Of a DNA stretch of 64,000 nucleotides, positions 1 to 64,000 are shown piece by piece. The notes beneath the pieces are model-generated. The model had not been told where the DNA came from and made no database searches. It saw nothing but the letters and a program-made list of their open reading frames with translations. The stretch comes from Akkermansiaceae bacterium (lineage in GTDB: Bacteria > Verrucomicrobiota > Verrucomicrobiia > Verrucomicrobiales > Akkermansiaceae). The stretch is from NCBI GenBank assembly GCA_029242935.1, contig JAQWSX010000103.1:54181-118180 (forward strand), given 5' to 3'. Position 1 is the stretch's first letter. Each line of letters begins with the position of its first letter. A program made the position numbers and the translations under genes.

Positions 1-2
1 AT

Positions 3-3000
3 TGGAATCAGACCGAATTACTCGTAAGCTCCGCTGCCCCTCAGGGTGGCCCGTTGAGATCAGGCGATAGTAGCCAGATCGCCAGTCCCGTAGCAGGTGC
101 AATCGTTGATTCCGCCGGTAATGCGACCACCACAACTGTGTCCTTCAATTTTGACGGAGCCCGGACCAGCTCGGCTTACGGCACTCCCGCCGCCAGTCTT
201 TTAAATACTTACCTTTCCGCTAACTCAGATACCCCCGCAGGGATCCAAATCAACAATATCCCAAAATCCTTCATCACCTACGATGTTTACGTGTATCTAT
301 CGGCGGCTAGCCTAGGTCCACTTACAACTCTAAGACGAGACGGGTTTTTCCAGTTAAGTGCCATGATGAGACCGCTAGCTGCAGGAGGTGAATTAGACTT
401 TATTTTGTATTACCCAACTACTGGCCCGAGCGCCCCTCTTGCCAATGTTGTTCGCTATGAAGGCCTAATTGGACGCACGGTCTCATTTGAGAGCTTCCGA
501 ACATCAGGAAATGCCTCTGGAATCGCAGGGATCCAGATCATTAACACTAGTGGAGATGCTGACTCCGATGGCCTTCCCGATTGGTGGGAGATTCTGCACC
601 ATTCAGATGTCACGTTGAATGACGATCCGGACGGTGATTCATTAAATTGGCTCGAAGAGTTTAGGGCCCGCAGCCATCCTTGGAAAGCGGATACCGATGG
701 CGACGGTCTTGGCGATGCTGCAGAAGCCGCAGCGGGCAGCAATCCTAATTTCGGAGATACTGATAACGATGGGCTTTCGGATTTTGATGAATTGAATCAC
801 CCTCTCCGGAGTGACCCGACTCGCCCAGATACAGATGGTAATGGGGTGGATGATGCCAGCGAGAGATTAAACTTTTCTGACCCAAGGGATAGAAGGTTCT
901 CTTCTCTGCCTGTTCCGGTTTTCGTCAGCGCAACTGAAGTCTTATGGCAAGCAACCGACCTGCAATTCGTGAACGACCACGGTAATGGGGTTAGGAGCGA
1001 CGGCGGGGCAGAGCGAGACTTCATCGATTGGAAGGTCGGCAATCTTACAGTCGATGCCCCCGATTGCCTTAGAATGAGATTGCTTCGGCGGGAAGGGAAA
1101 ATTGTTTTTCTTTTCAACACCACGGGTCAGGGAAGCTTTAGACGAAATGGGAATAACTTATACTACCGCGACAACAGTAAAGACCTCACCAAGGCACTTG
1201 GCTTCGCGGGATTTGGCTCCTGTGACACCTCTGATCCTCTCACCTTCCGGGTCCAAGCATTGAGCGATCGAAGCGCAAGAGTTAATTGGACGGTTAGCTT
1301 TTCCATTATTAATCAAAAATCGGGAATCACGATTGCCGAGCGGAAATTTACTGGATGCGAAGCCGCGCCTTCCGTGGTCGACCGATCAGCGGTCTGGGGA
1401 AATGTTAATGCTCCAGGAAGCTCGAAAATGAATCTCAGTCAGGGACTAAAGCTCTACCGTTCATCGACCCCAGTGGAACTTCTCAACGGGCTCTCCCACT
1501 TCGCGGATGGGGATAATGATGGGATGTACGATTCTTATGAACTAACCCATGGATTCAACCTGAATAACCCTTCTGACAGCTTGCTTGACAAAGACTCCGA
1601 CGGTCTTTCAAACCTGCTCGAAGCACTTTTGGGGACCGACCCGTCCCGACCTGATAGTGATGGCGATGGTGTCAGTGACTCTCTGGAAGCGGCCCAATTC
1701 ACAGATCCAAATTCAGCTGATTCATTACCTCCACTCTATAGCCAGCAGGTATTAGGAGGCGCAGACTTGAACAACAATGGGATGTCCGACCTCTGGGAGG
1801 CACACTTTGGTGCAGGACGACTCAAACCAACAGACGATGATGATGGAGACGGATTCACTAATGAAGATGAGGCTAGATTTGGCAGCGATCCTTTTGACCC
1901 TAAATCAAACTTCCGGGTCATCACTGAAAAGTCTGAGATGCCTAATTCGCTCGATATCTGTTTTCCGAGATTGCTCCTGAAATCACAGCAAATATATTCA
2001 TCGAACAACCTTCAGGATTTTGCGCTATCCCAAGCCGATTTGTCCGTCAATGGAGGTGAGTTCCGCGCCACCGTTCCCTTGAGCTTATCGCGCGAATTCT
2101 TCCGGGTTACAATCTCGGATCGTGATCTTGATTCGGATGGTTTAAGTGACTGGGATGAGAGCATTCTTGGTTCGGAATCAACGGACCCTGACTCGCTGGG
2201 GAGAGCGGTAGCCTACGATAACAATAATGATGGTATTCCAGACGGAACCATACCCGGCGACCGAGCGATCTACTTAGAAAGATTTACCAACCGTGCTTCT
2301 CTTGCACTTGGCCTCGGCAGTGCCACTCCTACTCGCACCGAGGCTTCTCGTCTTTTGTTGCAAGGTTCATTTGGTCCAACCATGTCTGAAATTGAAAATG
2401 TTCGCAGACAAGGCATAGAAGGCTGGATCGATGATCAAATCGAAAGCCAGCCAGCAACCCACCATGAGGACTACATTAGAGAGATCGAAAATGACCTGAA
2501 TGGCCCCCGAGTTGATAATAGCTACCACATCTTTAATAATGAGCGGCTTGAAGATGGAAACCTCCAATCTGCTTTTGCTCGCGCCGCAATTTCTGGCCCT
2601 GATCAACTCCGACAGAGGGTTGCCTTTGCATTATCACAGATTCTCGTAATCTCACGCCAAGATAGCAACATTGACCAAAACGTCCGCAGTCTTTCCCGCT
2701 ATTATGACAGGCTCGTTAACCATGCTTTTGGGAACTACTACGACCTCCTCATGGGAGTAACCCTTGATGCAAACATGGGGCGTTATCTTTCCCACGTTGG
2801 TAATCTCCCACCAGATCCTTCTATTAATCGTTATCCCGACGAAAATTATGCCAGGGAGGTCATGCAGTTATTCTCAATTGGACTCTGGGAACTAAACCAA
2901 GATGGGACGCGGAAACTTGATGATAAGGGGAACCCAATCCCGACCTATGACAACGACGCCATCACCGAACTTGCGCGAGTGATGACAGGTCTTTGGTTTG

Positions 3001-3911
3001 CAAAACCACGCTGGGGAATTCAATCCAAGCAAGATCAGGAACACCTCTTGCCGATGGTGCTTTTCCCCGAAAAGCATGACTTCGGTGAGAAAACACTGCT
3101 CAACAATTTTGTCATTCCTGCGAGAACTCCAAGCATTGAAAATGGCATGCAAGATATTCGTGATGCTATCAGACACCTTTTTGAGCACCCCAACTGCGCT
3201 CCCTTTATTTCCCGCTCCCTGATTCAATTTCTTATCACGAGTAATCCAAAGCCAGCCTATGTGGAGCGGATTTCTTCGGTTTTCGCCAATAACGGATATG
3301 GCGAACGGGGCGACCTCGGTGCAGTCGTAAAGGCGATCTTAATGGATCCAGAGGCCCGTGATCCTGCCATTGCTGCTTCAACTGAATTCGGACTCTTCCG
3401 GGAGCCAGTCATTCGGACGATGCACCTCGCGAAACTGACGAAGATGAACCGGTCTGGTAATCTTGTTTGGTGGGATTACGGGCAATATTTTGAAGACACC
3501 TTGCAGATGCCAATGAACTCTCCGACGGTTTTCAATTTTTACCGACCCGACTACTCGCCACCCGGCAGCCTTGGCCTAGCGGGCCTAGATGGTCCTGCGT
3601 TGGAAATTGCTAATTCCTACACTCTAATTTCCTCCCCCAATCGTTTTTGGAAAATTGCTGATCGAGGGTTCCTAATTAATGGCCGTTATCAATTTACTCC
3701 GGATTACGAGGACTTCATGCCTTATCTAGAAGACTCGGACGTCCTCTTAGATTACCTTAACATTGTCGTTTGCGCCGGGGGCATGAGTGCCAAAACAAGA
3801 TCGATCATTAAATCCAACCTCGCCAACACTGCGATCTCCGATCCTGTGGAAAAAGCCCGCCTCGCAGTTTACCTGGTCATGATGTCCCCCGAAGGGGCTG
3901 TACAACGCTAG
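3..3911 (+). CDS. DUF1800 domain-containing protein with multiple thrombospondin type-3-like Ca-binding repeats (5' partial; frame open to the left edge)
   Basis: The listed ORF starts at a TTG (54), but the frame is open upstream to the window edge (WNQTELLVSSAAPQGGP...). Repeated DxDxDGxxDxxE motifs; C-terminal DUF1800-like region (RLLLQGSFGPTMSEIENVRRQGIEGWIDDQI, NYAREVMQLFSIGLWELNQDG). Confidence 0.88.
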   Translation, partial: WNQTELLVSSAAPQGGPLRSGDSSQIASPVAGAIVDSAGNATTTTVSFNFDGARTSSAYGTPAASLLNTYLSANSDTPAGIQINNIPKSFITYDVYVYLSAASLGPLTTLRRDGFFQLSAMMRPLAAGGELDFILYYPTTGPSAPLANVVRYEGLIGRTVSFESFRTSGNASGIAGIQIINTSGDADSDGLPDWWEILHHSDVTLNDDPDGDSLNWLEEFRARSHPWKADTDGDGLGDAAEAAAGSNPNFGDTDNDGLSDFDELNHPLRSDPTRPDTDGNGVDDASERLNFSDPRDRRFSSLPVPVFVSATEVLWQATDLQFVNDHGNGVRSDGGAERDFIDWKVGNLTVDAPDCLRMRLLRREGKIVFLFNTTGQGSFRRNGNNLYYRDNSKDLTKALGFAGFGSCDTSDPLTFRVQALSDRSARVNWTVSFSIINQKSGITIAERKFTGCEAAPSVVDRSAVWGNVNAPGSSKMNLSQGLKLYRSSTPVELLNGLSHFADGDNDGMYDSYELTHGFNLNNPSDSLLDKDSDGLSNLLEALLGTDPSRPDSDGDGVSDSLEAAQFTDPNSADSLPPLYSQQVLGGADLNNNGMSDLWEAHFGAGRLKPTDDDDGDGFTNEDEARFGSDPFDPKSNFRVITEKSEMPNSLDICFPRLLLKSQQIYSSNNLQDFALSQADLSVNGGEFRATVPLSLSREFFRVTISDRDLDSDGLSDWDESILGSESTDPDSLGRAVAYDNNNDGIPDGTIPGDRAIYLERFTNRASLALGLGSATPTRTEASRLLLQGSFGPTMSEIENVRRQGIEGWIDDQIESQPATHHEDYIREIENDLNGPRVDNSYHIFNNERLEDGNLQSAFARAAISGPDQLRQRVAFALSQILVISRQDSNIDQNVRSLSRYYDRLVNHAFGNYYDLLMGVTLDANMGRYLSHVGNLPPDPSINRYPDENYAREVMQLFSIGLWELNQDGTRKLDDKGNPIPTYDNDAITELARVMTGLWFAKPRWGIQSKQDQEHLLPMVLFPEKHDFGEKTLLNNFVIPARTPSIENGMQDIRDAIRHLFEHPNCAPFISRSLIQFLITSNPKPAYVERISSVFANNGYGERGDLGAVVKAILMDPEARDPAIAASTEFGLFREPVIRTMHLAKLTKMNRSGNLVWWDYGQYFEDTLQMPMNSPTVFNFYRPDYSPPGSLGLAGLDGPALEIANSYTLISSPNRFWKIADRGFLINGRYQFTPDYEDFMPYLEDSDVLLDYLNIVVCAGGMSAKTRSIIKSNLANTAISDPVEKARLAVYLVMMSPEGAVQR

Positions 3912-3928
3912 ACCCTATCAACAAGGAT

Positions 3929-5401
3929 ATGTCTTCTCTTCATAAACTCTCCCGTCGTTCCTTCATGGGTGAAAGCTCTTGTGCAGCCCTTGGATCAACT
4001 TCTATTATGTCGACCCTCTTGAATCTCAAGATGGCTAATAACGCAGTTGCCGCAGATCTTCCAACTGACTCAGAAGACCGAAAAACGCTGGTCTGCCTCT
4101 ATCTCCTCGGTGGTATTGACTCATACAACGTTCTCATACCTAACGACACCGCACGATATGCCGACTACGCAGCAACTCGAACCAACCTCGCTCTAGCTCA
4201 ACAGTCTCTATTACCCTTGAGCCAAAGCGTAAATGGTGACGGTCAGGAATATGCGATTCACCCTGCTATGGGAGGCTTACAAAAGCTCTTTAACGGAAAT
4301 GGGACACCAGAGGGGCCACGCAGACTTTCCTTCATCTCCAATATCGGAACACTCATTGAACCGATGACGAGGAACCAATACAAGGATCGCCTCAAGCCCC
4401 GGCCCCGCGGCCTCTTTTCACACAGTGACCAATCCGAGCAGTGGCAGACTTCATTGCCCCAAGGTGAAACCAACCTAACTGGGTGGGCCGGGCGGACGGC
4501 CGACATTCTACACGACCAATCAAATGGGGGCTCAAAAACCTCGATGAGCATCTCGCTCGCTGGAAATAATATTTTTCAAGTGGGTAGAGATACCCAGCAG
4601 TTTGTGATGACGCACCGTGGTGCTTTGACCTTTTCGGAGCTAAGCGGTAATAATCACCCCACCGCACTCAAAAACCTCGCGCTCCGATCAATGATGGAGC
4701 AGCAGTATAACCATCTGATGGAAAAGGCCTTTGCTGAACTCACCAACCAAAGTCTCGACCAGCAGGAGTTTGTCCAAGGTGAATTCGACGCTCTTGAAGA
4801 AGGTTTTGCGGGGGTTTCTTTTCCAGATTCCGGTATCGCTCGCAACCTTCTTGCGACACTTAAGACCATCGCCCTGCGCGCCAAACTTGGGTTAAGACGA
4901 CAGACCATCTTCGTTTCCCGCGGAGGATGGGATCACCACAGTTCGCTCATCGAACCTCAACAGAACCTTCTCGCCGAACTCACTCCAGCTCTTGCCGCTT
5001 TTCAACAAGGTCTTGAAAACTGTGGCCTTGCCGATTCGGTGCTGACATTCTCAGCCTCCGATTTTGCCCGAACTCTTCGCTCGAATGGCTCCGGATCGGA
5101 TCACGCTTGGGGCGGAAACCAATTTGTCATGGGGGGCGCGGTTGCCGGAGGGCAAGTTCTAGGTCAATACCCGAGCCTCGCCCCCGATTCTCCGAATGAT
5201 GTTGGCCGGGGTGGGCGGATTCTTCCGACTACTTCAGTTGATGCTCTCGTTGCCGAACTCCTCCTTTGGTTTGGGCTAGAGGGCCGGGCAAACTTCGAGC
5301 AGGTTCTTCCGAATCTTAGCAATTTTTATGATATTGGGGATGCAGAGGCCAGCGATCCTTCGACTCTACCGATTGGCTTCTTGAAACCCGATTCCTTTTA
5401 A
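3929..5401 (+). CDS. DUF1501 domain-containing protein, probable Tat-exported
   Basis: N-terminal SRRSFMGESSCAALG twin-arginine-like signal; LVCLYLLGGIDSYNVLIP, GLFSHSDQSEQWQ and GSGSDHAWGGNQFVMGGAV motifs; directly follows the DUF1800 gene. Confidence 0.88.
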   Translation: MSSLHKLSRRSFMGESSCAALGSTSIMSTLLNLKMANNAVAADLPTDSEDRKTLVCLYLLGGIDSYNVLIPNDTARYADYAATRTNLALAQQSLLPLSQSVNGDGQEYAIHPAMGGLQKLFNGNGTPEGPRRLSFISNIGTLIEPMTRNQYKDRLKPRPRGLFSHSDQSEQWQTSLPQGETNLTGWAGRTADILHDQSNGGSKTSMSISLAGNNIFQVGRDTQQFVMTHRGALTFSELSGNNHPTALKNLALRSMMEQQYNHLMEKAFAELTNQSLDQQEFVQGEFDALEEGFAGVSFPDSGIARNLLATLKTIALRAKLGLRRQTIFVSRGGWDHHSSLIEPQQNLLAELTPALAAFQQGLENCGLADSVLTFSASDFARTLRSNGSGSDHAWGGNQFVMGGAVAGGQVLGQYPSLAPDSPNDVGRGGRILPTTSVDALVAELLLWFGLEGRANFEQVLPNLSNFYDIGDAEASDPSTLPIGFLKPDSF

Positions 5402-5902
5402 ATGAAAGCCAGGATCTTTGGAGCCTGCGTGGCTCTCACCATTCTTGTTTCACTGATTAATCGAAGATCACCCGAACCGGAAACAAAAGACGGTGCTCCG
5501 CAGAACGAGGCCAATCTTGTCTTTTCCAAGGAGCCTCCCGATCCGGTTCTCTCAGATACGATGCTGGCGGGGTATGCAGGAAAAGACACCTCGGCTGCCG
5601 AGGACCTTGAAATGATGGCTCGCTTTATCGATAGTGTTTTTCTGTTGGTCAAGAAACGGGACACTGCGGACTATTCCACTAATGAAGATCTTGTCCTTTT
5701 TCTTCACGGGAGTAATTCGCACCGGCGGCCTTTTCTAGCCCAAGATGGACCGGCCTTGAACAGCAAAGGACAACTCGTAGATCGTTGGAATTCGCCGTTA
5801 ATCCTCCACCCGGTTTCTCAGAAACTTTTGGAACTCCGTTCAGCCGGAGGAGACAAGATACCCTACACTAAAGATGACCTTCTCTGGCCCGATCAAAGCT
5901 GA
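5402..5902 (+). CDS. small secreted/membrane-anchored protein with pseudopilin-like C-terminus
   Basis: ATG immediately follows the DUF1501 stop codon; N-terminal hydrophobic segment; C-terminus GQLVDRWNSPLILHPVSQKLLELRSAGGDKIPYTKDDL resembles the GspG-type C-terminal domain. Confidence 0.65.
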   Translation: MKARIFGACVALTILVSLINRRSPEPETKDGAPQNEANLVFSKEPPDPVLSDTMLAGYAGKDTSAAEDLEMMARFIDSVFLLVKKRDTADYSTNEDLVLFLHGSNSHRRPFLAQDGPALNSKGQLVDRWNSPLILHPVSQKLLELRSAGGDKIPYTKDDLLWPDQS

Positions 5903-5958
5903 ACAATCCTCTGCAACAAATGAGGAATTAAGGGCCAAGTCGACGATTTGGACTAGGA

Positions 5959-7332
5959 CTACATCTCAAGCATCATCCGAGTTGGATTCTCAAGGCTATC
6001 CTTAATCCGAATTAAAAAACTCACCGCTTCTTTTCCATCAACAAGGCGGTGATCGTAACTCAAGGCCAGATACATCATTGGGCGGATCTCAACCTTTCCG
6101 TTCACCGCCATCGGGCGCTGCTGAATGGTATGCATACCGAGAATTCCGCTCTGTGGCGGGTTCAAGATCGGTGTGCTTAACAGTGAACCGTAAACGCCTC
6201 CGTTAGAAATTGTAAAGACTCCCCCAGAGAGATCTGAAAGTTCAATCTTACCCTCTTTCGAGCGGAGAGAGTAATCGATAATGTCCTTCTCAACTTGTGC
6301 GAAAGATTTTTGATCACAGTCACGGACGACTGGAACAATCAACCCCTTCTCGGTTCCCATTGCGATTCCAATGTCATAGAAATGGTTCTCGATGATTTCG
6401 TCACCTTCGATACGTGCATTAATGGAGGGCACATCTCTGAGGGCTTGGACAACAGCCTTTGTGAAAAGAGACATAAAGCCAAGTTTCACACCATGCTTAC
6501 TCACGAATTCCTCTTGAACCGATTTTCTCAACTTCATGACTTCGGTCATATCGACCTCGTTGAAAGTTGTGAGAATAGCGGCCGCCTGCTGAGCATTCAC
6601 CAAGTGCTGGGCGATCTTACGACGAAGTGGCGTCATCTTCTTCCGCGTTACCCTCAATTCATCGGCACCAACGTCCGGCTTTGGGGTAGATGCAGTAGAT
6701 AATTCAACCGGCGCTGCCGGAGATTTAACACTGGTCGGTTCGGGCTTTGGAGCCTCAGGAGTCGATGAGACCGGTGCCTCAGAAAGCTCAATTGACCCTA
6801 ATTTCTCGCCAATCGAGACTTCAGTGCCTTCGGCGACTTCGATCGTAACAATTCCAGAAACTTCTGCTTCCAACTCGCTCGAGACTTTGTCGGTGTCCAG
6901 TGAAACAAGGGACTGCCCTTTCTCTACGTAATCATGATTGGATACCGCCCAAGCTGCTACGGTGGCTGATGTGATAGACTCACCGGCAGCAGGAACGATG
7001 ATGTCAATTTTTTCGCCCTTAGATTCTAGCGTTTCTGCTGATGATTTCTCCGGTGGGGATGGGGCCAGTTCTGAGGCAGGAACGACCTCACTCACAGCGG
7101 CTTCGTCGATCAAACCGATCACTGTCCCAATCTCGACTTCTTCACCTTCATGGATAATGATCGAGATCTTTCCGGCAATTTCGGCCTCCAGCTCATTCGA
7201 GATTTTGTCAGTCTCAAGTGTGACAAGGGCTTCCCCCTTTTCGACAGTAGCCCCATCGGCGATATGCCATCTTGCAACAAGCGCGGAAACGATTGATTCT
7301 CCGACTGGTGGGATTTTTATTTGGTGAGACAT
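5959..7332 (-). CDS. sucB: dihydrolipoyl succinyltransferase (2-oxoglutarate dehydrogenase E2), two lipoyl domains
   Basis: Starts at [13 protein letters not shown] (7332); lipoyl motifs [12 protein letters not shown] and [12 protein letters not shown]; catalytic-domain motif DHRLVDG. The longer ORF (to 7767) overlaps sucA and is not used. Confidence 0.93.
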
Positions 7333-7339
7333 TGGTCTG

Positions 7340-10126
7340 TTAAACTGAAAAGGCTTCTTCGCAGAGCATCTTTTGCTCGCGTTTATGGACGGCTTTGGAG
7401 CCAGTAGAGGGACTTGACGCACGATCGCGGCCCGCATACCGAGCTCTCCGGCCAGTGGCCTTCTTGAGTCGGGGCTGAATGTAACTCCAAGCTCCCATGT
7501 TGAGAGGTTCTTCTTGGCACCAGATAAACTTCTTCGCGGAACTGTATGGACTGATTGCCTGCTTAAGCGCTTCGATATGAAATGGATATAACTGCTCGAT
7601 ACGAACGATCGCAACATTCTTGATCCCGTTTTCTTCCCGATAGGCGAGGATATCGTAATAAACTTTACCAGAACAGAAGACGACACGGGAGACGTTCTCT
7701 GGCTTTTCGAACCCATAATTGTCGGGGAGCACCTCCTGAAATGAAGTGTCATCAAGGAAGTCCTCAACCTGCGAGACCGCTCGCGGATTATTCAATAGAC
7801 TCTTGGGAGTCATCACGATTAAGGGCTTTCGAGTCGGGGAATGCTTTTGGCGACGTAGGGCGTGAAAATATTGGGCGGGTGTCGTGAAATTACCTACGAT
7901 CATGTTTTTCTCGGCACACAGTTGCAGAAATCTCTCAAGCCGGGCACTCGAGTGCTCAGGTCCCATACCTTCATATCCGTGAGGAAGAAGCATTACGAGC
8001 GAGCTTGGGGTTTGCCATTTCGATTCCGCGGAAGAAATAAATTGGTCGATCAATACCTGCGCGCCATTCGCAAAATCGCCAAATTGCGCTTCCCACATAA
8101 TCAACATCTTCGGGCAACCCAGAGTGTAGCCATAGTCGAATCCAAGAACAGCAGCTTCCGAAAGAAGACTATTATAGACACAGAACTTTTCCTGATCATC
8201 ACTCAGATTGCTCAAAGGAACATAACGCTCTCGTGTTTCATAATCATACAAAACCGCGTGGCGCTGACTAAATGTTCCTCTCCGGCAATCCTGACCCGAA
8301 AGACGCACTGGAAAGCCTTCGGTCAACAAGCCGCCAAAGGCGAGGGCCTCTGCAAAGGCCCAATCAAACGGACCTCCATTTACTAAAGCTTCGCCGCGAC
8401 GCGGCACGAAGCGTTTAGCAAGCGTCGGGTGGAGCTGAAATCCTTCCGGAATCGTAGTGAGGACTCTGCCGATGTGCTGAAGGCGATCTAGCGGGATCCC
8501 GGTCACAACAGGATTATGAGAATACGGCGGCTGTGTCTCTGCAGTAGAACCAGTGTAAATATTAAGATTCCCCTCCTGTTCATTCTTGCGCATCTCCTCG
8601 AGACCGGCATCAAGACCATTCCAAATTTCATCGTGAATTTCTTGTCCCTCTCCGACAGTAAGGATTGCGGAGGCAACCAACTCGTCGAGATAAAGTTGAC
8701 CAGCAGTCTTACGCCCTGAAATCTTACGATAGATATGAGGTTGGGTGAATGCTGCTTGATCGGTTTCGTTATGGCCCTGACGACGGTAGCAATACATATC
8801 GATAACAACATCGCGCCCCCAAACTTGGCGGAATTCGAGGGCGAATTCCGCCGCCCAAATTAATTCCTCCGGGCGCTCACCGTTCACGTGCAAAATAGGA
8901 GCTTCGATCATCTTGGCGACGTCGGTCGCATAAGCAGAAGAGCGAGCATCCTCCGGCATGGTTGTAAACCCAATTTGATTGTTTACGACCAGGTGAATTG
9001 TTCCGCCAGTTCGATAGCCACCGAGTTGCGAAAGATTGAGAACCTCGGCAACCGGACCCTGCCCCGCAAAAGCAGCATCTCCATGAATTAAAAGGGGCAG
9101 AACTACTTTCCGATCAGTTTTGGCACCATCATCGCCAATCATTCGCTGGCGAGCCCGGGCCTTTCCTTCGACAACTGGATTGACGGCCTCAAGATGGCTA
9201 GGGTTGGCCGCTAGACTTACGCGAACCTCGCCATCTTCTAATTTACGGACTTTTTCGTATCCGAGGTGATATTTGACATCGCCGTCGCCCGCAACAAGAT
9301 CAGGAACGTAATTCGGTGTGAATTCATAAAGAAGTGTGGAAATAGATTTCTTCACGAAATGAGCGAGGACGTTGAGGCGCCCCCGGTGGGCCATGCCCAT
9401 TTCAATTTCCTTGATCCCGGAGGAAGGACAACCTTCAAGGATACGATTCAAAAGAATCATGAGTCCTTCGCTCCCTTCTAAAGAGAATCTTTTCTCGCCA
9501 AGGAATTTTTTGCCGAGAAAACTTTCAAAAAGCTCGGATTCCATCAACCAGCGAAGGGCCTTCTTGCTGTCTTCGCTGCTAATCGGTGGCGCGTAAACCT
9601 TATCCTCGATCCGCCGCCGAATCCAATCACGGACCTGCGTGTTGTGGATGTGCATAAACTCAAAGCCGGTCTTACCTGAATAGGTCTTCTTTAGTGAGGT
9701 TTCTAAATCGCTCAGCTTAATCGTCTGCCCATCACGGAAAAACTGGGTCGCAGCCTCCCGATCTAGGTCTTCGTTCGTGAATCCAAACGTCTTCAATTCA
9801 AGGCGCGGGTTAGCAGGCCCCGAGTTATGTAGCGGATTAATGTGAGCCTGAGTGTGGCCAAGTGTCCGATAATTGTAGACTAAACTTACAATTTTCCCTC
9901 GGAATGATAGCTGTTCCTCGGAAAGCGGTTGGTCAAGACGAACCGAATCAGCACCCACTTCAGGCTGTCCCTGGGGCCCACCTTTTCTAGGAACCGCCGA
10001 GCCGAGTTCAAATCCCTCGAAAAACGCAGCCCAATTTTCTTCCACAGAGCGGGGGTCAGCGCTCCACTGCGCATATTTTTGCTCCAAAAGTTCGGCATTT
10101 AACCGGGGCGAGATATGAGAAGACAT
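7340..10126 (-). CDS. sucA: 2-oxoglutarate dehydrogenase E1 component
   Basis: Full-length E1: [69 protein letters not shown]; 7 nt upstream of sucB. Confidence 0.96.
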
Positions 10127-10255
10127 GTGTTATTGGGAAAGAACCTTTATCGCGATAGAATGACATTCATGCTTGGAACAGACTAAACATTGCCGTTAGG
10201 TAATGCGCACACCTGAGCGAGTCAACCCACACCAACGATTCTCTAAAAAAAAACC

Positions 10256-11188
10256 ATGATCGAGATTTCAAATCTCAGTAAAAGTTACGGGCGCCTCAAG
10301 GCCGTCGATCAAATTTCTTTCGAAGTCACCCGTGGAGAGATTGTCGGCTTTCTTGGACCAAACGGCGCTGGCAAGTCAACAACCCTCAAAATGTTAACGG
10401 GTTTCCTTCCCCCAACATCGGGTGCTGCACGAATTGCGGGAAAGGATATTTTCCGCGAATCGCTCGAGGTCCGAAAAAAAATCGGCTATATGCCGGAAAA
10501 TGTGCCTCTTTACACCGACATGAGGGTAAAAGAATACCTTCGATTCCGTGGAGGTCTCAAGGGACTGTCGAGGAGTCGTTTGCGAAAACGGCTGTCCGAA
10601 GTCATGGAAACCTGCGGGCTCACTCATGTCCGCCGAAAGATGATCAAGACCCTCTCCAAAGGCTACCGTCAGCGGGTTGGCCTAGCTGACGCACTGATCC
10701 ATGAGCCAGATTTGCTGATTTTGGACGAGCCGACCAATGGCTTAGACCCAAATCAAATCCGGGCGATTCGCAGCCTAATCAAGAATCTTGGCGAAAAGCA
10801 CACCATTCTCATTTCAACTCATATCCTCAGCGAAGTAGAAATGACCTGCAACAAGGTGGTGATTATTGATGAAGGCAAAATAAAAGCGGCCGATACTCCA
10901 GAGAACCTGGTCGGCTCTATGCGAACAGCTGGACGGGTCACGGTGGAGCTCAAAGCTCCGAAAAGTGAAGTCGAAGAAATTATTTTGGAATTCGACGAGA
11001 TCACCCGCGTGGTCGGCGAATCACTCCAAGATGACTGGAATCGCTTCACCCTCTTCGCTGCACCGAAAACCGACACCCGCCTGAAGATTAGTAATCTTGC
11101 CGCCGAAAAAAAGTGGCCCCTCCGTTCTCTGAGCCGCCGTATTGGCACCCTCGAGGAAGTTTTTATTGAACTCACCCGCAAAGATTAA
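10256..11188 (+). CDS. ABC transporter ATP-binding protein (GldA-like)
   Basis: Walker A GPNGAGKST, Walker B LLILDEPTNGLDPNQ, H-loop STHILSEVE. Confidence 0.93.
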   Translation: MIEISNLSKSYGRLKAVDQISFEVTRGEIVGFLGPNGAGKSTTLKMLTGFLPPTSGAARIAGKDIFRESLEVRKKIGYMPENVPLYTDMRVKEYLRFRGGLKGLSRSRLRKRLSEVMETCGLTHVRRKMIKTLSKGYRQRVGLADALIHEPDLLILDEPTNGLDPNQIRAIRSLIKNLGEKHTILISTHILSEVEMTCNKVVIIDEGKIKAADTPENLVGSMRTAGRVTVELKAPKSEVEEIILEFDEITRVVGESLQDDWNRFTLFAAPKTDTRLKISNLAAEKKWPLRSLSRRIGTLEEVFIELTRKD

Positions 11189-11200
11189 GCCCTCATTCTC

Positions 11201-11953
11201 ATGCGCATCTTCCGGATTCTTTACTTTAAGGAATTAAAATCATATTTCCTCAGCCCCTTCGGCTGGCTCATTCTTTGCTTTGCAGCTCTTATGCAAGGTT
11301 TCGCCCTGACCGCTACTTTCAAGCAATTCTCGGACAACGCTGTTCCCGAAAGTCTCGTTTTTGTGACCTTTACTTCACCAATTTTTGGGATTTACTTTCT
11401 CTTTTTGTTCCCAGTTCTTACAATGAGGCTGTTTTCCGAAGAGAATCGATCAGGAACAATTGAGGGACTTCTCACAGCTCCAGTTCGCACCTGGCAGGTG
11501 ATTTTATCGAAATTTTCAGCGGCTTACACAACCTTCCTTTCTCTCTGGATTGTAGCGGTAGTCCACTTTTACCTTTTCACCATCGTAACTGATGTGCCCC
11601 CTCCTTTCACCAATGGAGAACTGGCTGGTGCGATTACTATTATTGCCCTGATGGGGATGCTCTTCACCGCTTTCGGTTGCCTAGCTTCGGCCCTGACGTC
11701 GAGTCAGATTATTGCTGGGGTGGTTTGCACCGCCATCCTCATCTTTCATATTTTCTTGGGATTTATCCCCCTGCTATTTGGAGACCAGATTCCCGCGGCC
11801 CCCTTCTTCGAGTTCATCTCTTCCCAGAACCACCTTCGTGAGTTCTCCCGGGGGCTTATCGACAGCAGGGCAATTGTGTTCTATTTATCAACAAGCGCTT
11901 TTTTTCTATTCCTCACCTTTCACCTCTTGGATTTCCGACGTTGGAAACCCTGA
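11201..11953 (+). CDS. ABC-2 type transporter permease (GldF-like)
   Basis: Multiple TM segments; TMRLFSEENRSGTIEGLLTAPV motif typical of ABC-2/GldF permeases; 12 nt after the ATPase gene. Confidence 0.88.
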   Translation: MRIFRILYFKELKSYFLSPFGWLILCFAALMQGFALTATFKQFSDNAVPESLVFVTFTSPIFGIYFLFLFPVLTMRLFSEENRSGTIEGLLTAPVRTWQVILSKFSAAYTTFLSLWIVAVVHFYLFTIVTDVPPPFTNGELAGAITIIALMGMLFTAFGCLASALTSSQIIAGVVCTAILIFHIFLGFIPLLFGDQIPAAPFFEFISSQNHLREFSRGLIDSRAIVFYLSTSAFFLFLTFHLLDFRRWKP

Positions 11954-11965
11954 TTTTTAGTAAGC

Positions 11966-13525
11966 ATGGCTGACACAGATTCCAACTTCAATATGGCGCC
12001 ACCACCACAACCAGTCAAACGGCTGGGACTGGGTTTGCGTGCGGTCCTTCAGGTGTTTTTTGCACTCCTTTCGCTGATCTTCATTTACTATCTCGCGCTG
12101 ACTTATCACACGCGTCACGACCTAACCGAAACCAACGATTTCACTCTTTCGGAGGCAACTGCAAAACTTCTCATCTCATCCGGGGTGCAAGAACGAGAAA
12201 GCCCTATCAAAATAATTGCAGCGCTCCGGAAAACCTCCCCTCATTACTCTCGGCTTCGGCTGGTAGTCCAAGAATACGAGCGGCTTTCTAACGGTAAAGT
12301 TAAACTAGAATATCTCGATCCCATTCGCGACAAAGATCGCGCTTTCGAGATTCAAAACAACTATGGCGACCTACTGGCAGACAAACTTTTTGAGGACGAC
12401 ATCTTCATCATCGACGCCCGTCAGGGAGCTGCAGCTAACTCAGTTGAGCCAACCGAAGAGGTCACTAGTCATTTGCGCTATCTTCCCGCAAGTTCGATGG
12501 CAATCAACCGGACCGATGTAAACAAACAAAGACGCCTAGTTGGCTATCAAGACGAAGACTTGCTCAGCTCGATGCTGCAATCCGCAATCGAGGGGAAACC
12601 CCGCATTATGTATCTCGTTGAAGACAAGAGCGACCTTGAGGTCACCGCAGCTGGATCTCCCCGGCAGGTCATCAGTGAGGCTTTGCAGAAACAAAATGTC
12701 CTTCTGCTCCCACTCAAGATCTCTCAAGTCGACAAGATTCCCGACAATGCTGAAGGGCTCGTTATCGTGGCACCCGAGTATGATTTTGAGCCTAATGAAA
12801 TTGATGTTCTTGAGAACTACTGGAGACGTTCTTCCTCTTCGATCATCGCGTATCTGAACCCGACTACCCGCCCTGTTAACTTCCGGGCCTTCCTTCGTAA
12901 AAATGGGGTTACTCCGCGTGACGACCGGATTATTCGCACCCGAAATGGTCGGACTGAAAATCAAGTGCTCGCCACCTTCACAGCAGGGGCCGGACTCGGC
13001 ATCAATCAAAGTCTCGAAATGAAATCGGTTCCCTTCGAGGGGCGAGTAGGCAGCCTCGAGGTTCGGGAGGGTGCGGAAGACCTTGTGACCAACCGGATTC
13101 AGGCATATAGCCTTATTGAAACAGCTCCCGATTTCTGGGGCGAGACTGACTATAAAAAAGGAAATCCCAAATATGACGACGATGCAGACTACCGCGGACC
13201 TCTCTCCATAGGAGCCGCCGTGATCCGAGGTAATGCCAATGCCGATAATACAGCACCAAATGTCTCGAAAATGATCGTTCTTTCTACCTCTGATTTCCTA
13301 GATCCCACTCGTCTCGGCAACGAGCAACTCGACTTCATCAAAAACTCAACATACTGGCTTCTTGGGCGTGAAGAATTGATGGGAATTGGCCCAAAAACTC
13401 TGCAGCGCCGGAAACTTAACCTGATCAAAGATGAGGTGAAATTCCTGGGCAACCTTGTCCTCTTTTTCATTCCAGCAGGTCTCTTCCTAACCGCGATGTT
13501 CGTCTGGAACATGCGCCGCGCTTAA
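11966..13525 (+). CDS. GldG-like ABC-type auxiliary protein
   Basis: N-terminal TM segment; RHDLTETNDFTLSEATAKLL opening; extracytoplasmic domain; C-terminal TM; position in the cassette. Confidence 0.8.
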   Translation: MADTDSNFNMAPPPQPVKRLGLGLRAVLQVFFALLSLIFIYYLALTYHTRHDLTETNDFTLSEATAKLLISSGVQERESPIKIIAALRKTSPHYSRLRLVVQEYERLSNGKVKLEYLDPIRDKDRAFEIQNNYGDLLADKLFEDDIFIIDARQGAAANSVEPTEEVTSHLRYLPASSMAINRTDVNKQRRLVGYQDEDLLSSMLQSAIEGKPRIMYLVEDKSDLEVTAAGSPRQVISEALQKQNVLLLPLKISQVDKIPDNAEGLVIVAPEYDFEPNEIDVLENYWRRSSSSIIAYLNPTTRPVNFRAFLRKNGVTPRDDRIIRTRNGRTENQVLATFTAGAGLGINQSLEMKSVPFEGRVGSLEVREGAEDLVTNRIQAYSLIETAPDFWGETDYKKGNPKYDDDADYRGPLSIGAAVIRGNANADNTAPNVSKMIVLSTSDFLDPTRLGNEQLDFIKNSTYWLLGREELMGIGPKTLQRRKLNLIKDEVKFLGNLVLFFIPAGLFLTAMFVWNMRRA

Positions 13526-13536
13526 TATTTTGTAAT

Positions 13537-15777
13537 ATGAGAGTTCTCCCCACCCTTTTTATAAGCCTAATCACAGCTGGTCTGGGTTTTCTTGCGGTGA
13601 TGCACCAACTCCATGGCAATTTGAACTTCATCATGGGGTCTCCGCCGCTGAAGCCCGGTGAAACCGTTTATCAATTCGATCCAGCTGAGGTAGGCCGCAT
13701 TGATATCCTTAACAGCGATGAAACTCGCGCAGAAATCGTCAAAGCTGGCGGAATCTGGCTCATTAAAGAGCCGTGGGATGACTACGCCGATGCCCGCACT
13801 GTTCGCTCGCTCATTGATTTCGCGGCCCGCCTACAAATCGAAGATGTTATCAAACGTGACGAAGTAGAAGATCTTGCCGAGTTCGGACTCAGGAAGGATA
13901 GAATAGAGGTCGAGCTATTTGATAAAGAAGGAAATCCCTTGTGCCACTTCAAGATGGGTCGCTACACAAGCTGGCGAGGTTTCGACCCTAACTTCAAATC
14001 CGAAGATCCAACACAAGCTCCTCCAAGCTTTCCTACTCTTATCATACAACCGGAAGAAGAAGATCAAGAAAGCTATCTTTATGTCTGTTCCGATTTCGCG
14101 GATCCTAAACTGAGAACCGTAAAAATGAGGGACCTTTTCACCGGAGAATTACGGCTCTTTCGAGACCATCAGGTCTTTTATAATTCTCCGGCCTTTGCAG
14201 GAGAAATCACCTTTAGCGAGAAGAATTCCGAAATCACAATCAAGCGTGAGGCTCTTTCTAAAACCGATGAGTGGAGGATCACAAAACCCTACGAACTCGC
14301 TAGCAGCCCCGCAACGGTTACCAAGATTCTTGGCGGCTTAGCAGCCCTTCAAGCGAACGCGGTTCTTGATGAATCGGCCCTAGCGCTTCCCGACCCTCTC
14401 CCGGACAACATTGATTACACCATTAGCGTTCGATACATTCTTCCGGACGGTTCTTTGAGTAATCCGGTCAAGGCAACATTTTATCCACCAGAAAATGATC
14501 AGGTTTCGACAGTTCCCGTGATTGTCTCGGAAGGTCCCGAGAAGAAGCGATCAGCAGTTCTTTTGGTTCCAAAAGGACCGGGCACTATCCTCGACAGTAT
14601 TCCCCGCAGCGTAAATTTAATCCGCAGCCGCACCATGACTTCCCTCCAGGTCAGGCAGGTGGAGTCGATCAAGATCAGCGACTTCACGGGTCGTGAAGTC
14701 GACCTCATCCTCGAGATGAATCCCCACGAGCGCGCACGACGCTGGTATGCTAGAGTATCGCAGGAAGATTTCCCATCCTCGCGTGGACCTAAATACGATG
14801 GTCCTGCCAATATTTTCCAGATCAATGAACTCTTTCAGGCCCTCTTTAAAAATGAAGTAAAGGGCTTCACCAATGACGCCGCCACCGACCCGGCCGAATA
14901 CGGGCTTGATCGACCTATCCGGAAAATTTCAATCAACCTCAAAGACGGAGAACCAGCAAACTTTGTTGTGGGCGAAAAACTCCAACCTCAATACTTCGCC
15001 CGTCGCGCAAACAATGGCCGTCCGCTTGAAATCTCCGAGGAAGCTTATGAGGCAGGAATCCAAGGCGAAAAGAATTCTGAACTACAAATCGTAGCGCGTC
15101 CCGGGAACAACTTAACTAGCCGAGCAACCGGACTGGAATTACTGGGTCTCGATACCCCTAAGGTTGTAAAATTCAATGATATCACTCTCCACCTAGGAAA
15201 GGTGAGCGCCCGCCACTTTTTCGCGAACCGGCTCGATGAAAAAGGTAATCACACTCCACATGTTGTCGAAATTGGTGCCGAGAAAATCGGCCAAATGCCT
15301 CTGGAAGCTTTCCAATGGCGAGGCGAACGCCTTTGGAATATCAATCGGTTTGAGATCAATGGGCTCTCAATTAAAAAGAAGGGCCAACCAGCTTTGAACC
15401 TGAGTTATAATTTTTATGCCTCGGAGTGGTCCGCCACTCGATCAAACAAGAATGTCACCGCGCTCCTCAACACAAACAAGGCCGAGAAATTGCTTAAGAA
15501 ACTCACAGATGTTGAGGTTAAGAAATGGATTGGCCCCGTGGTCGAGGATGCAGCGAGCCGACTAGTCGAGCCCGACCTCAGGATCGCCGTTTTAGTCGAA
15601 GAGATCGATGACAATGGAAAGCCGGTTGGAACGGTGCAACGCGAGCTTAAGATTTCAAAAATTATCGAAGGGCAGGTGAATCGGCTTCTCTTCGGAAAGA
15701 CCGATACGGATCCGAGCTATTTCCTCATCGATATCGAAACCGTCCAACGTTTGTCTGCTGGGCTTCTTGAGGAATAA
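13537..15777 (+). CDS. DUF4340 domain-containing protein
   Basis: N-terminal TM; repeated VxxIxIxxxxxxEAxIVKxxGxWLIKEPW-type segments; follows gldAFG-like genes as expected for DUF4340. Confidence 0.75.
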   Translation: MRVLPTLFISLITAGLGFLAVMHQLHGNLNFIMGSPPLKPGETVYQFDPAEVGRIDILNSDETRAEIVKAGGIWLIKEPWDDYADARTVRSLIDFAARLQIEDVIKRDEVEDLAEFGLRKDRIEVELFDKEGNPLCHFKMGRYTSWRGFDPNFKSEDPTQAPPSFPTLIIQPEEEDQESYLYVCSDFADPKLRTVKMRDLFTGELRLFRDHQVFYNSPAFAGEITFSEKNSEITIKREALSKTDEWRITKPYELASSPATVTKILGGLAALQANAVLDESALALPDPLPDNIDYTISVRYILPDGSLSNPVKATFYPPENDQVSTVPVIVSEGPEKKRSAVLLVPKGPGTILDSIPRSVNLIRSRTMTSLQVRQVESIKISDFTGREVDLILEMNPHERARRWYARVSQEDFPSSRGPKYDGPANIFQINELFQALFKNEVKGFTNDAATDPAEYGLDRPIRKISINLKDGEPANFVVGEKLQPQYFARRANNGRPLEISEEAYEAGIQGEKNSELQIVARPGNNLTSRATGLELLGLDTPKVVKFNDITLHLGKVSARHFFANRLDEKGNHTPHVVEIGAEKIGQMPLEAFQWRGERLWNINRFEINGLSIKKKGQPALNLSYNFYASEWSATRSNKNVTALLNTNKAEKLLKKLTDVEVKKWIGPVVEDAASRLVEPDLRIAVLVEEIDDNGKPVGTVQRELKISKIIEGQVNRLLFGKTDTDPSYFLIDIETVQRLSAGLLEE

Positions 15778-15781
15778 ATAA

Positions 15782-16816
15782 TCAGGTTATCGTCTTCCGG
15801 ATTACCAAGGATTCCCGAGCTGTTGATCTAAGTCTCTCTTGCCGGGAATCTGGAATCACTTCGATTGGACAGGGATGGTAATCTAGCTGCTCCACGAAAA
15901 AATCGATAGCCCTAGTGCTGAGAGCAAACACCCAAGGAATCCCAAGTTCACGAGCCTGTTGTTCGGCAGCCTCGACAAGTAATTGGCCATATCCCTGCCC
16001 TCCGTGACTTTGTTTTACGTAAAGACAGGCGATCTCAGCACACCTGCGGTCGTCCGAGCAATGCAAAGCCACGCACCCCACAACATTACCATCAATTGTC
16101 ATTACAAGAAAGTCACTAAGCGAAGTCTCAATTTCTTCATAGGAACGTGGGACAAGGTGAGCATCACGCATCGAACGCCCCACCATTGCCAGTAGCTCTG
16201 AAATATCGTCAGGTGCAATCGGCCGAATCGAAAGATAGTCATCGGCGTAAACCATTACACCAACACCTTCGTTTGAGAAAAGCTCGTCCATTAATACACC
16301 CTGATAATTCTCGTTTAGAAGATGGACACGGGGAATTCCGAGAATGCAAACTTCAGCAGCGCGATGCAATAAAACCTCGCTCTCACCCTGCCACTTGCGG
16401 GCATCCTCGCTTGAAATGGCATTCCCGCCCGACACCTGTTCGGAAAGGAATACGATTAACTTAAATGCCCCGAGCGAACTGGCCAACTCTACTACCTCAT
16501 TTCCGAGACTCTCCAATTCAGGCCTCTCTATTAGTGCCAATTGACCACGATTCAAAATTGATTCGACCTGATCCTTTTCCAAGTGAGCCGATTGCCACTT
16601 TAGCTCACCATCGATCAGCAGGTGGTCAATTCGGGCCTCGCCGTTTCCGATGGAGATCACCACCAATTTCACACCAATTTGCTGGAGTGCAATTAAATCA
16701 AGAAGGGATTCTGCAAGAGCCAGTTCCGGCATCCTAGCAGCATCAATTACCAACACGAAAGTCTTCCCACGGAAGAACGGGACGTATTGAAGGACGGCGC
16801 GAAGATCACTCTGCAC
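15782..16816 (-). CDS. GNAT acetyltransferase with divergent amino-acid-kinase-like N-terminus (N-acetylglutamate synthase-like)
   Basis: N-terminal FFRGKTFVLVIDAARM resembles the ArgA kinase-like domain; C-terminal GNAT motif VKQSHGGQGYGQLLVEAAEQQARELG. Confidence 0.65.
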   Translation of the reverse strand: MQSDLRAVLQYVPFFRGKTFVLVIDAARMPELALAESLLDLIALQQIGVKLVVISIGNGEARIDHLLIDGELKWQSAHLEKDQVESILNRGQLALIERPELESLGNEVVELASSLGAFKLIVFLSEQVSGGNAISSEDARKWQGESEVLLHRAAEVCILGIPRVHLLNENYQGVLMDELFSNEGVGVMVYADDYLSIRPIAPDDISELLAMVGRSMRDAHLVPRSYEEIETSLSDFLVMTIDGNVVGCVALHCSDDRRCAEIACLYVKQSHGGQGYGQLLVEAAEQQARELGIPWVFALSTRAIDFFVEQLDYHPCPIEVIPDSRQERLRSTARESLVIRKTIT

Positions 16817-16939
16817 AGCGAGACTTTAGAAAATCGCGATCAAATTGGCAAGACACCGCATCAATCTGTCAAACTTCTCTGAATCCAAACCTCGTTTTTC
16901 CTTTGCCTCGCTTGCACTTTCCCTAATCCTGCGCCAGTA

Positions 16940-18463
16940 ATGGCGAGGCCGAAAAATGCAATCACACCCACGCGCACGGAGAACTTTCCCGAGTGGTATC
17001 AACAAGTCGTCCGCGCTGCCGATCTTGCTGAGAATTCTGAGACCCGGGGATGTATGGTCATCAAACCATGGGGCTTTGCGATTTGGGAAGCCATCCAGCG
17101 TGATCTTGACGGGCGATTCAAAGCAACCGGACATCAAAATGCTTATTTCCCCCTTTTAATCCCCCTTTCCTATCTGGAAAAGGAAGCTGAGCACGCCGAG
17201 GGCTTTGCAACAGAATGTGCAGTAGTCACCCACCATCGTCTTGAGACAGCAAAAGATCCTGAAACCGGTAAAACCAAAATGGTCCCCACCGGTAAACTTG
17301 CCGAGCCTTACGTCATTCGCCCTACTTCAGAAACCATCATCGGGGCCGCTTTCTCTCGTTGGACCAATTCCTACCGCGACCTTCCGCTTTTAATCAACCA
17401 GTGGGCCAATGTAATGCGCTGGGAAATGCGCCCACGTCTTTTTCTCCGCACCGCTGAATTCCTCTGGCAGGAAGGTCACACTGCACACGAAACCAAGATA
17501 GAGGCTCTAGAAGAAACCCAGATGATCCATCAGCTTTATGCCGATGCCCTCCAGGATCTTCTCGCAATCCCTGTCATTATGGGAGAGAAAACTGAGGCTG
17601 AACGCTTCCCTGGTGCTGAGTCCACCCTAACCGTCGAAGCTATGGTGCAGGATAAAAAAGCAATTCAAGCCGGAACGTCCCACTACCTCGGTCAAAATTT
17701 TGCTAAAGCTCAAAACATCACCTTCGTGGATCGTGATAACAAGGAACAACATGTCCACACCACTTCGTGGGGGGTCTCCACCCGTCTTGTTGGAACACTC
17801 ATCATGGCTCACTCTGATGATGATGGTCTTGTCCTACCACCTCGAGTTGCGCCTCAGCAAATCGTTATTGTTCCGGTAACCCCAAAAGAGGATTCACGCG
17901 ATGCCATCGTAACCGCCTGCGAAACCCTCGCCGCGCGGCTCCGCGAGCAATCTTACGGGAACGAAGCCCTTCGGGTCCACGTTGATAAACGCGATCTCGG
18001 GGGAGGTGTAAAGAAATGGGAGTGGGTCAAAAAAGGTGTCCCGCTTCGAGTTGAAATTGGCCCTCGAGACCTTGAGGAAAAAAAGGTCTGCCTTCAACGA
18101 CGCGATCAGACTCCCAACGAAAAGAGCATCATAAGCCAAGAAGAATTTCTTGTCAGTGCAATCGAAATTATAGACGACATCCACACGTCACTGCTAGACC
18201 GAGCTCGCGGATTCCGTGACGAAAATATTACCGAGTGCGCTGATCTCAGTCCTTTCGAAAAACACTGGGAAGATTCTAATCCGAATCCCGGTTGGCTCGT
18301 CACGCCATGGGCAGGAACGCGCGAGGAAGAAGAAGAGATTTCTAAACGCCTTAAGATCACCATTCGCTGTCTACCCATCGACAGGCAAGACGAAATCGAG
18401 ACGCCTTGCTTCATGACTGGAAAACTGACCAAATCTCGAGCAATTTGGGGACGGAGCTACTAA
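16940..18463 (+). CDS. proS: prolyl-tRNA synthetase, archaeal/eukaryotic-type (ProS type 3)
   Basis: ENFPEWYQQVVRAADLAENSETRGCMVIKPWGFAIWEAIQ; TSETIIGAAFSRWTNSYRDLPLLINQWANVMRWEMRPRLFLRTAEFLWQEGHTAH. Confidence 0.95.
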   Translation: MARPKNAITPTRTENFPEWYQQVVRAADLAENSETRGCMVIKPWGFAIWEAIQRDLDGRFKATGHQNAYFPLLIPLSYLEKEAEHAEGFATECAVVTHHRLETAKDPETGKTKMVPTGKLAEPYVIRPTSETIIGAAFSRWTNSYRDLPLLINQWANVMRWEMRPRLFLRTAEFLWQEGHTAHETKIEALEETQMIHQLYADALQDLLAIPVIMGEKTEAERFPGAESTLTVEAMVQDKKAIQAGTSHYLGQNFAKAQNITFVDRDNKEQHVHTTSWGVSTRLVGTLIMAHSDDDGLVLPPRVAPQQIVIVPVTPKEDSRDAIVTACETLAARLREQSYGNEALRVHVDKRDLGGGVKKWEWVKKGVPLRVEIGPRDLEEKKVCLQRRDQTPNEKSIISQEEFLVSAIEIIDDIHTSLLDRARGFRDENITECADLSPFEKHWEDSNPNPGWLVTPWAGTREEEEEISKRLKITIRCLPIDRQDEIETPCFMTGKLTKSRAIWGRSY

Positions 18464-18501
18464 CAGCGAAAATAGAACTCGCTTCGCAATGAAAATTAAC
18501 T

Positions 18502-19483
18502 TTGTTGCACCTCCTCAGTCCTCTCGATATGGAGGCCAACGCCAAGGAAGGCAATTCTATCCCATGGCCTATTTCCTACGAGGAACTCGCGCCTTGGGAT
18601 TCTTACGTTGAGGAATTCGCTGGAATCAGTGGCTCCAAGGAAGGACTCGCACAGCTCCCCCGCGGAGATTTTCAGCCGCCGATGAATCTTACTCCTCCCG
18701 AACTAGACCTTAAGGCCGCCATCGAAGAAAAGGGGAAAGGTCGCACCCTAATTCCCGGACGAGTCGCGCACCTGACGGCGCCGACCGAAGAGCAAATCGC
18801 TCTCGGCCGCGCTAGCTGTCAGTACAGAAACCTTTGTCGCCGCGGTTGTCCATTTGGAGCCTACTTCAGCAGCCAGGCCGCGACCTTGAAGGCTGCTGCT
18901 AATACTGGTAAGATGACCCTTCCGTCCCCATTCAATCGTTCACTCCGCAATATACGATGACAAAGCCGAGAAGGCGATTGGAGTTAGACTTATCGACGAG
19001 ATCACCTTTGAAACTATCGAATACTACGCCAAGGTCATTTTCCTAAACGCTTCCACTGTAGCCTCGACCGCCATTCTCATGAATTCAAAGTCGCAGCGCT
19101 TCCCTAATGGCATGGACGAAAGCGGCACGCTCGGCGGCTACCTTATGGATCACCACCTTGGAGCCGGAGCTAGTGCCAGCCTTGAAACTCATCAGGACAA
19201 AATTCATTACGGTCGTCGTCCCAACGGGTTTTACATCCCTTGCTTCCGAACCTTTAATCGGCAGCCCAGCATTGGCCTTGGTATCCACGAGATGGGAACG
19301 GCCCGGATGGGCAGCTCAGTTCTCAATTCAACACAATCAGGTTTGGGGGCTAAGAACGTCTTCTGCACTGATGGCTCTGCTATGGTCTCCGCGGGTTGCA
19401 AAAACCCTTCGCTCACCTATATGGCTCTTACTGCTCGCGCTGCTGATTACGCCGTCAAGGAATTGAAAAATGGCAACCTCTAG
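18502..19483 (+). pseudogene. decayed GMC-family oxidoreductase (5' truncated, frameshifted, internal deletion)
   Basis: ORF 18502-18960 carries DMEANAKEGNSIPWPISYEELAPW...SCQYRNLCRRGCPFGAYFSSQAATLKAAANTGKMTL. The reading continues in another frame from about 18920 (RPHSIVHSAIYDDKAEKAIGVRLIDEITFETIEYYAKVIFLNASTVASTAILMNSKSQRFPNGM...) to MGTARMGSS...CTDGSAMVSAGCKNPSLTYMALTARAADYA. Confidence 0.88.
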
Positions 19484-19638
19484 AGGGTTGATATTAAACG
19501 CTTTATCTGAGTCTAACTCACCTTGGCTTCGATCTTTTTTGCGATCTATCCTGAGGGATCCATCTAGTTGCAATTCCCAGCAATTTTTCGTAAACGCCAT
19601 CGTAACATTGGTAGGATTAGGGTATCATTAACCCCGAT

Positions 19639-21828
19639 ATGAGTCGGTTCCCCCAGATCTTTTGCACGCTATTCGCAATCACTTCGCACAATCTCATTGC
19701 CGCCAAGAAACCGAACATTGTCTTTTTCTTCACTGATGATCAGACAATCTCGACCCTAGGTTGCTATGGAAACCCTGTCGTAAAGACACCACACATCGAC
19801 GGCCTCGCCGCGCGGGGCACCCGTTTTCAACAAGCCTTTGTGAGCCACCCAATTTGTTGGGCCAGCCGGACCTCCATCCTCACCGGGATGACTGCCCGCA
19901 GTTATCGTACTCCCGGAAACGGCGACCGTGTCGGAGACGCAGCGCTTAAGGTTCTCTATTCCGACCTGCTGCGGGAAAACAACTACCGAACCGGCTACTT
20001 CGGAAAATGGCATGTCAAGGCCTCTCGTAAGTTTAATCGAAAGGCACACTTTGACGAAATCGAGGTCATTGGGCGAAACCCATTCTTCAAAACGCTTCCC
20101 GATGGCACGCTTCGCCACGAAACCGACCTCATCGTGGACAAGGGAATCGACTTCTTACAACGGCAACCTAAGGACAAACCTTTTGCCCTCAACATGTGGT
20201 TTAACGCATGTCACGCTGAAGATGGCGACCGCCGTCCCGGCATTGGGCATTTCGCGTGGCCTCAGTCTGCAAACGGGCTTTACAATGACACTTACATTGG
20301 GCCTCCTCGACTGGCTGACCCCGCCATTTTTGATAACCTTCCAGACTTTCTTCAAACCAGCATCACTCGTGAGCGGTTCTTCTGGCGCTGGAACACTCCC
20401 GAGAAATACCAAACTAACATGCGGGCCTACTACCGCATGGTCACTGGAATCGACAATGCTATCGGCCGCTTCCTCAAAGCGCTTGATGATGCCGGTCTCG
20501 CAGACAATACCATTATCGTGTATTCAGCAGATAACGGATATCACATGGCGAATCGAGGGCTCTCTGGAAAGTGGTCTCACTTTGAGGAATCTATCCAAGT
20601 TCCTATGATCATTGCTGACCCACGTGTTTCAAAAGACAAGCAGGGAAAAGTCTCCACTCTTCCCGCTCTTAATATCGACCTCCCTGCCACCTTTGTTGAC
20701 TGGGCCGGCCTAGTATCACCCACGCGTTTTGACGGACGGAGTCTCAAACCAATCGTCGATGGCGAGGAACCCAAAAACTGGCGTTCTGATACCTTCCATG
20801 AACACTTCGCCGTTCGTCACAGAATCCCCGCTTACGAGGGAATTCGTAATTCCACTCACAAATATGTTCGCTACATCGATCATGACACCGAATTCCTACA
20901 CGACCTTAAAAAAGACCCAGATGAATTGGTCAATCGGGCAAGTGATCCCAAATACGCCAAGATCCTTGAGAAACTTCGGAAACGAACCGACCAGCGAATC
21001 AAGGAAATGGGCGGACCTCTCGACCCACCCACTCAAAAATTCACTGCTTCGACTCCCCCCTATCCTGAAGCATCAGCCGCGGTGACTGTTAAGCCTGAAT
21101 TAGATGGCTTTGTGCGCCTTTTTAACGGTAAAAACTTAAACGGATGGACCGGCGACAAAAAATACTGGTCAGTCAAAGATGGCGCTCTCACAGGTGTCAC
21201 CGACGGATCCTTAAGAAAGAACCGCTTCATCACCTGGAACGCCTCAACCATTCGCAACTTCGAATTACAGGTAAAAGTAAAATTCAGCGATCAAGCCAAT
21301 AGCGGCATCCAGTATCGAAGTAAGATGATCCCCGAAATTGGTCTGGATGTCGCTGGTGGCTACCAATGCGATATCATGGCCCGCGAGAATATGAATGGCA
21401 TGGCCTACGAAGAGCGGGGCCGCCGAATTCTTTCTTACACCGGCCAAAAAGTTGTTATTGATCAAAAGGGTCAATCTTGGGTCATCGGCGAAATGCCCGT
21501 GAAGAAATTCTCCCCTGATGTTTGGCATGACTACCGCGTTCGTGTTCGCGGAAACCATCACCAGCACTGGGTCAATGAAAGCATGACCGCAGACTTCATT
21601 GACCTCGATGAAGATGGGCGTGTGCTCGGTGGGATCTTCGGCTTTCAGGTTCATGTCGGGCCCGCAATGCAGATTCAATTCAAGGATATCCGCATCAAGC
21701 ACCTCCCTGACAACCTGCCTCTCCGCACTTTCGCAGACACAAAGATTCCACCTTCCGCTTATAGAGTGCGTCCTCAAGGAACTCCTAAAAAAGGATGGAG
21801 AGCTCCCCTTTATCGAAATCAAAAATAA
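19639..21828 (+). CDS. secreted sulfatase fused to C-terminal DUF1080 (3-keto-disaccharide hydrolase-like) domain
   Basis: Signal peptide; KPNIVFFFTDDQTISTLGCYG; FGly-type motif CWASR; GYFGKWH; C-terminal FVRLFNGKNLNGWTGDKKYWSVKDGALTG...NSGIQYRSK...WHDYRVRVRG. Confidence 0.92.
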   Translation: MSRFPQIFCTLFAITSHNLIAAKKPNIVFFFTDDQTISTLGCYGNPVVKTPHIDGLAARGTRFQQAFVSHPICWASRTSILTGMTARSYRTPGNGDRVGDAALKVLYSDLLRENNYRTGYFGKWHVKASRKFNRKAHFDEIEVIGRNPFFKTLPDGTLRHETDLIVDKGIDFLQRQPKDKPFALNMWFNACHAEDGDRRPGIGHFAWPQSANGLYNDTYIGPPRLADPAIFDNLPDFLQTSITRERFFWRWNTPEKYQTNMRAYYRMVTGIDNAIGRFLKALDDAGLADNTIIVYSADNGYHMANRGLSGKWSHFEESIQVPMIIADPRVSKDKQGKVSTLPALNIDLPATFVDWAGLVSPTRFDGRSLKPIVDGEEPKNWRSDTFHEHFAVRHRIPAYEGIRNSTHKYVRYIDHDTEFLHDLKKDPDELVNRASDPKYAKILEKLRKRTDQRIKEMGGPLDPPTQKFTASTPPYPEASAAVTVKPELDGFVRLFNGKNLNGWTGDKKYWSVKDGALTGVTDGSLRKNRFITWNASTIRNFELQVKVKFSDQANSGIQYRSKMIPEIGLDVAGGYQCDIMARENMNGMAYEERGRRILSYTGQKVVIDQKGQSWVIGEMPVKKFSPDVWHDYRVRVRGNHHQHWVNESMTADFIDLDEDGRVLGGIFGFQVHVGPAMQIQFKDIRIKHLPDNLPLRTFADTKIPPSAYRVRPQGTPKKGWRAPLYRNQK

Positions 21829-21947
21829 TCAGGCGAGCCATGACCACCTTCAAATTCTATTGGGTAGCTGAGTAAGGGCTATCTTTCCCCTGCTCGACCT
21901 TGAGACGTCTCGTTAGCAATCCCTCAGAACTTCAAAGACCATTTACA

Positions 21948-23243
21948 ATGAAACTTCGTCTATTTCTTATCGCGATTCCTTTGATTATAGCGCAAATCGG
22001 CGCCCAAGAAACGAAAGGTCCTTATGAGGTTTTTCCCCCTGCCACCCCTCCTTATTTTAGAATCCGATACGAGGCTGGAGTCAAACCTCAGCAACTTAAA
22101 TTCGCTGTCAAATACACGATTTGGATCCCACCCAATGTCAAGACGCTGCGCGGCATCGTTGTGCACCAACACGGATGCGGGATTGGCTCCTGTAAATCAG
22201 GCCTCACCGGAGCCTATGATCTTCATTGGCAGGCTCTTGCGAGAAAGCATGATTGCGCCCTTATGGCTCCTTCCTATGAACAGCCAAAAGACACGGATTG
22301 CCAATTATGGTGCGATCCACGAAATGGTTCGGGATCAAGATTCCAGCAAGCTCTAGTCGACCTCGGAAAAAAATCCGATCACCTTGAGCTCTCGAGGATT
22401 CCGTGGGCTCTTTGGGGACACAGTGGCGGCGGACACTGGGCGGGAGGAATGCTGATGCTTCACCCAGAAAAAGTCGCAGCAGTCTGGCTTCGCTCTGGCG
22501 TCCCCTACCTAAAAGAAAGTTTAGATCGACCCTCTATCAAACCTCACAAAATACCCGAAGCAGCACTCACTGTTCCTATTATGTGCAACCTTGGAACAAA
22601 AGAGGGTGTCACCGTCAAGACAGGGCGTTTTTCTCGAGTCTGGCCAGCCAACGAGGTCTTTTTCGACACCCTTAGTAAGAAGAATGGCCAAATTGCTTAT
22701 GCCGTTGATCCGCTCACTTCCCACGAATGCGGAAACCAACGATATCTTGCCATCCCTTGGTTCGATTCCTGTCTTGACCTTCGACTCCCAAGAGCTCCCA
22801 ACACGCAACTGGTCAAAATCACCTCTAAGAATTCGGGAAGCTTTCGACATCAGATCGACGGTCGGAATATTTGGCTTCCCAGTCCGAGAATTAAAAAGAT
22901 GTGGCTCGCCTACATCAAGAATACAGCCATCCCGGATCAAACTCCACCGCCTCTACCCACTGATTTAAGAGTCAATGGTACCACCTTAACCTGGACCGCT
23001 ACGGCTGACCTCGAAAGCGGCCTCGCCCACTTCATCATTTTTCGGGATGACAAACCCATCGCCACCATTCCTGATGAGCCACTAACCCGTTTTGGGAGGC
23101 CACTCTTTCAGGGGCTTCAATACAGTGACACTCCGCAGCAACCGCTCTCTAAAATGATTTTTATAGACCCGCAGCCCACACCCGGAACGCAGCATAAATA
23201 TCATGTTATCGCTGTGAATACAGTTGGGCTGAAATCACAATAA
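21948..23243 (+). CDS. secreted alpha/beta hydrolase with C-terminal fibronectin-III-like region
   Basis: Signal peptide [20 protein letters not shown] from ATG 21948; nucleophile elbow WGHSGGG; C-terminal FNIII-like segment ([18 protein letters not shown]...[14 protein letters not shown]). Confidence 0.75.
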
Positions 23244-23381
23244 GAGCAACATCCGTGGTTTCTTAAAAGCTCTCTTGTTTTGCAGGCAGAATCACAACTT
23301 AAAAAGTAACGATTGGATAAAAGGATTCTTCAATTCACGCCGTAAATAGCAGATGGTGAGGCCTTCATTCTAACTTTAATC

Positions 23382-24911
23382 ATGCGAAATTCTTCCTCAA
23401 AGCTGCTCTACTGGGCAATCACCTGCGCTCTAGCCGGATTTATTTTCGGCTTCGATCTTATCGTAATCTCGGGAGCAGAACAAAAGATCCAATCCCTCTG
23501 GGGGCTCAGCGGACTTGAACATGGGTTTGCCATGAGTGCTGCACTTTGGGGTACAGTTGTGGGCTCAATTTTTGGAGGCGGACCTACCGACAAGTTTGGT
23601 CGTAAGAAAGTCCTCCTATGGATCGGCATCCTCTATTTTGTCTCGGCGATCGGATCTGCTTTCGCCCCCAATGTTAGCATCTTTGCAATCTCACGTCTCA
23701 TAGGAGGTATCGGAATTGGCGTTTCAACCGTCGCGGCGCCCCTCTTCATTTCCGAAATATCACCAGCGGAACGTCGTGGGCGCCTTACCGGCATGTTTCA
23801 ATTCAACATTGTTTTCGGGCTTCTCATCGCCACGGTTTCAAATGCGATCATCCTTCAGATGATGGGGCCAGACAGTGACACAGCTTGGCGTTGGATGCTT
23901 GGAATCGAAGCGATCCCGGCTCTGGTCTATTCCTTCATGTCTTTTACCCTTCCTGAGAGCCCCCGCTGGCTCATCAACAATAGTCAGCGAGAGGAAGGAA
24001 AAAGAATTTTAGGTCAAATTAATCCGACCTTTTCAGAAGCAAAACTAGAAGAAACAGTAGGAGAGATCGAGCAGGCTGGCGACCTTGAATCAGGTATGTC
24101 TCGCGTTCTCTGGAAGCCTCTAAAACTTGCACTTGTTCTCGCCTTTCTCATCGCTTTCTTTAATCAACTGTCCGGAATCAATGCCATCCTCGGCTATGCC
24201 CCGCGCATTTTGGGTATGACCGGTTTCGATCCAGGCGAATCTCTTTTTAATGCCAGCCTCATCACTTTGGTGAATCTGATCTTCACCCTAGTTGGCCTTC
24301 GACTTATCGACAAACTTGGCCGACGCTCTCTTCTCTACATTGGCTCTTTTGGATATATCGTTTCACTCGCCGTATGCGCGTGGGCATTTCATAGTTACCG
24401 TGCTCCCTTTGCTGATGCCGCTGATGCCATTTCTCTCAATAATTCAGCGCCGGCTATCGCCTCCAATATTTCCCGACTTCCCGAAAAATACACCTCTCAA
24501 GTTACCTCCGAAAACCTTTCCGAATCCTGGGTTAAAGAAGTCGCTAGCGACTCCCTCAAATCCGCCAAAGAAAAAGCTGGAATTGGCAGTAACCTCGTTC
24601 TGATTTGCATCCTTGCCTTCATTGCCGCACACGCTGTCGGGCAAGGCGCAGTCATTTGGGTCTTCATCTCAGAGATCTTTCCAACCGTGGCTCGGGGCTT
24701 TGGGCAGTCACTTGGTTGCGCCACTCATTGGGTCTTCGCTGCCATTTTGACCTTTATTTTCCCTCTTGCAATGGAAGCCTTTACGGCGACCCAAATCTTC
24801 GGCTTCTTTGCTTCCATGATGATTCTCCAACTCGTTTGGATCCGCTTAATGGTTCCCGAAACTAAAGGGGTTTCGCTTGAAGATATGCAGGCTAATCTCA
24901 GCAAAAAATAA
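23382..24911 (+). CDS. MFS sugar porter family transporter
   Basis: GFDLIVISGAEQ; GGGPTDKFGRKK; PESPRWLI; FFNQLSGINAILGYAPRI; DKLGRRSLL; PETKGVSLEDMQ. Confidence 0.93.
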   Translation: MRNSSSKLLYWAITCALAGFIFGFDLIVISGAEQKIQSLWGLSGLEHGFAMSAALWGTVVGSIFGGGPTDKFGRKKVLLWIGILYFVSAIGSAFAPNVSIFAISRLIGGIGIGVSTVAAPLFISEISPAERRGRLTGMFQFNIVFGLLIATVSNAIILQMMGPDSDTAWRWMLGIEAIPALVYSFMSFTLPESPRWLINNSQREEGKRILGQINPTFSEAKLEETVGEIEQAGDLESGMSRVLWKPLKLALVLAFLIAFFNQLSGINAILGYAPRILGMTGFDPGESLFNASLITLVNLIFTLVGLRLIDKLGRRSLLYIGSFGYIVSLAVCAWAFHSYRAPFADAADAISLNNSAPAIASNISRLPEKYTSQVTSENLSESWVKEVASDSLKSAKEKAGIGSNLVLICILAFIAAHAVGQGAVIWVFISEIFPTVARGFGQSLGCATHWVFAAILTFIFPLAMEAFTATQIFGFFASMMILQLVWIRLMVPETKGVSLEDMQANLSKK

Positions 24912-25004
24912 TCAACACCATCCCCCTCACCTTTGTCCATACAGTGTAGGCCAGAAGTTCCAAATTTTGTGCCGCAATCAGTACTTTATTAGGGCTCACA
25001 TGAA

Positions 25005-27944
25005 ATGAAACTCCTTCTCATTCTTCTCCTATCCGTTTCAGTTTCCTTTCGAGAAGCGCACTCTAAAGATAGGCCTAATGTCATTGTCGTCTTCATCGAT
25101 GACATGGGATACTCAGACTTTTCATGTTTCGGAGGTAAGGTCAAAACCCAACACGTCGACCGCCTCGCTTCCGAGGGCATTAAGTTCACCAATTTTTACG
25201 TGAATTCCCCCATTTGTTCTCCATCCCGTGTTGCCCTGACTACCGGACAATACCCACACCGTTGGCGAATCACTTCCTACCTTAATAATCGGCGCGATAA
25301 CAAAAGACGCGGGATGGCCCAATGGCTCGATCCGGAAGCCCCCACCCTTGCTCGACAGCTCAAGAAAGCGGGTTACGCCACTGGCCATTTCGGTAAATGG
25401 CATATGGGAGGGCAACGCGATGTCGTTGAAGCTCCCGAAATTTCAAGTTACGGTTTTGATAAAAGTTTAACTAACTTCGAAGGGATCGGCCCAAAACTTC
25501 TTCCTCTTACCCTCAAGCCCAACCCCGACGGAGGAGAGCCCATCCAAGGTCGTATTTGGGCCGATGCCGAGCGACTCGGCAAAGGCTTTAAGTGGATGCA
25601 GCGATTCGAAATCACCACCGGCTTCATCAACGAGGCCCTCAATTTTATCGATCAATCACAGAAAAAGGAAAAACCTTTCTTTATCAACCTCTGGCCAGAC
25701 GACGTCCATGGTCCCTGGTGGCCGCCACTCGAAAAGTGGGGTGGCAGTCGTCGGGCCCTTTATCATGGTGTTCTCGATTCCATGGACGAACAGCTCGCGC
25801 GCCTTTTTGATCGGGTTCGTAACGATCCGAAGCTACGCGACAACACCATCATCACCGTATGCTCAGACAATGGACACGAGCCAGGCGCTGGAACATCAAG
25901 ACCGTTCCGCGGGGCCAAAACTTGGATGTATGAGGGAGGAATTCGATCACCTCTCATTGTTTGGGCGCCCGGACTCATGCCCGCTGAAGGAAAAGGGACT
26001 ACCAATGAGTCCTCTGTCTTTTCGGCAATCGACCTCAACCGATCACTCTATTCACTCACCGGGACCAAGCCCTCCCGAAAACTTGATGGCGAAGATCTCG
26101 CCCAAGCTCTCATCGGAAAATCATACGAATCCCGTAAAGCCCCGCTCTTTTGGCGGCGCCCTCCGGACCGCCCCGGTTTCGGCCACGGATTCGATGAAGA
26201 CAATCCAGACCTCGCCGTTCGCCATGGTGATTGGAAATACCTTATCAATATCGATGGATCTGATCCCCAACTCTACAATCTCCCCCAGGATCCGGGTGAG
26301 TCACAAAACCTCGCCAAAGAGAATCCCAAAATCGTTAATGAACTCCACAAGGCACTCCTGAAGTGGAATTCTGGCATGCCCGTTGATGGGTCCGACCCAA
26401 CCTATAGCAAGACAGGCGCCCTTCCAAAAACCCACTTCGTGAATCCAATCGGAGTCAGTCAAGATCCGTGGGTTGTGCGTGATGAAAAAAACAAACGCTA
26501 CTTGTGGTGCTCATCGGAAGGCGATCGTGCAATCACTATTCACACCTCACAAAACCTCACCTCTTTCGGCCAACGGCACCTCGTTTGGAGTTCACCCGAC
26601 TCAGGCCCATATTCAAGACAAGTTTGGGCTCCAGAGCTTCACCTTCTTGACGGAAAATGGCATATCTATTTCGCTGCGTCCGACGGGAAGAACGAGAATC
26701 ACCGCGCATACGTCCTCCAGTCTAGAACCGATGACCCCTTGGGGGAATATCAACTCCACGGTCCTTTCCAGACCGGTGAGACCGCTAATCAAAATCTTTG
26801 GGCGATTGATATGACTCCTCTTAAGCTGAAGGATAAACTCTACGCGATCTGGTCCGGTTGGGACGGCCCCGACACTGATCACCAGTATCTCTACATTGCA
26901 GAAATGGAGAGCCCACTCAAACTCTCGACCAAACGTGTCCGAATCTGTGATAACTTAGACTATAATTGGGAGCTTACCGAACCAAAGCCACGAGGGCGCG
27001 GTCTAAACGAAGGACCTCAAGTCCTTCAAAATCGTGATCGAACCTTCGTCACATACTCTTGCGGTGCTTCCTGGCTCCCAAGCTATAAAGTCGGAATCCT
27101 TGAACTCACGGGAGATGATCCCCTTAATCCTTTGGGGTGGAAAAAGAACAAGGGTTCGGTATTTCAATCTACTAAAGAGACCTTTGGAGTTGGTCATTCC
27201 TGCTTCGTGAGATCACCTAACGGTTCCGAGTGGTGGCAGGTCTTCCACGCCAAGGAGAGCCGGGCTCCCGGTTGGCAGCGGAGTATCCACATTCAACCCT
27301 TCAAATGGTCGCGCGATGGACGTCCACTTTTTGGCCGACCCTTTCCCCGAAACGAACCATTTCCTCGACCAGGCGGAGAGCATACCAGCATGTTGACTTT
27401 ACCCTACTCCTCGGATCTGGCCACCGATCACTCCTACTTCGGGCATGCCCAATTTTACCAACCAATTTCGCAAGGCCTCAAACTTGGCACCCCCCCAAAA
27501 AAACCTGTCAACACCTTCCGTTCTGGTGAAAAGATTATCCTAAACAAAAAGACACCCGATGATTTCACCGCATCTGTCACGCTCGACTTTCATGGACTCA
27601 ACGAGGGCCGGGGTTCTGGAATTCTATTTCGAATCACCGCACCCTCCGTAGGGCTTGATGCCGCCCGGGGATATTTTCTCGGCATCAAACCAAGCCAAAA
27701 CACGGTCCTGATCGGCAAGATGAACGGGAGCAGTTGGCAAGAATTGAAACGTAAATCTATTCCCATTGACACCTCAAAGAAACATCGACTTTCGGTCACA
27801 GGGGTCGGATCGGAATTCACCGTTTCTATCAACGGCAGAGCGCTATTCACCCATCGCGACCCGACTTACAAAACTGGAACAATTGGGCTCCGCGTGACGG
27901 ATATCCCTACCACCTTTTCTGAGCTAAAAATTACTCATCCCTAG
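25005..27944 (+). CDS. secreted multimodular enzyme: sulfatase, GH43-like beta-propeller and C-terminal LamG/DUF1080-like domain
   Basis: Signal peptide; sulfatase RPNVIVVFIDDMGYSDFSCFGG, SPICSPSRVALTTGQYPHR, GHFGKWHMGG. GH43-like DPWVVRD, VWAPELHLLDGKWHIYFAA, WAIDMTPLKLKDKLYAIWSGW, NEGPQVL, GVGHSCFVRSPNG. C-terminal GSGILFRITAPSVGLDAARGYFLGI...SVSINGRALFTH-type segment. Confidence 0.9.
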   Translation: MKLLLILLLSVSVSFREAHSKDRPNVIVVFIDDMGYSDFSCFGGKVKTQHVDRLASEGIKFTNFYVNSPICSPSRVALTTGQYPHRWRITSYLNNRRDNKRRGMAQWLDPEAPTLARQLKKAGYATGHFGKWHMGGQRDVVEAPEISSYGFDKSLTNFEGIGPKLLPLTLKPNPDGGEPIQGRIWADAERLGKGFKWMQRFEITTGFINEALNFIDQSQKKEKPFFINLWPDDVHGPWWPPLEKWGGSRRALYHGVLDSMDEQLARLFDRVRNDPKLRDNTIITVCSDNGHEPGAGTSRPFRGAKTWMYEGGIRSPLIVWAPGLMPAEGKGTTNESSVFSAIDLNRSLYSLTGTKPSRKLDGEDLAQALIGKSYESRKAPLFWRRPPDRPGFGHGFDEDNPDLAVRHGDWKYLINIDGSDPQLYNLPQDPGESQNLAKENPKIVNELHKALLKWNSGMPVDGSDPTYSKTGALPKTHFVNPIGVSQDPWVVRDEKNKRYLWCSSEGDRAITIHTSQNLTSFGQRHLVWSSPDSGPYSRQVWAPELHLLDGKWHIYFAASDGKNENHRAYVLQSRTDDPLGEYQLHGPFQTGETANQNLWAIDMTPLKLKDKLYAIWSGWDGPDTDHQYLYIAEMESPLKLSTKRVRICDNLDYNWELTEPKPRGRGLNEGPQVLQNRDRTFVTYSCGASWLPSYKVGILELTGDDPLNPLGWKKNKGSVFQSTKETFGVGHSCFVRSPNGSEWWQVFHAKESRAPGWQRSIHIQPFKWSRDGRPLFGRPFPRNEPFPRPGGEHTSMLTLPYSSDLATDHSYFGHAQFYQPISQGLKLGTPPKKPVNTFRSGEKIILNKKTPDDFTASVTLDFHGLNEGRGSGILFRITAPSVGLDAARGYFLGIKPSQNTVLIGKMNGSSWQELKRKSIPIDTSKKHRLSVTGVGSEFTVSINGRALFTHRDPTYKTGTIGLRVTDIPTTFSELKITHP

Positions 27945-29707
27945 TTAGTCCTAATCGGTGAACGGAACAGAGGAACCAAAGTACAAATGCCGGCAACAAG
28001 AAGCGGAGTTCCCGGCAAATAATCCCCATAGATCGTCAGCCCTGTTCCGATAAGAACAGCAAGAATCCCGGCACTTCCAAAGAAAACTTTTAAGAGGTCA
28101 CTCCCCATCGATGGTTCATTTGCGTCACGTTCTTTCGTTCTAAAACGATCCCACCCACTCCCTGGAGGAGACGTTTGATTTGCAAATCGAGTTAAGGTTT
28201 CCGACTCTTCCGGCTTGGTCAAAAAGGTAACCACCAGCCAAACAAAAGTCGTCAGGACAACTGGCCCGACATAGTTCCAAGGGCCCATCGTAACCGCCCA
28301 GCCAAAAGGGTCAGCGAAGGGCAAGGTCGATTTACTCGTATAGAGATAGCTCGAAACAATCGCTGTCAAGGAGGCCGAAATTTCACTCCACGCATTGACC
28401 CGCCACCACAACCAGCGAAGCAAATACACCAAGCCAGTTCCGGCCCCGACCATCAACAAGACATTAAACATCTGCGCGGCATTCGTAAAAGCAAGAGCTA
28501 CTAGGGATCCCAATGCCAGAACCAAAACACTGCTCACCCGACCAACCAGGATCTGTTCACCTTCACCAGCGTTTTTATTACAGAATCTCTTCCAAAAATC
28601 CTTGGTAAGGTAGGACGACGCCAGATTCACCTGAGTCGAAAGAGTAGAAATGTAGGCAGCGATTAACGAAGCTAGCACAACTCCTTTCAATCCCGCCGGG
28701 AGTTGGGCGATCATGGCTGGATAAGCGACATCGTGCCCAAGCTTTCCATCGTCTAAATTTGGAAAGGCTTGATCGATCGATTCCAAGTCTGGGAAAATCA
28801 CTAAAGAAGCAAGAGCAACCAAAATCCATGGCCATGGCCTTAAGGCATAGTGGGCAACATTGAAAAATAGATTGGCCTTTGTAGCATGCTTTTCGTCCTT
28901 CGCCGCTAAAGTCCGCTGTGCAATATATCCACCGCCCCCCGGTTCGGCCCCCGGATAATAACTAGTCCACCACATTAGGGCAATTGGTATGATGAAAAAC
29001 TCGACCCAGTTCGAATCCTTGGACGGAATGATACTCATCTTGGCTTGCACTGCTTCATGAGCAAAAAGACCATCGAGGCCACCGATCGAATCCATGTTTA
29101 AAATGTAAATCGTCGCAGCTACTGACCCTACCATCGCTAAGGCGAATTGGAAAAAATCTACCAGCAAAACAGAGCGCAATCCACCCGCGACGCTGTAAAG
29201 CATGGTCACTCCGGCACCTAGCAGAATGGTCTGCCAGGCATCCAACCCCATCAAAACTCCCAAAATCTTAATCGCCGCCAAGGAGACCACCGCAATGATA
29301 AATACGTTAAAAAACAACCCGAGATACAAGGCCCGGTAGGCTCGCAAAATCTGACCTCCGAGCCCGGAGTATCTTAACTCGTAAAATTCTACATCGGTCA
29401 TCACTCCGGACCTACGCCAACGTCTGGCAAAGACATAGGTGGTCAGCATTCCAGAAAAAACAAGAGACCACCAAAGCCAGTTCTTTGAAACTCCCTCAGT
29501 TCTCACCCAGTCAGTAATCAGGGTTGGAGTATCGGCCGCGAAGGTCGTGGCAACCATCGACACTCCAAGCAACCACCATGGCATGGAACGGCCAGCCAGA
29601 AAGAAACTCTCGGTATTACCGGTATTTTTTTTGGCGGCCCACCAGCCAATTCCCAAACTAATTGCCAGCGACACTACGATCACGACCCAGTCTAATCCTT
29701 CAATCAT
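27941..29707 (-). CDS. sodium:solute symporter (SSS family)
   Basis: From ATG at 29707: MIEGLDWVVIVVSLAISLGIGWWAAKKNTGNTESFFLAGRSMPWWLLGVSMVATTFAADTPTLITDWVR. The upstream part of the listed ORF lacks membrane character. Confidence 0.9.
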   Translation of the reverse strand: MIEGLDWVVIVVSLAISLGIGWWAAKKNTGNTESFFLAGRSMPWWLLGVSMVATTFAADTPTLITDWVRTEGVSKNWLWWSLVFSGMLTTYVFARRWRRSGVMTDVEFYELRYSGLGGQILRAYRALYLGLFFNVFIIAVVSLAAIKILGVLMGLDAWQTILLGAGVTMLYSVAGGLRSVLLVDFFQFALAMVGSVAATIYILNMDSIGGLDGLFAHEAVQAKMSIIPSKDSNWVEFFIIPIALMWWTSYYPGAEPGGGGYIAQRTLAAKDEKHATKANLFFNVAHYALRPWPWILVALASLVIFPDLESIDQAFPNLDDGKLGHDVAYPAMIAQLPAGLKGVVLASLIAAYISTLSTQVNLASSYLTKDFWKRFCNKNAGEGEQILVGRVSSVLVLALGSLVALAFTNAAQMFNVLLMVGAGTGLVYLLRWLWWRVNAWSEISASLTAIVSSYLYTSKSTLPFADPFGWAVTMGPWNYVGPVVLTTFVWLVVTFLTKPEESETLTRFANQTSPPGSGWDRFRTKERDANEPSMGSDLLKVFFGSAGILAVLIGTGLTIYGDYLPGTPLLVAGICTLVPLFRSPIRTN

Positions 29708-29923
29708 AGGTCTCCTTATCAGCTTATTTGCCAAAGGTCGAAATCTACTTTGCAACGAACACTGGACCGCTAGGGCATTTAGAAGGGGGAGGAAATTCAA
29801 TAAAACCATCAATGATTGCCGGGGCAAGAAAACGGTAAAAGTAAGCTTCTCAAAGGGAATTGGAGATCGCAGTATAGTAATCCATTAATCGAAAATCCTC
29901 ATACACGAACGCCGCTACTTATT

Positions 29924-31084
29924 ATGAACAAACAGACCCTCACTCTCTGCGCATTTCTCCCTTTTGCTGCCTCCGCCGCTAAATTCTCCGTGACCTCAAA
30001 GCCCTTTGGCAAAGTCGACGGAAAACCTGTTGCGCTTTATACTCTCACAAATGAATCAGGAGCCAAAGTTTCCATCACGAACTACGGCGGCACCGTGACC
30101 TCTATCATTGTTCCTGACAAAGATGGTAAAATGGGCGACGTCGTCCTCGGTTTCGACACCGTTGCTGAATATGTTGAGAAGAGTCCATACTTCGGTTGCA
30201 TCACCGGACGATACGCGAACCGAATCGCGAAGGGAAAATTCACTTTGGATGGCAAAGAATACTCAGTCGCCACCAATAACGATCCTAACCATCTCCACGG
30301 TGGGCTCAAGGGTTTCGATAAACAGATCTGGAAAGCAAGGGTCGGAAATATGGGCGACAATCCGAACTTAACCCTGACATATACCAGTCCCGATGGCGAA
30401 GAAGGATACCCCGGGACCTTGAATAATTCAGTGACTTACACCTGGACCCAAGACAATGCCCTCCGCATCCGTTACAAGTCCACCACCGACAAACCGACTA
30501 TTCTCAATCTAACCAATCACAGTTACTTTAACCTTGCCGGAGAAGGCAGCGAAACCAATCTCCAGCATCGCATCAAAATCAACGCCGAACATTATAACCC
30601 TATCGATGCAACTTCAATCCCAACTGGTATCGCCCCAGTCGAAGGGACGCCGTTTGACTTCAGAAAGTCCACCCAAATTGGCAAACGAATCGATGAAGAA
30701 AATGAGCAACTCAAAAACGGAATAGGATACGATCACAACTTTATCCTCAAAGAAGCAGACGATGGAAAAATGGTAACAGCAGCAGTCGTTACCGAGCCGA
30801 CCAGCGGTCGAATTCTTACCGTAAGAACCACCGAACCGGGGATCCAGTTCTACACTGGAAATTTCCTAGATGATCTAAAAGGAAAAGGCGGTAAAAACTA
30901 CGCACACCGATCAGCTTTCTGCCTCGAGTCACAGACCTTCCCTGATTCACCGAATCAAAAGGAATTTCCCTCACCGGTTCTCCGGCCCGGCGAAACCTAC
31001 AGCCAGATCACGATCTACCATTTGGGTCTCAAGAAAAACCTCAAAAAAAAGAAGGCCCAAACTCAGACTGAACGCAAAAAATAG
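29924..31084 (+). CDS. secreted aldose 1-epimerase / galactose mutarotase-like protein
   Basis: Signal peptide from ATG 29924 (MNKQTLTLCAFLPFAASA); NYGGTVTSIIVPDKDGKMGDVVLGFDTVAEY, GRYANRIAKGKF, HLHGGLKGFDK, NLTNHSYFNLAG. Confidence 0.94.
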   Translation: MNKQTLTLCAFLPFAASAAKFSVTSKPFGKVDGKPVALYTLTNESGAKVSITNYGGTVTSIIVPDKDGKMGDVVLGFDTVAEYVEKSPYFGCITGRYANRIAKGKFTLDGKEYSVATNNDPNHLHGGLKGFDKQIWKARVGNMGDNPNLTLTYTSPDGEEGYPGTLNNSVTYTWTQDNALRIRYKSTTDKPTILNLTNHSYFNLAGEGSETNLQHRIKINAEHYNPIDATSIPTGIAPVEGTPFDFRKSTQIGKRIDEENEQLKNGIGYDHNFILKEADDGKMVTAAVVTEPTSGRILTVRTTEPGIQFYTGNFLDDLKGKGGKNYAHRSAFCLESQTFPDSPNQKEFPSPVLRPGETYSQITIYHLGLKKNLKKKKAQTQTERKK

Positions 31085-31244
31085 GACACTGTTTCGATTT
31101 CTCTTCATCTGTCTGCGCCCTCGATGGGCGTAAGGCCTTAATTATCAGAATTTTCGTTTATCCCAGTAATTTTGAGGATAATCAGGCCCCTTTGACCAGT
31201 CGAAGAGCCTGCAAGAATAAGCACGCGATCAGCGTTTTGACCTT

Positions 31245-32267
31245 ATGCTCATTCGCACTCTGTTATTTCTCCTCCTTTCACCTCCTATTCTCGCGGACGG
31301 GCAGCAATACAAAATTCAAATACGCGCCAGCAAGATCGATCCGAAAGTAAAGTCCTACCCTACGATCGGATTCGTTCTCCAAAATAGCTCGGGCAAACCA
31401 CAAGACATTCAAAACGCTTGTGTTGATACTCGAATTGCCTCGAAGGGGAGGCTAGCGATTTGGCTCATGGCCCCAAACCAGGGACTTCTTGACCGCTTGA
31501 ATTCTTATGGTATTCACGCCATCCAGGTTCACTACGCTCGGCAATGGTTTTCAAAATGCTGCCAACAGCGACCGGTCTCGGAAAATTGCCGAGGTGATAT
31601 GCGACTTGAAGCTGCAACCGGCGAGGATCACAGTGACGAAGCCAATATTCCAGTGAGGGATAGCATCAAGGGACGCTCGCTCAACTTCGTTAAGTATCTT
31701 GAAAAAGAGAATCCTGAAGGAAATTGGGGGCAATTTTTGAATCCGAATAAGACCGATCTAATTTGGGAAAAAGTAATTCTAACCGGAGCCTCCCATGGAT
31801 CCACGACCGCATCCCGACTTGCCAAGCATACCAAAGTAGCCCGCGTCGTCGCCCTTTGCGGTCCCCGGGACCAATATCAAGCCTGGCAGGCCCTTCCCTC
31901 GAAAACTCCAGCAAACCGCTTCTTTGGATTCAGCCACACTCAAGACATGGGCTGGGATCAATTCCACTACCAACGCTCGTGGGAAATGCTTGGGCTCCAC
32001 AAGTTTGGACCAATCGTTGATGTCGACAAAAGTAGCCCGCCTTACGGAAGCACCCGACGCCTCATCACAAACTTCGATGTCAAAAACGATGCCAACCGCG
32101 CCCACAGTTCAGTGACTCCGGGAAGTCGATCGTTTAAAGGCAAGGACGGAACACTCATGCATGATCCGGTATGGAAATATCTTTACACCCATCCGGTCGA
32201 GAAAATTGGTGAGCCCGTCCCTTCAACGAAGGCCTTCAAAAAGATCAAACCGCAAAAGGTAAAATAA
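31245..32267 (+). CDS. secreted alpha/beta-hydrolase-like protein
   Basis: Signal peptide MLIRTLLFLLLSPPILADG; possible nucleophile elbow LTGASHGSTTASRLA. Confidence 0.6.
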   Translation: MLIRTLLFLLLSPPILADGQQYKIQIRASKIDPKVKSYPTIGFVLQNSSGKPQDIQNACVDTRIASKGRLAIWLMAPNQGLLDRLNSYGIHAIQVHYARQWFSKCCQQRPVSENCRGDMRLEAATGEDHSDEANIPVRDSIKGRSLNFVKYLEKENPEGNWGQFLNPNKTDLIWEKVILTGASHGSTTASRLAKHTKVARVVALCGPRDQYQAWQALPSKTPANRFFGFSHTQDMGWDQFHYQRSWEMLGLHKFGPIVDVDKSSPPYGSTRRLITNFDVKNDANRAHSSVTPGSRSFKGKDGTLMHDPVWKYLYTHPVEKIGEPVPSTKAFKKIKPQKVK

Positions 32268-32314
32268 ACCATTGCACCAACGGCGTGTTCAACGATCCTC
32301 TTCACCATAATATT

Positions 32315-32860
32315 ATGCACGAAGAAGTCAGCCTTACCCGCGAAGTCGACGCGATCCAGATCCCATCCGGAGACACCATCACGCTCCCCACCGGGACTCC
32401 GGTGGTTATCACCCAAACTTTGGGAGGCACTTACACCGTAGCGACTTCGGCAGGTTTGGCCCGAATTTCTTCGAGTGATGCCGACGCCCTTGGAGTAGAT
32501 CCTGACGAAAAACAGGAGAAGCAAGCGGAAGCCGATCGCCTTACCGATGCCAGCCTTGAAGAGCAGGTCTGGCATCAAATGAAACAGGTCTTTGACCCGG
32601 AAATTCCTGTCGACATCGTCAATCTTGGTTTGGTCTACGATTGCACACTCTCGGAAGTAGACTCTGGAACTGATGTGGATGTCAAAATGACCCTAACCGC
32701 TCCCGGTTGCGGAATGGGCCCAGTCATAGCGGCCGATGCTCAAGCCCGGATCATGTCGCTTAGCGAGATTAATGAAGCACGTGTCGAGCTCGTTTGGGAT
32801 CCCCCGTGGAATCAGGACATGATTTCAGAGGAGGGAAAGATGAAGCTCGGAATGATGTAG
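32315..32860 (+). CDS. sufT: putative Fe-S cluster assembly protein SufT (DUF59/MIP18 family)
   Basis: MHEEVSLTREVDAIQIPSGDTITLPTGTPVVITQTLGGTYTV; LGLVYDC; MTLTAPGCGMGPVIAADAQ; VWDPPWNQDMISEEGKMKLGM. Confidence 0.88.
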   Translation: MHEEVSLTREVDAIQIPSGDTITLPTGTPVVITQTLGGTYTVATSAGLARISSSDADALGVDPDEKQEKQAEADRLTDASLEEQVWHQMKQVFDPEIPVDIVNLGLVYDCTLSEVDSGTDVDVKMTLTAPGCGMGPVIAADAQARIMSLSEINEARVELVWDPPWNQDMISEEGKMKLGMM

Positions 32861-32872
32861 GTCGCCGTCGTT

Positions 32873-34021
32873 TTAGCGATTTAGCGTTTCCTCCGACTGG
32901 AGGATGACATCCAAGGCATACCGACAGGATTCATCGGTCACCTCCTTAAGTGCCATGAGCTCTCTCGCTTCGCGCGCAAGCAGCAAAAGGGTTTCCTTTT
33001 CCCTGGAATCAGATGCGGCCCACCGGGCGAAACCACCAAGAACAACCGCAGCCCTGAAACCCACAGTTGGATTTTCCTGAATCCGCTGCGGGCCATAAAT
33101 CGGGACGTAACCACTCTCATCATGATCAGCAGAGATCGAAAATGAGCCTAGCTGACCGCCTTCTTTTTTGATCTCCAACTCGTATAGGAAAATCTGGGAC
33201 GAATTGAACTCCCCTGATTTCACAGGCCTATTTCCCCGAGTTCCACCACCACCAACCAAGTAGGCGCTTTCTACGAATTCCGGATCAAAGACTAATTTAG
33301 TAGCCGGCGAAATCGTATGACCATTCGCTGAACGGAGGCTGACCATCCAGAGAGACTTGGTGGAATCCCACGGACAGAGACCACTTTCAAAGTACCCCTC
33401 AAGATCCGTCATCACCACTAGCGGTTCAAATTCTACCACACTAAGGTTCACCCAATCCGCTATTTTAAAGCGTTCACGCTCAGGCAATTGACCATTTTCG
33501 AGGAGCGCCTTTTCAACGAAGGATGGATCCGCTTTAGAAATCCCAAGAGGAATCGCTACTCCTTCAGCAGATCGTATCACCACCTCACCCGGAAGATTTT
33601 CGGCTCTTCCCGCAGGGGTTGATTCTTCAGTTACTCGGCCGCCATTGCCGTCAACTCCCATCTTGGGTTGACCAACGTCAAATTGGGACAAAGCCACGAA
33701 TCCAGTAAGAACCACCGCAGCCACTCCCCCCACCGCAAGAAAAGACTGCCTGCGGGATCGCCTCCGATTTTCCAGCACAAGAATATTTGAATCCGGAAGC
33801 TGGCCCGCCTTGTGGATTTCAGCTATTCGTTCTTCTCCAAGCGAGTATGACCCGGCTCCAAGAATATCGGCAAGCAGCCCACTCAGAGCCGCAAGCGCCT
33901 CCTTTTCTTTAAGAAGATTTTCGTCATATTTAAGAGCACGATTAAGCTCAGTCGATTCGGTTTCACCAAGTTCGCCTAAAACATAAGCCGTCAAAGCGGG
34001 ATCATCAGGAGTCATTTTCAT
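32873..34021 (-). CDS. putative anti-sigma / YfbK-like membrane protein without recognisable VWA domain
   Basis: N-terminal PALTAYVLGELGETESTELNRAL; single TM (FLAVGGVAAVVLTGFVAL); C-terminal TKLVFDPEFVESAYLVG...YELEIKKEG...GFRAAVVLGGFARW resembles the C-terminus of YfbK-type proteins. Confidence 0.55.
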   Translation of the reverse strand: MKMTPDDPALTAYVLGELGETESTELNRALKYDENLLKEKEALAALSGLLADILGAGSYSLGEERIAEIHKAGQLPDSNILVLENRRRSRRQSFLAVGGVAAVVLTGFVALSQFDVGQPKMGVDGNGGRVTEESTPAGRAENLPGEVVIRSAEGVAIPLGISKADPSFVEKALLENGQLPERERFKIADWVNLSVVEFEPLVVMTDLEGYFESGLCPWDSTKSLWMVSLRSANGHTISPATKLVFDPEFVESAYLVGGGGTRGNRPVKSGEFNSSQIFLYELEIKKEGGQLGSFSISADHDESGYVPIYGPQRIQENPTVGFRAAVVLGGFARWAASDSREKETLLLLAREARELMALKEVTDESCRYALDVILQSEETLNR

Positions 34022-34024
34022 ATT

Positions 34025-34579
34025 TCAGGCAATCTGAGGGGTAAGGTTTTGGACGAGATCGTCAGGTAAAAATCCACGGAGACGTTTGAGTCCCGTGTGA
34101 AGAAGAAATCCAATATTGCCAGAACTCAGGCCGGTCACTTTACTCATTTCTTCGTAGGTTAGCCCTTGCTCAAATTTCAGAAGAATGATCTCACGTTGAT
34201 TTTCCGAAAGACGACTGAGAGCTTCGTGAACTTGGCCGATACGTTCTTCAAGGTCAGCCCGCTCAGAGGGGGTCCTGCGCTGGGACGGGAGACGCGCCAT
34301 TTGCTCTTCTTCTAGTCCTGTGATTCGGCGCTCTTTACGAATCACATCGAGGGCACGATTCCGACAAACTGTGAATAACCATGCTTTCAACCCATCTTTA
34401 ACCTTATCGATATCCTGCTGATAAAGTCTAATAAAGGTTTCCTGCACCACATCCCGAGCCCGTTCCACATCGTGAAGAAAGGTCGTCGCATACCCTATCA
34501 GCGGTGACTCAAACTCAATGAGTGCCGCTCTTACGAAATTTTCGCGAGCCGTGAGAGTGTCTTCAGTTCCTTCCGCCAT
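34025..34579 (-). CDS. RNA polymerase sigma factor, ECF/sigma-70 family
   Basis: Region 2 (FESPLIGYATTFLHDVERARDVVQETFIRLYQ, AWLFTVCRNRALDVIRK) and region 4 (LSENQREIILLKFEQGLTYEEMSKVTGLSSGNIGFLLHTGLKRLR). Confidence 0.92.
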   Translation of the reverse strand: MAEGTEDTLTARENFVRAALIEFESPLIGYATTFLHDVERARDVVQETFIRLYQQDIDKVKDGLKAWLFTVCRNRALDVIRKERRITGLEEEQMARLPSQRRTPSERADLEERIGQVHEALSRLSENQREIILLKFEQGLTYEEMSKVTGLSSGNIGFLLHTGLKRLRGFLPDDLVQNLTPQIA

Positions 34580-34640
34580 TTTGGAAATTGGTATACCAAT
34601 AACGTGCAAGGCGCGACGCCTCTTAGAAAGAAAAGTGGAA

Positions 34641-34672
34641 AAATTTCGAGGATCTCGACATCCTCGAAATTT
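34641..34672. promoter_or_regulatory. perfect 13-bp inverted repeat (6-nt loop) in divergent intergenic region
   Basis: AAATTTCGAGGAT-CTCGAC-ATCCTCGAAATTT, between the divergent sigma-factor and LysM genes. Confidence 0.7.
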
Positions 34673-34779
34673 CGATGCCTCAATAACTACAGTTTTTTTT
34701 CAAATACTAATCATCTTATTAACAAATATTAAAAATAAATTTGACCGACTTGTTAGGATCCGTTTAGCGTCAAAGAGCT

Positions 34780-35622
34780 ATGAGGAATTTCACTCTTACA
34801 TCTTCGTTCATTGCAGCGCTTTCCCTGACCTCTCTTGGTCAGAATCATGCTTCCCTGCATTCACAAATCTCGAACAAGGAGAAGCAACTCGCCGAGATTC
34901 AAAAAGAGTTGCACGAGCTTAGGAGTAAACTCAGTGCTTCTGCAGTCGGAAGACATATCGTCAAGCCCGGAGAAACCCTTCACTCAATCGCTCGCAACAA
35001 CGAGGTTCCTGTCTCAGACGTTATGAGTTGGAACAAAATCACCGATCCCACAAAATTGAGGGTCGGCGAAAAAATCATCATCTCAGGACTGGTATCCACT
35101 CCCATCTCGACCAACTCGGTTAAGAGCACTGACTATGTCATCGCCAGCGGTGACACTTTTTACTCGATCGCGCGGCGTCATAAGATGAACCTGGCAGAAC
35201 TGCGTGCTCTCAATCCAAATGTAAATATTCATCTTCTCTCGCCAGGCAAGAAGCTCAGGATCTCTGGCAATGCCGCGGTCGCTTCCCGCCTTACGACAAG
35301 GCAGGAGGTCGTGGTCGTCAAGGAAAGTGAAAAACCACAGGTTGATAAATTAACTCCAAAGCCACCAGTTCCTGCTGCGACTTCGGAGATCACTGCCAAT
35401 CCAGCTCTCGAATATCCCAAAAATCTCCCGCAACCTCCAGTTATCGGAGAACGCGGGACGTCTTCGGCCACAAAATCAATCATTCTCACTGATGTCATCA
35501 CCTTTGAAGCCTTCGCTTCTAGGCATGGAACCAACACCAAATTCCTCAATTCTTTGAACGGCTGGAATCTTCCAAAAACCACGATCCTCGCCGGTGGCTC
35601 CGAGATTCTCGTGCCAAACTAG
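34780..35622 (+). CDS. secreted LysM-domain protein
   Basis: Signal peptide; LysM repeats HIVKPGETLHSIARNNEVPVSDVMSWNKITDPTKLRVGEKIII and YVIASGDTFYSIARRHKMNLAELRALNPNVNIHLLSPGKKLRI; possible degenerate third copy at the C-terminus. Confidence 0.92.
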   Translation: MRNFTLTSSFIAALSLTSLGQNHASLHSQISNKEKQLAEIQKELHELRSKLSASAVGRHIVKPGETLHSIARNNEVPVSDVMSWNKITDPTKLRVGEKIIISGLVSTPISTNSVKSTDYVIASGDTFYSIARRHKMNLAELRALNPNVNIHLLSPGKKLRISGNAAVASRLTTRQEVVVVKESEKPQVDKLTPKPPVPAATSEITANPALEYPKNLPQPPVIGERGTSSATKSIILTDVITFEAFASRHGTNTKFLNSLNGWNLPKTTILAGGSEILVPN

Positions 35623-35715
35623 GGCCCCGATTCACTTTGAATTTTCCTAAGGCAGGGGAAGGACGATGCTTGACGGTTTCTTCGGTCGTCATCGGAGATC
35701 AACCCTTCGGTGCCG

Positions 35716-36279
35716 TTACTTTTTCCACGAGGCAATGACCTCTTGCTCGTTACCATGACGATCACCGTATTTCACGATCCCGTGCTCAAGGCCAAATTCG
35801 TGAACCTCCTTCGTCACCTTGACATCGTAACAACAATATTCGGCGATGTTTAACTTATGAGTTAAATCACCGGTTTTTTTATACAACTGCCACCATTTTA
35901 AGGCATCCAACCCATCGGCGGTTTTACTGGCATTCAGCGAAGCTTGCGCTACAGCATCCAGCTTGAGGCGATGTCCAAGAATCTCTTCGATATCTAGCAT
36001 CATGTCACAGTTCACAGTCTGCGACGCCAAATCATAGATCGTGTAAGCTTGCAGCACTGGGTAGTCAAATTGTACGTGGTTGTAGCCTACGACAAGGTCC
36101 GCCTTAATGAGTTGTTCGACCAAATCAGCAACATTGTCTTCGTCAAATATATGATACCGACCGGTCTCAGTGGCATAAGTGACCCCAACCGACATTCCCA
36201 TTTTATCCTTGTGAGCCGAACCTCCCACATCCCCAAAACTCCGCTGGGTCTCAAGATCAAAGTAAACAATACCAGGCAC
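35716..36279 (-). CDS. YprB-like RNase H-fold 3'-5' exonuclease domain protein (stand-alone)
   Basis: DEDDy-type motifs: YFDLETQ, VVGYNHVQFDYPVLQ, YCCYDVKVTKEV. Confidence 0.75.
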   Translation of the reverse strand: MPGIVYFDLETQRSFGDVGGSAHKDKMGMSVGVTYATETGRYHIFDEDNVADLVEQLIKADLVVGYNHVQFDYPVLQAYTIYDLASQTVNCDMMLDIEEILGHRLKLDAVAQASLNASKTADGLDALKWWQLYKKTGDLTHKLNIAEYCCYDVKVTKEVHEFGLEHGIVKYGDRHGNEQEVIASWKK

Positions 36280-36345
36280 GGATGATTGATACGCAATACC
36301 CCTTCTTCACGCAAGAATCACTTCCGACTTCTCACCCGAAAATCC

Positions 36346-37113
36346 TCAGCGCTTTCGTAGCATCTTGTCCCGCAGCGCTTGTTCGTCCCCCGCTAAAACC
36401 TCAGAAAGATACGGGAGAATGTTAGCGACAATTATGAGCGTTAAGATGACCCAAAAGAAAACGATTTGCTTCGGAGTCAGCTGCCCCCCCTTAACTTGAA
36501 AACCGCTCTGTAAATCCCAAAGCATCCCCCCCTTTTTCTTACCAAACCACAAGCTCATACAGAATCCGATTATCATCATGAGGGGTAAAAACATTCCCAT
36601 ACCCAGCACCCATACCCTCATTGAGCGAACAAAAGCCTGACCTATCGAGAGGCCTTGTCCCTCAACCGTCTCCACCCTCAATCCCAAAAGCCACTTTCCA
36701 GGAGTATAGCCTATCGATCCAACCATTGCAGCTTCCATCAAAATGACCGGCAAAACGATCCCAACTACTAACCATCCCGAAGAATCAACACCCCCCATCA
36801 AGTTGACGTCGAATGCAATCGATAAGAAGTGTAGGATCGATCTGTAAATCATGAAATCAATCACCCGGGCCCCCAGCCTTGGCCAAGCCCGGAATGGAGC
36901 GGGACGAATCTGAATGACCTCCCGCTTCTCTTCTTCCGGTTTTTCAAACTCACTGGCCAAGACCCCCAGATCGCAGGCCGAAATCCAGCTATTGGCCCCT
37001 TCGTGCCAGATCTTAGTCTGGCGATTCACCTTAGCCTCATGAATCATTTCTCGAACCTCGTAGTCCTCAAAAGGACCCGTTTTTTTTCCGTCTTGGATAA
37101 TCCAGAGAATCAT
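36346..37113 (-). CDS. RDD family membrane protein with N-terminal GYF_2 domain
   Basis: N-terminal WIIQDGKKTGPFEDYEVREMI...W (GYF_2); RDD-like PAPFRAWPRLGARVIDFMIYRSILHF; YTPGKWLLGLRVE. Confidence 0.82.
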   Translation of the reverse strand: MILWIIQDGKKTGPFEDYEVREMIHEAKVNRQTKIWHEGANSWISACDLGVLASEFEKPEEEKREVIQIRPAPFRAWPRLGARVIDFMIYRSILHFLSIAFDVNLMGGVDSSGWLVVGIVLPVILMEAAMVGSIGYTPGKWLLGLRVETVEGQGLSIGQAFVRSMRVWVLGMGMFLPLMMIIGFCMSLWFGKKKGGMLWDLQSGFQVKGGQLTPKQIVFFWVILTLIIVANILPYLSEVLAGDEQALRDKMLRKR

Positions 37114-37118
37114 GGCCG

Positions 37119-38891
37119 CTAGAGATTACGAAGTGATTTAGCAGGATCACGGAACGCAGCCATCAAAGCCGGAACTAAAGCTGCAAACAGACATAAAATC
37201 ACTGCGACCACGCAAATTACCCAAAGCTGACTCCCCATGATCTCCGCCGGCAACTCGCTCATTCCGTGAAATTCCGGTGGAAAGGGATCAATTCCAAACC
37301 CCCGAATGATCGCCATGATTCCTTCCCGGTAACGAATCGCTAACAATCCCAACCCCAATCCAAAAATCGCCCCACCGATTCCCACGATCAACCCCTGATA
37401 AACAAAGACCCGCACAATCTGAGAAGGGCGCGCGCCCAGCGCTTTCATGACTCCGATTTCTTGGCGCTTCTGCACTGTTACGGTATACATCACAGCCATA
37501 ATACTGAAGGCAGAGAGCAGTGTAATAAACGAAAGTGCAAAACTCATCATAATCTTCTCGGTTTTAACCAACTGAAATCGCTCGGCATGGGTTTTCATCC
37601 AACTTCTTACAATCCAGTCATTGCCCAACTTCTTCTGTAAATTGATCGCGAATTCCTCGGCTTTATAGGGATCCTCGATCCGCAGACCAATTGTTTCAAC
37701 CTCACCTCGTAGCCCCTTCAGCTCCATTCCAATTGTGATCGGGATAAAAAGATCAGGCCCCTTTGACCTCTCGCTATCGGAGTAGATCCCCTGAATTTTC
37801 AGCTCCTTCGGCACTACAAATTTTTCAATTTTCCGAAAAGCCTCGTTGTCGGCTTTTTCTAGGTCTAGTTCACGCAGCTCTTTCAAGCCACCTAAGATTA
37901 GGTCTCTGGTTCCTGCTTCGAAATAGTCATGACCACCTTCCCGCCGGTCCACAAAATCAAGTCGGTCTAGAATATCTCGCACAATCTCTCGCTCCGCTGG
38001 ACGCATTTCTACCCCTTCTGTTTCAACGTCACCGTTGGGAGTCGAGACAACCATCGGAAGGAGTTGTTGAAAAATCTGATAAGCATTCGTCACTTCGAGG
38101 CTTAGGGCCTTCTCTTCCCCACCAGAAGTTTCAAAAATCTTCTTAAGTCTTCCCTCAAAATCTTCAAAAATATCAGGGTGAAGCTCCCAAACCCGCTGCT
38201 TTGGAACATTGTAAACTGCCATTACTTCATCGAGGTTACTTGCTGCAATAATCCGTATCTCATCGCCCACCTTCAACCCAATCGACTTGGCTAGTTCACT
38301 CGAAACTACCACGTAACGATTCCCATAAAGCTCTCCCGTGTCACCGGGTGCGAAATTCGCGCCGTCAACAGGAGTAAGGGTCGGGGCATCGATCTCGCCA
38401 CTTTGTTGCGCTGAGTCCGGAGCTAAATCAGGCGCGGTTCCAGCGGAAGCGCCCTGAGCTGGATTGAAATCTACTGTGCTATCCGGAAAATTATCTCGAT
38501 CGAGCATTTTCTCCAAAGCTCTGATCTGCCCCTCGTTCTCCGTATTAAAAGCTCTGAAATAGGAAGGTCGCTGCCAGGCCCGCGAATCCAGTAAAACGAA
38601 CCCCTCCACCAACGCGAAAGCAGATTCCACTTCATCCTGCTTAGCCAAGGAAACCTCCATTTCCTCCCAATTGGAAATTGTCCCGTAGCTGGATTGAATC
38701 GAAATATGCGGAGAATGTCCTAACAAGGTATCCTTCAAATTCCGCTCGAACCCATTGTGAATTGACAGAACCACAATCAAAACCATGACCCCGAAAGACA
38801 CACCAAGTAGGGAAATTAGGGTAATAATCGACACGAAAGTGCGCAGAGGATTCAAATACCTAAGAGCAAGGGTCCAACTAAACGATCTCAA
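37119..38891 (-). CDS. LolC/LolE-type ABC transporter permease (FtsX domain)
   Basis: ALRYLNPLRTFVSIITLISLLGVSFGVMVLIVVLSIHNGFE; C-terminal FtsX segment VQKRQEIGVMKALGARPSQIVRVFVYQGLIVGIGGAIFG. Confidence 0.88.
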   Translation of the reverse strand: MRSFSWTLALRYLNPLRTFVSIITLISLLGVSFGVMVLIVVLSIHNGFERNLKDTLLGHSPHISIQSSYGTISNWEEMEVSLAKQDEVESAFALVEGFVLLDSRAWQRPSYFRAFNTENEGQIRALEKMLDRDNFPDSTVDFNPAQGASAGTAPDLAPDSAQQSGEIDAPTLTPVDGANFAPGDTGELYGNRYVVVSSELAKSIGLKVGDEIRIIAASNLDEVMAVYNVPKQRVWELHPDIFEDFEGRLKKIFETSGGEEKALSLEVTNAYQIFQQLLPMVVSTPNGDVETEGVEMRPAEREIVRDILDRLDFVDRREGGHDYFEAGTRDLILGGLKELRELDLEKADNEAFRKIEKFVVPKELKIQGIYSDSERSKGPDLFIPITIGMELKGLRGEVETIGLRIEDPYKAEEFAINLQKKLGNDWIVRSWMKTHAERFQLVKTEKIMMSFALSFITLLSAFSIMAVMYTVTVQKRQEIGVMKALGARPSQIVRVFVYQGLIVGIGGAIFGLGLGLLAIRYREGIMAIIRGFGIDPFPPEFHGMSELPAEIMGSQLWVICVVAVILCLFAALVPALMAAFRDPAKSLRNL

Positions 38892-38973
38892 GACGGAGGA
38901 TCTCTAACCCTTCCCCCGCCCTCCCGCAACTACACACTTCACACTCCTCTCACTTCACGACAGACTCCGCCCC

Positions 38974-39351
38974 ATGATTAAGTTCCTCCACACGCGTATT
39001 CGCGTCTCCGAACCAGCTGGATCGATAGCATTTTACGAAAAAGTCGGCTTCAAACTCGGGCAGCAGAAAAAATCACCTCAAGGCAATGAGCTTGCCTTCA
39101 TGCACCTTCCTGACAACGAACACTTCCTAGAGCTTACCTACTCCCCTGATTACGAGGTTGCTGTTCCCGATGACCTCATGCACACCTGCGTTGGTGTTTC
39201 GGACATCGTTAAGTATTGCGCAAATCTTGAGAATCAAGGAATCGAAATCTGGCCTGACGGATGGCAGGAAAAATTCTCATCAGGCGAACGCAAAATGGCG
39301 TTCATCACCGACCCCGACGGATACGAGGTTGAAATCCTTGAGGTTCAATAA
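38974..39351 (+). CDS. VOC family protein (lactoylglutathione lyase-like)
   Basis: HTRIRVSEPAGSIAFYEKVGFKLG; ITDPDGYEVEILE. Confidence 0.87.
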   Translation: MIKFLHTRIRVSEPAGSIAFYEKVGFKLGQQKKSPQGNELAFMHLPDNEHFLELTYSPDYEVAVPDDLMHTCVGVSDIVKYCANLENQGIEIWPDGWQEKFSSGERKMAFITDPDGYEVEILEVQ

Positions 39352-39410
39352 CACCAAGGGATGTCTCCAAACTGCCACCTGGAACACTGAGCCCCGCTCC
39401 ACACCCTATC

Positions 39411-40136
39411 GTGCATCTTCTCATCGATAATTCAAACACCCGGACAAAATTCGCCCTCACCCTAAATGGCGAAATCTCTGAATGGCGCGCAATCATCCCA
39501 ACCTCAGACCTTTCCAAAAAATCCATCGAAGACGCACTACAAGGTCGGGATTTTCAAAAGGTAACCCTCTGCTCTGTCGTCCCCGACGCCACAGCTCTCA
39601 TAAGAACTATCATTGATCAACCCATTCACTTCATCTCGCATCACTCCAAGATGCCCATCACTATCGACTATCCCGATCCTTCCAAAATCGGCGCAGACCG
39701 TCTCGCCAACGCGTCAGCCGCCATCCTAAATCGCCAAGGCCCGGCGATCGTAATTGACTTCGGCACCGCTGTCACTTTTGACGTTATTTCAGAGGCCGGA
39801 TCCTATCTTGGTGGCGTCATCGCCCCCGGCACCGCCTCACTCCGCGATTATCTTCATCAAAAGACTGCCCTTCTTCCCGCCATTCGGCTTGAAGAACCAG
39901 GCTCCGCTATCGGACGCAGCACCGAAGAAGCCATGCAAATAGGGGCAGTCATTGGTTATCGGGGTCTCATTCGAGAAATCCTGAACAAAATCCGGGCGGA
40001 ACTTGGTGGAAACCCCACTATCTTTGCCACCGGAGGCGATGCCGAACTTATTGGCAAGGGAATTGCGGACATCGACATCATCGACCAAGACTTGACGATG
40101 AAGGGAATTCAAGCCATCGGAGCCTCGAATCACTGA
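39411..40136 (+). CDS. coaX: type III pantothenate kinase
   Basis: LLIDNSNTRTKFAL; IGADRLANASAAI; VIDFGTAVTFDVISEAGSYLGGVIAPG; FATGGDAELI. Confidence 0.92.
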   Translation: MHLLIDNSNTRTKFALTLNGEISEWRAIIPTSDLSKKSIEDALQGRDFQKVTLCSVVPDATALIRTIIDQPIHFISHHSKMPITIDYPDPSKIGADRLANASAAILNRQGPAIVIDFGTAVTFDVISEAGSYLGGVIAPGTASLRDYLHQKTALLPAIRLEEPGSAIGRSTEEAMQIGAVIGYRGLIREILNKIRAELGGNPTIFATGGDAELIGKGIADIDIIDQDLTMKGIQAIGASNH

Positions 40137-40193
40137 ATTTTTCAAGAAAGAGCGTTCTTTGCTCTCTCATTTCTTTTAACCTTCCCCAAACTT

Positions 40194-41147
40194 ATGAGCG
40201 ATCTCCCTTTGGCCATCGGCATTGACTTCGGCGGAACTTCGGTAAAAACCGGCGTCCTCTATCGTGGCAATCTTATCGAAGAAGCCCCGCGTATCGAAAC
40301 CCAGAACTTCGAAAGCGCTCATCCGCTTATTGAGCGCATTCATGAAACCATCAAAGATCTTCGCTCTAAACATCCCCGTATCGAAGCCATCGGTGTCGGG
40401 ATGCCCGGATTTGTCGATTTTCCCACGGGAATGGTTCACAATCTCACCAACGTAAAAGGTTGGCAGCGCATCTATCTCAAACGGGAGCTCAACCAGCTCT
40501 CCAATCTCCCTGTTACGGTCGAGAACGACGCCAATTGCATGGCATACGCCGAGTGGAAACGTGGCTCCGGCCGAGGGATGAATCACCTCGTCGCCCTTAC
40601 CCTAGGAACAGGAGTTGGGGGCGGGATTGTCGTCGATGGCCGCATGGTCCGCGGCGCCGATTTCGTCGCCGGCGAACTCGGACAAACCTCCATAGACTAC
40701 CAAGGACCCGACGGAGCCTATGGCAACCGCGGCTCGCTTGAAGACTATGTTGGAAATCAACAAATCACTGATCTAGCTCATGCTGCCTATTTTGAAGCTG
40801 GCAACCCTCGTGAAAGGTCTGAGTGCGACCCCGCCCATCTTTCCATCCTTGGCCAACAAGGCGATAAAATAGCCCTGAGCATCTGGGACAAAGTCGCCAA
40901 AATGCTCTCCACTTCCCTCATGAACTGCTGCTGGCTTCTTAACCCCGAGGCCATCATCCTCGGAGGCGGCGTCGCCAAGGCCGGCAGTTTGCTCTTTGAC
41001 CCGCTCGAAAAACACCTGCGTGCACAACTCAGCCCAGCCTTCAAAGAAAACCTGCGTCTTCTCCCAGCGCGCTTCGGCAATGAAGCCGGCATGGTCGGCG
41101 CAGCCACCCTTGCACTCGAAGAAGCCGGCTTCAACGTCGACGACTAA
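40194..41147 (+). CDS. ROK family sugar kinase (glucokinase-like)
   Basis: AIGIDFGGTSVKTGV; ENDANCMAYAEWKRGSGRGMNHLVALTLGTGVGGGIVVDG; EAIILGGGVAKAG. Confidence 0.92.
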   Translation: MSDLPLAIGIDFGGTSVKTGVLYRGNLIEEAPRIETQNFESAHPLIERIHETIKDLRSKHPRIEAIGVGMPGFVDFPTGMVHNLTNVKGWQRIYLKRELNQLSNLPVTVENDANCMAYAEWKRGSGRGMNHLVALTLGTGVGGGIVVDGRMVRGADFVAGELGQTSIDYQGPDGAYGNRGSLEDYVGNQQITDLAHAAYFEAGNPRERSECDPAHLSILGQQGDKIALSIWDKVAKMLSTSLMNCCWLLNPEAIILGGGVAKAGSLLFDPLEKHLRAQLSPAFKENLRLLPARFGNEAGMVGAATLALEEAGFNVDD

Positions 41148-41193
41148 AAACGACAGATCCTAGGCTTTATTCCAAGGGTAAAAAAACCGGATT

Positions 41194-41664
41194 TCAAAGA
41201 TCGATCTCGACCCAACTCCGACATCCCCCGTGCTTTTTTGAATAATCAAACCGGACCGGATCGTTCAGCTTCTCAACCTCCACGTAAGCTACGTGGATAC
41301 TCCCCGAAGCCATCCCCTTCCCTTCCCAGAAAAAGCGGTCCCTGATCGTGTCTTCAGTCCAAATATGCTGGTCAGCTAGAGCCGCCACTTCATTCCAATC
41401 AGTCAACGTCACCGCCTTTGTAACCTTCACTTTTGAATTGATCACCACCTCGTCACCGATCTCCCATTCCGGTTTCGCCACCACACTAGGGATCTTTACA
41501 TATTCACCCTGCGCATGGAAGCGCGTTGGAAATAGCACAAACTCATCGTGCGCAAAGGAAAACCCCTCGCGTCCTTCGTGAATCCCACCCTTGCGTAGAA
41601 TCAGAGACTGCCGTCCCTCCTCCAAGGCTTTACAGACAATATCCCATTCCTTGAAAGCAATCAC
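41194..41664 (-). CDS. DUF1802 family protein
   Basis: FKEWDIVCKALEEGRQSLILRKGGIHEGREGFSFAHDEFVLFPTRFHAQ typical of DUF1802. Confidence 0.78.
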   Translation of the reverse strand: MIAFKEWDIVCKALEEGRQSLILRKGGIHEGREGFSFAHDEFVLFPTRFHAQGEYVKIPSVVAKPEWEIGDEVVINSKVKVTKAVTLTDWNEVAALADQHIWTEDTIRDRFFWEGKGMASGSIHVAYVEVEKLNDPVRFDYSKKHGGCRSWVEIDL

Positions 41665-41947
41665 TCTAGTAAGAAAATCGACTTTCCACCTGATTGAAAC
41701 TCTAAAGTAAATTAGTCCCCAATTCTTTTAGGGCATGGAGTTAATCCGCAGAAAATGAGGAACACCAATTCGCACTCCTAAGTTAAAACTCATGAAACCA
41801 CTTGCCGCTGTTACCGTTAGAATCCGATCATTCTTGGGTAACTTAGTCAGTGACTCGACAGCCCTTAAAAGCTCATTTAGAAACAGAGACCTACTCCATT
41901 TTCGGGTTTAGGGTTTTAAAATCTTTCATTTCAGTCTTTGTTTCAGT

Positions 41948-43084
41948 GTGGCCGACACCAAAAGCTCTCTCATTTCTCTCGGGGATCTCACCCTTCGTGA
42001 CGGCGGACGCATTCCCTCTGCTCAACTTGCTTACGCCACCTGGGGAACTCTAAATGAGGGCCGCTCCAATGCTGTCCTCATTTTCCATGCCCTATCCGGA
42101 ACCCACCATGTCAGCGGAAATCATCCCGAAGCACCAGAGTCCTGCAACCTTTGGACCGAGGAACTACACGACGGTTGGTGGGACAACATAGTCGGCCCAG
42201 GTAAAGCGATCGATACCGATCGTTTTTTTGTGATCTGTGCCAATTATCTGGGCGGTTGCTACGGCTCCACCGGACCATCCAGCACCAATCCCGAAACCGG
42301 AAAAGTTTTTGGATCAACTTTCCCACACCTAAATGTCTCCGATCTCGTAGATGCTCAAATCCCGCTCTTAGATCACCTCAAGATTAGCAAACTTCACTCT
42401 GTCGTCGGCCCATCGGTCGGCGGCCTTTGCACTCTTACCTTTGCAACACGTCACCCCGAAAAAGTTAACCGTGTCATCGCCATCGCCAGCGGTTTTAAAA
42501 CCACCGTCTTAAACCGACTCATCCTCTTCGAACAAATTCTCGCCATTGAAAACGACAAGCATTTTAACGGTGGCGATTACTATGGATCCGAACACCCACG
42601 CATTGGTCTAGCGCTCGCGCGAATGATCTCGCATAAAACATTTGTCCATCTAGACACCTTCGAAAAACGCGCACGGCGCGACCTTCTTCACGAAGAAGAA
42701 ATGCTCTCATGGTATCAGGTTCGCGACACCTTCCAAAGTTATATGCTTCATCAGGGGAAGAAATTCACTGAGCGCTTTGATGCCAATACCTACCTTCGTA
42801 TCATAGACATGTGGTCACGTTACAACGCCGTTCTCGAGGGTGATGCGACTTCTCCCGAAGATCTCTTCACCCGCTGCAATGCTGCCGGACACAAATTCCT
42901 CATCTTCTCAATCGACTCGGATTTCTGTTTCTATCCTGAGGAACAGGCCGAGGTCGTCAAACACCTCGAAGAAGCCTCAGTGGATGCCGTTCACATCACA
43001 GTCCATTCCGCGAAGGGCCACGACTCCTTTCTCCTCGAACCCGAGCTCTACACTCCATACATACGCGAACTCTTGGCAGATTAA
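41948..43084 (+). CDS. metX: homoserine O-acetyltransferase (MetX-type)
   Basis: GTG start; LAYATWGTLNEGRSNAVLIFHALSGTHHV; ICANYLGGCYGSTGPSS; nucleophile motif GPSVGG. Confidence 0.87.
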   Translation: MADTKSSLISLGDLTLRDGGRIPSAQLAYATWGTLNEGRSNAVLIFHALSGTHHVSGNHPEAPESCNLWTEELHDGWWDNIVGPGKAIDTDRFFVICANYLGGCYGSTGPSSTNPETGKVFGSTFPHLNVSDLVDAQIPLLDHLKISKLHSVVGPSVGGLCTLTFATRHPEKVNRVIAIASGFKTTVLNRLILFEQILAIENDKHFNGGDYYGSEHPRIGLALARMISHKTFVHLDTFEKRARRDLLHEEEMLSWYQVRDTFQSYMLHQGKKFTERFDANTYLRIIDMWSRYNAVLEGDATSPEDLFTRCNAAGHKFLIFSIDSDFCFYPEEQAEVVKHLEEASVDAVHITVHSAKGHDSFLLEPELYTPYIRELLAD

Positions 43085-43215
43085 TTCAAGGCATATTAGC
43101 GACCTAATAATCCCAGTTCCTAGAAAGGTGACCTTGCGCAACAGGGCTCAGTGAATCATAAGCGGGACTTTCTATGATGCTAATGCGTCTGCAGACCGCC
43201 AAATGACGTCGCCTA

Positions 43216-44106
43216 TCATGAAACCGCGAACCTCACTGCCTTTGCCATCATACCATAAACTTCTTTACGCGAAATCTTCACCCCTGCCTCCCAGTCCTCC
43301 CACGAGACCACCTCCAATCGGTCCAAAGTTTTGCGCCCAATCATGGCCGGTAAAATCGTCCCAAAACGCATCCGTTTGCCATTCAACGATCTTGCATATC
43401 GCTCCGCCTGATCCAAACCCTCGCGAGCTTCCTTGATCCACCGTTGCCGTTCCCACAACAACTGCTCTCGTGTCCCTGCCCCCGGCAAATAACATCTCCC
43501 ATTCTTCTGATCCGCCGGCACATCCCGTAAGATATTAATTAACTGTAAGCTACGCCCATACGCCTGACCCCACCTCATCATCTCATCTTCTGAAGCCAGC
43601 GCAAAATCCCGCCCATTTCCAACGCCAATCTCCGTCCAAAACTCCCCCACACATCCAGCCACTTGATAGGTGTATGTTCTCAGCTCATCATCCGATTCCA
43701 AGCAGACCACCCCTTCGCCAGCAAAACGATCCAGATCCCAACATTGACCTGCAGTGATAATCCCAACCACTTTCCGAACCGAATCCTGCTGCCAATCCGG
43801 TAGCTTTTCCAGCGCTGCCAAACAATCACCCAGCCTCGACATCAAAACCTGTTCCCCCTCTGGGAGTCCGCCAACTTTGGGCATCTCAAAACACTTTCCT
43901 TGACTAACGAATTCCACAAACCCCGCCAACAAATCACGGCGTTCCTCAACTCCGAGTTCCCCCGCATCCGCAATCGTGTCACTCGCCCGAGCCAGCAAAT
44001 ACCCGACACTCGTTGGAGCCCGAAACCCCTTTGGTAAAAAACGCAAACTCAGATAAAAAGAACGGGATACATCCTTCAAAACCTTCCGACTTAATTCCCC
44101 GTTCAT
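43216..44106 (-). CDS. squalene/phytoene synthase family protein
   Basis: SRSFYLSLRFLP; LLARASDTIADAGE (DxxxD); LINILRDVPADQKNGRCYLP (second DxxxD). ATG at 44106 preferred over TTG at 44154. Confidence 0.88.
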   Translation of the reverse strand: MNGELSRKVLKDVSRSFYLSLRFLPKGFRAPTSVGYLLARASDTIADAGELGVEERRDLLAGFVEFVSQGKCFEMPKVGGLPEGEQVLMSRLGDCLAALEKLPDWQQDSVRKVVGIITAGQCWDLDRFAGEGVVCLESDDELRTYTYQVAGCVGEFWTEIGVGNGRDFALASEDEMMRWGQAYGRSLQLINILRDVPADQKNGRCYLPGAGTREQLLWERQRWIKEAREGLDQAERYARSLNGKRMRFGTILPAMIGRKTLDRLEVVSWEDWEAGVKISRKEVYGMMAKAVRFAVS

Positions 44107-44153
44107 TTCTCCTTCCCACTTCTCCCAGTTCAGCGTTGAGAGTTCAATGTTCA

Positions 44154-45254
44154 ATGTTCAATCTTCCACGAGTGCACCTTTACCTCCACATCCCTTTCTG
44201 CCATCGGATCTGCCCCTACTGCTCATTCTACAAGCACACCCCCGGAAAAACCGACCTTGGAGCCTTTGTCGACGCCGTTCTAGCAGAAGCCCAGTTCGCA
44301 TCACAAAAAAACCTTCCCCCTCTCAAAACGATCTACTTCGGCGGCGGAACGCCCTCTATGCTCTCTCCCACCCACCTCCGACGCCTCTTCACCGACCTTC
44401 GTGAAACCCTTGACTTCTCCGCCATCGAGGAAGTCACACTTGAAGCCAACCCGGCAACCTTCACCTCCCGAACTGCCCGGCTTTACCAAGATCTTGGCGT
44501 CACCCGGGTTTCCCTAGGCGTTCAGTCCTTTCTTGGCACACATCTCAAAACTCTCGGCCGCGAACACTCACCTATGCAAGCTATCACCTCGGTCCACCTC
44601 CTTCGCGAAGCCTCCGACCTCGAGGTCAATATCGACCTCATTTTCTCTGTCCCAGGCCAATCACTTCTCGATTGGGAAGACACTCTCACACAAGCCCTCG
44701 CCCTACAATCCGACCATATTTCCGCCTATAATCTTACCTATGAAGAGGACACCGCTTTCTTCGAAAAATTTCAAACTGGCGACTACCACGACGACCCTGA
44801 TCTAAACGCTGAAATGTTTTCGCTCGGTGAAGAAATCCTAACCTCCGCTGGCTACGAACATTACGAAACCTCCAACTATGCTCTCCCCGGGAAACGTTCC
44901 CACCACAACCAAGGATACTGGATCGGCAACGACTATCTCGGCCTCGGTCCCTCCGCTGTCTCCACCCTAAACCGAACTCGATACCAGAACGTTTGTGACA
45001 CCCCTGAATATCTAAAGCGAATTGCCTCGATTGGCCACGCTCAAGAAACAATTGAAATTCTAGATGACGAAGCCTGGCGCCTCGAGCGTATCGCCCTCCA
45101 GCTCCGAACCACGGAAGGCCTCCCTATCGAATACCTCTCGCCTAGCACCAACCTCGATTCCATCAACCACCTTGTCAGAAAAACAAGAACCCACCTCCAA
45201 CTCATCAACGACGGACCTCTCCTCGTCGACTCTATCGCAGCAGAACTTGCGTGA
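44154..45254 (+). CDS. hemW: radical SAM heme chaperone HemW (CPO-like)
   Basis: LYLHIPFCHRICPYCSFYKH (CxxxCxxC); TIYFGGGTPSML; VSLGVQSF; HHNQGYWIGNDYLGLGPSA. Confidence 0.92.
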   Translation: MFNLPRVHLYLHIPFCHRICPYCSFYKHTPGKTDLGAFVDAVLAEAQFASQKNLPPLKTIYFGGGTPSMLSPTHLRRLFTDLRETLDFSAIEEVTLEANPATFTSRTARLYQDLGVTRVSLGVQSFLGTHLKTLGREHSPMQAITSVHLLREASDLEVNIDLIFSVPGQSLLDWEDTLTQALALQSDHISAYNLTYEEDTAFFEKFQTGDYHDDPDLNAEMFSLGEEILTSAGYEHYETSNYALPGKRSHHNQGYWIGNDYLGLGPSAVSTLNRTRYQNVCDTPEYLKRIASIGHAQETIEILDDEAWRLERIALQLRTTEGLPIEYLSPSTNLDSINHLVRKTRTHLQLINDGPLLVDSIAAELA

Positions 45255-45332
45255 TAAAATACGCTAATTGGCGCAACTTCCAAAATTTTATGGTTCCCGA
45301 ACCTAAACTCCTAGAATGCCCATCCAAAGCAC

Positions 45333-46574
45333 CTACTTTTGAATTTCCCTTTGCACCTCCTCGGTCAGTCCGCTCTCCTGCAGCCACTGACGTCCCTCTT
45401 CACCACTTTGCTTCATTAATGCTCTACCCGCACGAATTATCGCAGCCCTCCGCGCCTCGCTGCCTTGAATCTCGTCAGCCCACGCAATCGCTGAGTGCGG
45501 GTCATCTCCAGAAATTCGCGCCGAAAACGCCTCAATGGCTGCATCTCGCTCGCTCGTATAAGACATCCCGTTTAAAAACTCATACACCGCGTCAGGATCC
45601 TGCCCTGTCCATTCTAGGACAACCTCTCCGATACTAGCATTCTTACCCTGTCCATCCGGAAGCTTCCGGGCCCACTCCAAACAGGCGATCGGATCCTCAT
45701 GCGCCCACTTTCCCGCGACGATTTTTTTGATTCGCACTCCCTCTTCTCCTTCCAAAGTCGCTGCCCAATTCGCGGCTTCTTTTGGCTCCCTTTTAACAAA
45801 TTCTCCCGTCACTTCCATTAACGTCTCGTCCCTCACTTTGCCTTCCGGTAACTCAAGCGCCCATGCCGCCGTCCGCGGCAAGGTCTCCACTTCTAGCATC
45901 TTCTCTTTCACCACTCCCAACATCTCCCCAGCGCGCTCGTCTTTAGCCTCAAGCTTTCTTACCGCGAAATCGGTTGCAAATACCAAATCCGAACTCGCCA
46001 ATCCCTTCAGCATTCCAAAGGTAACATCCCTACACCTTCTCCGATCTGCCTCTAAGGAATCATACCAAGACAAGGCACCCACCGGATCTATGCTTGCCCA
46101 ACCAGTCATTGTTGCGGCCATATCTTTCTCCTTCGTGTCTGCCCCAATTTCAACCGCTTCCACTCCTGACATCGCCCCCCAAGCAAAATGAAAATCCCGA
46201 AACTCCGGACTTTCTTCCGAAAAATGCACAATCTGCTCCCTGACCAACATTGCATTTTCCTCATTCATTCCTTCTAGGAGCCGCCCCAAGGCCGCTCGTC
46301 GTCGCAATGGATTTAATTCCCAGCGCAATCTCTTTCCCACCTCGATAATTTCATTTCGACCCATTCTTTTTTGTCCCACTCCTGTCCCCAATGATTTTCC
46401 AGTGGTTCGACGATCTTTTCCAGCGCGCTCGAAGTCCACCCCCCGAGCTGTTCTCTGTGCCGCTCCAAAATCAGTGGCTCTTCCATCTTCCCCACCGTCA
46501 CCTAAAACCCAAACTCCTAACACCCCGAATCCAATCACCCCAACTCCCGCAAATACTATCGATTTTGATAACAT
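45333..46574 (-). CDS. secreted/membrane-anchored repeat protein of unknown function
   Basis: N-terminal TM/signal; successive helical units containing (D/E)PxxAxxWxxxL (WASIDPVGALSWYDSL, VKREPKEAANWAATL, WAHEDPIACLEWARKL, SGDDPHSAIAWADEI). Confidence 0.7.
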   Translation of the reverse strand: MLSKSIVFAGVGVIGFGVLGVWVLGDGGEDGRATDFGAAQRTARGVDFERAGKDRRTTGKSLGTGVGQKRMGRNEIIEVGKRLRWELNPLRRRAALGRLLEGMNEENAMLVREQIVHFSEESPEFRDFHFAWGAMSGVEAVEIGADTKEKDMAATMTGWASIDPVGALSWYDSLEADRRRCRDVTFGMLKGLASSDLVFATDFAVRKLEAKDERAGEMLGVVKEKMLEVETLPRTAAWALELPEGKVRDETLMEVTGEFVKREPKEAANWAATLEGEEGVRIKKIVAGKWAHEDPIACLEWARKLPDGQGKNASIGEVVLEWTGQDPDAVYEFLNGMSYTSERDAAIEAFSARISGDDPHSAIAWADEIQGSEARRAAIIRAGRALMKQSGEEGRQWLQESGLTEEVQREIQK

Positions 46575-46710
46575 TTAAGACATACGAAATAAAACCTCAC
46601 ATTTTATCATTCCGATTCCATCATCCATCTTTCTCGATTCCCAAGATAGCATGAAATGCGGATCTGAAAGAGTAACACTCCAAGTTTGGTATCAAAACTA
46701 TCGTCCTAAG

Positions 46711-49083
46711 ATGAGATTCCCGACCTACCAAATCATACTCTTCCACTTCCTCTACCTGCCTGTCTCGGCTGCGATTAATTTCGAGGAGCAGGTCAGGCCC
46801 ATCCTCGCAAAGCACTGTTTCAAGTGCCACGGCGAAAAGAAGCAAAAAGGCGACTTTCGGCTCGATACCCTTTCCCACAATCTTCTCCAGAATCGCGCTG
46901 CTGCCGAAACTTGGCATGATGTCCGGGACGTTCTCAATCTTTCCGAAATGCCGCCAAAGAAAGAGGACCCGCTGCCCCCCGCAAAACTTAAAATACTGAC
47001 TTCCTGGATTACGCAGGAGATCGACGCCCTCGTTGCAACTCGAAAAGGCACTGACGGTCGCGTCGTTCTGCGACGCCTCAACAAAACCGATTACCAGAAC
47101 ACGATGCGCGACCTACTCGGTATCGAGATGGACTACGCCAAAAATCTCCCACCAGAAACTCCTTCGGAAGATGGCTTTCGTAATAACGGAGAGACACTCC
47201 AGATGTCGGACCTTCAGCTGGAATATTATCTAGAAGCCGCCCGCAAGGGACTAGCCAAAGCCATCGTCATCGGTTCACGACCCGATTTTTTTGAGAAGGA
47301 ATTCACAAAAACCGTGAATGACAAAAATCGGGGCAGCAACATTCTCGACAAGGATCAGCAATTTATCGCCAAACTTATGAATTACCCCGAAGATGGTGAA
47401 GTCCTGATCCGGGCGAAGGTAAGAGCACACTTTGCTGAAGGCCGCGGTTACCCTCAACTCCGCGCCGCTATAGGATACCGCGCCGATGTCCAAGCCCCCC
47501 GCGGATTTATTGCCCCGGTTGATATCACCTCCGAAGATTGGCACACCGTCGAGTTTCGAACACGCATTGAGAATTTCCCGCTCCCCAGCAAAACTCAAAG
47601 CAAGTTCCCTGGTCTCCTCCTATGGCTTGACAATGCCTATGCCGAAGGTCGCGATAAACCACTCAAAGCCCGGGGTAAGGGAAAGAAGCAAAGGGCTCTT
47701 AAAGGCCCTCTGACCTATCCACAAATTGAAGTTTCCTCAATGGAGTTCATTGGTCCCATCTTCGATGACTGGCCACCAGCCCACCATCAAGCAATACTTT
47801 TTCCATCTAACCAGCGCTCGAACGAAGAAGTCTATTCAAAAGCAGTGCTCCGTAACTTCATGAGCAAGGCCTTTCGCCGCCCTATTCGCGACGAGGAAAT
47901 CGTTCTCTACTCTCGGTTTTTTATGTCAGTCCGCCCAAAGATGAAAACCTTTGAGGAAGCAATTCGCGAGACTCTTGCGATGGTCCTAATTTCGCCTGAC
48001 TTCCTCTATCTCATAGAACCTTCCGGCTCTTCAAGACGCTCCATTAGCGACTGGGAGCTAGCCTCCCGCCTTTCCTATTTCCTCTGGAGCAGCATGCCCG
48101 ACAGACGCCTCTTTAGTCTTGCCAAAAAAGAAACTTTGGGGGATCCGAAAGTCCTACAAAAAGAAATTTCGCGAATGATCGCAGACAAACGTTCGTGGCA
48201 ATTCGTTGAGCAATTCGCGGACCAATGGCTCGACGTCGGAGCCCTCCAGCGTGTCGCTATCAATCCCAACTACTATCCAAAGTTTGACTCCGCCCTCAAA
48301 GCTTCGATGCGAGGCGAAACCATTCACTTCTTTGGTGAACTCTTCCAAGAGAACCTAAGCGCTCTCAATATCCTTGATTCCAATTTCACTATGTTGGATG
48401 AAGCACTCGCCAAGCACTACGGCCTCACCGGCCCCAAAGGCAGCCGCTTCGAGCGAGTCTCACTGAAAGCCGATGATCACCGCGGGGGCATTCTCGCCCA
48501 CGGTAGTGTTCTCCTAGGCAATTCCACCGGAGAAGATTCTCATCCTGTCAAACGTGCCGTCTGGATCCGCGATCGCCTCCTCGACGATCCCCCGTCCCCC
48601 CCTCCTCCCGATGTTCCAGGTCTCGATTCCACCGATCCAAATTTTGCCACACTCTCGGTTCGCGATCAACTTGCCGAGCACCGTAAGAAAGTTTCCTGTA
48701 ACGAGTGTCATCGCGGCATTGATCCGTGGGGAATCTCTCTCGAAAACTTTGGTGCCGACGGACTCTGGCGAAAGCAAATCCTCCGCAAAAAGGTGACAGG
48801 AAAAGGCATGATCAAGCTTCCCGTTCTCTCAGAAGCAACCCTGCCCGACGGCAAGGAGATCGACGGAATGAACAGCCTCAAAAAACATCTCCTCGAGCAC
48901 CGCCGCGACCAATTCGCCCGCGCCTTCACCACCAAGCTTCTCACCTATGCCCTTGGGCGTCGTCTTGAATTGGTCGATGAACAATCAGTGGATGAACTCA
49001 CCTCAAAGTTCATCGAATCAGAATACCGCATCAAAGATTTGATTCATCTGGTCGTGGCCAGCAAAATATTCCAAAGTAAATGA
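46711..49083 (+). CDS. PSCyt1/DUF1587/DUF1592/DUF1588/DUF1585 secreted cytochrome-like protein
   Basis: Signal peptide from ATG 46711; CxxCH in HCFKCHGEKKQKGDFRLDT; LRRLNKTDYQNTMRDLLGIE; AFRRPIRDEEI; second CxxCH in SCNECHRGIDPWGISLENF; FTTKLLTYALGRRLE. Confidence 0.92.
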   Translation: MRFPTYQIILFHFLYLPVSAAINFEEQVRPILAKHCFKCHGEKKQKGDFRLDTLSHNLLQNRAAAETWHDVRDVLNLSEMPPKKEDPLPPAKLKILTSWITQEIDALVATRKGTDGRVVLRRLNKTDYQNTMRDLLGIEMDYAKNLPPETPSEDGFRNNGETLQMSDLQLEYYLEAARKGLAKAIVIGSRPDFFEKEFTKTVNDKNRGSNILDKDQQFIAKLMNYPEDGEVLIRAKVRAHFAEGRGYPQLRAAIGYRADVQAPRGFIAPVDITSEDWHTVEFRTRIENFPLPSKTQSKFPGLLLWLDNAYAEGRDKPLKARGKGKKQRALKGPLTYPQIEVSSMEFIGPIFDDWPPAHHQAILFPSNQRSNEEVYSKAVLRNFMSKAFRRPIRDEEIVLYSRFFMSVRPKMKTFEEAIRETLAMVLISPDFLYLIEPSGSSRRSISDWELASRLSYFLWSSMPDRRLFSLAKKETLGDPKVLQKEISRMIADKRSWQFVEQFADQWLDVGALQRVAINPNYYPKFDSALKASMRGETIHFFGELFQENLSALNILDSNFTMLDEALAKHYGLTGPKGSRFERVSLKADDHRGGILAHGSVLLGNSTGEDSHPVKRAVWIRDRLLDDPPSPPPPDVPGLDSTDPNFATLSVRDQLAEHRKKVSCNECHRGIDPWGISLENFGADGLWRKQILRKKVTGKGMIKLPVLSEATLPDGKEIDGMNSLKKHLLEHRRDQFARAFTTKLLTYALGRRLELVDEQSVDELTSKFIESEYRIKDLIHLVVASKIFQSK

Positions 49084-49086
49084 ACC

Positions 49087-50430
49087 ATGAATCGTAAATC
49101 TTGGCATCTTCCCCGCCGCACCTTCTTACACGGCGTTGGAGCTTCTCTCTCCCTTCCCCTCCTCGAGTGCATGGGCGCTGACATCAAAAAATCCCCGCGA
49201 CCGAAACGCTTCTGTGCGATCTACTTTCCATATGGAGTCAGTCTGCCGAGAAAAAATAAGGGAAAAGAAAACCCCGAATCAAAATGGCAATGGTTTCCCA
49301 ATACTGAGGGTCGTGATTTTCAATTTAACGAAAGTCTCAAATGTCTTGAACCGCTCCGAAAACACGTCTCAATTCTCGGCGGACTCTCTCATCCGAACGG
49401 CCGCAAAATCGGCGGACACGACACCGCTGACATCTTTCTTACCGCAGCCGAGCTCAAAGGAGGCCAACTCAAAAATTCCGTTTCCCTTGATCAACTGCTT
49501 GCCGCTAAACTTGGCGACAGCACTCGCTTCCGTTCGATCAGCCTCTCGGTCGATGGAGGGGTTGGCGAAGCTACTCGCTCTAGCACTCTTTCGTTCAGCC
49601 GCAACGGCACACCTGTCCCAGCTCTTCACCATCCCCGTCTCGTTTATAACCGACTCTTTGGCGAAGAAGACAAAAGCATCGACTCCAAACGTCAGGAAAT
49701 CGAAAACTCCGACCATATGCTCGATCTTGTTCTCGAGCATTCGAAATCCGTTCGCCGCAAACTCGGAAAACAGGATCAGGAGAAGTTTGACGAGTATCTC
49801 CAATCCGTTCGCCAAATCGAACAACGGGTCGAGCAATCAGAAAAATGGCTAAACATCCCGAAACCACAGGTCGATATCTCCGGATTACATCTCGAGGCCG
49901 ATGACAAGACTCCCGGCGAACTGATAAAGACGATGTTCGACCTAATGTTCCTTGCCATCCAGACCGACTCGACTCGTTTCCTTACTTATCAAATGGGCAA
50001 CATGAACGGCGCCACCTCAATCGCCACCAAGTTTCCATCTCTCCTCGGCTTCGGCAAAAACCAGCACAGCCTCGCCCACGGATGGAACAAACCTGGCGGA
50101 GCCAAAGCTCTCGGAAAATGGGATCGGTTTCGCGCCGAACAACTGACTTACTTCCTTCAACGCCTCCAGGACACCCGCGAAAATGAGGGCACTCTCCTCG
50201 ACCACACCATGGTTCTTTACGGAAGCAGCAACAGCACCACTCACAATAACACAAATTACCCTCTAGTCGTAGCTGGTGGTAACAAACTTGGGCTAAAACA
50301 CGGAGCCTATCATCGCTTTGGATCAGACGTCCCCCTCTCAAATCTCTTTGTCACGATGGCCAATCGTCTTGGCATGCCCGGGACTAAATTTCTCGACAGT
50401 ACAGGTGAAATGCTCGAGATCATTAGTTAA
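49087..50430 (+). CDS. DUF1552 domain-containing protein, probable Tat-exported
   Basis: LPRRTFLHGVGASLSLPLLE twin-arginine-like signal; KRFCAIYFPYGV; HDTADIFLTA; MVLYGSSNSTTHNNTNYPLVVAGG; 3 nt after the DUF1592-type gene. Confidence 0.92.
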   Translation: MNRKSWHLPRRTFLHGVGASLSLPLLECMGADIKKSPRPKRFCAIYFPYGVSLPRKNKGKENPESKWQWFPNTEGRDFQFNESLKCLEPLRKHVSILGGLSHPNGRKIGGHDTADIFLTAAELKGGQLKNSVSLDQLLAAKLGDSTRFRSISLSVDGGVGEATRSSTLSFSRNGTPVPALHHPRLVYNRLFGEEDKSIDSKRQEIENSDHMLDLVLEHSKSVRRKLGKQDQEKFDEYLQSVRQIEQRVEQSEKWLNIPKPQVDISGLHLEADDKTPGELIKTMFDLMFLAIQTDSTRFLTYQMGNMNGATSIATKFPSLLGFGKNQHSLAHGWNKPGGAKALGKWDRFRAEQLTYFLQRLQDTRENEGTLLDHTMVLYGSSNSTTHNNTNYPLVVAGGNKLGLKHGAYHRFGSDVPLSNLFVTMANRLGMPGTKFLDSTGEMLEIIS

Positions 50431-50524
50431 TTGCCCTACTGGATTCAAAGAGGGTGATAAAATCGGTGGTATCTGGAGTTCCAAAAATCCAGCGACAAAA
50501 CTAAGTCACCGACGATAGTCCCGC

Positions 50525-51478
50525 ATGACTATATACCAGGCGGCTTACAATGGTTCACTGATCGCTGATGCCTTCGCAATGCCGGTTCACTGGTATTACG
50601 ATCGGGATGCCTTGGATCGGGATTATCCGAATCTCGATCGCTACCTGCCTCCGCTCCCTCATCATCCCGACAGTATTTTGTGGCGCTCCGAATACAAACC
50701 GCTCAACGAAAAGGGTGAAATTCTGCACGATCAGGCCCGCTTCTGGGGACAACGCGGCATTCACTATCACCAGAACCTTCAGGCGGGAGAAAATACAGTT
50801 AATTTTAAGCTCGCCCAAGCGCTTCACAACCAAGTTTCACTCAAAGGAGGCTATGAACCCACCAATTGGGTTGAAAAATACATCGAGCTTATGCTCACTC
50901 CAAGCTGGCACCGCGACACCTATCTCGAAGAATATCATAGAGCCTTCTTTACCCGTTACGCCCAGGGAAAAGACATCCTGAAATGTGGGATATCCGACGA
51001 TCATATTGGTGGCCTCGCCACTGTTCCTTCACTTTTGTCAGCGTTGCCCGCGGGCGACCATCGCCAGATCGTCAAAACCCACGTGACTCTTACGCATCGG
51101 CACTCCAACGTAATGCGGGCGGCTGATTGCCTCGCTCGAATCCTTCATTTTATCGCCAGCGGCTCCCCACTCCGAGAAGCTCTTATGTCCCAAGCTGGTG
51201 ATTGGATTTCCACCCGTAAGGCTTCAAAATGGGCAGGTCAAGATGATCGCATTGTGATAGGACAACGATTCAGCCCAGCCTGCTACATCGATCAATCGTT
51301 TCCCGCTTCACTCTATCTTGCATGGAAATACCACGACAACTTCGCCAGCGCCGTCACCGCTAATGCAAAAGTTGGAGGTGACAGCTGTCATCGAGGCGCC
51401 GTCGTTGGCTCATTGGTAGCGGCAGAATCCAAAAGATCTACCGGAGATTTCGATCTCACTCCTTTTCCCCCCGTTTAA
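50525..51478 (+). CDS. ADP-ribosylglycohydrolase family protein (divergent metal motifs)
   Basis: GSLIADAFAMPVHWYYD; SDDHIGGLATVPSLL; GGDSCHRGAVVGSLVAA. Confidence 0.82.
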   Translation: MTIYQAAYNGSLIADAFAMPVHWYYDRDALDRDYPNLDRYLPPLPHHPDSILWRSEYKPLNEKGEILHDQARFWGQRGIHYHQNLQAGENTVNFKLAQALHNQVSLKGGYEPTNWVEKYIELMLTPSWHRDTYLEEYHRAFFTRYAQGKDILKCGISDDHIGGLATVPSLLSALPAGDHRQIVKTHVTLTHRHSNVMRAADCLARILHFIASGSPLREALMSQAGDWISTRKASKWAGQDDRIVIGQRFSPACYIDQSFPASLYLAWKYHDNFASAVTANAKVGGDSCHRGAVVGSLVAAESKRSTGDFDLTPFPPV

Positions 51479-51719
51479 GAATCTCTCGCCCAGAAACCCT
51501 TTTCATCTCGAGACGGCTTTCACGAAACTTCCCAGCATGTTTCGTGATTCGACCAGTTACCCGTTTACGCCACATCCTAAAGCTCCGCGCCTTGAGGCTC
51601 GCTCTCATCAACTTGATTACCTCACTCTCAGCTAAGCCGGTTTTTTTATAGATTTCATCGAATGTTGTCCGATCCTCCCACGCCATTCGAATCACCATAT
51701 TTTTGAGGTCATCATTCAT
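51456..51719 (-). CDS. TIGR03643/DUF2805 family small protein
   Basis: VIRMAWEDRTTFDEIYKKTGLAESEVIKLMRASLKARSFRMWRKRVTGRITKH, characteristic of this family. Confidence 0.85.
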   Translation of the reverse strand: MNDDLKNMVIRMAWEDRTTFDEIYKKTGLAESEVIKLMRASLKARSFRMWRKRVTGRITKHAGKFRESRLEMKRVSGREILKRGEKE

Positions 51720-51759
51720 AATTCACTCATCAACCTCTTCCCCCAAAACGCAAGTCCTG

Positions 51760-52131
51760 ATGATTCCTAATAAAATTTGTCGAACCTGTGGACGAGCGAT
51801 CCAATGGCGTAAAAAGTGGGAAACCTGCTGGCATGAGATCCACTACTGCTCCACTCAGTGCCGCAGATCTAAGCCGAACGCACTCGACCAAGAACTCGAA
51901 AAGGCAATCCTCAAAATTCTTACCCAAAGGGCAAACTACGATACCATTTGTCCAAGCGAAGCCACACGCACAGTCTTCAAGGAAGAAGAATGGCAAAAAC
52001 AGATGGAACGAACGCGCCAGGCTGCTCGGCGCCTCCATGCAGACGGAAAAATCGAAATTCTTCAAAAAGGAAAAGTCGTCGATCCGTCAACCTTCAAAGG
52101 CACTATTCAGTTACGGAAACGGACGACCTAG
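51760..52131 (+). CDS. DUF2256 + DUF3253 domain protein
   Basis: ATG 51760: NKICRTCGRAIQWRKKWETCWHEIHYCSTQCRR (DUF2256) followed by LEKAILKILTQRANYDTICPSEATRTVF...RTRQAARRLHADGKIEILQKGKVVDP (DUF3253). Confidence 0.83.
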   Translation: MIPNKICRTCGRAIQWRKKWETCWHEIHYCSTQCRRSKPNALDQELEKAILKILTQRANYDTICPSEATRTVFKEEEWQKQMERTRQAARRLHADGKIEILQKGKVVDPSTFKGTIQLRKRTT

Positions 52132-52212
52132 AATAGAAACTCTCACCCCTCCCCCAAAATTCATCCTATCGCAAAACTTGCCTAAATTACTGTTCTCCGG
52201 CACAAATTCCCT

Positions 52213-53235
52213 GTGCTCAATCTCCTCTACCCTGCCGCACGCGCTATTCTCTTCCGCCTTGATGCTGAGCGTGCCCATCACTTCTCGATGGCAGGGCTTC
52301 GTGCCATCGAAAATCTCGGGATCTTACAGGCCTTGATCACCGAGCCAGAATCAAAGCCAATTTCTTTTGCTGGCCTCACATTCCCTAATCCAGTTGGGCT
52401 CGCAGCTGGACTTGATAAAGAAGCGAACACCATCGATGCCCTCGGCCTTCTTGGCTTCGGTCATATTGAAGTCGGTACTCTCACTCCAAAACCTCAAGAT
52501 GGAAATGAATCTCCTCGTCTGTTCCGATTGCCTCAACATAACGCTCTCATCAACCGGATGGGTTTCAACAATCCCGGTATCGACCAAGGCCTCGCCAACA
52601 CTCGGTCCGCTTCATCATTCAACGGAATTGTAGGCATCAATATTGGAAAAAATAAAGTCACTCCCAACGAGCAAGCCAACGAAGATTACGCCATCGCCTT
52701 CGAAAAAGCCTATCCTTGGTCGGACTACATCACAGCTAACTTTTCTTCGCCCAATACTCCCGGCCTACGTGACCTTCAATCAGAGGATTCCGCAGGCAAA
52801 CTTCTTGAGACGCTCAAAAAGCTTCAGGGAAAACTTCACAAGGAAACGGGGCGTTACGTGCCCTTCGCTCTTAAAGTCGCACCAGATCTTGATGCGAAAC
52901 AAATTGACGGACTCTCGAAAGTCTTCCGTGATGGCGGACTCGATTTCCTAATCGCCACCAACACCACCCTCGATCGCGCGACCGTTGAAGGTCACCCAAA
53001 TGCCAAGGAAGCTGGCGGACTTTCCGGGGCGCCCTTAACCGACCATGCAACCAAAGTCATCGCCCGCTTCAATGCAGGACTAGGCAAGGATGTTCCAATT
53101 ATTGGAGCAGGCGGAATCTTCTCAGCCGAAGACGCCCTCGCAAAAAAAGCGGCTGGAGCGTCTCTTGTGCAAATCTACACCGGATTCATTTACAAAGGTC
53201 CTGCATTAATCCACGACATCATCCGAGCCTGGTAA
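52213..53235 (+). CDS. pyrD: dihydroorotate dehydrogenase (quinone), class 2
   Basis: GTG start; NPVGLAAGLDKEANTIDALGLLGFGHIEVGTLTPKPQDGN; NRMGFNNPG; ITANFSSPNTPGLRDLQ; IIGAGGIFSAEDA. Confidence 0.95.
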   Translation: MLNLLYPAARAILFRLDAERAHHFSMAGLRAIENLGILQALITEPESKPISFAGLTFPNPVGLAAGLDKEANTIDALGLLGFGHIEVGTLTPKPQDGNESPRLFRLPQHNALINRMGFNNPGIDQGLANTRSASSFNGIVGINIGKNKVTPNEQANEDYAIAFEKAYPWSDYITANFSSPNTPGLRDLQSEDSAGKLLETLKKLQGKLHKETGRYVPFALKVAPDLDAKQIDGLSKVFRDGGLDFLIATNTTLDRATVEGHPNAKEAGGLSGAPLTDHATKVIARFNAGLGKDVPIIGAGGIFSAEDALAKKAAGASLVQIYTGFIYKGPALIHDIIRAW

Positions 53236-54370
53236 TTTTTCGGGCCACTTTGCGGGCTTCGAGATCGGCGTTTACCACGACATCCAGTTCCTGCGAATCG
53301 ATGTGCTCGACTTGATTCATCGTCCTTTCCACCACTTCCCAAATTCCGGGAAAACTGAGAGCACTCTTACGGAAAGCTTCGTTTGCAACTTCGTTGGCAG
53401 CATTCAAAACCGCCGGAAGAGTCCCGCCTCGCTCTCCGGCTTCGCGTGCCAGATTGAGGGCCGGGAAATCGTTCTCCCGAGGTGCTTCAAACTCAAGTTT
53501 GGCGAGAGCTGGGAAATCCAAGGGCTTCAATTTGTTCTTCAGCCGCTCGGGCCAAACCACGGCATACTGAATCGGAAAACACATATCCGTCGTGCTGAGT
53601 TGAGCCAAAACACTTCCATCGATAAACTCGACCATAGAGTGAACAATACTCTGCGGATGCACTACCACCTCGACCTTGGACATTGGAATATCAAAAAGCC
53701 AACGGGCTTCGATCATCTCAAGCCCTTTGTTAAAAAGAGTCGCTGAATCAATAGTGATTTTCTGACCCATTTCCCAGGTCGGGTGCTTGAGAGCATCCTC
53801 TAACTTCACCTCGGAAAGTTTTTCAACTGGCAATGTTCGAAATGGTCCTCCTGAGGCAGTTACAATGAGCCGGCGAACCTCCTCGGATCCCCCCTTATGA
53901 CCTTCAAGACATTGAAAAATGGCATTGTGTTCGCTATCCACGGGGAGAATATTCACCCCCTTTTTTCGGGCAGCATTCATAACAACCTCCCCGGCCATCA
54001 CCAAAATCTCCTTACTTGCAACCGCGACATCGCAACCCAATTCGATGGCCGCTAACGTGGGTCGCAACCCTTCAACGCCCACAATTGCGACCAGCACCAA
54101 ATCGGGCTGAGTTGCTTCCACAATTTCCACGAGTCCATTCGCTCCAGCATAAATGAATCGGCCAGATTTCTCAAGTTCCTTGCAGCGTAAGTCATCTGCC
54201 AAAAAGAGATGATTTACTCCAAATTCCTTTGCCTGTGCATCAAGATCTTCAACTCGCATACCAGCGGCAAGCCCAACAATCTCCATTCGATCGGGAATCT
54301 GCCTCGCGACAATAAGCGCACTTGTTCCAATTGACCCAGTGGAACCTAATATTAAAACTCGCTTCTTCAT
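53219..54370 (-). CDS. dxr: 1-deoxy-D-xylulose 5-phosphate reductoisomerase
   Basis: ATG 54370: MKKRVLILGSTGSIGTSAL; ASKEILVMAGEVVM; PVDSEHNAIFQCL; HPTWEMGQKITIDSATLFNKGLEMIEA. Confidence 0.96.
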   Translation of the reverse strand: MKKRVLILGSTGSIGTSALIVARQIPDRMEIVGLAAGMRVEDLDAQAKEFGVNHLFLADDLRCKELEKSGRFIYAGANGLVEIVEATQPDLVLVAIVGVEGLRPTLAAIELGCDVAVASKEILVMAGEVVMNAARKKGVNILPVDSEHNAIFQCLEGHKGGSEEVRRLIVTASGGPFRTLPVEKLSEVKLEDALKHPTWEMGQKITIDSATLFNKGLEMIEARWLFDIPMSKVEVVVHPQSIVHSMVEFIDGSVLAQLSTTDMCFPIQYAVVWPERLKNKLKPLDFPALAKLEFEAPRENDFPALNLAREAGERGGTLPAVLNAANEVANEAFRKSALSFPGIWEVVERTMNQVEHIDSQELDVVVNADLEARKVARKITRLG

Positions 54371-55272
54371 GAAATGAGCCCTGTTCTGAGGAGATAAAAA
54401 TAAGTCACGGGAGCAGCAAAACAAAGACTATCAATTAAATCCAGGATCCCTCCAATTCCTGGCATCAGACTACCGGAATCCTTCACCTCAAGGCTTCGCT
54501 TTAAGATGGATTCAGCAAGATCACCCGCCACGGCTATTAATCCAATAAGAAGAGCTAGAATCCCTACGTGCAGGGGTGGGATCCAGGACAAGACATCACC
54601 AGACAAGGCCCATACTCCCCAGGCTGCCAGTTGAGCAAAACCGAGGGCTCCAAAAAAACCCTCCCAGGTTTTTGCGGGACTTAGGTGAGGAGCCATTTTA
54701 TTTTTTCCGATCAAGGAACCAGTAATATAAGCCCCCATATCCGTGAATTTGGCGGCAGCAATCATGAGCAAAAGCAACCAAGCTCCAGGAACTTCTCCTC
54801 CACCTCCACCCCCGGGCAGGAAAATAAGTCGATAAACGAAACACCCGAAAAGAATAGGAACGTAAACAAAAGCAAGTAAGCCATCTCCCACCGCATCGAC
54901 ACTTTGGCGCCCTTCAATGCCGTGTTTAAATCTGACAAAGAAACAAAAAATCGCGACCGTGGTCAGACCAGCTAGCTCCCCAAAGTAATTATCGTGGCCC
55001 TGATATCCTATTACGAGGAAGGCGCCGGTCGAAAGAGCCACCACCAAACCGACCAACAAACCAACAGTGCGACAACCATTGCCGGGGAACTTGGAAAACA
55101 AGCCCCGGAATTCCAAAGCGCCCGCAACCGTTAAAAAGGAAACAAGCCCGAAAAAAGCCCACGCATTTTGTGAAACAAAGACACCCGTCACAATGGCCCA
55201 TAAAATGATGGTACTTGTAAGACGGGCCCGAAAGACCTCGACTTTACTTGGTTTCTTAACCTCTTCCTGCAT
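54367..55272 (-). CDS. cdsA: phosphatidate cytidylyltransferase
   Basis: TDMGAYITGSLIGKNKMAPHLSPAKTWEGFFGALGFAQ; VAGDLAESILKRSLEVKDSGSLMPGIGGILDLIDSLCFAAPVTY. 4-nt ATGA overlap with dxr. Start uncertain (ATG 55272 or TTG 55314). Confidence 0.93.
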   Translation of the reverse strand: MQEEVKKPSKVEVFRARLTSTIILWAIVTGVFVSQNAWAFFGLVSFLTVAGALEFRGLFSKFPGNGCRTVGLLVGLVVALSTGAFLVIGYQGHDNYFGELAGLTTVAIFCFFVRFKHGIEGRQSVDAVGDGLLAFVYVPILFGCFVYRLIFLPGGGGGGEVPGAWLLLLMIAAAKFTDMGAYITGSLIGKNKMAPHLSPAKTWEGFFGALGFAQLAAWGVWALSGDVLSWIPPLHVGILALLIGLIAVAGDLAESILKRSLEVKDSGSLMPGIGGILDLIDSLCFAAPVTYFYLLRTGLIS

Positions 55273-55407
55273 CCCGGAGATCTTTGGGATAGGCACTTCA
55301 ACCGGCAATGACAATTCGTTAAAAAATTTGCAACTCTTTTTCGGGGGGCGGTTATATCACTCGAACCCGGGAAGACCTCATACTCCCGACAAATCAGAAA
55401 AACTATT

Positions 55408-55854
55408 ATGAAGACCAAACTAACATCAGTAATTGTGGCCATCGCCACCTGTGCCATCGCAACTGCAGAGCCTCCCAAGGGCGAGGGCAAAAAGGGAGCT
55501 CGCGGTCCCGGAAAGCGCCCCGTTCCCCAAGGTGACGGCAAACTCAGCCCGGAAGACCGTAAAGCCGCTATGGCAGCCCGTCGTGCTGAAATGATGAAGA
55601 AATTCGACAAAGACGGTGACGGAAAGCTCAGCGAAACCGAGCGCAAAGCGGCCATGGAGGCTCGCAAGGCAGATTTCCTCAAGAAATTCGACAAGGACGG
55701 CGACGGAAAGCTCAGCGAAGAAGAAAGAGCTGCAGCTCGTAAGTCAATGGGTGATCGTCGCGGTGGACCTCGTGGAGCCGGCAAAGGCGGAGCAGAGGGT
55801 CGCAAAAAAGGCAAAGGCGGCCCTAAAAAGGGTAAAAAGCCAGCCGCTAAATAA
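55408..55854 (+). CDS. secreted EF-hand domain protein with basic Gly/Lys-rich tail
   Basis: Signal peptide; two EF-hand loops FDKDGDGKLSE; C-terminal GGPRGAGKGGAEGRKKGKGGPKKGKKPAAK. Confidence 0.85.
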   Translation: MKTKLTSVIVAIATCAIATAEPPKGEGKKGARGPGKRPVPQGDGKLSPEDRKAAMAARRAEMMKKFDKDGDGKLSETERKAAMEARKADFLKKFDKDGDGKLSEEERAAARKSMGDRRGGPRGAGKGGAEGRKKGKGGPKKGKKPAAK

Positions 55855-55883
55855 AGTCCCCAGATACACCCAAACAATCAAGA

Positions 55884-55913
55884 AGCCCGGTCACTACTGC
55901 CCGGGCTTTTTTT
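55884..55913 (+). terminator. Rho-independent terminator after EF-hand gene
   Basis: AGCCCGG-TCACTACTGC-CCGGGCT followed by TTTTTT. Confidence 0.88.
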
Positions 55914-55944
55914 CTGTTTAGATCGCGACTAAAATCAGTAAATT

Positions 55945-56349
55945 TCATTTCCGTCGCTTAAGGAGATCACGAATCTCTTCCAGCAGGACCTCCTGCTTCG
56001 GTTGTTCCTCGGGAATCGCCACCAAATCCTCTTCCTCCTTAATCGCGCCAACCACCTTTTTTATCACCAAAAAGACCACAAACGCCATCAACATAAACGA
56101 AATAAGATCGGTGAAAAACTGCCCGTAGCTGATCACCACAGCTTCGGTATCCGCTTCGATATCACTCTCAACCAAAGTCCACGTCAGGTTTTTAAAGTCA
56201 ACTTTAGCCATCAACGCGCCCAAAGGAGGCATGAAGACGTTGTCGACCATAGACTTCACAAGAACGGTAAAAGCCCCACCGATGATAATTCCCACCGCCA
56301 TGTCGATGAGGTTTCCCTTAAAAGCGAATTCTTTGAACTGTTTGAACAT
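55945..56349 (-). CDS. mscL: large-conductance mechanosensitive channel
   Basis: ATG 56349: FKQFKEFAFKGNLIDMAVGIIIGGAFTVLVKSMVDNVFMPPLGALMAKVDFKNL. Confidence 0.95.
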   Translation of the reverse strand: MFKQFKEFAFKGNLIDMAVGIIIGGAFTVLVKSMVDNVFMPPLGALMAKVDFKNLTWTLVESDIEADTEAVVISYGQFFTDLISFMLMAFVVFLVIKKVVGAIKEEEDLVAIPEEQPKQEVLLEEIRDLLKRRK

Positions 56350-56457
56350 TTTTATTTTTTGTAGATTGTTGAGGAAACGATATAAAAATGAGCTGCAAAT
56401 AAACAGGTCCATCTTTCCCTCATTGCCAGCAAGAACCTGCTAAGATACACTCATTAA

Positions 56458-57435
56458 ATGAAACGATTGGTCGTCTTATCCCTTCTCGCAGCTGGCTTCG
56501 CCACTGGGCAAACCGTGCACTTCCCGGAACTAAAATGGAAAGAGAAAGAGCTCGATCATTTCACAATCCGGACAAAAGGAACCGATGCCGATCCGGCTCG
56601 CAAATTTGCAGAAAAGACCTATAAGGTGATGCTTGAAATCCTCCCTGGGCTAGAGAGCGATTTCGAAAAAAACGAATTCCGAGCACCGGGCGGACAGGAA
56701 GCGGGCAAGGAAGATCGGTTCCGCTTTACCACCTATTTAGTCGAAACCGGTGATGATTTTCATAATTGCGTAATGATCGATGCTAAACGCCACAATTGGT
56801 CCGGAGGCAATGTTCAGATCACGAAACAGGTTGGAAATTACCTCGACCCTATGAACCGTTACCTCGTCATCTGTAAAAGCGATCCTGATCAATCAGGCGG
56901 GGGCCGTGAGAAGGATCGCAAGGAAATCCTTGTTCACAGCCTCGGCACGGCATTAATGAAAGGTCGCACCCACCAAGCAAATCTTCCCTTTTGGATGACC
57001 GCGGGCATGGGATACTACGCCGAGCACATGGTCTTTGATCGTTGTTCGATTTATTATCTCGACTTCGAGTCCTACTACCGGGAAAACCCCGACGCTAAAG
57101 TTGATGCTCGCAAAGGCGGATCCTTAGGGCCCCAGGAATCGTGGCCAAGAATTCTACGAAAACTTTGTAAAGCAGAGAAGCGGGTAAGCCTTGAAAAAAC
57201 TCTCAACGCGCAAATCATCACCCTTTCTCCGAACGAGTCCGGATACATGTTCGCACTGAACTACTTCATGGTCAGCACCGATGAACGGACGAAGACATAT
57301 CAGGAATTCATCACGTCGATTCGCGGGGGCGCAGAGCCGACCAAAGATCTTCTTCTAAAAACCATGGGTTACGGAGATGATGCTGCATTTGAAAAAGACT
57401 GGTATGAATGGATGATGAGTTCAAAATTCAAATAA
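56458..57435 (+). CDS. secreted protein resembling peptidase-MA-like/DUF1570 gluzincins but lacking a HExxH motif
   Basis: Signal peptide; HSLGTALMKGRTHQANLPFWMTAGMGYYAEH in the position of HExxH...LPxWLxEGxAxY. Confidence 0.5.
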   Translation: MKRLVVLSLLAAGFATGQTVHFPELKWKEKELDHFTIRTKGTDADPARKFAEKTYKVMLEILPGLESDFEKNEFRAPGGQEAGKEDRFRFTTYLVETGDDFHNCVMIDAKRHNWSGGNVQITKQVGNYLDPMNRYLVICKSDPDQSGGGREKDRKEILVHSLGTALMKGRTHQANLPFWMTAGMGYYAEHMVFDRCSIYYLDFESYYRENPDAKVDARKGGSLGPQESWPRILRKLCKAEKRVSLEKTLNAQIITLSPNESGYMFALNYFMVSTDERTKTYQEFITSIRGGAEPTKDLLLKTMGYGDDAAFEKDWYEWMMSSKFK

Positions 57436-57441
57436 GGTCCT

Positions 57442-58053
57442 ATGAACAAGCCGCGATTCATTCTTTTCATCGCTCTCCTCGGTGGCTCAGGCTTGGCAGC
57501 CTATCTTGCTGCTTCCCATGACCCAGCGAAGAAGAATGAAGTTGCCCAAACACCCCCTGCCCCGTCGACGTTCCAAGAACAACAATCTTCGAAGCGCAGC
57601 GAAATCTCGGCACCACTCCCCCTCGACAAACGAAGGGTCGAACAAATGGATCCTACCAACTACGAAGTAACGGTCTCTAATATTGAATTAGAAGAGGTTG
57701 GACTACGTATTGAGCGGGAATCTCAGGAACAACTCCGCAAACTAACTGACCGCTATCAACTCACCGCAAACCAGCGCCGGGAAGCGTTTCCACTCTTAGT
57801 GAGCTACCACGCTGATTATACCGATGGGCTCATCGTAAACGGATTTGAGGCGCAACCTCCCCGCACTAACAGCCTCTCGTCGGAACTTTATTTGATTTTC
57901 GATCTTACCCAGCAAGAGATTTATCAGGAGGATGTCGAGGCAGATAATAAATGGTGGGGGGAAATTCTCGGACAACTCCGTTCCGATCTTGATCGCTCAC
58001 TCTACTCAACCGATCTAGAGGACACTACGAAACGAAGCAAAGAAAAACCTTAG
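57442..58053 (+). CDS. hypothetical membrane-anchored/secreted protein
   Basis: N-terminal hydrophobic segment MNKPRFILFIALLGGSGLAAYLAA; 6 nt after the preceding gene; no family recognised. Confidence 0.6.
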   Translation: MNKPRFILFIALLGGSGLAAYLAASHDPAKKNEVAQTPPAPSTFQEQQSSKRSEISAPLPLDKRRVEQMDPTNYEVTVSNIELEEVGLRIERESQEQLRKLTDRYQLTANQRREAFPLLVSYHADYTDGLIVNGFEAQPPRTNSLSSELYLIFDLTQQEIYQEDVEADNKWWGEILGQLRSDLDRSLYSTDLEDTTKRSKEKP

Positions 58054-58174
58054 AGGCCAAGTGACGACGGACGTCTCGAACCACGAAAGTTCCCCTTCGA
58101 CAATCTCTTAGAGAACTGATTTCGAAGTCACTCAAGTTCCGAAGTCCTCTTTGAGGTAATTCTCGTGGAACACG

Positions 58175-60496
58175 CTACTTTCCCCGACGGCGGGTATTCT
58201 TACGAGCTGATTTTCGTGTGGTCTTTTTACGCGCCGAATCTTTTTGATTCCGCTTCGGCGACTCACCCTTTTTTCCACTTGGCTTCTTTTTTGAAAAATT
58301 ACGGACGTCCTTCTTTTTGGGCGAACCGCCAATCACCTCTATGATTTTGAAATCCGCCTTCATTCCAATTCGGTCAACTTCATCAACCACCACCTTCATA
58401 CGAGTCCCTGATTGCAGGATTTGCCCCCGACTATTAGAAAAGCGGTCAGCATTATTTTCAAAAAACCAGCGTCCATCAGGAAAGCCATCTCTCTTTACAA
58501 GCCCGCGTTGAAGGATATCGGTGCACTCCATGAAAAGCCCCATCGCCCGCACTTCTGTGATGATTGCGTCAAATACCGGCGGTTTCTCCTCACGCGATGA
58601 TAACTCAAGCCACTCCAACATTTTCATGCGACGACTTTCGGTCTCCGCATCCGAACTCGTCCGCTCGGTTCCGGAAATGTGCTCGGCGATTTCAATACAA
58701 CGTTTAGCATCCGGAGTGCGGTCAATTTCCTTCGGCCTGTTTTTGAGTAAGGATTGCAAGGAACGATGCATTACAAGGTCAGCGTATCGACGGATCGGAC
58801 TAGTAAAGTGGCAGTAGTCAGTTTTCGCTAGGCCATAATGACCATCGGGAGTTGCCGTATAACAAGCTCTCTTAAGACTCTTTAACAGCCCGACCTTAAT
58901 GGCCGGCTCCTCAAGCGAACCTTTTGCAGAATTGATCAGCTTTTGAATATGACGTCGATTGGTGAGGTCGCCTGGTTCATATCCGTGGGAACGGGCAAGC
59001 TCGGCAAATTCCTGCAACTTATCCGGATCGGGGTCTTCATGGACCCGGTAAATAGTGGGCCGGTTTGAATTCTTGACCATACGGGCAACCGCTTCATTGG
59101 CGGCGAGCATGAATTCCTCAATCAACTGATGGCTCTCATTGTATTCCTCGCGCTGGTAGCCGGTCGGCACTCCTTCGTCATTTAGAATAATGCTGACTTC
59201 CGGCATATCCAAATCCAATCCGCCATTATCAAAACGGCGCCTACGAAGAAGCGAAGCTAAACCCCAAGCTTCACGGATTTTGCCACCCAGTTTTCCGCCT
59301 TTGCCCGGTTTTTCCAAAATCTCCTGAGCCTCCTCATAGGCATACTTTCGCGGAGTGCAAATCACCGCATCACAAAAGTAAGTCTTCACGATCCGGCCTT
59401 TGGGATCAAAGTCCATGACCACACATTTAGTAAGCCGATCCTCTTGCGGGACTAACGAACAAATGCCGTTACTCAGCTCCTCAGGTAACATCGGAATGAC
59501 ACGGTCGACAAGATAGGTTGAGTTCCCGCGCTCGCGGGCTTCAAGATCCATGACACTCTCAGGCTTCACGTAGTGCGAAACATCTGCGATATGAACAGCC
59601 AATCGCCACCCATTTTCGGTCTTTTCCACCAAAATAGCATCGTCGAAATCCTTCGCTGTTTTTGGATCAATCGTTATGACATCGCGCTTCCGCCAATCTT
59701 CGCGGCGAGCAATTTCCTCCTCCGATATTTCCATCGGGATTTTCTTTGCAGCTTCCACAACATTCCTAGGGAAGGTTGCATTAATCCCGTGTTGATGGAC
59801 GATTGCCTCTACATCAACACCGGGATCACCAGGCCATCCTAGAACCTCGATAAGATGACCTTTGGGCACCTCCTTAGCATGTTCCCATTCGGTGATCTCA
59901 GCGACCACGAGCTGGCCAGATCTCGCATCAAGGGTATTTCCAATCTGAATGGATGATGGCAAACGCTCGTCGTTCGTCCGCACAGAGGAAAACTTTCCCT
60001 TTTTAACAAAAATTCCTGTGACCTTACTCGAGCGTCGTTCAACAATTTCAATCACCCGCGCACGTAAATCATTGTGTTCCTTGGACGCCGAATTGTTCTT
60101 CACTAACTTCGCTCGTACAATATCGCCGTCGAGAGCAATTCCCATCGAGCGAGGCGAGATGTAAAAACGATCCTGCTCATCAAAGTCGATTCCGGTGGCG
60201 AGGTTTTCCTCATCGCTTTTGTGAGGAAAAAACCACCCATGCCCTCCCGGGGCTGCTTTGAGTTTTCCAATCAAGCCTTCGCGGCTCCGACCCGCACCAC
60301 TGACGATAAACCTCCCCTTCTTTCCTTGAGAAATTTCTCCAGCCTCAACCAGCTCCACAAGATTTTCGCGGAGTTTCTTGCGCATGCTCCCAGGCAATTC
60401 TAGGGCCCGAGCAAGTTCACTCTTGTTACACGGTCGGCCACCCTCCTCACCTAAAAGCGCAATAATGCGCTTCTTCATCTCCTCTGGTCTCGACAT
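58175..60496 (-). CDS. rnr: ribonuclease R (RNB family exoribonuclease)
   Basis: RDVITIDPKTAKDFDDAILVEKTENGWRLAVHIADVSHYV; STYLVDRVIPMLPEELSNGICSLVPQEDRLTKCVVMDF; YCHFTSPIRRYADLVMHRSL; S1-like C-terminus and Lys/Arg-rich tail. Confidence 0.94.
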   Translation of the reverse strand: MSRPEEMKKRIIALLGEEGGRPCNKSELARALELPGSMRKKLRENLVELVEAGEISQGKKGRFIVSGAGRSREGLIGKLKAAPGGHGWFFPHKSDEENLATGIDFDEQDRFYISPRSMGIALDGDIVRAKLVKNNSASKEHNDLRARVIEIVERRSSKVTGIFVKKGKFSSVRTNDERLPSSIQIGNTLDARSGQLVVAEITEWEHAKEVPKGHLIEVLGWPGDPGVDVEAIVHQHGINATFPRNVVEAAKKIPMEISEEEIARREDWRKRDVITIDPKTAKDFDDAILVEKTENGWRLAVHIADVSHYVKPESVMDLEARERGNSTYLVDRVIPMLPEELSNGICSLVPQEDRLTKCVVMDFDPKGRIVKTYFCDAVICTPRKYAYEEAQEILEKPGKGGKLGGKIREAWGLASLLRRRRFDNGGLDLDMPEVSIILNDEGVPTGYQREEYNESHQLIEEFMLAANEAVARMVKNSNRPTIYRVHEDPDPDKLQEFAELARSHGYEPGDLTNRRHIQKLINSAKGSLEEPAIKVGLLKSLKRACYTATPDGHYGLAKTDYCHFTSPIRRYADLVMHRSLQSLLKNRPKEIDRTPDAKRCIEIAEHISGTERTSSDAETESRRMKMLEWLELSSREEKPPVFDAIITEVRAMGLFMECTDILQRGLVKRDGFPDGRWFFENNADRFSNSRGQILQSGTRMKVVVDEVDRIGMKADFKIIEVIGGSPKKKDVRNFSKKKPSGKKGESPKRNQKDSARKKTTRKSARKNTRRRGK

Positions 60497-60723
60497 GTTG
60501 ATACTTTGGACTACCACAACGATCTTAACAACTCCCGTATCAGAACTTCCGAAAAGAGGGGGCTTTCTCGCAAGCCTCCCACATTAGAATCAAATTTCTT
60601 CTAGCCTTGACCCACTAACACGCTAACGAGTAATGACACTGTCGCTGCGGAAAGGCTTTGGTTGCCAATCCCCTCAAAATCACTTAATTTCCCCTTTGAG
60701 ATTCACAATACGAAACAAACATC

Positions 60724-61335
60724 ATGAAACACACCCTTCCATCTTCGTTCACACGACGCGGATTCACCCTCGTTGAGCTACTCGTCGTTATTGCAATTAT
60801 CGCCGTTCTGGCCTCCCTAGGTTTTGGAATGTACAATAAAGCGCTAGAGACAACCAAAAAGACAGAAGCCACTCAGTGTCTCAGCAAGTTAGTCATGGCC
60901 TGTGATGCCTTTTTTGAGGAATACCAAGCTCTTCCAATGGCCACCACTTCGACCATTGATACTGAGCAAGTCACTGATAACCGACTAATGGGACCACTTC
61001 TCGGCCAACAAAGTGCCCAAGACGAGAATCCTAAGCTTCAGACCTTCTTCACATGGAAACAGGCCAAGGGAAAAGGAAATTCAGCATACGGTGGCCTCGA
61101 GCGCACCCAAAACCGCGCTGAACTTCTTGGGCCGTGGTTCAACCCCAGCAAGTCGGATCGCTACTATCTCCTCGTCTTTAACTATGATTACGATAACCAG
61201 CTGCGTGAGCCACAGGCCCTTGGAAACGAAATTATATGGGACCGCCGCGTCATCGGCTACCACATGGGTAAGGATGGAAAAATTGGTGGAAAAAACGACG
61301 CGGACAACGTTTACAGCTGGAACAAGAGCAGATAA
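60724..61335 (+). CDS. type IV pilin/pseudopilin-like protein with class III prepilin signal
   Basis: RRGFTLVELLVVIAIIAVLASLGFGMY; C-terminal YHMGKDGKIGGKNDADNVYSW resembling the GspG Ca-binding tail. Confidence 0.88.
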   Translation: MKHTLPSSFTRRGFTLVELLVVIAIIAVLASLGFGMYNKALETTKKTEATQCLSKLVMACDAFFEEYQALPMATTSTIDTEQVTDNRLMGPLLGQQSAQDENPKLQTFFTWKQAKGKGNSAYGGLERTQNRAELLGPWFNPSKSDRYYLLVFNYDYDNQLREPQALGNEIIWDRRVIGYHMGKDGKIGGKNDADNVYSWNKSR

Positions 61336-61358
61336 CCCTAGCTCTTAAACTTCCTCAA

Positions 61359-61392
61359 AATCCGGATGTCCCTGTGGGTATCCGGATTTTTT
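61359..61392. terminator. bidirectional Rho-independent terminator between convergent genes
   Basis: AATCCGGAT-GTCCCTGTGGGT-ATCCGGATT, perfect 9-bp stem; T-tract on + side (61387-61392) and A-tract on the left arm. Confidence 0.85.
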
Positions 61393-62658
61393 CTACACAC
61401 AAGGAACAAGAATCCCGTCCCGCATTCCGTGGATCTTTTTTTTATCCGCTGGGACAATCGTAGCTAGACAACCACCCAACGAACTCTGCCCGTCCTGACC
61501 GACAAAATAATAAGGGCAAAGACGGACCCGCCCCACCATCATACGACTTTCACCCGTATCGGGGTCAAAATATGGGTGCTTAACTAACTTTGTTTCCTGA
61601 AATTCCTGTATCACCCTAGGCTGCATCGTAAATTGAGCCTGAGCGTCGCTCACCGCCGATCTCCATTTATCCAACGGTTCGTCGTGCCCGATCGTGACCC
61701 CACGCGAGCCCCACGCGAGCTCGCTGAATCCGCTGACCTTAAGAACGAGGCGACGATCTTTTTGGCTGAATTCCCCAACTTCATCCCACGAACTCACTTC
61801 AAGCCTAGGAATCGCTGCGTGGGGAGGAATCTCCGAAGGATCAACAGTCCAGCCATAAGGAATCAGTTTCTTTAATATCTGCAAGTGACTTCCCCTCAGT
61901 AGTTTTTCCCAAATCTTACGGAGCGATGGCGCCCAGAAAAGAGCAAGCCATAATTTCTCCTCAAAGTGGGGTTTCAAAGGAGGCGTAATCTTACCGCTTT
62001 CCGCCAAATCTCGAATCGCCGGAATAGATTCCCAGTCGAACAACTCGAAGAAACGATAAGACTCACGAGTTCCAGCTTCCCACTTTTCCGCTTGATGGAC
62101 CGTGAATTTCCCACCCAGCTCCGCCGCTAGCCAATCCATTTCCGGCCGATAATCATTTGATTCCTCGGAAACAAGAATCTCAGCACCGTCCTCAAAAAGT
62201 GAAGCAAAGCCATCTAGCATTCCCCTTGCTCCGCCAAAAATCTCAAACCCTGCCGCACCATAAGTTTGACTCAGCCACGCCAAGGTCCCAATACCACCAG
62301 GAACTCCATCCAGTTCCGAAGCCGTAAACCCATCTTCCGTCAAAAGCAAATCGGGCCGAATCACCCTAGGAGCCACATTGCGCTGCCCACTTGACCGTTG
62401 ATGCTTGATCATCCAGTCAGGTTTCCCGGCATCAAGCAACCTAGCAATCCACTCCGGACGCCGTCCTTCCGAACTCAGGCGGTAAAGCTCATCACTTGCT
62501 CCCTGAAATCGATGTAGGGGATGCCCAAGACGATTGAGCGTTTTTTTTTGATTCTTGCTCAGCTGAAATGGTTCAGGAGACCAAATCCATTCACGATTCG
62601 TGAAAAAGCCCGCTTTCGGAACGGCATTTTTCAGATCAGCGAGAGTCAAAGTAGGCAT
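61393..62658 (-). CDS. conserved protein of unknown function, possibly circularly-permuted ATP-grasp-like
   Basis: VIRPDLLLTEDGFTASELDGVPGGIG; LVLKVSGFSELAWGSRGVTIGHDEPLDKW; VIQEFQ. Weak resemblance to glutathionylspermidine-synthase/DUF404-type ATP-grasp proteins. Confidence 0.45.
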   Translation of the reverse strand: MPTLTLADLKNAVPKAGFFTNREWIWSPEPFQLSKNQKKTLNRLGHPLHRFQGASDELYRLSSEGRRPEWIARLLDAGKPDWMIKHQRSSGQRNVAPRVIRPDLLLTEDGFTASELDGVPGGIGTLAWLSQTYGAAGFEIFGGARGMLDGFASLFEDGAEILVSEESNDYRPEMDWLAAELGGKFTVHQAEKWEAGTRESYRFFELFDWESIPAIRDLAESGKITPPLKPHFEEKLWLALFWAPSLRKIWEKLLRGSHLQILKKLIPYGWTVDPSEIPPHAAIPRLEVSSWDEVGEFSQKDRRLVLKVSGFSELAWGSRGVTIGHDEPLDKWRSAVSDAQAQFTMQPRVIQEFQETKLVKHPYFDPDTGESRMMVGRVRLCPYYFVGQDGQSSLGGCLATIVPADKKKIHGMRDGILVPCV

Positions 62659-62790
62659 CTGGCCGAAAATCTATCAAGTCATAGCAAGAGGGCAACCCCT
62701 TGAAAGTTCACCCTTTTCTTATCGTAGTTCACCAGTCGGTAAATTTTCCATTGTCCTTGAGGAAATCCCGCGTATGCAAACCCCCGTCGC

Positions 62791-64000
62791 ATGTTTTTTC
62801 TCAACAAAATTTTCAAACTCCGGGATAAGGCTAATCCGGAAGAGGAAAAGCCCTTTCTCGCTCACCTCGAGGATTTGAGGATTATGATCACAAGGGTTGT
62901 TCTAACCCTCCTCATCTCGACCCTGGCCTGTTTCGTCTACAAGGATGAACTCATGTCGATCATCCGTCGCCCAGTAGAGCAAGTCTGGGTCGAGCGACAT
63001 GAAGCCACTTTACCCGAAAACGAGAAGATCTCTCTCGATGATTGGGAAAATGCGCTCACCTTTGCCGAAGTCTCAGCCCCCCTCGGACAATACGATTCAG
63101 GACTTGCCGATCGCTGGTGGGAAAAAGCCACAGACCAACGGACCCGTCGACTCACCGAAGCCGCCATTATTTACCGGGCTTCCCTCAAGCTCCCAGAAGA
63201 TGCTCGGGAAGATTTCATTCAGTCAGTCTCGGACGAGAAAAGCGAGGCGCGAGAACTTGCGCTTAAGCTCCTAGTGACCAAACCGACCGACAACTTGAAC
63301 GCCGAGGGAAATCTCCGGCTTATGAGCTCGCTCAAGCCGACCGAGACCTTCATGCTCACGATGAAACTGGCTTTCTTCGCTGGCATTATCGTCTCCTTTC
63401 CCTTTCTTCTCTATTTCCTACTCCAATTTATCGTTCCGGGTCTTAAGGACGAGGAACGGAAAGCTCTCTGGCCGGCCCTCCTCATTGGTTTTGGGCTCTT
63501 TCTTGGAGGTGTGTTTTTCGCCTACTTCTTTGTTTTACCAAACGTTCTCACCTTCTTTTACGAGTGGGGCAAGAGCATGGGGATCTCCAACGATTGGCGT
63601 ATCGGCTACTACATTTCTTTTGCCACCACTTTCGTCCTGATCTTCGGCCTCGCATTTGAACTCCCGGTGGTCGTCATGACCTTGGTCAAGATTGGCTTAC
63701 TCAGCCATAGTATGATGCGTGAGACCCGTTCCTACGCGATTCTCGCCATCTTCGTGATCGCTGCCCTGATCACTCCAACTCCAGATATGATGACCCTCTC
63801 GCTCCTGGCGGTTCCAATGGTCATCCTATACGAAATTTGCATTTGGCTTTCTTACTTCCATGAGAAAAAGGTTAAGAAGCTTGAAGAAGAAGAAGAAAAA
63901 GACCGCATGGCCCGTCTCCTTTCCTCATCGAATGATGATCCCGATACTGATCCAGATGACAGCCCTGATTCAGATTTAGACCCTGATCCGGACCACGACC
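62791..64000 (+). CDS. tatC: Sec-independent protein translocase TatC (3' partial; runs off window edge)
   Basis: Manual translation from ATG 62791: MFFLNKIFKLRDKANPEEEKPFLAHLEDLRIMITRVVLTLLISTLACFVYK...MKLAFFAGIIVSFPFLLYFLLQFIVPGLKDEERKALWPALLIGFGLFLGGVFFAYFFVLPNVLTFF...FGLAFELPVVVMTLVKIGLL...RSYAILAIFVIAALITPTPDMMTLSLLAVPMVILYEICIWLS; not in the ORF track. Confidence 0.93.
   Translation, partial: MFFLNKIFKLRDKANPEEEKPFLAHLEDLRIMITRVVLTLLISTLACFVYKDELMSIIRRPVEQVWVERHEATLPENEKISLDDWENALTFAEVSAPLGQYDSGLADRWWEKATDQRTRRLTEAAIIYRASLKLPEDAREDFIQSVSDEKSEARELALKLLVTKPTDNLNAEGNLRLMSSLKPTETFMLTMKLAFFAGIIVSFPFLLYFLLQFIVPGLKDEERKALWPALLIGFGLFLGGVFFAYFFVLPNVLTFFYEWGKSMGISNDWRIGYYISFATTFVLIFGLAFELPVVVMTLVKIGLLSHSMMRETRSYAILAIFVIAALITPTPDMMTLSLLAVPMVILYEICIWLSYFHEKKVKKLEEEEEKDRMARLLSSSNDDPDTDPDDSPDSDLDPDPDHD

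Follow-up and report, generated by a model that had tools for sequence, protein, structure and literature searches.

We found that a single polypeptide encoded in a 64,000-nucleotide window of an Akkermansiaceae genome (the whole stretch of DNA that we analysed) joins a complete sulfatase, a complete family 43 glycoside hydrolase (GH43) and a CBM66-like tail. The reading that we favour, to which we assign a probability of about 0.5, is an exo-acting bifunctional enzyme, secreted or periplasmic, for a sulfated galactose-containing algal glycan, for example a sulfated galactan or arabinogalactan. Sulfatases are abundant in marine Verrucomicrobiota and Planctomycetes, and their substrates are mostly unknown. 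Here, one sulfatase subfamily is repeatedly fused to GH43 and linked to genes of galactose catabolism, and the substrate is therefore directly testable. The fusion would supply another tested example of one chain that both desulfates and cleaves, and it is a candidate enzyme for the sulfated arabinogalactans of green algae.

Architecture of the fusion protein

An initial annotation of this DNA had described one 979-aa open reading frame (ORF), and its coordinates, strand and length proved exact. The ORF begins with ATG at 25005, its stop codon ends at 27944, and it has no internal stops (Table 1). Pfam analysis of the ORF showed Sulfatase at aa 24–353 (E = 3.7e-43), Glyco_hydro_43 (PF04616) at aa 480–774 (E = 1.2e-44, profile positions 3–288 of 288) and a weak match to PF06439 at aa 839–976 (E = 2e-6). 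The N terminus has a signal-like hydrophobic run ending AHS-KD, and orthologs keep a hydrophobic start of varied sequence. These data agree with the signal peptide and the three-module secreted polypeptide that had been proposed, since both enzymes are complete on one chain with a signal-like start. Intact copies of this fusion in at least 17 Verrucomicrobiota genomes that were assembled independently, and its recurrence in Planctomycetaceae MAGs, ruled out an assembly or frameshift artefact.

Table 1. Features of the fusion gene and its neighbours in the window.
Feature	Position	Strand	Basis or remark
979-aa fusion: signal peptide, S1 sulfatase, GH43, CBM66-like tail	25005..27944	+	Pfam; end-to-end conservation in at least 17 genomes
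Sec signal-peptide-like N terminus, aa 1–20, MKLLLILLLSVSVSFREAHS	25005..25064	+	Read by eye from sequence; ortholog alignment
S1 (FGly) sulfatase domain, aa 24–455	25074..26369	+	Pfam; alignment; PDB matches
CSPSR formylglycine motif, aa 71–75	25215..25229	+	Sequence; invariant in alignment of relatives
Short linker, ~22 aa (456–477), without long Ser/Thr-rich spacer	26370..26435	+	Alignment
GH43 five-bladed propeller, Pfam aa 480–774	26442..27326	+	Pfam; fold match
D487, predicted catalytic base (AtAbf43C D168)	26463..26465	+	Alignment; mutagenesis of AtAbf43C in PMC12493170
D602, predicted pKa modulator (AtAbf43C D283)	26808..26810	+	Alignment; PMC12493170
E669, predicted catalytic acid (AtAbf43C E344)	27009..27011	+	Alignment; PMC12493170
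CBM66-like beta-sandwich tail, aa 796–979	27390..27941	+	Tail profile and tail model; PF06439 E = 2e-6
Second sulfatase fusion: S1 sulfatase (CWASR) and full PF06439 3-keto-disaccharide hydrolase (E = 2e-34)	19639..21828	+	Pfam
Alpha/beta-hydrolase, esterase-like, weak PHB-depolymerase match	21948..23243	+	Co-directional with fusion
MFS sugar porter (TIGR00879, above cut-off)	23382..24911	+	94 bp upstream of fusion, co-directional
Sodium:solute symporter (SSF)	27941..29827	-	Tail to tail with fusion; kept in near relatives
Aldose 1-epimerase (GalM-like)	29816..31084	+	Near fusion, kept in near relatives; true start probably downstream of listed TTG

The sulfatase half

The fusion's sulfatase is an FGly-dependent S1 enzyme, with a PF00884 domain, the C-x-[PA]-x-R motif and the full residue set. 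We observed that D32, D33, C71, R75, K131, H133, H235, D288, N289 and K305 did not vary across 14 aligned relatives, both fused and standalone. The DD, R, K, H, H, DN and K residues presumably have the metal- and sulfate-binding roles of S1 sulfatases. The canonical CSPSR reported earlier was confirmed, with the other expected S1 residues in place, and five FGE-sulfatase matches were found in the fusion's own genome (best E = 2.0e-71).

A sulfatase profile searched against the PDB matched 7stt best, and the kappa-carrageenan sulfatase S1_16 (9fo1), the iota-carrageenan sulfatase 6b0j and GALNS were also among the best matches. The fusion's sulfatase shares the full S1 active-site set with 7stt and with these three enzymes of galactose-type sulfates, but all four are only distant relatives of it (~165–230 bits over ~440 aa). 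In the full-length AlphaFold model the sulfatase half was poor (mean pLDDT 64) because the input alignment was shallow.

Searching the fusion protein against its own genome returned 93 match segments, nearly all in the sulfatase half, and the genome is therefore sulfatase-rich. This genome (~3.2 Mb; assembly 85.5% complete) is very rich in sulfatases, yet the only GH43 found in it is that of the fusion.

The GH43 half and the CBM66-like tail

The initial annotation had placed three catalytic carboxylates in DPWVVRD, WAIDMTPL and NEGPQVL. These are D487, D602 and E669, and a phmmer alignment to AtAbf43C (9nxj) put them on D168, D283 and E344, a triad that is conserved in relatives. The three AtAbf43C residues are essential, their mutation abolishing activity (PMC12493170). 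Two checks that had been suggested for this region, a GH43 HMM search of aa ~480–800 and the placement of the catalytic residues, returned the whole-profile match at aa 480–774 and, by alignment, the AtAbf43C triad.

The GH43 region of the AlphaFold model was confident (most 10-residue blocks at 75–94), and it matched 5m8b, 5m8e, 3k1u and 9nxj, all of GH43_26 type, with TM scores of 0.84–0.88. The likeness to alpha-L-arabinofuranosidases noted earlier was thus upheld in both sequence and fold. The fusion's GH43 has the propeller fold and triad positions of the GH43_26 exo-alpha-1,5-L-arabinofuranosidases AtAbf43C, SaAraf43A, LbAra43 and WAra43, which are its nearest solved structures. It differs from GH43_26 sequences in its identity to them (30–34%) and in forming a separate clade, with 100/100 support in a tree where many other branches are weakly supported. 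Characterised GH43_26 members share 49–63% identity with AtAbf43C (PMC12493170), and by identity and tree the fusion's GH43 lies outside their cluster.

Several loops close to the active site are also rebuilt relative to GH43_26, with SEGDR for VPEYDR, WSGWD for WAQ.D and HSCF for HNSF. There is an insertion before the catalytic Glu, the loop before R759 is shorter, and loops differ around HSCF and in blade V. Solved GH43_26 members carry CBM42 or no module, whereas here the GH43 stands between a sulfatase and a CBM66-like tail. No single residue of the fusion establishes specificity for a sugar or a sulfate position.

A profile of eight tails matched a single family in the PDB, the CBM66 of Bacillus subtilis levanase SacC (4azz, 4b1l, 4b1m; E = 4e-13). 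The same CBM66 entries ranked first for a separate tail model (pLDDT 81; TM 0.85–0.88, including 4b1m and 4azz). By profile and model, the tail is therefore best described as a CBM66-like binding module. It has the same beta-sandwich as the SacC module but is 17–19% identical to it, and fructan binding is not implied. The C-terminal module that had been annotated as LamG/DUF1080-like is present, and only its label changes, from simply LamG to CBM66-like. A plain LamG domain and an active 3-keto-disaccharide hydrolase were set aside because the PDB matches of the tail profile were to CBM66 only.

Distribution and fusion variants

The near relatives of the source are marine Akkermansiaceae MAGs labelled Roseibacillus. 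Complete-ORF fusions were present in 17/289 sampled genomes of the order, in three Planctomycetaceae MAGs and in one further MAG (L087), and the carriers span several genera. The parts also occur on their own, as GH43-CBM66 in L046–L052 and as sulfatase in L153–L160. One genus (g3, which includes Haloferula) has GH43-CBM66 with its own signal-like start and without the sulfatase. In genome G187 (L049), a matching sulfatase (58% identical) lies ~3 kb from a standalone GH43-CBM66, with regulatory genes between them. The sulfatase subfamily was found in 114/278 genomes of the order, usually as one strong match each. Co-occurrence of unfused GH43 and sulfatase was modest and is confounded by phylogeny (9/13 vs 88/248; Fisher P = 0.02); the four GH43 carriers for which no sulfatase was listed counted as negative here, though some of them may lie outside the second sample.

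Larger relatives have the order sulfatase-sulfatase-GH43-CBM66 (about 1340–1450 aa). The largest is a 2991-aa polyenzyme directly after galK (L066, 2065–11040, on G068:C71; also in L083). Its chain runs from a LacZ-like GH2 through a TraB/GumN-like domain, an unassigned stretch with a weak GH5 match and two sulfatases to GH43 and a CBM66-like domain. The sulfatase subfamily is joined as well to a different, xylosidase-like GH43 (GH43b), as GH43b-S in L142 (7157–9571) and as S-S'-GH43b in L141 (23–4552). We argue from this repeated joining of one sulfatase subfamily to GH43 domains that both activities are directed at a single substrate.

Sulfatase-glycosidase fusions are already known, namely P36 and many in Planctomycetes. 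P36 of Formosa agariphila (S1_25-GH78) acts on ulvan in a proven order: the sulfatase exposes a non-reducing-end rhamnose, which the GH78 alpha-L-rhamnosidase then removes (excerpted text of PMC8511951). It is a biochemically proven case of the sulfatase-glycosidase fusions that the initial annotation had placed in algal-polysaccharide loci. Like the fusion described here, P36 has an FGly sulfatase and an exo-glycosidase in one polypeptide. It differs in having GH78 in place of GH43, another sulfatase, ulvan as substrate and a Bacteroidota host, and the excerpted text does not note for it a CBM66-like module such as the fusion has. Two algal Planctomycetes have 34 and 21 multi-domain sulfatases, and GH43 matches inside sulfatases were noticed there (passages of PMC4807772). 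In such macroalga-associated Planctomycetes, sulfatases are likewise joined to glycosidases, laminin-G or a second sulfatase, but those passages do not describe the S1-GH43-CBM66 lineage or its galactose context. A literature search for sulfatase and GH43 domain phrases together found no paper, PMC4807772 being the closest. The S1-GH43-CBM66 lineage, the separate GH43 clade and the galactose linkage appear to be new.

The varied GH43 fusions across lineages and the P36 precedent make it very likely that the sulfatase and GH43 halves act on the same glycan, as had been proposed. In a rival reading without sequential logic, the GH43 would only debranch a polymer and the sulfatase would work on its backbone, the fusion serving just to keep both at the substrate surface. 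We regard this as possible, though on the unlikely side: the standalone orthologs suggest that neither part needs the other in cis, and targeting is usually the sole role of CBM66-like tails, but the short linker and the recurrent GH43 fusions favour coupled steps, of which P36 is a sequential example.

Further domain combinations were seen among the relatives. The protein at L068 6369–9422 is a sulfatase-GH43 with a xylosidase-like GH43, by similarity to L141. A 1392-aa protein (L149, 6470–10648) has three sulfatase domains in one chain. The fusion's GH43 clade is joined to GH39 in L073 (93–2672), and in L070 (8523–11210) CBM66 and a further GH43 come after it.

Galactose linkage and the candidate substrate

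We observed that a LacI-galK-galM-Na/sugar symporter set lies beside the sulfatase or the fusion in L069, L153, L154 and L155. In L157, LacI-galK-symporter lies beside the sulfatase without galM, and in L066, LacI-galK is directly upstream of the 2991-aa gene. In 10/47 galK-bearing genomes, galK and the sulfatase were no more than 13 kb apart, vs ~0.25 expected by chance (P ~1e-4 even with only four independent lineages assumed). The galactose link is not universal, as a galactokinase match is missing from 33/80 genomes with the sulfatase subfamily, near-complete ones included. The galK linkage was seen in family f2 and not in the window's own genus, and the galK of the window genome is on another contig. 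The galM and SSF genes next to the window's fusion encode proteins that are only distant counterparts of the operonic ones of relatives (~45% and ~24% identity). On balance, a sulfated algal polysaccharide rich in galactose is a more probable substrate than plain arabinan.

The initial annotation had pointed to a possibly arabinose-containing substrate, and this inference is weak. It is countered by the position of the GH43 outside GH43_26, its rebuilt loops, the galactose context in relatives and the lack of arabinose genes. A search of 20 genomes, 18 of them of high quality, gave no AraA_N match, and full-length AraB was found neither in the window genome nor in G135, G167, G230, G236, G264, G276 and G278, which are seven of its eight fusion-carrying congeners. 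The absence of araA was dropped as proof against arabinose and is weak evidence, because Akkermansiaceae with ordinary GH43_26-like genes (e.g. G161) also lack araA.

One full arabinose reading has a sulfated arabinan as substrate. In it, the GH43 would be an exo-alpha-1,5-L-arabinofuranosidase, the sulfatase would desulfate arabinose of the same chain, and L-arabinose would be the nutrient. The nearest solved GH43s are all enzymes of this kind, and several more distant fusion carriers do have a full-length L-ribulokinase-like match. Sulfated arabinose is also known from algae: Chaetomorpha linum has sulfated 6-linked beta-D-Galp together with 5-linked alpha-L-Araf that is likewise sulfated, and in Chaetomorpha the sulfate on this Araf is reported at C-2 or C-3 (PMC7550628). 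Against this stand the AraA_N and AraB results, the separate GH43 clade with its changed loops, and linked genes that in relatives serve galactose; we judge a sulfated arabinan to be unlikely. The arabinose and galactose views would be compatible if the substrate were a sulfated arabinogalactan like the one in Chaetomorpha (PMC7550628).

A GH43 for another terminal sugar, for example a beta-D-xylosidase acting on a sulfated xylogalactan or xylogalactoarabinan, with D-xylose used via XylA, seems highly improbable. Xylose isomerase is present in 20/21 fusion-related genomes, the upstream MFS porter matches the XylE family below cut-off, and Cladophorales arabinans are known to bear beta-D-Xylp stubs (PMC7550628). 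However, the fusion's GH43 is nearest to arabinofuranosidases and not to GH43 xylosidases, and XylA is general in the fusion-related genomes, where we saw no linkage of it to the fusion.

In the favoured exo-acting, galactose-containing reading, the CBM66-like tail would grip the ends of chains, and the FGly sulfatase, matured by the genome-encoded FGE, would take sulfate off a residue located at the non-reducing end or close to it. As an inverting arabinofuranosidase-type exo-glycosidase, the GH43 would then remove the newly exposed terminal residue. This residue may be alpha-L-Araf or its stereochemical look-alike beta-D-Galf; beta-D-galactofuranose stubs occur on other Cladophorales polymers (PMC7550628). 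A freed hexose could be imported by the adjacent porters and then used by GalM/GalK. In this scheme, secretion, the order of the two steps, the linkage cut, the substrate and the product are inferred, while the domains, the full catalytic sets, their conservation, the recurring fusion, the FGE and galK of the genome and the galK linkage of relatives were observed.

A bolder version, which we hold tentatively and consider rather doubtful, makes the fusion's GH43 clade a new subfamily with a new specificity, for instance that of an exo-beta-D-galactofuranosidase, or one for terminal Araf/Gal that has just been desulfated. The fusion would desulfate and then cleave a sulfated arabinogalactan. Its larger relatives, which reach 2991 aa with the LacZ-like GH2 and two sulfatases, would process the same polymer as an assembly line within one protein.

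Genomic neighbourhood

The nearest relatives likewise have the MFS porter upstream of their fusion, two of them with other genes inserted in between. The sulfatase-PF06439 gene at 19639–21828 is syntenic with the fusion in L054, L055 and L056. Elsewhere in the window, a 152-aa ORF without a Pfam match (18502–18960, +) resembles by eye an interior segment of a GMC-type oxidoreductase and may be a gene remnant. A PSCyt/DUF1592-type gene and, after it, a DUF1552 gene occupy 46651–50430 (+); in L056 and L057, a homologous pair separates the MFS porter from the fusion.
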